Shown piece after piece: positions 1 through 64,000 of a stretch of DNA of 64,000 bases; within the stretch, counting starts at the first letter, position 1; each line of letters begins with the position of its first letter. The notes beneath the pieces were generated by a model. The model ran no database searches. It was not told the DNA's origin and saw nothing but the letters and a program-made list of their open reading frames with translations. Origin of the DNA: Owenia fusiformis (lineage: Eukaryota > Annelida > Polychaeta > Sabellida > Oweniidae); NCBI GenBank assembly GCA_903813345.2, contig CAIIXF020000007.1, positions 15,794,714 to 15,858,713 on the forward strand, read 5' to 3'. The translations under genes were made by a program, and so were the position numbers.

Positions 1-91
1 AATATTTTCATGATTTATCCCACATACCCCGAAACACGAGTAGCCATAGTGACCATATTTTTCATCAAAGTTAAGATGGTCAATGACATTT

Positions 92-1075
92 GGCAGTCTC
101 ACGCCCGGTGATCTGATGAAATGAACGGGGAGGGGGAGTAGCTGATTTTCGGTAAATTCAACAAATGTTGAAGATTTATTTTTTCAAGCAAAAGTTTACA
201 ATTGAATGGCTACATGAATAGGTGCAGTGCACAGGGAAATATGTTAGGTCTTCTTGGATTTTTTTTGAACTGATGGAGTTCTAAGATAAAAGGTCTATTA
301 AAAAAGGCGCAGCGTCGCCAACGTGCAAATGTCAATGTTTTTGCTATAAATCAAGCAACAATGGTCTGCACGAGATGTAATAAATATATAAGCGACATTT
401 TTATATCACAAAATTCATTGCCGGTTTTTTAAAATAATTTTCCAAATGATAGATAAAAAATAATCGAAAATAATTAAAATTGAACGGAGGGGGGGGAGTG
501 AACGGAGGGGGGGAGTAAAATGTCTTTAAGGTGGAAGAAATTTCCATAAATTCGTGTACTTGAAAAATGAACTCACTTACTCAGTAACTTGATGTTACAA
601 CTCTGAAAAGTGAAAAATGGGGAATATGGATTTATTGGAAGTTTTCATATGTCTTATAGACAAATTACTCCCTCCCTCCATTCAATTTTAATAATTTTCG
701 ATTACTTTTTATATAACGTATGGTAACATGTTTTACAAAACCCAATAGTTTTGTGATAATTACTTCACTTACAAGTATTTATTACAGGTCGTGGAGACCC
801 CTGTTGGTTGATTTATAGCAAAAACATTGGCATTTGCATGTTGGCGATGCTGCACTTTTTTAATAGATCTTTTATTTTAGAACTCCACAGTTAAAAAAAT
901 CCAAAAAGACCTAACATATTCCCCCGTCCACTGCGTCTATTCATTTAGCCATTCAATTGTAAACTTTCTCTTGAAAAAATAAATCTTCAAGATTTGTTGA
1001 ATTTTCTACCGAAAATCAGCTAGATCTACTCCCCCCTCTGTTTATTTCTTCTGATCAACGGGCGTGATTCTTATT
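92..1075. repeat. Foldback (inverted-repeat) element, ~1 kb
   Basis: Two arms of roughly 420 bp lie in inverted orientation (about 92-527 and 660-1072) around a ~130-bp spacer. The outer edges share CACGCCCG, then GGGGGAGTAG and GCTGATTTTCGGTA; the inner edges share AAAATTGAA followed by a G-rich run. Arm divergence looks like roughly 10-15% with small indels. No open reading frame is present. This is probably an old non-autonomous foldback transposon. Confidence 0.75.
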
Positions 1076-1302
1076 TTAGACTGTTTTTAACACCTCCTGT
1101 GAAAATTTGAATGAAAAGGGCACAAAACTCTTAGTTTGAGAGGGATTTTCTCTAAACTAAAAGTATCGATTGACCTGGAATTAGAAAACAATTATAGAGA
1201 CTACTTTTCCATGTTTTTCCAACACGGTTACAGTAAGAGAGTTGGCACAATGGGGGAACTTTAGGGTACAATTTCTTCTGAATTAGCCTTCTTTAATTCT
1301 AG

Positions 1303-1440
1303 ATACCATATACCATATTTTCTAAAATACCATATACCATATTTTTTACACCTCTTATACCATATACGATAAATTTTGCCCCCTCTTATACAATATACAA
1401 TAAATTTTCAGCCTCTTATACGATATACAATATCTCTATA
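1303..1440. repeat. Short tandem repeat of ACCATATACCATATTTT-like units
   Basis: Degenerate copies of a ~30-bp unit built on TATACCATATAC/TATACAATATAC occupy the DNA immediately upstream of the LINE fragment. This is low-complexity sequence with no gene. Confidence 0.5.
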
Positions 1441-1454
1441 CACCCCCCCCACAA

Positions 1455-2320
1455 GTCTACTCGACTCTGGCAACCCAATAGACGTAATCTATTTTGACTT
1501 TTCCCGGGCGTTTGACAGCGTACCGCACTGCAGACTACTTGAAAAACTGAACAGCTACGGCTTCAAGGGAAATCTTCTAAAGTGGCTGACTGCATTCCTG
1601 ACAAAAAGAAGACAGAGAGTCAAAGTCAACGGGAGCCTTTCAAGCTGGACTGAAGTCACCAGCGGTATCCCTCAAGGCTCCAGCCTCGGACCACTGGCCT
1701 TCATAATCTACATAAACGATCTTCCCGAGAAAGTTAAAACCACATTGAAAATTTTCGCCGATGATACAAAGTTGTACAGTGCCATACCCAGACAAGACGA
1801 CATCACAAAACTACAAGAAGATATTAACGAACTTGTCAACTGGTCGGATAAATGGCTCCTCAAATTCAACTCCAGCAAATGTAAAGTTCTCCATCTGGGG
1901 AACAATAACAGCAACCACAAATATACACTAGACAACCAACCACTGGAAGAAGTCACCAAAGAACGTGACCTTGGTGTGACCATCGACCAGGATTTAAAGT
2001 TCCATGACCATGTCTCCAACTGTGTAAATAAAGCAAATAAGATTTTGGGTGCAATTAAAAGAACATTCTCCAACAAAGATGCAGATATTTTCCTCCCCCT
2101 ATACACTACTCTAGTCCGCCCCCCAGGGCTGTCAACTTGGGACCACCTAATATGAGTGACTTACAAATGTTGGACACCGGAGTCCAAATCTGAACACTTT
2201 TGTCCAAATTTTGAACACCTTTGGCCAACTTTTAAACACCTTTGGCCAAAGTTTGAGCACCTTTGCTAAACTTTTATAACCTCAAATTTTTCGCGCTCGC
2301 TACGCTCGCGGTGTCGTCAA

Positions 2321-2352
<32 letters not shown>

Positions 2353-3298
2353 ACGTACGAAAATTTCCAATGAACATGCGTGACATATACGGGATTCGCG
2401 TGACAAATCCGAACAAATTGCGTTCGTTTTTTTCCGACGTTCGTATTTTTACCGTATCATAAACATATTTTGAAAATTTTTTTACAGAAACATATTTGCG
2501 TGACAATTACCAGGTAAAATGCGTATTTGCGTGACATTTTGTGTCACGCAAAAAAAACTGGCGTGACTTCAAATTCTTCAGCAAATGCGTGACAAATACG
2601 CAAATTGCGGGACAGTTGACAGGCCTGGCCCCCACCTGGAATACTGCACGGTAGCCTGGAATCCCAGATATCAATCGGACATTAACAAGATTGAGAAAAT
2701 ACAGAGGCGAGCCACCAAACTCATCACCGGCATGACTGACCTGTCTTATGAAGAACGACTGAAGCAGCTACATCTATTTCCCATGACATATAGGAGGAAA
2801 AGAGGAGACTTAATTCAAGTATATAAAATCATGAATGACATAGACAAGATAAAGCCATCCCATTTCTTTACCCCAAGTCATACCAACACAAGAGGCCACA
2901 GCCAGAAATTCTACAAATCCAGATGTAACCTTGCCCTGAGACGAGGATTCTTCAGTCAACGTACAGTAGGCGACTGGAACAACCTCCCAGAGAACGTAGT
3001 TACAGCCCTAACATTAGACGATTTCAAAGCAAAGGTCGACGCCTACTTCTACCCAGACATGTAAGATCACAGGGAACCTAGGATGATCAGTTCACATTAC
3101 ACTAGTATTTTTGCCCATGTTCAAAATAATTTTAGTGCAACTGTCACATTGAATTACACACACTACCGTCTTTGGGAAATAAAATACCAAAGAAATTGAA
3201 AACTGCCCCATAAAAATCCATGTAAATAATAAAACCAGAAGGGAGGACAACACAGGATTAACCTTACCCTCCTAAACATGATGATGATGATGATGATG
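1455..3298 (+). mobile_element. 5'-truncated CR1/L2-like non-LTR retrotransposon, split by a MITE
   Basis: A reverse-transcriptase reading frame runs from about 1455 and continues after an insertion to the stop at 3062-3064. Visible RT motifs are FDFSRAFDSVP (catalytic block A), GIPQGSSLGPL (block B) and FADDTK (block C). They are followed by the typical C-terminal LVRP/HLEYCTVAWNP and KIEKIQRRATKLI. The frame LVRP-HLEYC is interrupted at 2124-2627 by a 504-bp MITE. The 5' half (endonuclease, ORF1) is absent, as expected for 5'-truncated LINEs. The 3' tail ends in a (GAT)n run at about 3279-3298, in line with CR1/L2-type elements that end in microsatellites instead of poly(A). The element is dead. 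Confidence 0.85.
2124..2627. mobile_element. MITE inserted in the LINE, with 6-bp target duplication
   Basis: Termini are CAGGGCTGTCAACT and, inverted, CAGGCCTGTCAACT (13 of 14 match). The element is flanked by GCCCCC at 2118-2123 and 2628-2633. Removing the element and one copy restores the LINE frame exactly (VRP-HLEY). Inside are a run of 30 G (2322-2351) and several GCGTGACA repeats. The target lies in a C-run, so the exact duplication length is slightly ambiguous. The superfamily is not certain. Confidence 0.8.
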
Positions 3299-4099
3299 TC
3301 AAGTATCAACTGATCATAATAACCAGAACATATCAACCAAACCAGAACATATCAACCAATGCATTCATCCTGATAAGCACAATCACCTATTGTTATTGTT
3401 ATCGCCATCTTTCTTTGATAAAAAGTTTTATTTACAATCTGATTTTCAACTCTAAAACTCTCAATAGAGGGCAGCGTGAAGAGTTACGTTGCCCTTTGGA
3501 ACGGAAAGAAACAGGTTTGACAATTTTGTATTTATACCCAGTTTATTTCACATTGTATGAACTAATATAAACTAAATCTCTGCAACTAGACTGAAAATAT
3601 TATCCTTGGCAATGCAGTGCTATACGAACTCGACATATGTAGGCTATAGGGTGTAGGCTTCAGTGCAAAATAGATCTAAATATTTGTTTTCATTTTTTGG
3701 AATATTTTTGGGAAAAAAATATTTTGACATGTCTTTTGGTAGGAACTAGGAAGCAATCATATAAGGCTAGTTATTAGCCTCCATAATATAAAGCTTTTCC
3801 TCAAGGAGTATTGCCTCCCGGGGATGCAACTCGATATTCTTCCATATATGGGTCCACAATGTATAGATTGTTGCTCGATTGTTGTTGTTGTGTTGCATAA
3901 GCCGCTGTTTCCTCGGCAGTTCGTCTTGTGTACTGTAAATTCTCTTTGTGCTCTCTCATAGATCTAGTCATGGTATGAAATACAAAATTCAAAATCAAGA
4001 ATATCGAGCGTCCCTTGGAGCCGTAGAAATATACAGGCACGAATACCATATCACATTATGTTGGGAGATTGAAGAATAGTACAATAACGTCATTTCGAA
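3299..4099. other. Mostly unassigned; one weak minus-strand ORF at 3801-4049
   Basis: The minus-strand frame 3801-4049 begins with a true ATG and encodes 82 residues. It has a hydrophobic stretch near residues 14-25 and a Gln/Ser-rich tail ending PGGNTP. Its composition looks more protein-like than its neighbours, and a minus-strand AATAAA lies near 3541-3546. I see no convincing splice acceptor and recognise no family. It could be the last exon of a gene disrupted by nearby transposons, or chance. Confidence 0.2.
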
Positions 4100-4509
4100 G
4101 GGCAATATTTAGCCCCCTATCATTGAATATATGCCTGAAGTCTGACGTCAATATAGCCCGAGCTTGCGAGGGTTATATTGACAACAGACTGAAGGCATAT
4201 ATTCAATGATACGGACATAATTGATGTATTACATACCTAAAGTACATTTACATAACATTTCATAAAGATAATATGTTGAAATACATGAAAAAAGACCAAA
4301 ATTTTACACGATTCCAGTCTAAATCACTTTGTTTACATGTTATGACGTCATAAAGTTGTCATGGTAAAAAAGTTTGGCGGCTATACAGGAATATATAGCC
4401 GACCTTCAGCTCCATTGACTTCAATACAAATGCTTCGCTGGGTATGTAATACAGTGAAATATTGGACCGAAAGGCACTCGGTCCAATATTTCACTGTATT
4501 ACATTGCCC
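4100..4509. mobile_element. Small DNA element built of two long hairpins
   Basis: The ends carry GGGCAAT and ATTGCCC. Just inside the left end, 4117-4212 forms a ~41-bp near-perfect hairpin (arms ATCATTGAATATATGCCT and its inverse). Just inside the right end, 4446-4504 forms a ~25-bp hairpin (arm GTAATACAGTGAAATATTGG). Between them, GTATTACATACC and GGTATGTAATAC are themselves inverted. No protein is encoded; probably a non-autonomous transposon with subterminal hairpins. Confidence 0.6.
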
Positions 4510-4715
4510 GCAGAAATTATGTTATTAGTATTATTACCACCTTTAATGACCAGTGAGTGAATCACTATGTTTATCCTATAGACATTATAGTCATAGTCTG
4601 TAGGGGTCAATGGGGCATAATCTAGTAGAAGAATACGGAATGTTGAGTAGATGGATTTAGAAAATATGGACGAGAATGAGGAAAAGACTGATGAGATGAT
4701 TAGACATAAAGTATA

Positions 4716-5220
4716 CAGTACTGAACCTGTATATCTGAACACCTGGCTAATCCGAACACCTCCCAATCGGAACACTTTTTTCGGTCCCATTTTTTTCCTC
4801 CCATTGACTCCCATGTTAAAAAAAACTTGAAATGTGAACATCTCTCAATTTGTACAGTGAACAGTCATATTTGAAAAATTGACCTGTCTAATCTGAACAC
4901 TTTTCATAAAATTTCACATGTTTCATACAAACTTGCTCAAATATTGTTTTAAGATATCAAAACGTTTGGAAAAAACCTGGATGGTCTTGATTATAATAGG
5001 GCTTTCCAGCATGACTAGATTCATTTGAATCAAATTTTCAAATTTCCGTAATGCCATAAAGCTATGTGGTCAAATGAACTTTAAATATGTACAGAGAATG
5101 TGTTCTCATTTCTTCAGAATCCGGAATCTCATGAATGCAAAAACCTCGAAATGTGAACACCTCCTAATCTGAACGTTTTAAACTGGTCCCAATGGCATTC
5201 GGATTAGACAGGTTTTACTG
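4716..5220. mobile_element. Tc1/mariner superfamily MITE (pogo/Tigger-like), TA target site
   Basis: Inverted ends begin CAGTACTGAACCTGT (left) and CAGTAAAACCTGTCTAATCC (right, inverted), flanked by TA on both sides (4714-4715, 5221-5222). The interior repeats TCTGAACACC-type words. The CAGTA-AACCTG start with TA duplication is characteristic of pogo/Tigger derivatives. The long minus-strand frame overlapping its left end is not a gene. Confidence 0.8.
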
Positions 5221-5293
5221 TAGTTGAAATTGCATCTTCTCACAGCTGGGGACCAAAATGCTGTCTGCTAAAAGAGGGACTTTTTACATGTAT

Positions 5294-5754
5294 TAGAGGT
5301 GTGCACTGTTGGTAAATCACTTGATCGATTAACAAAATATTTTAATCGATTAATCATCGATTAATCATTCGAACATAAACGATGGAGATCTGACATAATT
5401 TCCCTTCAATTTTCTAATTCTTTAGTAGTAGGAGATTATTCATTCGCTTGATTTGATTGCATACCTCTATTTAATATACACGAGTATATATCAATATTAG
5501 ATGTATCAGTGAAACACAAAAAAGAGGTAACCGTCAGGCTAAGGCTAAGCTTGTTTGGCAGTTTGAGTTTTAAGCTTGGCATGTCAACCTGACAAATTAG
5601 GTCTCAATCAGTCAGTGAAATCAAGTAAGCTTACTCACAGCAGGATATTAAAGATTATCTTTTTGAGAATCAATTAAATGAGTATTAAAAATCTTGATCG
5701 ATTAAACTTGTGTCGATCAATTAATCGATGATCGATTAAGAATTCACACCTCTA
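5294..5754. mobile_element. hAT-superfamily MITE with perfect 8-bp target duplication
   Basis: The 461-bp element has inverted ends TAGAGGTGTG (left) and its inverse CACACCTCTA (right). It is flanked by identical ACATGTAT at 5286-5293 and 5755-5762. Subterminal ATCGATTAA words recur near both ends. An 8-bp duplication with a TAGAGGTGTG-type end is standard for hAT elements. It encodes no transposase. Confidence 0.9.
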
Positions 5755-5762
5755 ACATGTAT

Positions 5763-7512
5763 GTACAATCAAGCAATGCAACAACAGAAAGGCATTTTTG
5801 TTTTGCTGCTCATGGAACAAGTTTGGAGAAAAATGATATGACATGAAACTCACTTACTTGATTTTCAAACAACTGGTATATTTTGATATACAAATTAAGA
5901 GTTTTGCGGGAGGTAGTGGTTTCCATATGCCCCGACCTGCGTGAAAATAGGAGAATGATGAAAAATAAAGATGAAAGATGAAATTGGCACAAATAGTAAA
6001 CGTAAGAATATGTTGAGTTCTCTCATTTCTTACCTGAACCTACAGTAATCTAATGATAACCTTTATACACCAAAATTGGCCATTTTTTGCAATTTTCCAA
6101 AAATGTGCATCAGTATCTTCTAGGGAAGAAAATATTTTCATTGCTAACATTTCATTCAGTTGACCTTTGATACTATCTATGTGTTCAAGAATTAGGACAA
6201 CCATGTTAATCCTGGGATTAACCTTGGATTTCGTCTTTATTGTTTTAGTATTCCCAGGATTTACATTTTAAAGGGATATTTACCACTTACTTTCTATATG
6301 TAAATAATATGTGTACAGCAGGTCAATATGCTAAATCTTTGACCAAGCATGGACTATAGAACAAAAATACACCCAAGTACAAGAAAATAATTAGCCAATG
6401 TAGTAATGCATATTACAGTATATGTCTAATGAAAATATAAAAGTCTGTTCTAATGAAAAAATGCAGCGCACTCAAATGATCGATTCTCCACGAATTGTGC
6501 ATGTTTTTTACCGCATGCTTATCATTGGTCTAAATTGTTTACACCCAGGTAAATGTTCTGATACTCAGATCATACTCAGACCATCATATACTAGACAAGG
6601 ATCAATTTCCACACAAACCGAATCTTAATATTATTTTCTTGCAGGCTAGTTCCGATTAAGTCTGATTTTTGCCATTTAAACATGTATTTAACAAGTTCAT
6701 AAAAATACTTTTAAACATTGCTCTTTTAAACATGTTCAATAAGCTCAGGATACTTTAAAATAGGCACTTGAGGCAAACTCGAGATTTATTCAGTTTGGGC
6801 CCTTTCTATAATCAGCATGTATAATTTACATTATAGATTGTGGATAAGTCGGGATAAAGTGATTATTAGTGATATTGATTAAGATAATTGACAAGCAATA
6901 AGCATATTTTTTGGAGACAATTTTTGAAAATTTGCACTAAACTTCTGAATCTGCCAAGAATATGGCAAAAGTAGGTCATTGAGATAACATTGTGAGCCCG
7001 TCTAAACAAATATGATTATTGAACTTTGATTTCTAAACACATGTTAATAAAACACCTGGTTAGTTTGACCCTCTAATATAATAAATTTTCAACATGTTTG
7101 TCATTGATCTTTGATCAAGTCTGAACTTTGAGCTACTATATTCTAGTACATAAGAAACAATATTTTGATTGAGGAGGCGGGGTCTTTCCAGTTAAACATC
7201 ACCTATACATAATACCTGTATGCATACAAAGACAAAAAATAATATTTATATAATGATTGTAAGGAAGAGATTCCCTCCAACACTTTACTCATTCAGTATT
7301 TACCACGTCTACTTTCTTCATTTTGTTATTGTCAGTGAACATATAGTTCATATAAGGTAAAATTCTATATTTTCAGATATCCCGTATCAAATCTTACAAT
7401 AGCTTCTGTTTTTATTGAGCAAATAAATACATTAGAATATTGTTTTTTTAACATATAGGTAAATTTTTATCCCACATCAAAGTGTATTGATACATTTCAC
7501 TAACTATTTCAG
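5763..7512. other. AT-rich gene-free stretch upstream of the acyl-CoA oxidase
   Basis: I see no coding exon, RNA gene or clear transposon here; reading frames up to 68 codons look random. The acceptor TTTCAG ending at 7512, eight bases before the oxidase start codon, implies an unseen 5'-UTR exon somewhere in this stretch. Confidence 0.4.
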
Positions 7513-7519
7513 AATAAGG

Positions 7520-10500
7520 ATGTGGAGTCAGAAATTATGTCCCGTGGCAAGGTCTGCCATTTTACTACGTCATGCTGCATACATACCAAGGGTTGCTATG
7601 GCAACAAGCATCAACACAAGCCCCACCTATGGACCAATTTTTATACCACAGAGGCAAAAAGTCACAGTGGCTGCCCAAATGGAAGATCGTTTTGAACCAC
7701 CAGCTTTACGCGGAGCCTGGACAACAGCACCATCTTTTGATGTGGAAAAGATGACAGCACTCCTTGATCACGATAATCACGACATGAGGAAGAAGTTTCG
7801 TGAATTTGTCAGTGACCCTGTCATGATACCAAAGTACAACATAACTCTGAAAGAAGAACGCGACATTGCTCTTGCTAGGCTACAGAGAATCTGTGATGCT
7901 GGGTTTATATCTGTACTGGACTTTAAGAATAATCCCCTGAGGATATTTGCTGCACATGAGTTGGCGTCTGTTATTGATCCTGCCATGACCACAAAAATGA
8001 CAGTGCAGTTCAACTTGTTTGGGGGCACCGTGCTGAAGCTTGGAACAGAGAGACACCATGGCAAGCTACTTGCAGGTAAATGCACGAAAGTCAAACCCTT
8101 TGCACAAATCCCAAGAGTTCAAAAATAGAAATAATGTTTTCTTTAAAACTTCAGAGCTGAAAGATTATTTATTTTTTCTCTATTTGTGTGCAAAGCTAAA
8201 TCATGTGATCCCCAACTATAAGCTATCTTACATATTGATTTTCCTCTGGGAGGGTGGATGTTATCTTAATGAAATTTTGCACGTTCTTAATCATTCTACA
8301 CATTTAGTGAAGACCTTTTGATTCAAATGAAGCTTGCAAAAGTTCTTGATATGTTTATTTAGCATACTAACAAAAATAGAAGAAAATATTTTATCAATAT
8401 TTAGATGGCGTGTTAAATTACAAAGGTTTTCTACAGACGACAAAGGTTTTCTACAGACGACAAAGGTTATGTTGCATCAATATATTAAACAAATACTGAT
8501 TTCAATAAATGTAATTCAATACTAAAAATTACAAATTGAATTCTATGATTATATTATCCCATCAAAGTAAGATTACATTAATTATAATAATTCATAGAAA
8601 AGTTTTGAAATTCAATGTCACTACCAGAAGGGGTGACATATTGTTATAGTCTCCAACTTTTTTGTATTAGGTGTTCTGCGTTCAGGGTTCAGTGTCCATA
8701 ACACAGCATCTGTAACAAGTCACTGCACCTGTAACAAATGCCAGGTGGTGACATTTTGCATGTTAATGCCTTGTTCAACTTATTAGGGCACAAGGAATGA
8801 TAATCCATATGCAGTATAAACCATGTAGTACTACATTTACCTTATACGAGGGCCTCTTAATATACCTTATTTTAGATCTCCTTACAGGGCTCTCACCAGG
8901 AAATATTTAGGGTGTGGTGCTAACATCTTCAGAATAACCGTTCAATCGTGATAAATCATATTTATGTTATGTTTTATCCTTTTTACATGCTATTATTATA
9001 TATTCAGTCAAGTTTAGACTGTGGAAACAGCCATGATCTGCCAATAGGGTGTGGAGGGAGCTAAATAGAGTGTGGTGCTGCGCCACGGTCTAAAAGCCTG
9101 GCGAGAGCCCTGCCTTAAACTTAATCTGTATAGACCCCTGCATGTATGGTATACATGATTTGTCATAACTGCTTTATTTTTGCTTCAGGCATAGACAATC
9201 TTAATGATGTTGGTTGTTTTGGCCTGACAGAGTTGGGATATGGCAACAATGCTGTAGAAATGGAAACAACTGCAATATATGACAAAGACACCCAGGAGTT
9301 CATTATAAATACCCCTACACCCCTGGCCCAGAAGTACTGGATTACTAACGGTGCTGTACATGCTAAACATTGTGTCGTGTTTGCTCAACTACACCCTGAA
9401 GGCCCTGGCACTAAATCTCAAGGTATTCTCCCTAATGCATAGTCTATCAGTCTCTGACTGTATATATTTTTATTAATATATATTTTCATTGTTTTTTATC
9501 GTAACATTGAACAGTAAACTACATTTATGGAATCTGAGGAGGCACAAGTTTAGTTAGTATTCACATAGAAATGTTTTCAACTTCATAAATGGCAATTCCT
9601 CAACATGGACCAGTGATTTTTTGAGGACCTCTAATTTGCATAAATATACAATACTGAGCAATGCATGTACAAAATTATTCAGATCCTTCAGATATATGGC
9701 ACATTTGGATGTTAATTTTAATTGTAAATGGTTAAGCACCTACAAGATATTGTTCTGTTGTAGGTATTCATGGTATCCTTGTGCAGGTCAGGGACAATGA
9801 CTTGAACACAATGCCTGGAGTCACCATCGAAGATATGGGGTGAGTTTGTCTTTAAGTACACGAGAGCTGAAGCAGGTCTATATATTGCTATTACATATAA
9901 ACTATGTTCTTCCAATCCAAAAGTAATTTTCAATTTTTTCAAGTTTCGACAAATCGTTTTTGGCGTTTTATTCAAAAGCGTTATTTGGTTTCAGGGTTTT
10001 TTGCTAATATGTGTTATTTACATCAAATATTAATCTTTGTGTGATATTCAATCTGTATCCTTACCATGGGACAACATTTTGAATTTTTTTTAATTCAGAA
10101 ATAAATTTATTTTCATTGTTATAGCTACAAGATGAGTGGAAATGGCGTTGATAATGCTAAACTGTCATTTGATAATGTCAGAGTGCCAAGAGAAAATCTG
10201 TTAAACAAGTAAGTTTTCTAATATTTTTACCTTTGATGCCTTTGTGTACAAAATATTCTTTTCATTTGCAGACCTGGTTTTAAATGTGAATCACAAGCAA
10301 ATGCTTTAAATGTGTGTTTTGGCATTTTTTCTGAATAACCAGTAAACATTCATTGACCCTCGGTTAGTGGATCTCATATTTGCTTGTTTGTTAAGTGAAA
10401 GTGCATTCAGTTTGTCATGAAGTCCTGATAGGTTAAATAATTGTGAAGAGTGACTTTTCTCGTCAGCCCTTACACAAAGAAATTAATGTCTGTTATCCCA

Positions 10501-13500
10501 TATACCCCTAAGAGTACCCATGTAACTATTACAACCAATATAGTAATGGAAATAACCGTATGACAAACGAACTTACAAGAAACTTGTGCTGTTTGGTGAA
10601 TGATGATAACAATTATTTCTCATTTCAGGTATTCTGATGTGGAGGCTGATGGCACATTCACCAGTACCATCAAGGGTACCAGGAACAGGTTCTTAACTGT
10701 TGCTGACCAGTTGCTCTCAGGCAGGATTTGTATTGCGTCTATGAGCCAGGGGGCAGCTAAGGCAGCATTGACCATTGCCTTGAGGTACAGCGCCACTAGG
10801 CTCACAGTAGGGGCAACAGGTTAGTATTTTATATATTGAATCAATAAGAGAAAGCTTTAAAAAGTCAATGTTGTTTCAGAAACTTAAATGATCAATTTTG
10901 TTGTTTGGGAATTTCCGAAGTAGGTTAGGATTTTATTCATTGCAGGAATAGAAGAGAGCCATGGGGTTGGGAATTTCACTAGAGCAGAAATATTCCATCC
11001 GATATAGATAATGTTTTGAAATAATCCTTAAACTTAACTTTTCTGTACTAACTTTTTTCATTCACAAAGCTGTGAGTTTAAATTGATACATTTGCCCTAA
11101 CCATTATTTAAATAAAAAGAAATCATCTATTCTTGCATCCTTTTTCCATATTTTTAGTTTAGATCTCACAGTGGACAAATCAACTTCAAGCAATTCAAAA
11201 TAACATTATAAGGGGTTTATCTGAGGCATAACCTGTGTTTAGCTACATGTAAGTTTCTGAAATGACATTAAACCATGGACAGCTTTCCTGAATAATCTAG
11301 GACTGGAAGGCAATTTCATTTTTAGAGCATCATTCTTCATTGAATTAATCAAAATCGTATGTCAGTTTGTTCCATTCTTTATTATTTTAAGGAGCGAATG
11401 TCGTAAGTTGTTGAAAGGATGGTCATTCAAATAAATATTCTTACAGAATACCCCTGTTGAAAGTGAAAGTTAAGTAAATATTCCCAGACAAAATAAAAGT
11501 TTACAGAGCTATTATTGATCCAACATGTAAATATTATGTTATATAATGTTTCCTTCAACAAATATGAGCCAAGTACCCTTCAAATATTGGACTGAAAGTT
11601 TTGTTTTGATATCCTTGCCTCTTGACATCTTGTCCCTTAGAAAATGCTATTATAACAGTGTGTTGATTATCCCATCGAATGAAGTTCGGAGGGATATAGG
11701 GAACGCCTCCGTCCGTCCGTCCGTCTGTTCATCCGTCTGTCCTTCCGGACGTACGTATGTACCGTCCGTACGTCCGTCCGGTCAATAACTCAAATACCAT
11801 TGACCCAATTTTGTTCATATTTTGTATACTGTACATATACCCTATGGGGGTAGAAGTTCGCTCGTAAGGCAATTTTCAAAATGGCCGCTCATTTAAAAAT
11901 GGCTGCCATTTTAGTGCCGATTTTACAGTAATTTAGGTGCAATATGTAAAACTGTAATAGCAATATGTTTTAAATGTAAAAAATTATATAGCACATTAGT
12001 AAAGCTAGAAATGTGGATATTAAAGAAGCACATGTCAGCCATCTTTAAAAATGGCGGCCTTTACTCGTTACTTTATGATTTTTGTTGTAACTCGAAAAGT
12101 AGTGGAGCGATTTTGTTCATATTTGATACGTGAGTACTATAAGCATGGCACACTGTCTAATGACACTTTTGGTGCAAGGTGGCTATTTTGAAAAATGGCC
12201 GCCATTTAAACGTATTTTACTATAACTCGAAAAGTAGTGGAGCGATTTTGTTCATATTTGGTATGTGAATACTATAAGCATGACACACTGTCTAATGACA
12301 CTTTTGGTAGAAAGTGGCCATTTTGAAAAATGGCTGCCATTTTTGCTATATACTTTGTTTGTAAAAATACCAGCCATGGCTGTTCGATGGGATTTGCTAC
12401 GGTTTGGCGTTGCTGTTGTCTATTAAATTTTGTAAAGTCTTCTTTATATGAACAATATTCAATATTGTTTTTAGTCAGAAAAAACAACAACAGAATATAA
12501 GAAGAATGTTAAGAGAACCATATTGATATTGTATAAAAACTGAAAAATATGGCCTAAATAAGGTCCCTTAAATAAACAGATAGCCAAAATTGTTATTCTA
12601 CATCTGTACACCTTAATACAGTGTATGTCAATTAACTAGTGCGTTTTGCAAATAACAAACTTATTTCAAACACAAACACAACAGTTTACTTAACATGATT
12701 TTGCAGATGTCTAAAATTGAACATGTCTATTTGCAGGTCAATCAGACACCAGTATTATGAACTACCAGCTGCAGCAGCGTGCCATGATTCCCCTCCTGGC
12801 GAGCACATATGCCATCAACTTTGGGCTGGACTACATCAAGGACCGCTGGGCCTTCCAGAATGAGGATGGCAGCGAACATGCCGAGATTGTCACCATGTGT
12901 TGCGCCATTAAACCCATAGCTTCCTGGAATGTAGAAGACCTGGCTTCAACAGCAAGGGAACGATGTGGAGGACAAGGCTATCTCTCTTGTAATAGATTCG
13001 GGGGATTTATTGGCCTGGCACACGCTGCAATGACAGCTGAGGGAGACAACAGTGTGCTCATGCAGAAAGTAGCAAAAGAAGCCTTAACCATGTTCAAACC
13101 TAAAGCATTACGTGCACCCGAGACGCAGAACCTTGATGACCCTGAATTCCTGCACTATTGCTTGGAGAAGCGTGAACAGACACTGTTCATGTTCCTTGGA
13201 GCCAAGATGAAGAAAGCAGGGAAAGAAGGGATGTTTGAGACATGGATGTACCAAGAGAGCGACCTCATCCAAGCCGCTGCAAGATCTTATGGGGAGCGCC
13301 TAATCAGTGAACAGTTCAAAGCTGTTATAGATAAAGCAGAAGGTGGCAATAAAGAAATCCTGAGTCAGTTGTACAACCTTTACGTATTGAACATTATAGA
13401 GAAACAACTCGGACAGTTCATAACCAATGAAATCATTTCTGTTCAAACTGGCCGATTGGTCAACCCAAAAGCTGCGGAAATGTGCCGACAGATTGCACCA

Positions 13501-13614
13501 CAAGCCCTGAACCTTTGTGAATCCTTCGCTATAACAGATTTCATGTTGTCTGCCCCAATTGCTCAAGATTGGGTGAAATACAATACATATGACAATCAGG
13601 GTGAGGTACAGTAA
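7520..13614 (+). CDS. Acyl-CoA oxidase (ACOX family), 6 exons, 672 aa
   Basis: FAD-dependent acyl-CoA oxidase, which catalyses the first step of peroxisomal fatty-acid beta-oxidation (acyl-CoA + O2 to trans-2-enoyl-CoA + H2O2). Exons: 7520-8075, 9189-9422, 9764-9839, 10125-10208, 10629-10819, 12737-13614; all phases agree and total 2,019 nt. Family motifs: [20 protein letters not shown] (FAD/substrate region), [25 protein letters not shown], and AEGDN with the catalytic Glu at about residue 482. The length is normal for ACOX. The start is the first ATG after the acceptor at 7512. The sequence looks closer to ACOX3/plant ACX3-type oxidases than to ACOX1. The C-terminus GEVQ is not a PTS1, but residues 11-19 (RSAILLRHA) resemble a PTS2. 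AATAAA is at 13791-13796. Confidence 0.9.
8617..8774 (+). repeat. Deleted copy of the GTCACCACC-ended repeat family
   Basis: Starts GTCACTACC, continues GGGTGACATATTGTTAT, and ends GGTGGTGACATTTTG...GTTAATGCCTTG. These are the two ends of the longer elements at 23753-24641 and 37499-38014, with the tandem-array middle missing. It lies in oxidase intron 1. A 21-bp tandem duplication (ACAAAGGTTTTCTACAGACG) at 8420-8466 lies just upstream. Confidence 0.65.
8885..9112. mobile_element. CAGGGCTCTC MITE, copy 1, 5-bp target duplication
   Basis: The 228-bp element has ends CAGGGCTCTCACCAGG and CCTGGCGAGAGCCCTG (inverted, one mismatch) and is flanked by CCTTA on each side. It is closely similar to the copy at 45732-45957. 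Non-autonomous DNA transposon within oxidase intron 1. Confidence 0.85.
9840..11666. other. Oxidase introns 3-5 (non-exon parts)
   Basis: Apart from the exons at 10125-10208 and 10629-10819 I see only ordinary AT-rich intron sequence here, with no repeat that I can delimit, until the element starting at 11667. Confidence 0.4.
11667..12420 (+). repeat. TTATCCCATCGAA element with internal AAAATGGC array, copy 1
   Basis: Starts TTATCCCATCGAATGAAG and ends with the inverse motif GTTCGATGGGATT followed by TTTGGCGTTGC. After a CCGTCCGTCCGTC run, the interior holds tandem ~130-bp units. Each contains ACTCGAAAAGTAGTGGAGCG, TTGTTCATATTTG, GCACACTGTCTAATGACAC and a GCCATTTTGAAAAATGGC palindrome. About two units are present. 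Copies also lie at 20412-21212 (inverted) and 43878-45139. Located in oxidase intron 5. Confidence 0.8.
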
Positions 13615-13796
13615 CATGAAACTGTGGACATTAAGACATTCAATTCAATTCACTTGATATCATAAAATCATATCTTTACATTGTCATCATCCTTGGTCCA
13701 TTTTGATTACTCATAACTGTAACTGAGGATTTCAGTTCATCATCACAGTGATTTAGTTGCTAATAATTATATATTTATATTATGAATTACAATAAA

Positions 13797-14592
13797 TCAA
13801 AAATTGATATTTAAAAAAATTGTATTTATTGCAGTTATTGCACATTTTCAGAGTTCTTCATTGTTGCCTTGGACACCACATAAATCAATTTTGTCATTGA
13901 AATTCCTTGAATATGCAACACCAGACAAGTGCTAAGATCTGATTAGGTTCTGGGCATGCTGGGTAAATTACTTTGTGGCCATTTTGAATTTTTAGGTGAA
14001 AAGTATGATATTCATCACTATTTAGGCTATTATATTGTTATCAGTTTAGCAGATGGGCGTCCCACTTAATTTTCTCTGTGCTTGTCAGGGGAACTGTTTC
14101 TTTGTATGAAAATCTCAACCTGGCTAGCTTTTCACCATTCTTGATGTTAAGGTAGCCATGACGATTTTCTGTCCTAAAATCCTGTCTGTTAAGTCTTGTC
14201 TATATGTTTCTACTAGGCAAACTATTTGACAGATTTATTTCTAATTTTAAGGGATGTTTCTTGGTATGTAGTTAAGTGATAAGATTTTGATCATTCTGGA
14301 TAAATGTTGAGGTGGCCATTTTGAATTTTCTGACCTTTAATCTTGTCTGTAGTAATTGTCTTTGTCTAAAGCCCAACTTCATCAAATTTCATTTAGGCAT
14401 CAAAGAGGCGCACACCCTTGAAAATCATTTGTGAAAAACTGGTTTTCATTTTGAATTTCATTCTAGTCTATGTTATATATGATTTGTTTTCTTCTGCAGG
14501 TTTATTCTAAAAAGGAAATTGAAATACTAAATATATAAGACTACAGACCACATTGCAACACACATCTTATAAATAATTCACATTTTTATTTG
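13797..14592. repeat. Divergent ~160-bp tandem units between oxidase and ZWILCH 3' ends
   Basis: Between the oxidase poly(A) site and the ZWILCH poly(A) signal (minus-strand AATAAA at 14587-14592), about two decayed units are readable (around 13920-14480). They contain TTTCTACTAGGCAAAC, TTTGACAGATT, AAGGGATGTTTCT, ATTCTGG-TAAAT and GGTGGCCATTTTGAATTTT. They match the unit of the cleaner array at 29830-30475. Confidence 0.5.
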
Positions 14593-15034
14593 GCTACCCT
14601 GTAGCCTATACATACAAAATATTCATGTTGTCTAAATGGATCATACTGTACAATGCCAATACATGTATCAGAAATCCAGATCATTTAATATGTCTCTGAC
14701 TGTATTAAGAATAATGTTCAACATCAAGCATATTTTCCGAGGAACTTATAAGTTCAGGTACAAGAAAGAGATTGTGATCTACAACAGTGTGCAATCTTAC
14801 TGTTGAATTTTAATTTGAATTGTCCTATTATATTGGATCTCCCACTTTAATTGTCTGGAAAACTGACATGAAGCCGTTGGTCCCATTGTCCTCTCGTGTG
14901 AAGGGGGTTGTCTCATTAAGTTCATCTCTCATCCTCTGTCAGGGGGTACAAACTCAATAATTCTTATTGTAAATTGTGTCCTCTCACTTATTAAAGGATG
15001 GGGTAGTGTAGTAGACATACAACATACTCTCCAT
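14593..15034 (-). other. ZWILCH 3' untranslated region
   Basis: This is the region between the ZWILCH stop codon (15035-15037) and the minus-strand AATAAA at 14587-14592. No other feature is seen; the minus-strand frame 14929-15177 here is out of phase with the ZWILCH exon. Confidence 0.5.
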
Positions 15035-18000
15035 TCACATGACAGATAAACTTTCTGAGAGTTTCGTGATGTAGAAATGAGGAGCATCTTGATCCACTGA
15101 AAACAAACATTTTTTAAAACATACAGAAATGATTTTTTAAAACAAAAAATCAAAAGAAACATTTTTTGATTGAACAAACATGATCAACACATTCACAAGT
15201 AAGTAAAACTTAAGAATTAATGCCTCAAAACCCAGATGCCAGTTTCACCACCAAATGGCTAATGCATCAGTTTAAGCAGTGGATCAATTTTCATACAACT
15301 TATGTGTCTCATACAAATGAAAATATGTCCTGTAAAAATGTTATCTGTCCAATTCAAAATATATTTAAATTTTTGGTGATTTTACATGAGATCTATGGTG
15401 AATCTACCAAACTAAGAAGTCACATTTTCAAAGAAAATTAAAAATTATCAAAGTTTCAAATTGACCCTCTCCCTCCTTCCTAAAATATAAACTATTTATG
15501 ATTTTTCCCAAAAGTTGCTTCCTTTAAAATGCCTTATGAATATATGCACTATTCAAAGAATTGTGCGAGACCTTTGGAAGGGGTTGGGAAAAAATTGAGT
15601 TGTCAAACTCCCCAGGCAGGGAGCAACCCAGAGAGTCAAGTCCAAACTCTGGGAGCAATAGTTGGTAAAAAGTCCAAATTCTGATTACAAGAAATATGCA
15701 TATCAAAAGTCACTACTTTAATGATGGAATACCATGTCAAAACCTCACCCCCTGAATGGTGCATGAATTGAATGCTTATTCAAAATACCTGGCTTTTCCA
15801 TGGGCACATGACTGACAGACGGTGTGTTACTGATGTGGACAATGGTATGGACCTTCTCCCCATCTTCCTCACTACAGATCTCTGCCTGCCAGAATCTGGG
15901 CTGTAAGCTGAAACATTTTCATGTAGAAGGATAATTCTATAAGAACGTCCAGAGCTTTTAAATGGTAGGTCTTATTGCTCGCCACTTTTAATGCATGCTT
16001 CTCTGAATGAATGCAATATAAGTACAAATGTACCACTTAAACTAACTATAGGCAATAAATACTGTATATGGACATAATTCCAAGAATGGATTTAACTCCA
16101 CTGAAAAATTGAATGAACTAGAATTTGAGTTTCTGCATTGCATTTGCATGTATTGTATTTTTGGGCACACTTAAATACTAGTAAATAAATAATACATCTT
16201 GGATACTGATAATTGCCAACCTTGATTTAATAAGTGAACTAAAAAACTATATAAATACCTTTCGAGTTTATCTCCAACCTGATTACTTTTTATTGGGACT
16301 CTAAAAATATGTTTTGGGTGAACATCATTGTTCTGGAAGTGGTAAAGAGCCTCTCTGTAACATGAAGAATGAAATGGTATTTATTCTGAGTGGTTAATTT
16401 GCCGAATCGTAAAATTTTATCATTTTCCTAGTTTTAATTTTCTTAATGACAAGAAACCTCCCATTGGATAACACTATAGATTATATTTCCTACATTTAAT
16501 TTTTCAAAACTGGCAGAAATTAGGTAATACACAAATCAAATGATTAGGCCAAATTGCCACTTATACAGTATAAACATACATGAAGGGACAATGTCAAAAT
16601 TGCATACAGTACATTTAAAGATTGAGCAGTGAATGCCGCAATATTTTAACATGACACATTAACAGTGCAAGAGCTCCTAAAAGATGATCTGTTAGTATAA
16701 AATCAAGCTGTGTATTTTCAATATTTGAGCCTGGCCATTGGAAAACCGGTCTTATGACAAAAATTAAAATTGTGCTACAGAGCCAAACATGTGCCCAAGA
16801 TTAAGAGAAAAATGTGCCAAATTCAAATCCGACTTTTTGGTCTTATATGCTAGGAAAAAAATTGTTAAGACATAAGCCATGGCTCATTTGAAAGGTGCTC
16901 TGTGCTTTTTAAAAGAAACAAAAAATCAGAATATTGAAAAAATCTGTGATCAGACCCCTTTTCCTGTGGCTTGGCTCATTTATCTATTGTCAATTTATAT
17001 TGCTTTCACAAAAATTGTGGACAAAGGGTTTTGAGGAATACATTCATGACTTTCTTAGAGACATTCTCAGACTTTGGTCAAAAAGATATGACATCACAAT
17101 AAACTGACAATGACAGAGCAGTGAGAAATATGAAGATGTGAGAGTTCCCTACCTTGCTGCTATACTTAGGGACTGTTGGGGAAGATTGATGAAGGTCTTC
17201 AGTGTAACAACCAGCTCTAATGTATTGTGTAACTTCTCAAGGCTCATCAGCTGATCTTTCAAGCTTAGGCTCTTGTTTATGAAACACTCAAGATTGTTCA
17301 TCATTGCGAGCTCCTTTCCTGTGAATGCATATATGATAAGTGGTTACTCAGTGATCTTTCACTCAGTGATTAAAATAAACAGCCCTGGAGCCATCTAATC
17401 TGAGAATGTGAAAATATGTTGAACCAAAGGCAGAAGTCATCTATTCTTGCACCCAGGAATTTGGAAAATTTGTACAAAAAAGTTTCAGAAAAATATTATG
17501 GAATAAATAGGTTATTGATGGTCATGATGGAATCCTCAAGAAAATATGATATTGGCCAAGGAAAATATCATATTGACACTCAGGCTGTCGCCCTCGGTCA
17601 ATGATATTTTCCCTCAAAATAAAATCCCTATTCCATCCCTCCCATTAAATAACCTTTATTTTTTCAATGTTTTATCTCCAATACATTCAAGACCAGAATT
17701 ATACTCACCCACAAATATGCTTATATAATCTTGCCTCAGTTTTTCAATGCCTATTTCAACAAGCATCTGAAGTGGCTTGTCTCCTTCTAAAGTTGGTAGA
17801 ACTATTTCATTGTAGTAAGAGTCTTGTACAAGTTTAGCAAGACTAGTTCTGTTCGTTTTATGAACCTACAGATAAAAGATATATGTATTGTAAGACATAC
17901 TGAAATCATACATGTTGTCTTGAACAAAGCCTTTATTTAATTCTGTAAGTATTGTGAACCTAACGTTTTCAAACTACTTCATTAAGGTCAATGTTATCTA

Positions 18001-21000
18001 TAAAGTCAACTATTGAAATTTTGTTATTGTATTTTATTCCAGGATTAATTTAATTCAGTTGACCATAATTAGGTACAGATATTTGATCTCTTTTTTTAAT
18101 TTTGAGTTTATTTGAAAGTACAGTTCATTCTGTTGTTCCTACCATGGGTTGCAAGTCCCCAGACCTCAGTGCCTTAAGAACATAGTTCAAACAGTCCACC
18201 AGTTCAACATAAGATGTACAATCTGAGAAAACAAATCAATATTCCTTAGTATGCTATGGGATAATAAACATTTCTTCAAAAAATTAATCAAATTTAAATA
18301 AATATCTATGGCTTTATGGGTTAAATGATTGTTGAAACAAGATAAAAAGGAAATGGGGTTATACAAATATAATCGCACAGCGAACATGGTATAATAATTA
18401 AGCAACACATTTTGAGAGGGTAGTTTTGAATCCTGCCAATAATGAGAGTAAAATATGACATGTATATGCTGTTTTTGTTATATGTATGTGTATAATAAAT
18501 CAAATGGAAAACAACACTAAAATCCTTCCAAAGTGTATGAGCTCACCTATGAGGACATCCCAGAGTCTGTCAGTGAAGTCCAGATCTTTACGTCCTTCCA
18601 GGGTAATCCTCTTGAGTACTGCAGAGTCAAGCTCTGTATCTTCCTTCTCATTTTCTTGTTCAGGTTTCAGGTTGTCACTACTCTTTAAACCTAGAGGAAC
18701 AGTACATTTTTTTTATATTTCACATTTTAGCCATATACATGTATGAGTATTGAAGTCTTAAAAATTTTCTTCGAATTCTTCGAAGTCTTAAAAATTTTCT
18801 TCCATTTTCAAATGAGAATTTCAAAGCAAACTACCTTATAATATTTACAAGGCTAAGATGAATATTTACAATGTATGGTATTAAACTATAGTACCTTCTA
18901 TAAGCTGCTTGAGATTCCTTATTGTTGATTTGTTTGGCTGTTGTTTTGCCCATGATACACCCTCTTCATTTAAACCTTGGTAAAACCCCTAAAATAAAAT
19001 ATATATAAAAAATTAACAGAATTGACATGATTTGCTTTCAGACAACATTTTGTGCATGTAATTGTATTGATTTTATTTGAAGTTATTCTGGGCTGGCTTT
19101 TATTTAACAGCACTTACCTGAAGTATGGTGAGTTCCTTGTACAATGAGTATGCTGTACTTCTCTTATCTCCTGATACCACAGACAGCAACTACAACAGAA
19201 TAAAATACACCAGAAGAGAGTAGGGACTATTAAAATATAAGGGAACCAAAAAATAATGTATGAGGCCCAGGGTATGAGGGGAGACGATTGGTTTAGCATT
19301 TTTTTAGTTCAAAACATTCAGTTGCTCAAATAGCAACATTTAATACAAAGTAAAACTTACAGCAGTTGCCGTGGAGTCCATTGGGGGTCTTTGAAGCATA
19401 TTGGTGACCTTATCCCAGGCTACTTGTATTGTACCAAAGCTTTGTTGAGTTGCCTGGTCTAGGATTAGTTCATTGCTATTATTACCAAATAGGTCATATT
19501 CCACAGAACATTTAGTTTTAATCTACAATAAAATCAAAAAACCTCTCAGAAAGACAAACTACAGTATGTGAATGAATGTGCACCTCTCTCTGTATTTTCT
19601 ATACTTAATCAAACTCTATCTTTTGTAAAATGTTTACATGTTTCTTACTCTCTTATCTTAAAAATACAAAGTATCAGAGCATCATGACACAAAAACTGTA
19701 AAAGGTGTTTTATTCATCCATGCAATTTTCACAAATTTAAAGTCTCCCACTGCTGCATCACAACATGATATCAATGGTAAAATGATTAATTTGCTGTTTG
19801 CAAAATTCACGATTCAAACCATTAGCTTTAGAGAAAACATGCTTTACAGTATAGGATAAACTAAACAAGTCCCTTCCCTCGATGCTTTTCATAAAAATAA
19901 TATGACATTTTGTTATGGGTTAAATATTACATCTGTTAAAAAGATACAAATAATGTACAGATTATTGGTATAAAGTATATTACATCTAACAAGTTTTACC
20001 CATTTAGGTATTACCTACATGTATAACTTACATTGTTATTATTGCCCCCAAGGTTGTGGAATTTTGTTATTGCAGCAAATTGTGGCAGATTCTGTTCTAT
20101 GAAAGCTCCTGGAAACAACAATCTACATCAGACTTCATGTTTCTAAATTCAAAAACACAACACAGAGGTTTCACTCGAATTTCTCACAACAGGCTAAATA
20201 AATGAAAACAACAGGCAAAATAAATGGAAATCATAAATTTAACATGGAAAAGTTGAAAAAGCCCCAAAAACAACAGGTGATTTTGTGAAAACAACCGGTG
20301 AAAATCGTCTGTTGCCTGCTGCTAATGCAACCGCTGCAAGTCTACATGTAACCTAAAATTATCCACCATACACATGTGGACTGTACAGCCTATAAGCATT
20401 TTAAGGAGATTTTAACCAGAACAACGGCAACGCCAAAGCGTAGCGAATCCCATCGAACAGAAATGGCTTGCATTTTTACAAACGAAGCGCAAATATCATA
20501 AAACAACACACCAGAAAGGCCACCATTTTCAAAATGGTTGCTCACTAGCCAAGTTGCCATCAGAAGAAATAATATGCTTTTAAGTAGCCACCTCTAAAAT
20601 TTTTGAAAAATCACACATGTACTTGTAAAATAACACACATAAAAATGGTGGCCATTTTTCAAAATGGCCGACTACTCCCCAAAGTTTTATTAGACAATGT
20701 GCCATGCTTAAAGTATTCAAATATCAAATATGAACAAAATCGCTCCACTACTTTTCGAGTTATAGTAAAATATGTTAAAATGGCGGCCATTTTTCAAAAT
20801 GGCCACCTTCTACCAAAAGCGTCATTAGAAACAGACAGTGTGCCATGCTTATAGTATTCACATACCAAATATGAACAAAATCGCTCCACTATTTTTTGAG
20901 TTACAGCAAAAATCATAAAATGTTGAGAAAATGCCGCCATTTTTCAAGATGGCTGCCATATTTTTTACATTTAAAACATATTGCTATTACAGTTTTACAT

Positions 21001-24000
21001 ATTGCACCTAAATTACTGTAAAATCGTCACTAAAATGGCCGCCATTTTGAAATGAGCGGTCATTTTGAAAATCGGCTTTCGAGCAGAACTTCTACTCCCA
21101 TAGGGTATATGTGTACAAAATATGAACAAAATCGGGCCAACGATATTTGAGTTATTGCCCGGACGGACGGAGGCATTCCCTATATCCCTCCGAACTTCGT
21201 TCGATGGGATAATAAAAATTGGCTTTCTAGGTCTAATACATGTACATTGTACCTTGCTCTTTCTAAAAATGTTCAAATTTCTAGATTTTCACAAAACAAT
21301 GCCATTTTTTGAAAATGAGTCCAAACACATAGATCTTACTTACCTTCAGCAGTAACTATGTATGTTTTACAAGTGAACTGATCAGTCCCTTGTCCTATAT
21401 GGCACCCCATGTATGCAATACATTCTGGTTCTCTACCATCACAGACCACCCAGAGTGGGAGGGGGTTCTCCACTGTCTCACCCATATATGGGTTATTCCA
21501 CATACTATAAGCAGATACTAGGTTTCTGAAAGAGAAACACGAAAAGGCTGTTAGTGCAATAACATGATTCCAATATAAGAGAAATCAACATCACCAAAAT
21601 CAAGATCAACATACTGACTCATATATCAGGCCCATAGCCAGGGGGGGGTTCTTTCAAAATCATGCAGTTTTTCACCATTCTGAGCACTTTTTAAGTGATT
21701 TTGGCCATTTTTGGACCAAAATTGTCACAAGTGAACCCCCTGGAATTTTCAAAAAGTGAACCCCCCCTTGGCAAATCCTGGCTACGGGCCTGTGTATTAT
21801 CTTCAATTTCATCCAACAAATAACTGCAGAGTGTTATTTAGTAGATAATATAATATGCATAATACTTGCTATAAATCTTTGTTGCTCATTTTTTGTTCTC
21901 ACATTGTCCCAGAAGAATTTATCAGGATAAACATGAAATAAAATTCTAAAAATTATTTCGAAGTTTTACTTTTGGCAGTGCATGTGCTTGCATTTTGAGT
22001 TACAGTACCTTGCTTGCAAAGCAGAGACCCCTCTACATCTAACGCCACGTGTACTTGAGTCACCTGCATTTGAATGTTCTGAATCGTCAAGATGATTATT
22101 GCCAAAGTCTTGTAGTTTCAAAGGAGAACCTCCTTGATCAAAGGTGGTGTCATCTCCACTTGGAAACCTGGCTTTACCATACCCATTAGTCCTCTCTGTC
22201 CTTGGTGAGGCATTTGAATCATACTGAAATGTACAATCATTTTACAGTTTTAGAGCATTTATATTAAAGTGTATGAACGTCTTGATGCCATCATGACTAC
22301 ATATTTGGAGTGTCTACCCTGGAATTGTATATCCCAATAAAGTTATTTCTGGAATTTTGTCTGAAATTGGTCAAAATAAACCATATTTTCATGATTTTTT
22401 TCAAGATTAAAGCAGATATGAAATGGTATTTTTAACCTAAAAGGAATCAATATAATTTTTTGATAGATGTATTTGGACATGTTTTCTCATCAGTAGTGTG
22501 GAAATTATTTTACTCTAACGATCGTTATTAGCTGCTTAATAAGCAATATTCGAATTGGTTGTGACGTTATTGGCCCCCACGTGATCTCTCACTGGTCCCC
22601 ACATGGCCCGTCTTGGTCCATTGGATCATGACGTCATAATGCCGAAATGTTTTGTTATTAGTTTACACAACAATCCTATGGTTGCCGTGACGTTGTGATT
22701 ACTAAGAAACCAATAAACCAAAGCTATATTTTGTATATGACGTTACTAATCACGTGGGGGCCAATTTGATTAATCAGTTAGTTTTATTTCGTTATCTATG
22801 ACCGTTAGCAGTTATGTAACATTTATTTTATAATGGCTATCGCAAGAACTCTACGTTGGGGTTACAATGGAGAAAACAACGTTTTTGTAGCTGCAAGTTG
22901 AGAAAAGTTATTTCAGTTGTCCTTTAATATAGGTGCAAAGAGGTTTTCAAGTTACTGCAATACTATTTTCAATATTTAAAGTGGGTGCAGGACCTACTTG
23001 CTTGAATGCTAAGAACGTTGTGTGTGTATGTGGTATTCTCTTTGAGTTATCTTGCATTCCTCTCTGATTGAATGAAGACTTAATACATGTACATATGCAA
23101 TTTTGGCAAAAATATTAGGATGATGCTTAAATGAAAAAGATTGGTCAAAAAATGATTGAACTTGTTTGAGCGAACACACCTTGCCAAAAATTATTTCAAA
23201 GACACCATTTTGAGCACCTTTCAAGTGATTTGGGCCAAAACCTGAACCCCCTGGATTTTTTAAAAACTGAACCCCCTTTGAAAAAGCTGGCTACAAGCCT
23301 GATGATGATGGGTCTATCAGAGTTATTCTTTTATCTCAAAATAATATTTGAAGCACTTAAAATTATTTCATATCACCTCGCTATAAATGTACTCGTACAT
23401 TCTTGTTTTGTGATGTATGTAACATGAACCTGGTATATAACATTATGTAATTTGGAAAATATTAGCAATTTAAAAGTCCATTATAAATTTTCAGTTTTTG
23501 TTTGTGTTGAAGTTGAAAAAATATATATAGATTTCATTGGTTGATTTAATAGACTCTACTTCAAGTGTTGTTTCTTGTGTTTTCCATGTACAGGTACATA
23601 CAGTGTATATAGAACATATACTCACCTCATGCACTGACTGAGCAAAGATATAATCTGAATCCTTTGGAAGAACATCTTCAACAATTTTGTTAAATTCACT
23701 AGTAGAAACAGCCAACTCAATATTCTGCAAGTTAAAATAAGTTAATATAAGGAAGGCATTAACACGACAAAATGTCACCACCTAGTTGCTCACAATATAA
23801 GTACATGTAGTTCAATCTAAGTCATATTTGAATTTCTGAGAACTTGTAGATGATTTTGAAAAAAAATTTGACAATTTGAAAAGTTGAAAAAAAGACATTT
23901 TTTACCCTGAAAAGATCATTGAAGGTGAAATCTAAAATCTAAAGTCAGATTTTAACTTCTGAGAACTTGTAGATGATTTTGAAAAAATTGGTCAATTCGA

Positions 24001-26249
24001 AGCAAATTGAAAAAAGACCTTTTTGACCTTGAGGAGGTCATTGATGGTCAAATATTTTTTTGACTTTGAGAATGTCATCGAAGGTCAAACCTATAGTCAG
24101 ATTTGAACTTTTGAGAACTTTTAGATGATTTTGAAAAAAAATTGGTCAATGAAGCAAGTTGAAAAAAGACCTTTTTGAACTTTTTTTACTTTGAGAAGGT
24201 CAATGAAGGTCAAATCTAAAGTCAGATTTGAACTTCTGATAACTTGTAGATGATTTTGAAAAAAAATTGGTCAATTTGAAGCAAGTTGAAAAAAGACATT
24301 TTTGACATTTTTCTGACCTTGAGAAGGTCAATGAAGGTCAATTCTCAAATCTAAGGTCAGATTTGAACTTCTGATATTTTGTAGATGATTTTGAAAAAAT
24401 GTCAATTTGAAGTTGAAAAAAGACCTTTTTGACCTTTTTTGACCTTGAAAACTTCAACGAAGGTCACATCTTAAATATGAAGTCAGATTTGAACTTCTGA
24501 AGTCAGTTTAAACGGTATTTGTTAAGTTATTGGAAGTTTTAAGAATTGTTACAGATGCCAACCACCAACTGCCAATCGCCAACCACCGTCACAAAAAACG
24601 GAGACCATGACAATATGTCACCACTTTTTGGTGGTGACTTAATAATTCAATTTTAACATATAATACTGATATTGCTTAGTGAGTGACATTTGACTTTCAA
24701 TTAGATTATTTAGCATTCAATTAATATTGTATAACTTTATCATTTGAATGCAGTTCGATGTAAATTGTTTTAATACTCAGATTTAATTTAACTCTAAAAT
24801 CAATCTGTGAAAACAATACTTACCTCCCAAGTTAATGCTGTGGTGACATCTTTAGCAGCCCCACACAACCTGCAGAAGAAAGTTACAAAATATGAGATCA
24901 CAACTTAAAGCCAAGTGAAGCTATAGGACCAGACAATAGCAAAAATAGTAACATTCCTGAAGTTTGCACAAACTGTCTCTCTTTTCGTCCCTGCTTCCTA
25001 TAGCCATGTACAACCTTACATGAGAAATGAATAATGAAGATCAAGCTGATGCAATATTCTTTGCTTTCTCAAAGGCTTCTGATAGTCTCCCACGGAGATG
25101 GCTACAATATAAACTTGAGTTTCATGGTGTCAGAGGTTCTACTCATGCTTGGATCAAGGAAATCGTCATAGACAACACATTGTAGTCCCTATGGCGAAAA
25201 GGCAAAATTTGCCCCAGTGACATCAGAGGTACCTAAATGGACAGTTTTGGGAGCATTGTGTACCTTGCATTAATAAATGATCTGCCAGAAGCTGTTTCTT
25301 CTAAAAAGTGCTTACCATAAATAAATGACACCTGAATTTTCTGTCCCCATTTCCGGACCATGGTGATTTGAGACTTCATACTTTCCAATGATGTCTAGAT
25401 ACACATCCCTTAAGTTTTCTCTTGAAAATTCTCTTCTTTCAACATGGGAAATCCTCACTTCAGCAAATCCAGGTGTCATTTATTTATGGTGAGCACTGTA
25501 CCAACTAGTTCAACAAGTTAAACCTAGTCTGGGCCTTATTTCTTATCTGACATTTCGTGTGGCCCGCCCTAGGTTTAACATCCGTGCCTATTCGGCCCTT
25601 GATGCAAATTTTTTTAATGATGGCCTATGGCAGCGCATAGAATTCAATGCGCGTTTTACTAATAACTGATAGTGAGAATTTGCAACCAATGAAAGCATAG
25701 CACGGAAGTTAAACCCAACCACGGCAACAAGAACACTCAGATTATAAATGAAAGCCGTGGAATTGGGTTTAACTTGTTGAACTATGTACCAACCTCCTCT
25801 GCACACTCACTTTCATGTCAAGTCTCTGGGTCCGCATGTGCCTGTAGATCTAGAATCTAACCTTTTTAAGCCAGTTTTAGGCTAGGCAAAATATTTGAAA
25901 ATTTGTTCAATAAATGAAGAATCAAAAACTTTGAAAAGATTGAAACAAAATCTTGAAAATGTTTTCTAATTTGCCGCCAAAATGACGTTTTCCTGATTTC
26001 TCATTACCACTGACAGATAGGTACTCACCTGGTAAATAAATCACTGAGTTCAATTAATTCAATTGACGGCATCACTAAAGATTCACCGCAATGTCCAACA
26101 TATATGAATCTAGCGAGAGTTTTTGAACTTTTTGAATTTTCTTTTGACATTGACCTTTGACATTTCAAAGGAAGTTGGTAAAAAATCTCAAGGCGCGATA
26201 GAACATAATTTAGATTTACTATAGAAAAATCAAAAGTTTGGCATCTCAT
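15035..26249 (-). CDS. ZWILCH: ZWILCH kinetochore protein, 16 coding exons, 663 aa
   Basis: Zwilch belongs to the ROD-ZW10-Zwilch complex, which brings dynein-Spindly and Mad1-Mad2 to unattached kinetochores. Exons in transcript order: 26249-26029, 24869-24824, 23724-23626, 22223-22009, 21525-21344, 20108-20032, 19522-19361, 19189-19118, 18988-18895, 18690-18547, 18222-18143, 17865-17709, 17318-17153, 16354-16259, 15907-15789, 15096-15035. All junctions are GT-AG and in phase. Recognisable blocks are NPLPLWVVCDGREPECIAYM, SLYKELTILQGFYQGL, the strongly conserved LRQDYISIFVGKELAMMNNL, NDVHPKHIFRVPI and FWQAEI near the C-terminus. Slightly longer than human Zwilch (about 590 aa), mostly in the linker encoded at 22009-22223. 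Exon 1 has a second intact copy at 27052-27272. Confidence 0.88.
20167..20330. repeat. GGTTTCACT repeat, copy 1
   Basis: Begins GGTTTCACTCGAATTTCTC, continues ACAACAGGCTAAATAAATG and AAATCATAAATTTAACATGG, and ends GCTGCTAATGCAACC. It matches the copy at 29208-29330. The GGGTTTCA/TGAAACCC ends of copy 2 suggest a short DNA element. Located in ZWILCH intron 5. Confidence 0.6.
20412..21212 (-). repeat. TTATCCCATCGAA element, copy 2 (inverted)
   Basis: Reads in reverse relative to the copies at 11667 and 43878: it begins AACCAGAACAACGGCAACGC and ends CGTTCGATGGGATAA. It has a few ~130-bp units with ATGGCGGCCATTTT palindromes. Located in ZWILCH intron 5. Confidence 0.8.
21627..21792. mobile_element. 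CAGGCCC-TAGCCAGG MITE
   Basis: 166 bp with ends CAGGCCCATAGCCAGG and CCTGGCTACGGGCCTG (inverted, one mismatch), G-run and C-rich subterminal segments (GTGAACCCCCTGG), and a central TTTTTGGACCAAAA palindrome. A decayed relative without the left end lies at about 23185-23302. Located in ZWILCH intron 4. Confidence 0.75.
22224..23625. other. ZWILCH intron 3
   Basis: Contains a 14-bp perfect inverted repeat GGCCCCCACGTGAT (22572-22585) / ATCACGTGGGGGCC (22749-22762) with several TGACGT words between the arms. It may be a small element or a structured region. The decayed relative of the 21627 MITE lies at about 23185-23302. Nothing else is seen. Confidence 0.4.
23753..24641 (-). repeat. GTCACCACC-ended element with ~120-bp array of AGGTCA direct repeats
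   Basis: Ends are GTCACCACCTAG near 23780 and GTCACCACTTTTTGGTGGTG near 24617-24637. The middle carries about five tandem ~120-bp units with GATTTGAACTTCTGAGAACT, TGTAGATGATTTTGAAAAA and GAGAAGGTCAATGAAGGTCA. Perfect AGGTCA-(4 nt)-AGGTCA repeats sit at 24197-24212 and 24325-24340; a one-mismatch version lies at 24035-24050. Located in ZWILCH intron 2. The same family lies at 37499-38014 and, reduced, at 8617-8774. Confidence 0.8.
24920..25305 (+). pseudogene. Decayed reverse-transcriptase fragment
   Basis: Broken frames resemble the LINE RT at 1455: ADAIFFAFSKASDS (compare FDFSRAFDS), a KLEFHGVRGSTHAWIKEI-like segment, and ALINDLPEAVSS (compare INDLPE). Several frameshifts and a stop are present. 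A non-LTR retrotransposon relic in ZWILCH intron 1, bounded on its right by the MITE at 25308. Confidence 0.65.
25308..25496. mobile_element. 189-bp MITE with ~27-bp terminal inverted repeats
   Basis: The left end reads GTGCTTACCATAAATAAATG and the right end, inverted, GTGCTCACCATAAATAAATG; pairing continues through ACACCTG with one mismatch over 27 bp. The interior is non-coding. It abuts the next MITE. Confidence 0.8.
25506..25784. mobile_element. MITE with 9-bp target duplication (Mutator-like size)
   Basis: Ends TAGTTCAACAAGTTAAACC and GGTTTAACTTGTTGAACTA are perfect inverses over 19 bp. Identical TGTACCAAC flanks lie at 25497-25505 and 25785-25793. A 9-bp duplication suggests the Mutator superfamily, but 8 bp (hAT) is possible if the terminal base is assigned differently. 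Confidence 0.8.
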
Positions 26250-26950
26250 ACATAGTGCAAATCGATCTATCCTATTGAATCAAATGTTACATCAAAGAAA
26301 TAGCACTTGTATAATTAGCTAAGAGGGATATTTATTTTTCAAATATTAGTCCGCATAAGTTCTACTTTCTTTTTCCGCCATTTTATTTGCTGAGAGGTCG
26401 TCGCATAAAGTCTGACGAAAAATATGGTAATTTATCCTATATAATGTGTCTAAGATTAAAATTTGTGTTTCATATCAACGCCGCATATCCTTATCTATAT
26501 GTCTTACCTAAATTAGGAAGCTTGTTTTCACTTTTTACTGTACTATTTGGTGCCGAATATTTATCTCATCATGTAGGCCCATGTGAGGCACGTGGCACGC
26601 ACTTTCAAATATTGCAACCGATTGTTAGGTCCGAACCTGACACTCCTTGATTGCTCATGTCAACCCTCTCACAGTCCATATTCAACAATCATAACAGATA
26701 GAATAGCCTTTCAGATTTTCAACAGAATATTATTGAGTAAGGCGTATTGAAAATTACCCTCCCCATTTGAACAAGTGAAGATGAGAATTTTGGATCTAAA
26801 AACGAGGCAAACTTTTTATGTGTAAAATAGATCTAGTCTAACCCAGTCATTGGAATTCACAGTACGCGACCAAAAAATCTCTTAGTGTGGAATATATAAT
26901 CAGTTGATGATATCACTTTGCTCAGTCAGAAAGATTCATCTAATTTATCA
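25931..26950. repeat. Tandem duplication, copy A (shared ZWILCH/RPL4 promoter and both exon 1s)
   Basis: About 1,020 bp, repeated at an offset of 1,023 bp as 26954-27975. The copies differ by only a few substitutions (for example TTTTGACATT versus TTTCGACATT) and a small indel near the right end. This copy carries the ZWILCH exon 1 joined above (26029-26249) and an intact-looking RPL4 exon 1 with ATG at 26424-26426 followed by GTAATT. Confidence 0.95.
26250..26426. promoter_or_regulatory. Bidirectional ZWILCH/RPL4 promoter, copy A
   Basis: The interval between the ZWILCH start codon (minus) and the upstream RPL4 exon 1 copy (plus) is only ~120 bp to the RPL4 pyrimidine tract CTTTTTCC (26369-26376). 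Such a TOP motif marks the transcription start of ribosomal-protein genes. No TATA box is seen. Confidence 0.65.
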
Positions 26951-27051
26951 TTATTGAAAAGATTGAAACAAAATCTTGAAAATGTTTTCTAATTTGCCGC
27001 CAAAATGACGTTTTCCTGATTTCTCATTACCACTGACAGATAGGTACTCAC

Positions 27052-27272
27052 CTGGTAAATAAATCACTGAGTTCAATTAATTCAATTGACGGCATCACTA
27101 AAGATTCACCGCAATGTCCAACATATATGAATCTAGCGAGAGTTTTTGAACTTTTTGAATTTTCTTTCGACATTGACCTTTGACATTTCAAAGGAAGTTG
27201 GTAAAAAATCTCAAGGCGCGATAGAACATAATTTAGATTTACTATAGAAAAATCAAAAGTTTGGCATCTCAT
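27052..27272 (-). other. ZWILCH: Duplicate ZWILCH exon 1 (copy B)
   Basis: Encodes the same 73 residues as 26029-26249, starting MRCQTFDFSIVNL, with the ATG and GTGAGT donor preserved. If transcribed, it could splice to the exon at 24869 while skipping copy A, giving the same protein from a second promoter. Confidence 0.7.
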
Positions 27273-27446
27273 ACATAGTGCAAATCGATCTATCCTATTG
27301 AATCAAATGTTACATCAAAGAAATAGCACTTGTATAATTAGCTAAGAGGGATATTTATTTTTCAAATATTAGTCCGCATAGGTTCTACTTTCTTTTTCCG
27401 CCATTTTATTTGCTGAGAGGTCGTCGCATAAAGTCTGACGAAAAAT

Positions 27447-27449
<3 letters not shown>
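27273..27449 (+). promoter_or_regulatory. RPL4: RPL4 promoter, TOP start site and exon 1 (copy B)
   Basis: The pyrimidine tract CTTTTTCCGCC starts at 27392 and matches a 5'-terminal oligopyrimidine start. Exon 1 then runs to ATG at 27447-27449, directly followed by the donor GTAATT. Ending exon 1 exactly at the ATG is common in ribosomal-protein genes. Confidence 0.75.
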
Positions 27450-31848
<4,399 letters not shown>

Positions 31849-31854
<6 letters not shown>

Positions 31855-31896
31855 ACAATCACCTGATTGGGCAAATAAACAATCACCTGATTGGGC
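31849..31896 (+). repeat. 24-bp tandem duplication over the RPL4 stop and 3' UTR
   Basis: AAATAAACAATCACCTGATT occurs twice at 24-bp spacing. The first copy includes the RPL4 stop codon, so the TAA lies within AATAAA, and the poly(A)-like hexamer is duplicated. Confidence 0.8.
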
Positions 31897-31961
31897 CACT
31901 GCAAACATGGACAATTTTGAATTTCATGTTAAATTGAATACAGCAGTTGGTTATGAATAAA

Positions 31962-32999
31962 AAAACAGTTCAGAGGAATATAATATTTTTATTTTTTGAT
32001 TGGTGAAACAGGAAGCAAGGTTTACCGATTTATATCTTCAGTAATGGGTGGATCCACTGACCAAACACATTTATTGACTCCACATTCACATAGCTAGGCC
32101 ATATGTGTCCAATTCAAGTCAATCGGAACACGGTATTTCACAACTGGCTTCTGTTACATAACCAATAATGAACTCTGGTCACTTGTTAAACGTCTCCTTG
32201 CAAAAACGTTCATTGAAAATATGCTCTTATAGTGATTTAGTATCTTTTAGTATACACGAGTAGGTGGTATAAAATATATTGATATGTATTTTCAAACCAA
32301 TTGTGCTGAAGAGTGATCAGATGCAAGTACGTTGAAAAATTGCTACTTAATTGATGTCACTTGCAGAAACCTTAGATTACAATGGCCGTACCATATCAAC
32401 ACCCTATGCTAAATTAATGAGGTTAAAAAGACCGATCAAGGATTTTGGACCCTAGCGTGGAGATTGACTGGCCGGTGGTCGGTCTTTTCCATGCACCCCT
32501 AAGTTGAACGCCACATTTTTTTATTACACAACTCACTTTAATCTACCGCCAATTAGAAGAGATGCATGTTGACAACAATTTCATCATCACTTATTAAAAG
32601 GAGCGTAAAAAGACTACATCAGACGTCCAGCATATAAATACAAGTAACGCATGTAACTTTAATAAAGTCAACATATTTTCGCAGAATAGGAATATCAAGT
32701 TCAGTTTTCCGTTATGATTTAAAATAGTTTGTCAAACATTCACCATTGGAAAGCTTATCTTGCGTATTAAATAAAAACTTGTCTCCGAGATCGTTGACTG
32801 TAACAAATGATAGGTGGTAACATGTATGCATGTGAACTCATCTAGTTAGATTCATGGATTCATGTAAACTTACTACAAATGATTGATCAATTCAATAATG
32901 AATATGTGTCAACTATTGCCAGAGGTCAAAATGACTTGTTAGTTGTCACAGTTGCAGAGGAAATGTGTGGATTTGAACATTTCTTCAAATGTCACAGTT
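31962..32999. other. Gene-free stretch between RPL4 and the foldback elements
   Basis: No exon, RNA gene or delimitable repeat is seen here. Confidence 0.4.
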
Positions 33000-33512
33000 C
33001 CACAATTGTCCACAACTAGTTACTTTGACGGAATGTCAACGTAACAAAATGGATGAACTTCCTGGTAACAAGTTTTTTGTTTTCTCGATTTAAACCTACT
33101 TATAAGTCAAGTTGCAGATAATAATTTGGCACAAAGCTTGAAAATATAGTCTTTCTTTAATAAGTTTCTTCGATTTTGGAATTTGTTTTGTTACTGAAGT
33201 TGCAATTCATATATTTAGTTCCTTGATTTTGTTACTTTGACGAAAGTCCATTAAATTAATAATGTATGTTACTTTGACGACTTACGTCAATGTTACAAAG
33301 GCGATGGTCTAAATGTATAAATTACAGCTTTATTTAAAATCAAATTCCAAACCGAAAGCATTTCTAAAAGCTATATTGTTTAACTTTGTGCCAAATGATA
33401 ATCCGCAACTTGACTTGTAAGTAGATTTAAATCGAGAAAACAAAAACACGTATTCAGGAAATTCATCCATTTTGTTACATTGACGAAGTAACTAGTTGTG
33501 GAACAGTAAATG
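33000..33512. repeat. Foldback element containing GTTACTTTGACG motifs
   Basis: The left arm begins AGTTCCACAATTGTCCACAA, then CTAGTTACTTTGACG, AACAAAATGGATGAA and TTTTCTCGATTTAAA. The right arm (about 33260-33510) repeats these in inverse order, ending CGAAGTAACTAGTTGTGGAAC. Arms are ~240 bp at perhaps 80-85% identity. Confidence 0.75.
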
Positions 33513-33894
33513 TGCTTCTCTGCTGGCTATCCTTTATGCTTGTTAAATCAAACAGATGTATACATCCTCTGAAAAATCAATTATTTATGAGTCAACACAC
33601 GTAGTCCATCTTTGAGACCAGTGGCCTTGTATATTTCTGAGTAACGTTAGTAACAACTTACCATCTTGACAATGAGAGCCAATGGCCTTAAACAAGGAAG
33701 GCAGTACGACTTCTTTTAGCCTAAAAGACGACGGTGTGATTTTTAAACAGGAAGATATTCAGTTCTGCATCATGGTTTTGAAATTTTAATGGTTTCCTTA
33801 TTGTAGTCGCCTGTTTTTAGGTAGCAATAATGGCCAATGATATTTCATTGAATCCAATATATACATGGTGTACATCTTTCAGTTAAACCATGGG

Positions 33895-34362
33895 CTTTCA
33901 ATTACCTCATACCCACCTACCCAAGTACGTGGGACATGATACAGTCTTTGAAGGGTTCAATTCAAAAGATCTTAGTTTATGATGAATTATAGATGCATTT
34001 TTAACGACCCTTGATCAGTTGATAGCAAGTTGCTACTGACTACATCCCAGCTGGGTTCGATTCCCGAATCGAATTTAGCACACTTTCTTTCAATTTCTTT
34101 ATCTAGCTTGTTGGACCTATGCTCGCGGTCGTTAGTTATTTATTCCCCTGGGGCGCCCTCGGGGCTCTCGGGTCATAACACATTAAAATGCATCCATATG
34201 CCTTTATTTATGGATCTGTCATATGTCTAGTCATAAAATGAAGCCGGAATTGTATAAATGTTAATAATTTGAGCTATTTTGAGATTTAATAATCTTTAAA
34301 ATTGAACCCTACAATGACTATCATGTTCCACGTAAGTGGGTATGAGGTAGGAGGTGTTTTAT
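33895..34362. repeat. Inverted-repeat element interrupted by a SINE
   Basis: The left end reads TACCTCATACCCACCTACCC, then ACGTGGGACATGAT and GGGTTCAATT. The right end carries AATTGAACCC, ATCATGTTCCACGT and GTGGGTATGAGGTAG in inverse order. The tRNA-like SINE at 33999-34205 sits between the arms. Confidence 0.7.
33999..34205 (+). mobile_element. tRNA-derived SINE, copy 1
   Basis: A tRNA-like head has a perfect pol III B box GGTTCGATTCC (34054-34064). It is followed by a body with CACACTTTCTTTCAATTTC, TATCTAGCTTGTTGGA and GGGGCTCTCGGGTCATAACA. The body matches the element at 52733-52900. The head no longer folds as a functional tRNA. Confidence 0.65.
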
Positions 34363-34367
34363 ACAAA

Positions 34368-34541
34368 GCCCGGTGTAAAAGAAATTATGGTCCCCTGGGG
34401 ATTATGGTCCCCTTTCTTAAAGGCCCTTACTGGCCCTGATTGTGGATACGATAATAAGGGAGAGTTGTATTTAGGTCACCATATAAATCAATGGAAAGTA
34501 GGACCATAATTTGATAGGACCTCCTACCCTTTTACACCGGC
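34368..34541. mobile_element. GCCGGTGTAAAAG MITE
   Basis: 174 bp with inverted ends GCCCGGTGTAAAAG and CTTTTACACCGGC (one extra C at left). ATTATGGTCC near the left end and GGACCATAAT near the right are also inverted. Non-coding. Confidence 0.75.
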
Positions 34542-34794
34542 ATAAGCAATTTTGAATTTTACAAAAATTTATTCTTCCCGTATGTGTACCTGAAAACTTG
34601 ATTGCATAGGAATCAAATTAGGGTACCATTATAATTTCTGAACGTGTGGATATACGTGTCTATAATTTATATAAGAGAAATAATCCCGCGAAAATAATAT
34701 AGGAAATACCCCAGAGATATCAAATTTATGTGCCAGGTGTCGTTCGGTTTTTATCGAGATTAGGGAAAAATTGACGCTCGTAAATTTCTTGAAG

Positions 34795-34928
34795 AGAAGG
34801 GACCAATCAAAATAGATTTTAGTTATGCTGCTCAGTTTTGACCAATCAAATTAGTTGAGACATAATTGTCAGGCGCTATCTTCAATATCTCGAAAAATCC
34901 ATTTTTATTCTATTCTTTACCTTATAAC
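34795..34928 (+). promoter_or_regulatory. PSMC3IP upstream region with two CCAAT-type boxes
   Basis: GACCAATCAAA occurs at 34801 and GACCAATCAAAT at 34839, 90-130 bp upstream of the PSMC3IP start codon. They resemble NF-Y sites. No TATA box is evident. Confidence 0.4.
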
Positions 34929-37900
34929 ATGAGTAAAGCTCAAGAAAAGAATGGTATGTAGCTATTATAATCATCATAGACGTATTGCAGATTATAGTAC
35001 CAGTGAGAAAATATTTTGAATTCCCAAGTGACAAATAGGCTCGATCGATGTACAGTTTGGAACACAGGCTCTACAGTGGGGATCATAAAGAATTGCAAAA
35101 GCTATGAAAATTACATGCTATCGCACATGTAATAAATTCTTACCTCAGTGTATTCAGTGCTCTATTTTCTCCGTCTTAGTAAGTCCAAATATAGTGGAAT
35201 TTGTGTCCCTAATGACAAATAAGAACTTCAAAAGTTGAATATTGGATATTCACATGTTATGCCGACTCTTCAAATGTTGAGGTGATTTTGTCGCCCAATT
35301 GCGCCGGAACGGAGGATTGGCTCCCAGAATGCAACATGACACGTGCCAGCTTTCAAAATGCTGTTCCGCCATTTTGAAACCTGTCATGAGTAAATACGGT
35401 TAACTGATGTTGCATTCTGGGAGTCAACCGTCCTTGGATAACAAACATGGCGATTCATGAAAACATTCATTCGATTTGGTAGGGATTTATCCATTATTTG
35501 CAGGTATGAAGCTTTGGATTCCTTTATTGTGCTACTTTAGTGAACGGGAATTATTTTTCTACCGCTTGGGAGAGTTTGAGACACGAAACTTGGAAATTAG
35601 CTCATTGTGACAACTTGTGAACGTTGAGTTTTATTTTTGTCCCCCACTGGAAATGACAGGTGGATTTGCTGAGGGTGTCGACTCTTGGCTTGCAATCGAA
35701 GATACCTCAGGAAAAGCTTGAGATTGCCGAAGATTTTATTTGCAAACGAAGTTGGCCGAAGGTACATCTCTAATTGGTCAAAAAGAGAGGCTCGGCATTC
35801 TCCATCAGATTGAATCGGCAAAATTCGATTGTATGGCCTGCCTTTGGGTGTATGGCTTACCTTCGGCTGCATGGCTTACCTTCGGCTTAGCCTTTCCCAA
35901 TGGCCATGATGATATCTAGGGACATCTTGAAGTCTACTTCGGCTGCATGGCCCAACCTCGATTGAACATAATGTTGAATGGAAAAGATGCTGTCCCATTT
36001 GCTGAAGTGAGGATTTCCCATGTTAAAAATAAGAGAATTTTCAAGAGGCCATACATCAGTGGATGAGATTATACAAAATGTAAAAATATACACATTTAAG
36101 GGGATATGTATCGAGACAATATTAGAAACTATTGGCTTTCAGACGACCATGGTTAGGAAATGGTGATAGAAAATCCACCTGTTATTTATTTATGTTCCAA
36201 ACTGTAGTACAATGGGAACATAAAGAATTACAAAAGCTAAGAAAATTACATGCATTGCTGTCACACATGTAATAAATTCTTACCTCAGTGTATTCAGTGC
36301 TCTATTTTCTCCGTCCTAGTAAGTCCAGATATAGTGGAATTTGTGTCCATAATGACAAATAAGAACTTAAAAATTTGAAGTGGATATTCACATGTTATGC
36401 CAACTCTTCAAATGTTGGAGCTCAATTACGCTGCAATGTGGATTGGCTCCCAGAATGCAACATGACACGTGCCAGCTTTCACAATGCCGTTCTGCCATTT
36501 TGAAATCTGTCACGAGTTCATATATGTAAATAAGGTTAACTGATGTTGCATTCTGGGAGTCAATAAAATCACCAAATCTCTCCAAAATCTTCTCCAAAGT
36601 GTTTCTGAAACGTGTAAATCGTTAAGATCATCAACCTCAGTTAGAGTCATTCTAATTGAAGCCATTTTCTTTCAAATTCTCTTATATTGCAGGTGTTTGG
36701 GCATTTATTTGTGTTTTTTTACGATCATTGTTTTATTAGTTTGCATGGCGAAAGTTTTGGAATCAAGATTCAGCTTAGTCTTTAGCTGAAATCTGAGGTT
36801 TGTCGAAAACGAAAGAATTTTGGCAACCATCTTGAATGACGCTAACTGCAGTTAGAGTCATCCAACTATGGAACAGTGATTTACATGACCAGGATCACAA
36901 TGTACATGGTCATAATGACCCTCAACATGATGAAATAACTTTTCAGCCCTCTAAAATGTGTCTGAAAAATAGCTAAAAGTAGGCGCGCTTAGGAAAGGTC
37001 ACAACAGAATAGCTGAAGATTTAGCTGAAATCGGATGTTTGTCGAAAACGAAAGAATTTCGGATCTATCTTGGATGACGCTACTGCACTTAGAGTCATCC
37101 AGCTGTGGAACAGTGTAAATGACATGTGGTACTAATTAAACTGACTGGAGGTCAAAACAGAACTCTGTTATCTTGGTTCAAAAATTGTTTAAAATCCAGC
37201 ATGGTTTTGTCACTTTTTGTTTTGTCATTTCCTGTGAAGTACCACGGCACCTTAAAAAAAGTGGTTTCAGTCAGGGTTATCAACATTTTAGATTCAACTT
37301 GCCAATACTTTTCCCTGGGCCTATGGTCCAGGTCAGCAGTCTAAGCAGAGTCAGTTTCATTTCAGTAGCACAAGAACCTGCATCAAATGACAGCCACCAA
37401 TAGATGTCAGGTGTTGATTGCATTGCAGATTCAAATTTCATTTGTTTACTAGTAACGTAGTGTAATCTGGTGATGATGAATTCAATGTACTTTATTATGT
37501 CACCACCAAAAAGTGGTGACATATTGTTATGGTCTCTGTTTTTTTTTTCGGTGGTTGGCGATCAGCGATTGGTGTCTGTAACAAATTCTTACAACTTCAA
37601 ATAACTTAACAAATACTGTTTAGACTCACTCCAATTTTTTTCAAAATCATCTACAAGTTATCAGAGGTTCAAATCTGAGTTGAGATTTGACCTTCTCAAC
37701 GTCAAAAAAGGTTCAAAACGTCTTTTTTCAACATGCTTCAAATTGACAAATTTTCTTTTTCAAAATCATCTACACGTTCTCAAAAGTTCAAATCTGTCTA
37801 TAGATTTGACCTTCAATGACATTCTCAAGGTCAAAAATGATTTGACCTTTAATGACCTTTTCAAGGTCAAAGGGTCTTTTTTAATCTTGCTTCAAATTGA

Positions 37901-40900
37901 CCTTTTTTTCAAAATCATCTACAAGTTCTCAGAAATTCAAATCTAACTTAAGATTGAACTCATTATATTGTGAGCAACAACTAGGTGGTGATATTTTGTC
38001 ATGTTAATGCCTTGTGTAAATTTTTCTTACTCACAAGTACACGGCAGAGTCAGTGATTCTGTGACGTGAGTGTGATTGTCTGACTTTATCTAGCCTCTAG
38101 GCCTAACAACATCATGTAAACTAGGTTTAGGAGAATGGGTTTATTCTTGCTAGCATTAGATAATAGGCATGGATTCTAAGATTTGATGAAACTGGGCCAT
38201 CATCTCCACAGGTCATGTGGTATATTCCTGGCAGTCATTTCGGCCATTAAGAGGATTAGATTTACCTAATTTTAGAGATGTCATTGTCACATTCGTACCC
38301 TGACTGCAGAGCTTACTTCTAAAGTATCCTCTGAACATTTAAGACAATATAACAGTTCAGTGGCCTTCCCCTCTGCAAGTGGCCATCACAGCCCAATTTG
38401 TATGTTCTGAAGAGTTCCAGATGACAGTATTGTGGGGTTTACCATTTTAGATCTGTTTTATTGGGACCTTATTAAGAAACACCATTTTAAGATTCTTTAG
38501 TTTGCATAGTGCAATTCAAAAGATCACACGATAATGTTTACATATATTAATTCCATGTTAAAATATGATCCAATATGTACATTGAATGGAGTTATGCATT
38601 AGAATTTGAAATAACACATTTGTATGCTATTTTTCAGCTGAGGAGGGTATCTTACAATATTTGACAAAACAGAATAGACCATACAGCGCCATAGATGTTT
38701 ACAATAATTTGCATAAAGTATATGGAAAAACGGTATGTTTAACAAAATTTTAAGCATCTGAAATAAATACATCTATTGTAGCATAAGGTCTGCCTACATG
38801 TTCACACACATAATTTTTGTTTGACTATATATCATGAAAACAGCATTTTACAAAGACTCCCTATTCATATCGATTACCACTTACTCTTAAATGTATTTAT
38901 AGGTTGTAGTTAAAGTTCTTGAGAGTCTAGCTCAAGAAGGCAAAATCAGAGAAAAACTAAATGGCAAACAGAAGGCATATGTGGTAGACCAGGTAATTAC
39001 AGTCATATGAGAGTGGTAGACCAGGTAATTACAGTCATATGAGAGGATCCTTTGGCCCTCTAAAAGCCTGTATTTATAATTCATGTTCATATAAATTGAT
39101 TGTCTTGTGACCCCCCCCCCCCCATACACACCTCATGTCATGGAGGTGAATTTGAAGAGGGCTTGCTTTGGATGATCTGGCAGAGTCTTATAGTCTTCTC
39201 TTTTGAGACAATTAGTATCTGTCCAGGGTCCAATCATCAAGACATAATCTCCTCAATAACCTATTGGGACATTGGTAGTTGTTCATATTTTGAGTTGTTT
39301 AACATGAATGAAAAATGGGATTTTAAAAAGTGTTACACTGAGAGGTGTTCAGATAAGACAGGTGTTCCAATATACAGATTTTACCATAGCTGTATTTTGT
39401 TGTATGGCTGCCATAGATAATTTATTAATCCTTTTATTCAAGTCCCAGTTCCCAGATGTTCCTGAGAGTGAGATGAAATTCATGGAAAAGAAAATTACTG
39501 ACCTTTCAGAGAAGTTAAAAACTGCTCAGGCAAACTTAAGGCAACACCAAACAGGTAATAAAAGAGGCAACAAAGAATTGAGACATTTTGCATCTTAATG
39601 CCTTGTATTTTGCAATATGTTTTACTCTTAATATTCCATATCATGAGCCTTTGATTTTTATGTTCATGGTTGTTTTGAAAAAATGTTGCTCTTTTTCCTA
39701 TTCTTTGGCTAAAGTTTAAGGAATATCTCTGCATCTTAAGTCTTCAATAATTTCCATATTTGATCGTGTCATTAAATGTATCATATTTTGTGAGTAAACT
39801 AGGTTGAAGGAAGAATAATGATCTTTTTTCTAGCAAAAATAAAATTGATTCCAATGAAATGATAATGATGCAAAGTTGATTGACTAAAGGGTCTTTTTGA
39901 CATTATTAAATTAGGATTGTGATGGCCAAATTCCTTATGATTATGTTTCACAGTTAAATGGTCTAATACATCCCATTGTTGATATGTTTAGAATTAAAAG
40001 GTAATCTTTTGATGTTCCAGAGTTAAAGGGTCTCACCAGTTCCATGTCAACAGAAGAGGCTCGGATTCAACTAGGAGTCATTAATAACCAGGTATTTTGT
40101 AAAAGTTATTTATTTATCTTTATTGTTCATTTTTGAAAATGTTCCCATCCCATTTTATTTTCATTATGACATGGGAGAATTCTATTTCCACTATTTCTAG
40201 TTTTCGTGGATCAAAAATATAAAAAGGAGTCACAAATCACAAGATGCATAACTTTGAGGGATTTTAGAAATCAATGAGAATTGTATATTGGCAGTTCATA
40301 TACAGGGTGGGCCAATAAAATGTCCTGCTACAATGTTGTTGATATTACAGACTAAAGAGTATAAATAATGTTTCATTGGAAAGACAATTCAATTTCCAAC
40401 AAAATGATATATAATTCATTTCATATAAATGAGTATTTGTCTTAAAATATCATTTTGATTACCACATGGGTCAAAATCATGATTTTTAATGAATACATAA
40501 TGCTAAGAACTGACCAGACACATGTAACCCCTATGTCAGTTTTGGGGATGTGATTCTAATTATAGAAGGTCAAAATTATTGATTTATGTATCAAATAAAA
40601 GAAAATTGATTTACAAATGCAATATTACATGCTGTTACCTGGGTACAAAGGAGCCTTGCCCAAGAAGACATTTTCAAGATGGCCACTATATTTCAAAATG
40701 GCCGCCATTTTTCGTAAAAGAACATTATCATTGATAACTCAAATACCATTGAATGGATTTGGTTCAAAGTTTAAATGCTGATGCCTAGGGACATATGAGC
40801 TTTGCTCGAGGCCAGATAAATTTCAAAATGTCACCATTTTTGTAAAATAACGTAACCTTTGATAACTCAAATACCAGTTGACGGATTTGGTTTAAATTCT

Positions 40901-43900
40901 ATATGCTATTCCTAGAGACAAAGAAGTTCTGCTTAAGATGAAATTTTCAAGATGGCCACTGAATTTCAAAATGGCCACCATTTTTTTGTCAAAAACATTA
41001 TCTTTTTTACCAGTGAATGGATTTGGTGGTTTCAATTTTATATGCTGATATCTAGGGAAAAAAGGAGATCTGCTTCAGAAGAAATTTCAAAGGCATCAGC
41101 TGAATTTCAAAATGGCTGCCATTTTTCATAAAAAAGGTAATCTTTGATAACTCAAATACCAGTGGACGGATTTACTTCAAAATTTTTATACTGATGCCTA
41201 GACATAAAAGAGATCTGCTTGAGAATTTTTCAAGGTGGCTGCGTTTTGTCGAAATCTCCGCCATTTTTCATTTATCTTATATGAATCACAATCATTTTGT
41301 TGGAAATTGAATTATCTTTCTAATGATATATTATTTATGCATATTTTCAACATATCAGCATCAGCAAAGATATTACAAAAATAGAAATATGGACGTTTTT
41401 TGTCCCACCCTGTACTATTTAAAATTACTTTAGTAATTTCTGATCAGTGTAGTCTAAAATCAGAAATACAGCATTAGCCTATAATGCCACTATAAATATG
41501 ATTTGGAAACTATCCTGTACATACATTTAAAGGGACTCTATGCATATTTTCAGCATTCTTTGGAAAAATGATAAGTACTTTATCTTTCATCGGACATCAA
41601 AAACACCTCTAACAGGCCACATCAGAGATGACAATAAATTGTCAAAAATATTTTTTTCGATCTCTCAAGTTTTATTTTTCAAGTTTTTGCAAATGTTAAT
41701 CAAAGATGGCAAAGTTATTTGTATCATGTGATTCATTCATATTTTGATAGAAGTGTTGTCATCTTTTCAATTATGCTTTGTACTATATTTGATTGATTGT
41801 CTGAGCAACATATTTCAATAATTAGACTCCAGATGTCAATCTGGAGTCTATTGTTTTTGCCAGTATTCTTCTTCTTTATTATTATTATTATTCTTCCAAC
41901 GTTTTCTCCTTAACTAGAAGACATTGAGTCAAGACCTGTATATGGTTAATTCAGGTCCAGTATCTAGTTTCTCGGAAATTAGGTCAAATTTTTATCTAGG
42001 TCAAAGGTCAGGAACTGGGTCAAATCCAGTACTTTGTCACTTTTTTCAATTTTCTCAGTCGTCCTTCAGTATTTTCGATCCGGGTTTTTTTCATTGTGTT
42101 CCTCATAAAAAAGTAGGAAACCTAGGGTCGATTTAGTTTTTTGATATCTCGAACCGATTTCGAGATATCAGTGTCCGAAAACGAGGTCCGAAAAAAAGTT
42201 CTCCGAATCCGATGTCCAGGATAATAGTCTTATAGGAAATTTTCTCAGGATTCCGAATCTGAAAACCGAATTGATATCCGACTTCCGGTTCAGGAGTTAT
42301 GACGTTTTGAAAGTTCGAGGAAAATCGATCTGATGGTACCCTCATAGAATGTCAAGAAAAGTGAAATAAAATTGAAAAAATACCAGTCCAGTCCATTTCC
42401 AGGTCCAAGTCAAGGTCAAGTCCAGGTCCAAGTCCAGTTTTGTCCAAGTCAAGTCTAGGTCCAAATCCAGTCCAGGACCTAGATCAAAATTTAGGTCTAT
42501 CCTATCCTTTCTATCTAGATGATCTTATTCTGGATGATTCTCCCTTCCTATCTATCCTTCCTTCCTATCCTTCCTTCCTATTCTATCCTATTCTTCCTTC
42601 TCATTCAATCCAAGTCCAGGTACATGTCCAGGTCCAAGTCAAGTCTAGGTCTAAATCCAGTCCAGGGCCTAGGTCAAAATCTAGGTCAAATTCAAAGTTT
42701 TTCCCTATTTTTGCGATTCTGACACTACACTTTAATTATATTGTTCGAAATTTTGTATACTTGTAGCCAAGAGTGTGCTAATAGTGTTAGCCTTTTGCCG
42801 TCAGAAAGTATTTTGACCCACTTTTGAGATATGGTGTCCGAAAAGTAGGTCAAAATAAAAAGTTCTCCAAATTTAACGTTTGAGTTATGAATTAAGAATA
42901 GAATTTTCTCAGAAATCCGAATCTGCAAACCAAATTTTGATCTGACTTCCGGTTCCGAAGTTATGGCGTGTCCAAAAAGTAGGTCAAAATAACAATTCGC
43001 CAAATTTGACGTATGAGTTATGAATTAGGGGTAGAATTTTGTCAGGAATCCGAATCTTTAAATCAAATTTTGATCCGACTTCCAGTTCGGAAGTTATGGC
43101 GTTTTGAAATTTCGGAAAATCGATCTGATGGTATCCTGATAGAAAGTCAAGAGTAGAGAAGAAAATATTGAAAAATTAATCCATCCTTCCTATCTGATCC
43201 TATCCTATCCTTCCTATCTATCCTTCCTATCTATCCTTCCTTCCTATCCTTCCTATCCTCTCCTATCATATCCTTTCTTCCTATTCTGTTCTATCCTATC
43301 CTTCTTTCTTATTCTATCCTATCGTTCCTTCCCATTCTATCCTACCTTCCTATTTTATCCATCCATCTTATTCTGGATGACTCAGCTTATTCTGGATGAC
43401 TCAGCTTATTTTAGATGACTGGTCTTAAAAAAGTCTAGATCTGGAGTCTGAAATTGAACTTCGTTCAATTTCCAAAGTCTAGTTATTTGATCATTTTCTT
43501 CTTAACTATGCATAGTGCTCCTTTAAATGATAAAATTAAATTGACTATCTATGAAAAATAAATATATGACCTCAGTTTTTCACCAAATACATGTAATGCA
43601 CCTTTAACCTATTAAATCTATTTTAAAATTATATCCTGTGATGATTTCAATGGGTTTAGGAATGTTGTTTTATAATGCATTTATCATACTATAGAAGTTA
43701 AGAGCTATTTCATTTTAGTTTTAACAACATTATCAAGATGGCAACGAATCACTAGATAATCATGATAGTGTCGAACTTTGACCTCAGCATGTTATGTATA
43801 CATGATACTTGTTACTCTTCCCAAGGGTGTGATCTGTGTGTGAACAACATCAGTGTCTTATTTATAAATTCAGTTTATTATCCCATCGAACGAAGTTCGG

Positions 43901-46900
43901 AGAGATATAGGGAACGCCTCCGTCCGTACGTACGTACTTACGTACGTACATCTGTCCGTCCGTCTGTCAGTCCGTCCGTCCGTCTGGGCAATAACTCAAA
44001 TACCGTTGGCCCGATTTTGTTCATATTTCGTACACATATACCCTATGGGGGTAGAAGTTCTGCTCGAAAGTCGATTTTCAAAATGGCGGCCATTTTAGTG
44101 ACGATTTTACAGTAATTTAGGTGCAATATGTAAAACTGTAATAGCAATATGTTTTAAATGTAAAAAAAAATTATAAAGGACATTAATAATGCTACAAATG
44201 TAGATATTAAAAAGCACATGGCAGCCATCTTGAAAAATGGCGGCCTTTACTCGTCATTTTACGATTTTTGCTGTAACTCTAAAAATAGTGGAGCGATATT
44301 GTTCATATTTGGTGTGTGAATACTATAAGCATTGCACACTGTCTAAAGACACTTTTGGTAGAAGGCGGCCATTTTGAAAAATGGCCGCCATTTTAACGTA
44401 TTTTACTATAACTCGAAAAGTAGTGGAGCGATTTTGTTCATATTTGGTATGTGAATACTATAAGCATGGCACACTGTCCTATGACACTTTTGGTAGAAAA
44501 CGGCCATTTTGAAAACAATTTTGAAAAATGGCCGCCATTTTAACGTATTTTACTAATACTCGAAAAGTAGTGGAGCGATTTTGTTCATATTTGGTATGTG
44601 AATACTATAAGCATGGAACACCGTCTATTTCTAATGACGCTTTTGGTAGAAGGTGGCCATTTTGAAAAATGGCCACCATTTTAACATATTTTACTATAAC
44701 TCGAAAAGTAGTGGAGCGATTTTGTTCATATTTGATATGTGAATACTTTAAGCATGGCACATTGTCTAATAAAACTTTGGGGAGTAGTCGGCCATTTTGA
44801 AAAATGGCCACCATTCTTACGTGTGTTATTTTACAAGTACGTGTTAAAGTTTAATTTTATTCCAATTTTAACATGTTACATACATATAATCATATACAAT
44901 TTGACGCAAAGCGTATATTACGTACAAGTACGTGTGCGATTTTTCAAAAAATTTTAGAGGTGGCTACTTAAAAGCATATTATTTCTTCTGATGACAACTT
45001 GGCTAGTGAGCAACCATTTTGAAAATGGTGGCCTTTCTGGTGTGTTGTTTTATGATATTTGCGCTTCGTTTGTAAAAATGCCAGCCATTTCTGTTCGATG
45101 GGATTCGCTACGCTTTGGCGTTGCCGTTGTTCTGGTTAAGGTGGTTGTTTATCCAGAAATTTTATGATAAGTACATGTATTTTAATATTAAAATGACCAT
45201 GACAAAAGTATGCTTCATAACCAAACAAAATAAATTGGTGTAATTGACTCCTTTTTTACTTTAAACGAGAACTAAACTTTTTGATCCCCCATATTAGGGA
45301 ATAGGAGAGGAGGGGATTAAGATACATTTTAGTGTCAATTTTACAGTGATTTAAGTGCAACATATGAATAACAATATTGATATCTTTTAAATTCAAACAA
45401 ATGTATATACTATATAGGATGTGAATTAAATTTAAAACGGCCATCTTGAAAAATTGTGCCTGTTATATATATATCTTTTATTGACTCTTAGAATGTCATG
45501 GTATGACATATTAGTCAGTACAAAAATAAAAGCTTACTACACTACATTACACTACACTACACTATTATTATACAAATACAGTATATACAAAAACATGTTA
45601 TTAACATGTATTTAACTAGATACATAATACTTAAAGCAGTGTGTCATGTGTTACCTGCTATTTTTCAATTTTTGCTGGAACTGGAAAAGTAGTGGAGCGA
45701 TTTTGTTCATGTTTGATATGTGAATTAGCATCAGGGCTCTCACCAGGAAATATTTAGGGTGTGGTGATAACATCTTCAGAATAACCGTTCAATTGTGATA
45801 AATCATATTTATGTTATGTTTTATCCTTTTTACATGCTAGTATTGAATATTCAGTCAAGTTTAGACTGTGGAAACAGTCATGATTTGCCAATAGATTGCG
45901 GAGGGAGCTAAATAGAGTCGTGCTAAGCCACAGTCTAAAAGCCTGGCGAGAGCCCTGAGCATGGCATTTTGGCTAATAGGTGGCTATTTTGAAATTTTAT
46001 ATATGAATATTAATGATTAGAACCATGTTACACTTTCTTATGACATTTTGGCTAGTACATGTAGTCAGGGGCATTTTGAAAATGGCTACCATTTTTATGT
46101 GTGTTATTTTACTTTACTTTTTTTTACTTAAAACTCGAAAAGTAGTAGAATGGTTTTGTTGTTATTTTATATGTGACTTCTTAAAAGCAGATTACACTTT
46201 CTTATGACAATTTGGCCAGTAGTGAGTATGTGAACATGTCCTAAAGCTGAACACTCGCCAAATCATTGCTTTTATGGTATAGCCAGTTGCCAGTAAACAA
46301 CTGTCTTGATAGAAGTATTTGAATATCCATCCACATAAAACAGTAAAACCTTGATGTATGAATGGTTTTTGGACTAACAAGAAAATGGGTTTCATCCTAG
46401 ACAGCAGGCTTAACTCTAAACTTGATATTTTTCCAGTTAGCTGTTTGACAAAAGCTAGTAATAAAAAATCTCACAATATAACCGTTTCACATGTTCATCC
46501 TAGAGGGATGAGAGGTTTTACTGTGAGTAAGTCGTAATAGTTATGTGAACATTTGTTGAAATTGTGCATGGCTCTTTGGACTGATTCATTTGAGGCTTAC
46601 AGATAAGGGGATTGGTCATGTATGTTTGGTTATATATTTATCTCCATATCAGATAAAGGGGAGAATATTATATGCATGTAGTATTAAATATTGATTGATT
46701 TAAAAAGTAAACACTGTTTAGAATTTCTATAGAATTTCCACATAAATGAATTAAATGTTTCTCCTTTGTCAAATACAAATGTAAATATGATTCCCTTGTT
46801 GACAAAATGTTCCAGCCCTAGTGAATTGAGTATTGATGTTTGATTTCATCACAACATATAATGTTACTGATAACTGAATAAGTAAAGTTCAAGCCAAGCT

Positions 46901-49900
46901 AAGCTGGTAATGCTCTTGAAGCCTCGCTAGCCAAGTAGTTGGTGTTGTAATAAATATAAAATCTGTTGATATAAGAAAAAAAACTATAAAAACCGTCTGA
47001 AAAATTATTTGTGAAAATGAAGGAAATGAAGTATCTGGTGATGATGCTATCATGTTTGATGGGGATAACTGAGGTATGGAGTGCAAAGATACTAGTGAAC
47101 CCATATTCCCAAGGCTTTAACTCCAGACTGATGAACATGGAGAAACTCACCTGGTTATTACTTGAGGATGGACATGACGTCTCTATGGTGGTCAACAGTA
47201 GATATGATGAAACAATGAGACCAATCTCCAAAAATGTGACTTTCTTCAAGTATGACGTCCCTGACAATGCCGTGTTGATAAATGATGAGGAAGTAATCAG
47301 TACGATGCAAAAAGCTTCGTTAATTGAAGGCATTAATTTGATTGTAAATATCTCGTGCAGCGCTTGTGAGGATGTTCTAGCTAGCGGAATTCTACAGATA
47401 TTGAAGGCTCAAAATTTTGATCTATTTTTCTTTGATTATGCGGAAGATTGTGCCCGCTTTTTAGTTGATTATCTTGATATACCAACTATTTCTTATGTCA
47501 ATGAAGGGGCTGGTTCGGAATTAATATTTGGAACTTTAGGCCACCCAGAACCTTTGGCCATTGTTCCAAGTCTTCTCGTTGGTTTTCCTGATGCCATGAC
47601 ATTTCTTCAAAGAGTTGAAAACACAGTCACTAACATAATCATGCATTGTATTGCTTATAATACATTCCAACATTTTACAACATTACGCACTAAATATGGA
47701 TTTAACACATCTCTGTCCATCATGGATACCAATTCTCGAGGTGTAGCTCTTCAGTTCAGTAATAACCATAATGTACTTGACTGGGTGAGACCTTTGATGC
47801 CAAACCATATCTACATTGGGGGTATATATTTCGCTCCTCCTAAGTCACTTCCAATCAACTTGGAAGCCATCGTGGAAAAGGCATCGACTAATGGTATCAT
47901 AGTTGCAAGCTTTGGTTCAATATTTAAATCGAGTTTTCTTGATCGAGAATTAATTGAACAAATGGCAATTGCATTTGCTAGTATACCAATGACAGTGATC
48001 TGGAAATACTCTGGAGAACCTCCGAAAGCACTTGGCGCAAACACACATCTGATATCATGGATTCCTCAAAATGACCTCCTGGGACATCCCAAGGTTAAGC
48101 TTTTTGTGACACATTGTGGCTGTAGCTCTACATATGAATCTATCTACCATGCACTCCCGGTTGTTACGATCCCTCTGAGTGTTGACCAGTATAAACACTC
48201 AACACAGCTCACATCAAGGCTTGACATGGGCGTTGAAGTAGATTTTACAACTTTAGTGAATACAACTCTTATTCATGCAATCAACAAAGTTATTGGTGAC
48301 CCTTCATATAGGAAAAATGCTCAAGATGCTTCAAAACTGATAAAAGACAACCCAAATAATCCAAAAGATTTATTCTTATATTGGGTGAATTATGTAATTA
48401 GGAATAAAGGCGCAAAACATCTAAAATCAAAACCAATGCAAGAACTTTACTTGTTTCAATATTTCTTACTTGATGTGTTTTTATTTCTTGGTGGGATTTT
48501 GACACTGGTAATCATCATTGGAGTTGCCTCCATCAAGTTTATTTATAGGAAATTAATGTTGTTATGTACAAGTAAGACTAAAAGAGATTAGACATGGTTA
48601 ACTATGTTTCATTTATGGAAAATTAATGCTGTTATGTACAAGTAAGACTAAAAAAGATTAGATATGGTTAACTATCACCCCAGAATAGCCTTGTTATGTA
48701 CAAGTAAGACTAAAAAAGATTAGACATGATTAACTGTTTTATTTATGGAAAATTAATGCTGTTATGTACAAGTAAGACTAATAAAGATAAGATGTGGTTA
48801 ACTGTTTTATTTATGGAAAATTAATGCTGTTATATACAAGTAAGACTAAAAAAGATAAGATGTGGTTAACTATGTTTCATTTGTGGAAAATTAATGTTGT
48901 TATGTACAAGTGAGACTAAAAAAGATTAGACATCGTTAACTATGCTTCATTTATGGAAAATTAATGCTGTTATGTACAATTAAGACTAATAAAGATAAGA
49001 TGTGGTTAACTATGTTTCATTTGTGGAAAATTAATGTTGTTATGTACAAGTAAGACTAAAAAAGATAAGACATGGTTAACTATGTTAAGAATGTAAAGTC
49101 AAGAACTCATAGTATTGTTACTTACAATCTTTAAAGGCCCCATGTAAAGTTTAAACCGCTTTGGCCTATATTGTAGTCTTACCCAATGTTATCAAAGTGT
49201 GATATGTGAAACTTTTTTTTTTAATTTCAAAAAGTGGTTTTTGATAGACTTTTTGTTCCAAAATTTGTGAATTTATTTAAAACCAACTTTTAGAGATCAC
49301 TCATATCTTCTAATTAGTCACAATTCATACCAATGCATAGCATACATCCTCCCATGTTTTTTGCCGAAAAAATTAAGAAAATCGGTTGATAAACAAGCGA
49401 GAAATGAACTAATCAGTGCATGAAAATGGTTCTGAGAAAAATGCATTTCAAAATTTTAGTTCTCATAGAAACCAATGGTACAATGATATCTAAAACATAA
49501 TTTCTTCTTCCTTTTAACCTGGTTAGACAATCAACATTGGTTTTTTATGAAAGTCTAGCAAATTTAGAAAAGATTGACATCGAAAAATTTTTTTAAATTT
49601 TTTTCAAAAAGTTTTTGTTACCTTAGTGACATCACTAATGTTCAAAATATTTTTGATAAGCTAAAACATTGAAGTGGCCCATTAAATATGACATTTTATT
49701 ATTGAAATATTGTGTCTTTTGTTCAATCTTTGAATTGGTGTTAAAAATATAATCTTTTTTGAAATGCATTAAGAAATATTTGATGATTAAGAAATTTCAA
49801 CTTTTTTTGAAAAATGGCGGGAAATTTGAATATTTGAGAAATGAAATGCTCACAACTTCTTTTTCAAAAAAAAATGTTTGTTCAAAAATCTCTAAAATCA

Positions 49901-52900
49901 CTTTTTAAGTCCTGACAAATAGTAAATGAATGATAAAAAAATATTTTCAAACTTTAGACGGGGACTTTAAATAAACAAGTTATTAGTGTAAAAAATATAA
50001 TACATGTATGTTAGTTAATATATTTGGTTTACTGAGACAAAATATTACTTTATCAATATACATGTATATATATAGTTAAGATGTAAATTTTTAAAGCAAA
50101 CTTTTCAAACATATCAAAGTTTTCGTTACAATCTTAATTTTTCCTGACAAAATGATTTGAAATAACTGAACAAAAATTATGTTATTTCAGCCAATGTCTA
50201 GTATGTCAGATGTTTCTTCCAAAAGGGGTTCAGTTTCACAATTTTTTACTGGAAGAAGTGGAATGAGATCTGAGATAATGAGCTGATTTTAGGTCTATTA
50301 TGATCACTTAATTTACTGCATAATGACTCCATTTAACCTGGAAATGCATGAGCACAGCATTAAGTTATGAAAAATATTGTTCACCGAAAATAAAGATGAA
50401 GTAGCCTAATATGTTATTATTTCCCATTTTTCAGAGATTTCTGAGGGGGTTTGACTTCACCAAACAGCCCCCCCCCATCTGACAAGCCAACTACATAAAT
50501 ACATAACTATATAAATATGTTGGATCTGTAAATAAGGCTTGAGAATAATTAACTACATCATATTTGAACATCACATGCATGTGACAGCATGCCAAATCAC
50601 ATGTGACAACGGGCCAAAGACCAGTTTAGGAACATTCAATGAAAGTTAAAAGTTCTCATTTAAGGTTGTTTACACCTAAAAATAGCAATAACATGTATAT
50701 TATTTAATTCTGTATTAAAATGTCCATGACATAATTGGTATATTAATAATTATTACTATATTTCATGTTTAAGCGAGAAAGGTTGGTGTCACAGAATCCA
50801 TATTTTACTAATTCTAGAAAACATTCTGATCTTTCTTAAGAGGATGTATTTTCTCTGAAGGAAAGATTTTTTTAATTATTGCACACTGGATTGTTTGCAC
50901 ACTGGATTGTTTAATGATTAACCTCTTGAATCCCAGGCTCTAAAATCTGTTGAAACCAGAGAATTTTTCATTTTTGCCACCTTTTTTTCTATATATCATT
51001 TTATATTTATTTTCAATTTTTGTATGATTTCTTCTAATATATTGTTAATTATACCCAAAGTACAACAAAAACATTTCAGCAAATGCCATTTCTTGATTGG
51101 GTTTTGGATTCATAAAATCTGTCAAAATTATGTATGTATTTATCTAAGGTGTGATATAATCATGAACTAATCAAATCAGTGATCCCATGCTATCGTATGG
51201 AGTCACCTTTTGTCAGTGATTAAATACCTTAAAAGTATCTAAAATTCATTAAGTTTAACCATAATATAAATCATCTTGAATTGAATAAGTGATGACACAT
51301 TGATCTCAGATATTAAGTCCATCTTTTCTGGCTTTCTGGGTTCTGAAAATCTACAGGTCCAATATTTGTAGCACTAAAGCTTGCCATAATTTCGATCTGC
51401 ATGTACATGTACATGTAATGTTGAGACTTGCTGTGTGTATGATTTCAGTGCAATGCATGCAAGGCTAAAATTGCAGCATTTGAAGCTGGAGGAAAGAGGG
51501 TGACACCTGAAGAGAGAGAAAAGGTATTAATTTTTATAAGGCTCCAAAAACATGAAGTTAAAACTAATAATAAATAAATAAATGATAATAATAATATAAT
51601 AAATAAAACTATAATAAATGTGCAATTTGGTACAAAAAACTTGGGGACCTTGATCCCATATTTTAGAAGATTAGAGAAATTCTGTTCTATAGATTGGGTG
51701 ATGCATGAGATGATAAATGATTATAATTTTCAACAGGTGATGAAAATGAGGGAGAAGTATGTGAGTGCTTGGAAAAAAAGGCGGCGGATGGTAAGATATT
51801 AAACATAAGACTTTTTTAGTTTAAACATCTCTGGTGCATTTGTACAAAGTGATTTCTTGATGGTGTGCATCATAGTAATGATGAGTCGAAAATAGATCAT
51901 CACCTATCTTGTTCAGCACTTGTGAAATGACTTTTAACTATGGTGATAATGTTGCACCAATGCCCATCGAACTAACTTGAAAATGGTCAACTAACAACGA
52001 AAAACATTCTGAAGGTTAGATTGATGGTGAATTATATCCGTTCTGTAAGTTGGAATAACACAATGTACAGTGTTGCACTATGACAATCTTCTCCTCTGGT
52101 ACAAGAATGAATTTCCAATATGGCTGTTCAATTCAAAATGGTTGCCACTTTTTCTTAAGAATTACAACTTTTTGATATTTAAAATACCAGATTTGGTCCA
52201 GATTTTATGTGCTCGTGCCTTATGTGGGCATAAGACGCTGGAGTTCTTGGCTTCTGATTTATGATAACACAAATACCATATGGCGTCACATCATGTCATG
52301 GGTGCAGATTTTGCCACCTGGTCATTTCTATTATATTGTGTTCAAGTGATTTGATAAAACATGTTTTGTTTGATAGAATTTGCTTATCTGTAAAATTGCT
52401 GTTTTTCTGATTGTAGGCTAATGACATACTAGATACCATACTGGAGAGCTACCCCAAGCCTAAGAAAGCTCTATATGTAAGTAATATTCAATAGACTGGT
52501 TGCCAGTAGTTAGTTACCAGTTACTTCACTAAGTGGCTATCCATGGCACACATAAAAAGTTCCCCCAAACTTTAATAATGTACAATACAATGGATCAATT
52601 TTAATTCAAATTCTGTTCACTTGAAAAAATTATGTCAAATGTATTACCTGTTCAATACAAGAAAATATCTTCCTATTTCTGATTTAATAGTACAGACTCT
52701 ATGGGGAAACCAATCTACACCCTCTATATTGGCTTGCCCCTTTGGCTAAAGTGGTAGAGCGTCAGTCTTGTTAGTAGTGGGTCCTAGGTCTGATTCCCGC
52801 ATGGGGCACACTCCCTTTCAAGTCTAGTATCTGGCTCGTTACACTGTAGCTCCCAGGATGAGAGGGCTCAGAGTCATTACAAAAGCATTATAAAAAATAG

Positions 52901-55900
52901 ACACATTATAAGAAAGGTACACACAAAGTAGACACTAGACATGGTTATTCATAATTTAATTTCTCTTTTGAAAATAATAGTGGCCCTGAAAAGGGCCGTT
53001 TTGGTTGTTTGGTTGTTGTCTCATTATAAGATCTGATTTAAGGCCTGTTGTAGCCTAATTTCAGCTAAAGCAGTGTCATACTCAGACTTCTTGTTTTCTG
53101 CATAGACCCAAAACATCTGCATGACCTCATCATAACAGGCCATCTTCAGACGAAGGCTGTAACAAAAGGCTTGGTTTTGGTTTCTCTTGGCTCTTCTGTA
53201 GCGGGTCTTCAGCATAGCGACCTTGCTCTTAATGGTCATCACTTGCTTGGCTGCTTTGATACATGCTGTACGCAGACCAGCGATTCTGTCTAACTCACAG
53301 GTGTAGGTGGGGTTGTCAATGGCAACGCTGTTTGATGATTCCATGTTGATTGATTCGATTTTGGTTGTTAGCTTGTGTGGTTCAGTTGTAGATAATGATT
53401 CCCTTCCAGTCTGCTTGGTATTTATAAGAAATCTGAGTGACATTTGAGCATAGGATTTAGACTGTGACATCTCTTCTCAGAGAATGATATGACATTGAGT
53501 AGTGATGTCATGGCTTGGAGAAGGTGTTGATATCATTTGAGTAATAGTGTCAAAACAGGATATTAATCATGGAGATAATCTACCAGGAGATTATGAGGGG
53601 ATTACCAGTGGGATTATAACAAATACAATCAGCAGATTAACTGCTATGTGTTTACTAAGGATTATAATTAACTCAGTTATTATTAATCCAGGTATGGATT
53701 AAAATATTTTTTACCAAAATTATTTCTGAAATCTGGAGGTTCTAAGTAAAATTTATATTCAAAGAAATAAGAAGTTAATGTTGTAGTATTATATATTGTA
53801 TAAGTGTAATGTTAAAAAAACATTCACAGTACAAAGTAAAGTCATTTTGGTATTTTTATAGATAATGATTTTAAATTGCATAATAAAAGTTAATTGTGGT
53901 GGGCTTATACTAAGGAGTCCAAGAACAATCCAATCAAATTACTCCTTTTCAGGAAAGGATTCAAAATTCCTTATTTGTGGAAATTCAGACGTTCTGGGCA
54001 AAGCATAATCAATACTAGATATTTATGAATATGATATTGTATTGGCACTGTTTTATCATAACTTGAAGACTGCTTGAGATGTTTGGTTCATATTTGTCAG
54101 ACAGCTATTTTTCATAATGGTATATTCATTTAAAATGGCAGCCATTTCTTTTGAGTCGACTATCAAGTACATGTATTTCAATTGGTTTTTAACTTGAATA
54201 CCTCGTGATGAATTCCGTTTATATTTAAAAGCCTATAAAATGGGTGTAGTCTTGATGTAATGTTCAAAATAAGCAAATATATGAGAAAAAATATTTTGTT
54301 TGGAGTTGCTGTTTTCCTACAGTTAGCAAGGCCGTCAGATGGGGGGGGGGGGGGGGGGGGGGCGATGGGTGCACCCCCCTTTAACAACCCTCAAAAAATT
54401 GAAAAAAATTGTGTGATTTTTTCAAATTATTTAAGAGTCATAAGAAAGCACCAAATAGCATCTTAAGATTAAATTTTCTAGGAGAGTTGGTCACCCCTCA
54501 CTTCGCCCACAAAACAATTGAAATAATTCTGAATTTTGTGTATTGTCTCAGACACTTTTATAGTTCCCAGACATCATCAAATAGCTCCTTGATATAGTCA
54601 ATGATTCTTGGAGACTTAACACTTACTCGCCCTCTGGCATCCCCACCCAACCTCCCCTCTGGCACCCCCCCCCCCCCCCTTTAACAATCCTCAAAAAATT
54701 GAAAAAATTGTGTGATTTTTTCAAATTATTTAAGAGTCCTAAGAAAGCACCCAATAGCATCTTAAGATTGTAAAATTTTCTTGGGAAGTAGGCCACCTCT
54801 CACATCCCCCACAAACCAATTGACAAAACTTCTGAATTTATTTCATGTATTGTCTCATACACTTTTAAAGTGCCAAGATATGGTCAATGTTTCTGGGGGA
54901 CAGATATGGGGGACAAACACTTGCTCCCCCTCTGGCACCCCCACCCAACCTCGCCCTCTGGTTCCCCTCTTTGACCCCCCAAAATTTGGAAAAAATGTAA
55001 TTGTTTTTCAATTTTGTTAATGACTCATAGACTTAAAAAGTGCCCAGAAGCACCATATATCATCTTGAAATTGTAAAATTTTCTAGGAGAGTTCGCCACC
55101 CCTCGCTTCCCCCACAAAACAATTGAAAAAATTCTGAATTTCTAGATTCTCTCAGACATTTTTAAAGTGCCCAGACATCATCAAATAGTCAATGTTTCTC
55201 GGCGACAACCACTTGCTCCCCCTCTGGCTGCCAACCCCACCTGACCCTCTCATCCTCTTTGACCCCAAAAGAATTTGAAAAAAAGTCACCTAGTGACAAA
55301 ATGAAATCAAAAAAATTTCTAGCACCCCTCCCCAAAAACTAAAGCATGCATTTACTCAAATACATTAAAAGTGCTCGGAATTAACCAGACAGCATCTTGA
55401 ATTGGTCATACAATATTTAGTCTAAAAAAATAAAATACTACAAAATAGGCTGAGTGGCCCCACTATAGGGAGTAACCGACCCCCCCCCCCCCCTCTGACT
55501 TATGCGATTTGATCTACGTGGCAAAAAAAATTATATTGTGTTATTTAATTTCTGGTGAAATTGGGAGGATAAAATGTTTTCAATTGAAATTGAATTACAG
55601 TTACAGCAGTTGAATAAAAAGAGTATTCAATTGAGTTACGTAGAACATCCATCCATCCATTCAATATACCAATACGCGATAACGTTTAATTTGTTCAGTT
55701 TAGCTGCCTCCCGTTTGAAGAGCTCTCATGTATGGTACAACTTCGTCTACATCCGGGTTATTTCCCATTGGATTACACAGGGGTGCTATTTTCAATGCCA
55801 CACTGCAACTCTATTAAACATTTATGTAGTGTTTCATTTGCACAAACGATAGGTATGTATGTAATTAAGATATATGACAAAGCTTTTTGAACTATAATCC

Positions 55901-57960
55901 CCAAATCCGAAGAAATGTGTAGTTGAAAATGCCGTCCAATTCCAGGGACGTCACTGATATCCCAGAAAGTGCTCAGACGCCATCAGAATCTTTCTGATTA
56001 TTGAATAGATTGGATTATATAACTATGCTTGAGGGCTGATGGAAGATCAGAAGCTGAGAAACGTTCAGAGTAATCGACTCGCTCGGCGGGCCAATGAAAA
56101 TTTGTCCCTTCCAAAGCGATGCATCATGGGAGATATTTATGTAAATTACCACCTGAACTCTTATCGCGAATAGGAGTATTGTTTTGCTTTTAAACATGAT
56201 TTCATTCATAATTCATTTCTCTTTTGTAACCAATAGATGGCCCTGAAAAGGGCCGTTTGTTGGGTTTGATTTGTCTCATTATAAATACTGCACACAGGCA
56301 GCTGCAATTGCAGCGTGATATTTACACTTCTTACACTCAGCATCATCATATAACACTTGCAGTGCCTCCTCGTAGTGGCTCAGTGTCTTGAGACGTAGGC
56401 TGTACATGTAACAGAATTTCTGCTTCTGGCTCTGCTTCAGTTGCTTGTAGCGGCTCTTGATCATGTGGATCTTGTCACAAAGGTTGATGCACTGCTCAGC
56501 AGCCTCCATGAACTCAGTGCGAAGCTGAAGGATCTTGTATTTCTCACTAGGTGACATTAGAGGGTAGACAAAACTCAGCTCATTTGGTGCAATGGTACTT
56601 GTTTCCATGGTACTCTTGTTCATTGTGTTGTCTCTAGCAATTTTCTAGATAAATGATTGGCCATACATTCCTCTGTGTATTTATTGGAAATCAATGACAT
56701 TTGAGCAAGGGATTGAGAAAGTGACTTATTTACTCAGAAAATGACCTTGAGAAGTGATGTCATGACTGTGAGTAGGTATAACATGATTTTAAGCAGTTGC
56801 AGTTTACAAGGGATTATTTCCAAGTAGTTTTTAATTGTTCATGGAATCTTGGATATGCACTGGTATTAAAACATGGGGATTATCACATTGTTGATAATCA
56901 GTTGTGATATGCACTGGTATTAAAACATGGGGATTATCACATTGTTGATGAGCCTTTTTGAAACAATCTGCAAAGATATAATATTCCCTATATTCTTCCA
57001 TTATTCAACCATAATACAGTAAAATTACTACTGTATTGTACATTCAATGAGCTAGTGTCCATATGCTCTCCCTCTTACTGTTTTTCTAATAGACTTGATG
57101 GGAGTAGAAATAATATTGATTTACATCATTAAATATTCAAAATTCAGTCAAGGTGATGTCATGTTTGAAATCTATATGTAAAATTATATTTTGAAAGATG
57201 GTTTAGAAAATTGTTTATGAACTTTGAAATTTTTTTTTTGAAAATGTGACTTTAGTTCTGGTTGATTCCTCATAGACCCCATGTTACAAAATCACAAAAA
57301 GTGCAATATCGTTTCTTGTATTGGACAGATAACATTTTCTTTTACTAGACATATTTTAATTTGCATAACTATTAGATACATAAGGGTTATATGAAAATTG
57401 AACCACTTAAACAGATGCAATTTAAGTTAAAGGGAACTTTCTAGTATAACTGCCATGCTATCTGACATAAATGAGCCATCTTGTGGTGAATCTGGTAACA
57501 ACCTATTCACATCTGCGTTATTAGAATAAATCTGTGAAAAGCCTAAACTGAAGCAATGCCCTCCCCCCGCCGAATTAAACACAGACTCAATGGGGGTAAT
57601 TTCTTTTTACATTATACATGTAGGGCATGTTTTCTCAGGACTTTACACTTAACTATTCTACACTCTCCTCCAAATGTTTCTGGAAGTCTTCTTTTGGATC
57701 ATGAGTTAAAATCTCTTTATGTTAAAGGCAATTTTAGAACAAATTAATAAATTGTCATACCTTTCTGACCTATTATACTTTAGGAACAAAATTAGTTTTG
57801 AAACATATACAAGCACACAATACAATGGGGACTCATGGTACATTGCTAAATTCATGGAGGGGATGTAACTACTCATAATGTATGCCATCCTGTTTTATTT
57901 CAGGAAGATGTTGGAATTGAAACAGATGAGGAATATAATGTGAAAATTCCCAGTAAATAA
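34929..57960 (+). CDS. PSMC3IP: PSMC3IP/HOP2 meiotic recombination factor, 9 exons, 212 aa
   Basis: HOP2 pairs with MND1 to stimulate DMC1/RAD51 strand exchange in meiosis. Exons: 34929-34953, 38638-38732, 38903-38992, 39443-39554, 40021-40091, 51449-51523, 51737-51790, 52417-52476, 57904-57960; 639 nt, all phases agree. The N-terminus MSK...EGILQYLTKQNRPYSAIDV is the winged-helix region, followed by VLESLAQEGKIREKLNGKQK. Residues ~80-150 are heptad-rich. The C-terminus EDVGIETDEEYNV is the family signature. The first exon is short and is chosen because MSK begins known orthologues and its G|GTATGT donor is in the right phase. AATAAA is at 58287-58292. Introns 5 and 8 host other genes. A 32-bp duplication copies the exon 3 donor. 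Confidence 0.92.
35085..36570 (+). repeat. Direct repeat of ~340 bp in PSMC3IP intron 1
   Basis: The segments about 35090-35430 and 36225-36565 share CACATGTAATAAATTCTTAC, CTCAGTGTATTCAGTGCTCT, TATAGTGGAATTTGTGTCC and GGCTCCCAGAATGCAACATG, ending TGTTGCATTCTGGGAGTCAA. The last two words are inverse-related within each copy. Roughly 90% alike. Confidence 0.8.
36774..37118 (+). repeat. Direct repeat of ~105 bp
   Basis: 36774-36878 and 37013-37116 share TTTAGCTGAAATC, GTTTGTCGAAAACGAAAGAA, GATGACGCTA and TTAGAGTCATCCA followed by TGGAACAGTG. Non-coding, in PSMC3IP intron 1. Confidence 0.7.
37499..38014 (+). repeat. GTCACCACC-ended element, second long copy
   Basis: Starts with the hairpin GTCACCACCAAAAAGTGGTG, then ATATTGTTATGGTCTC. 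It carries about two array units with TTCAAAATCATCTACAAGTT and TGACCTTCAATGAC, and ends GTGAGCAACAACTAGGTGG then GTTAATGCCTTG. Inverted relative to 23753-24641. Confidence 0.8.
38015..38637. other. PSMC3IP intron 1, distal part
   Basis: No repeat that I can delimit and no exon. The polypyrimidine acceptor TATTTTTCAG precedes exon 2. Confidence 0.4.
38981..39044 (+). repeat. 32-bp tandem duplication across the PSMC3IP exon 3 donor
   Basis: The 32-bp unit beginning GTGGTAGACCAGGTAATTAC occurs twice in exact tandem (38981-39012, 39013-39044). Each copy contains the splice donor CAG|GTAATT. Use of the second donor would add 32 nt and meet an in-frame TGA after five codons. Confidence 0.95.
40303..41412. 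mobile_element. Mariner-like MITE (1.1 kb) with internal tandem array
   Basis: Ends CAGGGTGGGCCAATAAAATG and, inverted, CAGGGTGGGACAAAAAACG are flanked by TA on both sides. The interior holds about five ~110-140-bp units with GATAACTCAAATACCA, TGGATTTGGTT, CTGATGCCTAGGGACA, and CAAGATGGCC/AATGGCCGCCATTTTT. No transposase. Located in PSMC3IP intron 5. Confidence 0.8.
41823..43485 (+). repeat. Composite repeat with GGTCCAAGTC runs, ~130-bp units and TATCCTTCC microsatellite
   Basis: Opens with the hairpin GACTCCAGATGTCAATCTGG and closes with AGTCTAGATCTGGAGTC and GAACTTCGTTC. Between these are about three units of TCAGGAATCCGAATCT, TTTTGATCCGACTTCC, GGTTCGGAAGTTATGGCGTT, two CCAGGTCCAAGTCAAG runs (about 42380-42470, 42610-42690), and a TATCCTTCCTATC run (about 43185-43360). 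Reading frames here are not genes. Confidence 0.65.
43878..45139 (+). repeat. TTATCCCATCGAA element, copy 3 (longest)
   Basis: Starts TTATCCCATCGAACGAAG, then CGTCCGTACGTACGTAC and CCGTCCGTCCG runs. It contains about five ~130-bp units (ACTCGAAAAGTAGTGGAGCG each time) and ends GTTCGATGGGATTCGCTACG then TTGCCGTTGTTCTGG. The unit count differs from the other copies, so the array changes length by unequal exchange. Confidence 0.85.
45140..46000. repeat. Array remnant interrupted by a MITE
   Basis: A stray unit (GTAGTGGAGCGATTTTGTTC at about 45690) is split by the CAGGGCTCTC MITE at 45732 and resumes with AGCATGGCATTTTGGC. An ACTACACTACATTACACTAC microsatellite lies at about 45538-45562. Confidence 0.6.
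45732..45957. mobile_element. CAGGGCTCTC MITE, copy 2, 5-bp target duplication
   Basis: Same family as 8885-9112, with identical end sequences. The flanking duplication is AGCAT (45727-45731, 45958-45962). It inserted after the surrounding array had formed. Confidence 0.87.
46001..47016. other. Region upstream of the UGT gene
   Basis: Decayed array units up to about 46250, then unremarkable sequence. A TATA-like ACTATAAAAACC (46983-46994) lies 25-35 bp before the UGT start codon. Confidence 0.4.
47017..48591 (+). CDS. UDP-glycosyltransferase (UGT), intronless, 524 aa, nested in PSMC3IP intron 5
   Basis: ER-membrane enzyme family that transfers sugar from a UDP-sugar to small lipophilic acceptors. 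A signal peptide is at residues ~1-22. The C-terminal UGT signature runs from W348 (WIPQNDLLGHPKVKLFVTH) through CGCSSTYESIYHALPVV to the sugar-contact D390-Q391. One membrane span lies at ~484-506, followed by a short cytosolic tail ending KTKRD, a KxKxx ER-retrieval form. The usual catalytic His in the N-terminal S-H-x4 motif is Arg here (S36-R37); the partner Asp is probably D140. The start is the ATG at 47017. No intron is visible, and it lies on the same strand as the host gene; a retrocopy or an intronless family member is possible. Its last codons seed the following minisatellite. Confidence 0.9.
   Translation: MKEMKYLVMMLSCLMGITEVWSAKILVNPYSQGFNSRLMNMEKLTWLLLEDGHDVSMVVNSRYDETMRPISKNVTFFKYDVPDNAVLINDEEVISTMQKASLIEGINLIVNISCSACEDVLASGILQILKAQNFDLFFFDYAEDCARFLVDYLDIPTISYVNEGAGSELIFGTLGHPEPLAIVPSLLVGFPDAMTFLQRVENTVTNIIMHCIAYNTFQHFTTLRTKYGFNTSLSIMDTNSRGVALQFSNNHNVLDWVRPLMPNHIYIGGIYFAPPKSLPINLEAIVEKASTNGIIVASFGSIFKSSFLDRELIEQMAIAFASIPMTVIWKYSGEPPKALGANTHLISWIPQNDLLGHPKVKLFVTHCGCSSTYESIYHALPVVTIPLSVDQYKHSTQLTSRLDMGVEVDFTTLVNTTLIHAINKVIGDPSYRKNAQDASKLIKDNPNNPKDLFLYWVNYVIRNKGAKHLKSKPMQELYLFQYFLLDVFLFLGGILTLVIIIGVASIKFIYRKLMLLCTSKTKRD
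48540..49090 (+). repeat. ~70-bp minisatellite, 8 units, grown from the UGT 3' end
   Basis: AATTAATGTTGTTATGTACA-type units begin at 48550 (inside the CDS) and about 48621, 48750, 48819, 48889, 48959 and 49029; a variant unit is near 48690. Each contains AAGTAAGACTAAAAAAGAT and GTGGTTAACTATGTTTCAT. The first unit includes the last 13 codons and the stop. Confidence 0.93.
49130..49971. mobile_element. TTAA-targeting DNA element (piggyBac- or Kolobok-like), 0.84 kb
   Basis: Ends are TTTAAAGGCCCCATGTAAAG and, inverted, TTTAAAGTCCCCGTCTAAAG. Each begins with a TTAA that would be the target duplication. The AT-rich interior carries no transposase. Confidence 0.7.
49972..51448. other. PSMC3IP intron 5, distal part
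   Basis: A 16-bp tandem duplication GCACACTGGATTGTTT is at 50881-50912. A partial copy of the TTAACCTCTTGAATCCCAGG element starts at 50918 and loses similarity after about 50990. No gene is seen. Confidence 0.45.
52733..52900 (+). mobile_element. tRNA-derived SINE, copy 2
   Basis: A box TGGCTAAAGTGG (52743-52754) and B box GGTCTGATTCC (52787-52797) have tRNA spacing. The tail CACACTCCCTTTCAAGTC, ATCTGGCTCGTTACA and GAGGGCTCAGAGTCATTACA matches the SINE at 33999-34205. Located in PSMC3IP intron 8. Confidence 0.7.
52959..52970 (-). promoter_or_regulatory. Histone downstream element-like U7 site, gene A
   Basis: On the minus strand this reads CAAAAGAGAAAT and contains the AAAGAG core of histone downstream elements, which base-pair with U7 snRNA. 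It starts 11 nt past the stem-loop and is identical at gene B (56215-56226). Similarity continues into ATTATGAAT. Confidence 0.75.
52982..52997 (-). terminator. Histone-type mRNA 3' stem-loop, gene A
   Basis: The minus strand reads GGCCCTTTTCAGGGCC: a perfect 6-bp stem with a TTTC loop, matching the animal histone mRNA consensus (GG-Y-Y-C-U, UUUC, A-R-R-G-CC). It is preceded by CCAAAAC and followed by ACT, as at histone 3' ends. It lies 26 nt after the stop. The U-rich loop occurs only on the same strand as the ORF. Confidence 0.9.
53024..53344 (-). CDS. Small helical protein A (106 aa), unknown family, with histone-type 3' end
   Basis: I do not recognise this protein. It is rich in Lys/Arg and Ala/Gln and looks helical, with a central RTACIKAAKQVMTIKSK, MLKTRYRRAKRNQNQ and FCYSLRLK. 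It aligns with gene B over its last ~85 residues (LRT, AA-Q, RY-K, FCY, YSLRLK, AE-KK, Q-L at the end). It is not an obvious histone fold. The start at 53344 (MESSNS) is chosen because a TATA box lies at 53419-53426; the frame is open upstream to 53470, but that ATG precedes the TATA box. The 3' end carries a histone stem-loop and U7 site and no AATAAA. It lies antisense within PSMC3IP intron 8. Probably intronless and cell-cycle regulated (inference). Confidence 0.72.
   Translation of the reverse strand: MESSNSVAIDNPTYTCELDRIAGLRTACIKAAKQVMTIKSKVAMLKTRYRRAKRNQNQAFCYSLRLKMACYDEVMQMFWVYAENKKSEYDTALAEIRLQQALNQIL
53417..53515 (-). promoter_or_regulatory. Promoter module of gene A (conserved with gene B)
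   Basis: On the minus strand, in order: CATGACATCACT (a CRE-like TGACATCA), CTCAATGTCAT, TTCTCTGAG, GTCACAGTCTAAATCC, TGCTCAAATGTCA, GATTTC and TATAAATA (53419-53426). The same words in the same order and spacing stand before gene B. Confidence 0.75.
54330..55500. repeat. ~300-bp tandem repeats with long G/C runs
   Basis: Starts near a run of 22 G (54341-54362). Units repeat CCCCCTTTAACAA, CTCAAAAAATTGAAAAAATT, GTGTGATTTTTTCAAATTAT, AAGAAAGCACC, CATCTTAAGATT, CCCACAAAACAATTGA and TTGCTCCCCCTCTGGC. About three and a half diverged units are present, and C-runs recur (54664-54680, 55478-55493). No gene; reading frames are chance. Confidence 0.7.
56215..56226 (-). promoter_or_regulatory. Histone downstream element-like U7 site, gene B
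   Basis: The minus strand reads CAAAAGAGAAAT, identical over 12 nt to the site at gene A, and begins 12 nt past the stem-loop. It is followed by GAATTATGAAT, also shared with gene A. Confidence 0.75.
56239..56254 (-). terminator. Histone-type mRNA 3' stem-loop, gene B
   Basis: The minus strand reads GGCCCTTTTCAGGGCC, identical to gene A. It lies 24 nt after the stop, preceded by CAACAAAC and followed by ATCT. A TTATAATGAGACAA block spanning the stop codon is also identical in the two genes. Confidence 0.9.
56279..56623 (-). CDS. Small helical protein B (114 aa), paralogue of A, with histone-type 3' end
   Basis: Unrecognised family. Residues ~30-114 align with gene A: LRTEFMEAAEQCINL, KIHMIKSRYKQLKQSQKQ, KFCYMYSLRLK, HYEEALQVLYDDAECKK and final VQYL. 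The N-terminal 30 residues are Ser/Thr/Pro-rich and differ. An internal Met at residue 6 (METST) may correspond to the gene A start. A TATA-like AATAAATA at 56678-56685 predicts a start site near 56650, so the first ATG (56623) is used. Like gene A, it has a histone stem-loop and U7 site downstream, no AATAAA, a shared upstream module, and no intron. The proteins are probably coiled or helical-bundle; no function is assigned. Confidence 0.72.
   Translation of the reverse strand: MNKSTMETSTIAPNELSFVYPLMSPSEKYKILQLRTEFMEAAEQCINLCDKIHMIKSRYKQLKQSQKQKFCYMYSLRLKTLSHYEEALQVLYDDAECKKCKYHAAIAAACVQYL
56676..56768 (-). promoter_or_regulatory. Promoter module of gene B (conserved with gene A)
   Basis: On the minus strand: CATGACATCACT, CTCAAGGTCAT, TTTCTGAG, GTCACTTTCTCAATCC, TTGCTCAAATGTCA, GATTTC and AATAAATA. 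The first and fifth words are essentially identical to gene A, and spacing is within a few bases. Confidence 0.75.
56850..56953 (+). repeat. ~52-bp tandem duplication
   Basis: GATATGCACTGGTATTAAAA followed by CATGGGGATTATCACATTG occurs twice (about 56850 and 56906), upstream of gene B. Confidence 0.85.
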
Positions 57961-58329
57961 GAATAGGAAGTTGGAATAATTATAAGAAAACCCACGATCT
58001 GTAGAGAATTGTCTAGACTCTCGAGGAATGTGGAGACTTCTTGCACAAGGAGTTGGGAGATGATGCCAAATGGATGTTTACTCCAATGTTCATGGCCCCA
58101 TCAGACAATTCTGTGAGAGCAGTAGGTACAGATACCAAGCTGGGACTATGCATTTATTGCACCATATGCTTGTTAATAAAAACTCAATGGAGAAAAATTC
58201 CATACCCACAGATGTTGTTTACAACCCTGATATAGTTACATCTCAGAAAAAGTTGTTATCTCAAGTTAAATGTTTAATTATTTTGTAATAAAGATACAGT
58301 ATAACAAAAATTGTGTTTATTTAGATAAT

Positions 58330-58765
58330 ATTATTTTTATCCCACAGAATGTAGTTTGTAAGGGATATAGAAAAGCCACCCATCTGTTAGTCTCTCTAGA
58401 TGATTACTCAAATACCAGTTGATGGATTTCATTCAAATTTTACAGGCTTATGCCTTATGGGTGTAGGACCTCTGCTCGAGAAGGAATTTTCAATATGGCC
58501 ACTCCATTCAAAATGGCCACGATTTTTGTTAAAAATGTAATCTTAAATTTTATATGCTGATGCCTAGAGACAAATGAGCTTTACTAAAAAATACATTTTC
58601 AAGATGTCTGCTGAATTTCAAAATGGCCACCATTTCTCATAAAAAACGTCATCTTTAATAACTCAAATTCCAGTGGATGGATTTGTTTCAAATTTTGTAT
58701 GCTGATGCCCAGGGACGAAACAGCTCTGTGCAAGACGGCCTATATTTACCAAATTGAAACGTATA
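58330..58765 (+). repeat. Diverged CAAATACCA-GTTGATGG array downstream of PSMC3IP
   Basis: TTATCCCACAGAATGTAGTT and AAGGGATATAG resemble the start of the TTATCCCATCGAA family. Then come about three ~120-bp units with ACTCAAATACCAGTTGATGG, CTGATGCCTAGAGACAAATG and AAAATGGCCAC, like those in the mariner MITE at 40303. It begins about 40 bp after the PSMC3IP poly(A) signal. Confidence 0.65.
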
Positions 58766-59865
58766 TTTTAGTAGGACTTTCTACTCCTTAGAGTTGCTCT
58801 TTTATAGTTAGTCTCTGCCATTTACAGTGCAGTGATACATTAAAATGATTTTGCAACCTATATTATATTATACGACCAAGACACAGTGATAGGTATCACA
58901 CTTCGAAGACCAAAATGGTTACCATGTTATTTACAAAGAATACCCAAAACCTTATCAGTTCTTTGCATTAGTCTGCTAAATGTAAAATGGATGCCTTGTA
59001 TTTTATCCAGCATGCCAGAAACCTAATCAGATGTTGGGACTTGTTTTCCAGGAATTATAAGATTGATGAAAATTCAAAATGGCCCCTTATCATTCAAAAT
59101 AGCAACCATGTAATTTAGCCGGCTTGGTTGCCAGGTAATTTACCCAGCATGCCCTAAACCATATCGGATCTTGGCATTAGTCTGCTCAAGAAATTTAAGT
59201 TAAATGGATAAATGGATTCCTGGCCTGTCTTGATATTTGTATGGTTGAATGTAAGAAAATAACAGACAGTAATAAGACCCACTGGTAAGATGGCATATTT
59301 GTTAAACGTCAATGGGCTTATGGACATTTTCCACTTGATCACTGCAATGAAGGTAAACACAACTCAGGTTTATAATCCATGTAATAATGTTTATTGCATT
59401 TTCTACATATGTATTGCTTTAAGTAACATAAAATATTTATGTTTGTATATATTATATAATATATTAACAATTTGTTTTCTAAAAAAAATTGCAAATAAAA
59501 TATAAGAAAATACGTATATGTATATTTCTAATATAATAATATCAGTTACATAATCTCTTACTTAACCTCTGCTTTTCTACAACTAATGCACTAAGCATGA
59601 TAGTTTAAGCATTCTTTAACCTTAAAGGAGAATTTTTGAAAATTTAAAAATGTCTCAATTCCTTTGAATTAAAGAGCCCCAAAAGGCTTCAGCTAGTGTT
59701 GATCAAAAACTGTACATGTAGTTTGGTTTTATTTACTGATTTTATTTCCCTTTGAATCCATAGTATAAGACTGATGAGAACTTGTTTGTACAATTGGATT
59801 TCATGCTTTTTGAAATTAAGTTGCACATAAAAATGTCTTGCTATACATTAAAAATTAATGCAATT
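58766..59865. other. Interval between PSMC3IP and the polycystin-like gene
   Basis: Degenerate CAAAATGGC-type repeats continue to about 59160, then AT-rich sequence. Minus-strand AATAAA signals near 59729 and 59740 probably serve the polycystin-like gene. No other gene is seen. Confidence 0.45.
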
Positions 59866-62800
59866 TCAAGCCCAGGCCTCTCTAAAGAGACTTCCCCTCC
59901 CACTTGGAGTCGTCAGATCATCTATTTCAATTTCTTCCTCATTGTCACTATCAGTAGCATACCCATGGTTTACAGCCCCAGACTCCATACCCTCAACAGG
60001 AGTCAATCGACTCAGTCCTTTCCCCTTCCCACGAGATTTTGTCTTCCTCAGGCTACGCTTGCCACTTTTACATTTTGTGCTATCAATTTCTGAGCTTGAG
60101 CTAGTGTCATATAAGTAGCCATAGTCAGCTATGGGTTCCACTGTACTATAGGACTGTCCCCTGACCACCTGACCAGGACTACCTATGATGCTGGTTTTGG
60201 TTGTCTCTATGGGGGGCAAGTCTTGTAGGCTTGATTGCTTGAAGTCTTCCTTCAGCTGAGCAGAGTTCTGAGACGACTGGGGACTATTGCCTAATGCATG
60301 CATCTCTATGCTATTGTATTTATTCTGAGATTTAGTTTTGGGTCTAGCCCCTGATTCAGCAGACACTGGTGCGAGCGTCTCTTTCTGTAGCAAAGCTAAC
60401 ACCTGTTTTTCAATGTCAGGGATATTTGATTGTAGATCCTGAGGGTTCAGGATCTCTAATCCCTTCAGTCTTTTGTCTTTCTGCTTTGGTGATACTTGAT
60501 TAGAACCAGAGAGTACCCCTGCAAATAAGTAATAATAATGACGTTAATCCATAGACTTCCTTAAGCATGTTGAACATTCATTTTAAATAGTATCTTTCTT
60601 TGTACAAACATATTATTTTGAATACCAAGGTATAATCCAAGACAGAAATGTTTAAATTGTGCATAATCATTAAATGGAGCAGACTGCAAGAACTTAAAGG
60701 ATCTGAAAAAATTATATAGCAGAATATGTAGAGCGATGGTGCCTCAAGAGGTAACAGAGTACTTTAGCACTTTGCAATTTTGACATGTTACAATCTGCTT
60801 CTCACATACTGAAAGACATAATTAAAGACGTCTACAGTACAAAATGTTCCATGTTAAACATAAATAGCAAATGGCGGAGCTTTGTATTACAAAGAAACAA
60901 GGACTTATTACATCAAGCCAATGTTGTGAGCCTCAACTGAGTTGTCAGTTAATTCAAATGCTAGCAAAATCAATCCATCTTTCATTATAAGGAAACACGA
61001 CATAGGAGTCCAAAGTGCACAATGTCCATACATTTAACAGTGAATAATATTATAAAGACATAAGGTAAGAAAACACTGAGTATATATGAAACAGGAATAG
61101 GGTACATTACCAGAATATTCTTTGTTACAAAGAATTACCGTACATACAAACCATGAAGAGTTCTTAGGTGTGAGCTTACTTATAAGAAAGCTCAGTTACA
61201 AACTTAAAATTCAAATGGTTTTTCTGGCTTGTATGCGGGACATATCTGGTAATGTACCTTAAGAATAAAGAGTTAGTGAAAGAGTGTTTAAGTCACCTAG
61301 TTTATCTGGTGGTCTAGGAAAGAGCCTTCTACCACTCATCATAGTTATATTAGGGTTAGCCGACAGTGGGTGAATGTAACCCAATCTTTTCAGGTTAGCA
61401 CTTTCTGTATGGTTAGCATTTTCTGGCACACATGGGTTAGCTGCAGGTGAACTATTACCACTTGAGGGAGCTCCTGGCTCTGACCCAGACATGACACCAC
61501 CACTAGATGTCTCTACTTCAGATCGTTGAGGGTGACGCTGCATTTGGAGTTGCCGGAATATCTCAAGCTCAAGCTGGGATCTGGAAAACACATTTGGAAA
61601 ATATAAACTTGATTAATACTTTTAGGATTCTTTTTGGTCCCAATGGATTATTTCAAAACAAAGACATTTTTTAATACCACCTCTATTACATATATTTAGT
61701 ACATTGATAAATGGGATTTTAATGTGTTAATTGTACACCAACCTTAGTTGTTTTTCCTTCTCGTTCCCCAGGGTGGGGCGCTTGTGAGGGTCGAGGCCAA
61801 GTAGGTGGGCAAGCTGGGGCTCACAGCTATACATGTTATCCTGGATTTTGTGGATTCTCTGCTCAAACCGTTCATCATTGAACCCAGGATGGCCCTTTAA
61901 ATATGGAATGTTTTGTGATAAATACTGAATCAAATACATGTAATCATCTATTGTCTACAAATTGTGATATTTGCATTATAAAGCATTAAAAAGCATTATA
62001 ATATCAATATTGATGGAGTCCAAAGTCATAATATAAAGCCTTCTGGCCCAAAAGTGAAAATTTGGGTGATAATCGGAGATATCAACCAATCAAATTGCAG
62101 GACAGGACTTTAAATATGAATAATTAATGTTGTTTGCTTACATCTGAGCCTCCACTCGAGAGTTCATCACCAGCAGCAAATGTACAGTCAGAGTCTGTGA
62201 AGTCATAAACTGGTTTGTCTGGCAGGTTACACAGACCAGTCAGTTCATTCATCTTAAACAGCAGTTCATCAACCTGATACTCTATCTCAGCCATTGTGAA
62301 CTCCTATCAAAACAGACAGCAGATTGTTAATATTATATTAAAGGAAGAGAAGAATGAATAAAACATAGCTCCAATGTGTGATGAATATTGATCGTCATTT
62401 TTATCGGCTGTTAACCTCTTGAATCCCAGGCTCTAAAGTGGGTTGAAACCAGATAATTTTTCATTTTTGCCACCTTTTGACATTTTACTACAAATCTATA
62501 CAACTTTAGATGCTCAGCTTAGTAAAATTTCTACACCTTTTAAAACAATTTTTGTGTAATTTGGATAAAAATTGTTCAAATAAGACCAATTTTAGTGAAC
62601 ATTTTTGTGACAGATTTTCTCTTCGCCCTGGGTTTCAAGGTCATTTCTGAGGTGAGGATAAATCTTATCACTCCAGGTAGTCAAGAAGTTAATAGTTACT
62701 AAAACTGTCAATATCTGCACGAATGACTAAAACAAAATGCTTGATGGTTTGTTTTAAATATCCCAAAAGTAATATATTTTTCCATTGGTTACAAAAATAG

Positions 62801-64000
62801 ATTTTTTTATTTAGACATGATATCCTATGAATATCCAGTAACCATAGAATATAAAATTGAGTTCTTGTAAGGAATAGTGTACATACTGGTGGCAATGCAT
62901 TCTCATCCTCATCCTCCCCATCAGAGTCATACTCATAGACACGCTGCATGCGGATGAGACTCTTCATCTTTTTCATGTAGAAGTTGAGTGTCTCAGTGAC
63001 TGACATTGAGAATGTCTCCTCCTGCTTGTAGTGCTTGAAGTGATATGACAGGCTGGCTACGATCTGTGAAGCAATATGCAATATTAATATGATAGAATAA
63101 TTGTTTAACATGGAAAATTCAAATACATGTCATTTTAACTTTTAATTAATATTTCATGCTCTCTTTTTATAATTATTTTTATCGTTTTGAAAGCTGATTA
63201 GAAATAAAAGGAATGAAATAAAAAGGCACTCTGATTAATTGATGCTTAACATATTTACATAGTAATGTTCAAAATGCAGTAGTACATAGAAACTTACATA
63301 ACTAGTCAACATGCCAAGGGCAAACATAAGGAAGCTGACAATAAACAATCTGGCACCAACATTGTAGAACCTCTCAATGTCCGCAAATGAGTAGATCCTG
63401 GTCATCAAACCAACCATGGCCTGGGCAGCAAACCCAGGATGTTGGAAGTCATAGGACGAAGCAGAGTACAGAGCAACACCAAGACTTGAGTAGGCACCCA
63501 CTAGTATCACAAACATGACCTGAAATTAAAAGAACAATTTGTCATTAAGCTATAAACTAATCAAATGAGATATCTTTCAGGTGTAAGGCCTATTTTTGCT
63601 AAGCTAAAAACAAATAGTTTTGTCCTTCAGTAAAATACTTTTGGCAATTTATTTTACACTTTCACCTAATCAAAATGAATACTTAAACTGAACTTAAACA
63701 TTGTATCATAAACTTTATGAGAGGTTAAGACTTACCAAGAATATGAAAAGCTCCATATAAGCCCTTCTGTAGACATTCCCAAACATTGCAAACCTCTTGC
63801 TGTAGCGTAGTAACTGTAAACCCTTAACCATCTCTATGAACAGAATGAGACCCACAAGGGCCTTAAGGATATCATCCCAGTAGGCGATATAGGCCATGTC
63901 CACATAATGTTCATGATAGGTGGCTCTCAACATCTCAACAGTCTCCGCGATCAAAACATAGCGATAGATGTAACATAGGATGTAGATGACTGAGATGAAC
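59866..64000 (-). CDS. Polycystin-1-like (PKD1/PKD1L family) channel protein, C-terminal part, 5' end outside window
   Basis: Exons in transcript order: 64000-63736 (partial), 63519-63298, 63063-62887, 62303-62142, 61954-61743, 61580-61297, 60518-59866; phases agree, ~656 residues visible. The first two exons hold the last membrane segments of the polycystin cation-channel domain: YIAYWDDILKALVGLILFIE, VKGLQLLRYSKRFAMFGNV, then MFVILVGAYSSLGVALYSAS and FIVSFLMFALGMLTSY. The next exon has an acidic stretch DSDGEDEDEN. The remaining ~490-residue cytosolic tail is Ser/Pro-rich and ends GRGSLFREAWA. Reading through the donor at 61296 would give a shorter end (LNTLSLTLYS, stop at 61259). The family call rests on the YWD-LLR-R pattern typical of PKD1-type TRPP proteins; the subtype is not resolved. 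Confidence 0.8.
60519..61296. other. Last intron of the polycystin-like gene
   Basis: No repeat or embedded gene is seen in this 778-bp intron. Confidence 0.4.
62415..62688. mobile_element. TTAA-flanked MITE in a polycystin-like intron
   Basis: Ends CCTCTTGAATCCCAGG and AGTCAAGAAG (inverted CTTCTTGACT, approximate) sit between TTAA at 62411-62414 and 62689-62692. The left ~70 bp match a partial copy at 50918. Probably a piggyBac- or Kolobok-type non-autonomous element. Confidence 0.65.

Follow-up and report, generated by a model that had tools for sequence, protein, structure and literature searches.

The two genes considered here are likely intronless members of a large superfamily of non-histone proteins, the messages of which are made by the machinery that forms the 3' ends of histone mRNAs. 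They lie in a stretch of 64,000 nucleotides (the window) of the genome of the annelid Owenia fusiformis, and both ORFs consist of a single exon on the minus strand. Provided that the order of the contigs is alphabetical by chromosome name, the window very probably belongs to O. fusiformis chromosome 4.

In the original prediction, the two genes were said to carry an identical 16-nt stem-loop and an identical 12-nt downstream element. Both identities hold, with GGCCCTTTTCAGGGCC following each stop codon and CAAAAGAGAAAT following each stem-loop at the distances collected in Table 1. The two stem-loops are found by the Rfam model RF00032 with E-values of 3.3e-8 (first gene) and 2.7e-7 (second gene), and they are the only matches over its cut-off of 34 bits in the whole window. 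A stem-loop pattern with at most two mismatches also gives two sites in the window, and two or more sites occur in none of 100 shuffles. In both genes, CAAAAGAGAAAT at 11-12 nt is equivalent to AAAGAGA at 13-14 nt from the stem-loop. The predicted lack of AATAAA is likewise found, in that the signal does not occur within 600 nt 3' of either stop, but one ATTAAA is situated 63 nt past the stop of the first gene, where it overlaps the last bases of the U7-type element. The arrangement of stem-loop and element is shared with the 3' ends of replication-dependent histone mRNAs (RF00032; SLBP/U7), which have the same 6-bp stem, 4-base loop and purine-rich element 13-14 nt further on. With the corresponding histone genes the window genes also share the short 3' UTR, the single-exon ORF, the multi-copy state, and letters that match those of the H1 and core histone genes of this genome.

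Table 1. Positions, within the 64,000-nt window, of the two genes and of the signals on either side of them.
Feature	Position	Strand	Evidence
ORF, 106 aa, basic helical-hairpin protein (predicted), family A, first branch	53024..53344	-	ORF reading, model, dN/dS
Histone-type stem-loop GGCCCTTTTCAGGGCC, 26 nt 3' of stop	52982..52997	-	RF00032 39.8 bits, cut-off 34
U7-type downstream element CAAAAGAGAAAT, 11 nt past stem-loop	52959..52970	-	shared with the genome's H1 and core histone genes
TTATGAAT directly past U7-type element of first gene	52947..52954	-	TGAAT enrichment over shuffles
TATAAA, 82 nt upstream of first gene's ATG	53421..53426	-	sequence
Cluster of five TAATCC/GGATTA sites	53596..53701	-	site count
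ORF, 114 aa, basic helical protein (predicted), family A, second branch	56279..56623	-	ORF reading, dN/dS
Histone-type stem-loop GGCCCTTTTCAGGGCC, 24 nt 3' of stop	56239..56254	-	RF00032 37.3 bits, cut-off 34
U7-type downstream element CAAAAGAGAAAT, 12 nt past stem-loop	56215..56226	-	sequence reading
TTATGAAT past U7-type element of second gene	56204..56211	-	sequence, TGAAT enrichment
AATAAATA, TATA-like site, 62 nt upstream of second gene's ATG	56678..56685	-	sequence
Cluster of three TAATCC/GGATTA sites	56811..56936	-	site count

The claim that this is the full 3'-end anatomy of histone genes can be judged against the histones of the animal itself, and here the signals and their spacing turn out to be equal. 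According to the accessible text of PMC12153100, the core histone genes of O. fusiformis number 35 in a cluster on chromosome 5, 29 in another on chromosome 8 and four on chromosome 7, and are organized in units of H4-H3-H2A-H2B with H2A on the opposite strand. The genome searched has 498,259,871 bases in 525 contigs, labelled C1, C2 and so on. In a search with PF00125, C8 and C11 turn out to have large arrays and C10 a small cluster; C8, C11 and C10 are chromosomes 5, 8 and 7 if the contigs are sorted alphabetically by chromosome name, and the layout of the core unit that was read agrees with the published one. In one such unit, the 3' ends of H3, H2A, H2B and H4 are made up of GGTCCTTCTCAGGACC and an AAAGAGA-like element; other copies of H2A and H2B have the stem-loop GGCCCTTTTTAGGGCC or GGCCCTTCTCAGGGCC. 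All of the 20 H1 genes read have a stem-loop, with the letters of the window genes in 13 of them, and all have the element (at most one mismatch), always at a distance of 14 nt. The stem-loop is also present in each of 11 core or variant histone genes read, and the element in nine. The H1 genes are close in kind to the window genes, being dispersed and single-exon, with the CTTTTCA-type stem-loop (13/20) and an equal element.

The RNA-binding domain of SLBP is encoded by one gene, with PF15247 over its cut-off in two adjacent exons on C5. For U7 snRNA, the best match to Rfam RF00066 in the genome reaches 24.2 bits compared with a cut-off of 34. Two patterns, modelled on the Sm sites of U7 in vertebrates and flies, gave in the genome no match for the one and, for the other, three matches versus five in the reversed control, none with a convincing 3' hairpin. 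No convincing U7 candidate emerged from these searches.

When the genome is searched with the protein of the second window gene, there are six strong matches, here called family A, and many weak matches clustered elsewhere. The six family A genes form three neighbouring pairs on one chromosome, and the weak matches constitute a related branch, B (hhalign of A versus B, probability 97.2%, E 3.2e-11). A query from B gives 85 matches, from which four family A genes and the fragment C6:36417927 were removed, leaving 80 for the counts. The B class itself is defined as 75 loci, with L046 (absent from the 85) added and the fragments on C3 merged, and with L075, L076, the fragment C12:1467991 and C3:20048772 placed outside it. 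A strict stem-loop is found in 6/6 family A genes and in 71/75 branch B loci, and it is accompanied by AAAGAGA (at most one mismatch) in 5/6 and 68/75, respectively. The modal spacing between stem-loop and element is 14 nt in H1 genes, in core histone genes and in B. There are 78 intact ORFs of at least 100 aa in A and B, and the strict stem-loop is retained in 75 of these, in 71 together with the element; three intact ORFs bear degenerate stem-loops. Damaged stem-loops occur at four B loci (L099, L109, L131 and L160).

Outside the B class, the C12 fragment (L170) has a truncated ORF and a one-mismatch stem-loop, and no stem-loop was found when the locus C3:20048772 (L171) was read. Nor is there a stem-loop at the superfamily members L075 and L076, the former with AATAAA 275 nt past its stop, and on these two grounds they may represent an ancestral, polyadenylated state. 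Branch E, four genes on C8 (L166-L169), is related to the superfamily (hhalign probability 96.8%, E 2.6e-10) and has AGCCCTTTTCAGGGCT with a U7-type element in 4/4 genes. Branch C, two genes on C1 (L019), likely belongs to it as judged by profile comparison (85%, E 5.9e-6) and has both signals in 2/2. Inclusion of a further family, D (L020, L036-L038), is unsupported, with an hhalign probability of 33%. The E-values given for branches E and C each rest on one comparison, between helical proteins and from a small number of sequences, and could be too favourable. ORFs followed by a matching stem-loop and U7-type site, for which a search was proposed together with the original prediction, comprise about 80 superfamily members as well as other ORFs; the size of the superfamily is comparable to that of the published set of 68 core histone genes. 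Its 3' ends differ from those of replication-dependent histone genes by an A-U first stem pair in part of the superfamily and by extra stem-loops ahead of the main one in 12 of the 77 A and B loci. Two or three tandem stem-loops per U7-type element are seen at L010, L008, L115, L128, L130, L132, L137, L139, L140 and other loci of branch B.

Just past the U7-type element, histone and non-histone genes alike have TGAAT, often as TTATGAAT. Within 35 nt past the element it occurs in 4/6 genes of A, 64/71 of B, 18/20 of H1, 9/11 of the core histones and 19/23 of the other ORFs; when each piece is shuffled, the expected numbers are 0.6, 7.7, 2.0, 1.1 and 2.3, respectively. We know of no name for this motif.

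Substitution rates indicate that the ORFs are under purifying selection. The ratio dN/dS is below 1 in 1366/1366 B pairs with dS from 0.15 to 1 (median ratio 0.21) and in 4/4 family A pairs with a usable dS (ratios of 0.21 to 0.37), where the pairs are not mutually independent. The first window gene has dN/dS of 0.136/0.600 and 0.140/0.676 against its paralogues, and the second 0.107/0.320 and 0.111/0.297. Between the two window genes, synonymous sites are saturated and dS cannot be computed, and still their stem-loop and element are identical. To see how the stem is maintained, consider the 45 distinct stem-loops of A and B, in which 98.9% of the stem cells are paired. The first pair is GC in 38, AU in three, UA in one and unpaired in three, and at the third pair 35 stem-loops have UA and the other 10 CG, so that both sides have changed in 4/45 sequences at pair 1 and in 10/45 at pair 3. 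The covariation score is 0.185 versus 0.094 in shuffles, with 0/500 shuffles as high, although two of five covariation measures fail to beat the shuffles, being reached by 183/500 and 481/500. The compensated base-pair changes and the conserved spacing of the element point to stem-loops that are in use.

The two window proteins, of 106 and 114 aa, are 41% identical to each other. An in-frame ATG upstream, at 53470, would extend the first ORF to 148 aa, but the 106-aa form is the likelier because TATAAA is located between the two ATGs. As originally claimed, the proteins do not look like histones, and a profile search places them in no known histone family: the window proteins match no Pfam family above its cut-off, nor do 20 superfamily members searched at E up to 0.1, for which no histone family is listed, and the superfamily loci are not among the matches of the whole-genome PF00125 search. 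With only the two window sequences as AlphaFold input and the 106-aa protein first, the best model has a pLDDT of 82.9 and two long helices, 12-54 and 58-105 (43 and 48 residues). The other models of this run range from 82.2 to 65.0, and three of the five are at 65 to 69. The alternative input order, starting with the 114-aa protein, gave a pLDDT of 57.7, and that model was left out of the fold search. Foldseek with the 106-aa model gave nothing at E 0.001 or better, its top matches being generic helical hairpins. Judged by the 106-aa model, the proteins resemble small, basic hairpins built of alpha helices.

Family A proteins are basic throughout, with net charges from +4 to +11, and in B proteins residues 26-105 make up a basic core (median +4), to which an acidic tail (median -10) is added. 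The tail is a trait of branch B, and the window proteins are basic without this layout. The layout of B is reminiscent of histone chaperones, which is only a suggestion. It is a tentative and on balance quite doubtful idea that the superfamily proteins act on chromatin, or in the handling of histones, in gametes or at cleavage stages, and are made in step with the histones. Tubulin-binding cofactor A (PF02970), also helical, has weak profile similarity to 6/6 B members, but membership was rejected with all members listed below the cut-off (best E 5.1e-4 and 15.2 bits for the member shown, compared with 30.3). The coiled coil of BAP31, matched by the 20-member profile at E 6e-5, was taken as a coiled-coil match, and bS21, matched by the B profile at E 0.045, as a coiled-coil or chance match.

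If histone-type processing operates on these genes, as the sequence suggests, the course of events would be as follows. Transcription would proceed from TATA-type promoters, SLBP would bind the stem-loop and the U7 snRNP would pair with CAAAAGAGAAAT by way of a U7 5' end for which the putative partner is AAAGAGAAAT. The SLBP/U7 machinery would then cut the RNA a few bases past the stem-loop, so that an unspliced, short message without a poly(A) tail would be stored and translated. Like replication-dependent histone messages, it would be both translated and destroyed through SLBP, and its appearance might be coupled to S phase or to storage in the egg. The accessible text of PMC12153100 has O. 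fusiformis histones expressed in the zygote and during cleavage, which would suit superfamily messages that are stored in the egg or made at cleavage stages.

Three other explanations have to be weighed against this. One is that the stem-loop and the element survive as relics: recombination or a mobile element would have supplied an ancestral gene with the 3' end of a histone gene, copies of this gene would have multiplied, and their messages would now have normal poly(A) ends. Mobile-element ORFs of this genome do bear equal ends (below), four B loci have damaged stem-loops, and ATTAAA or AATAAA is found near some loci. Relics would, however, be expected neither to show compensated base-pair changes and a conserved element spacing, nor to keep a strict stem-loop in 75 of 78 intact ORFs, nor to leave 16-nt and 12-nt signals identical in two paralogues that are synonymously saturated, and we consider this explanation improbable. 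Another is that the genes have dual ends: cells that divide or belong to the early embryo would use the stem-loop end, and other tissues a poly(A) end. No further than 100 nt from the element, ATTAAA occurs in 21/77 and AATAAA in 9/77 of the A and B loci, so that a poly(A) signal to fall back on may be present at some of these loci, and there is a precedent in that some human H2B genes yield polyadenylated mRNA (PMC3661734, from its accessible part). The window genes themselves lack AATAAA for 600 nt, which argues against it here, and dual ends are on the whole rather unlikely.

The remaining explanation would make the 3' ends ordinary, by taking the proteins as very divergent histones or histone-fold proteins. 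It accounts for small, basic proteins from intronless, multi-copy genes with histone-type 3' ends. It is hardly credible in view of the Pfam results for the window proteins and the 20 members, the PF00125 search of the whole genome without these loci, and the two long helices of the 106-aa model, which is without the short-long-short histone fold; the idea of a divergent histone was rejected on these grounds. Processing by the histone mRNA 3'-end machinery, in messages for non-histone proteins, is accordingly the explanation that we prefer.

The exact stem-loop pattern occurs at 96 sites in the genome and at one site in the reversed control. The inventory comprises at least 115 sites (96 exact and 19 more by Rfam), with 100 of 272 sites of the stem-loop search among the matches listed and Rfam scoring on 75 candidates. 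Of the 115 sites listed, A or B genes account for 55, and the other 60 were read. These belong to 20 H1 genes, five core or variant histone genes, one B-like ORF, 12 other small ORFs, two GDSL-hydrolase-like ORFs, two transposase ORFs and five repeat-like ORFs, and 13 are without a clear ORF. A 337-aa DDE_3 (Tc1-like) transposase (E 7.8e-18) at C3:1550600-1553900 (L161, L031) has a stem-loop and a U7-type element downstream, and in a decayed relative (L029, L164) the element is preceded by a stem-loop of variant sequence. At C1:50078500-50086600 (L163), a perfect inverted repeat of 2,677 nt surrounds an ORF of 629 aa for a reverse transcriptase (RVT_1, E 6.3e-13), which may be from a Penelope-like element; each arm of the repeat has a 251-aa ORF, a histone stem-loop, a one-mismatch element and an upstream ACGTCCGC. 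Seven near-identical dispersed loci (L026, L035, L049, L052, L053, L064 and L070) have a stem-loop and a U7-type element without a clear ORF, most of them with two more stem-loops about 100 nt upstream; a further 3 kb upstream of one copy contains no ORF of at least 100 aa. On C10 there are three copies (L055, L056 and L057) of a Cys-rich ORF of 92-100 aa with histone-type 3' ends, and the one copy scanned has no Pfam match.

From this arises a wider reading, to which we give an even chance: that the SLBP/U7 pathway in Owenia is a general expression channel, without a histone monopoly, serving about 80 small helical-hairpin proteins, mobile elements and several families of small ORFs that are unrelated to these proteins. 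Mobile elements that took the histone ending would, on this reading, have their messages made when and where histone messages are made.

The accessible parts of PMC6303110 and PMC2642717 describe histone messages as the sole animal protein-coding mRNAs of the non-polyadenylated stem-loop kind, and PMC2642717 and PMC12775136, as far as accessible, give the setting for why non-histone genes with histone ends matter. In a literature search with partial coverage that included few subscription journals, no non-histone animal mRNA or family with a histone-type end was found, and in the main text of the O. fusiformis histone paper (PMC12153100), in its accessible part, the words "stem-loop" and "polyadenyl" are absent. 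The originally claimed rarity of such ends outside the histones therefore agrees with the papers, but it does not hold for this genome, with its approximately 80 superfamily members and several other ORFs. The machinery is known, and a large non-histone family that uses it would, as far as we have seen, be new. With some 80 genes that encode no histones but have intact ends of the histone type, the ending becomes separable from histone promoters and histone proteins, so that its own role in cell-cycle coupling, egg storage and SLBP-driven translation or decay can be asked for, with natural variants on offer in the form of an A-U first pair and of two or three stem-loops per downstream element. 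It is also predicted that poly(A)-selected transcriptomes of O. fusiformis under-count a whole gene family. If all this is true, the histone RNA ending is a wider channel than in the textbooks.

The upstream regions were compared for loci with a placeable ORF (e.g., 60 of the 75 B loci), family A being treated separately with 1000-bp upstream pieces. In contrast to the superfamily, H1 genes have ACGTCCGC upstream (16/18), which is likely a linker-histone promoter element of O. fusiformis; it occurs in no family A and in none of the 60 B upstream regions examined. It is therefore the RNA end, and not the promoter, that histones and superfamily have in common. Family A has instead clusters of TAATCC/GGATTA, which we take to be a K50 homeodomain-type site. 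The frequency of this site is 0.56 per kb in the window, with 5 and 3 sites in the 500 bp upstream of the two genes, and when the window is divided into 127 tiles of 500 bp, three or more sites occur in just two, both upstream of these genes. The other four A genes have 3, 1, 3 and 1 sites and most B genes measured have few; the site is also enriched upstream of L019a (4), L020 (5), L023 (4) and L036-L038 (6, 5 and 8). Upstream of the second gene, at 56870-56990 of the window, a stretch of about 40 bp with TAATCC is duplicated in tandem. Elsewhere in the window, three copies of the snoRNA SNORD18 are found on the plus strand, at 29053-29123, 31125-31197 and 31573-31645.
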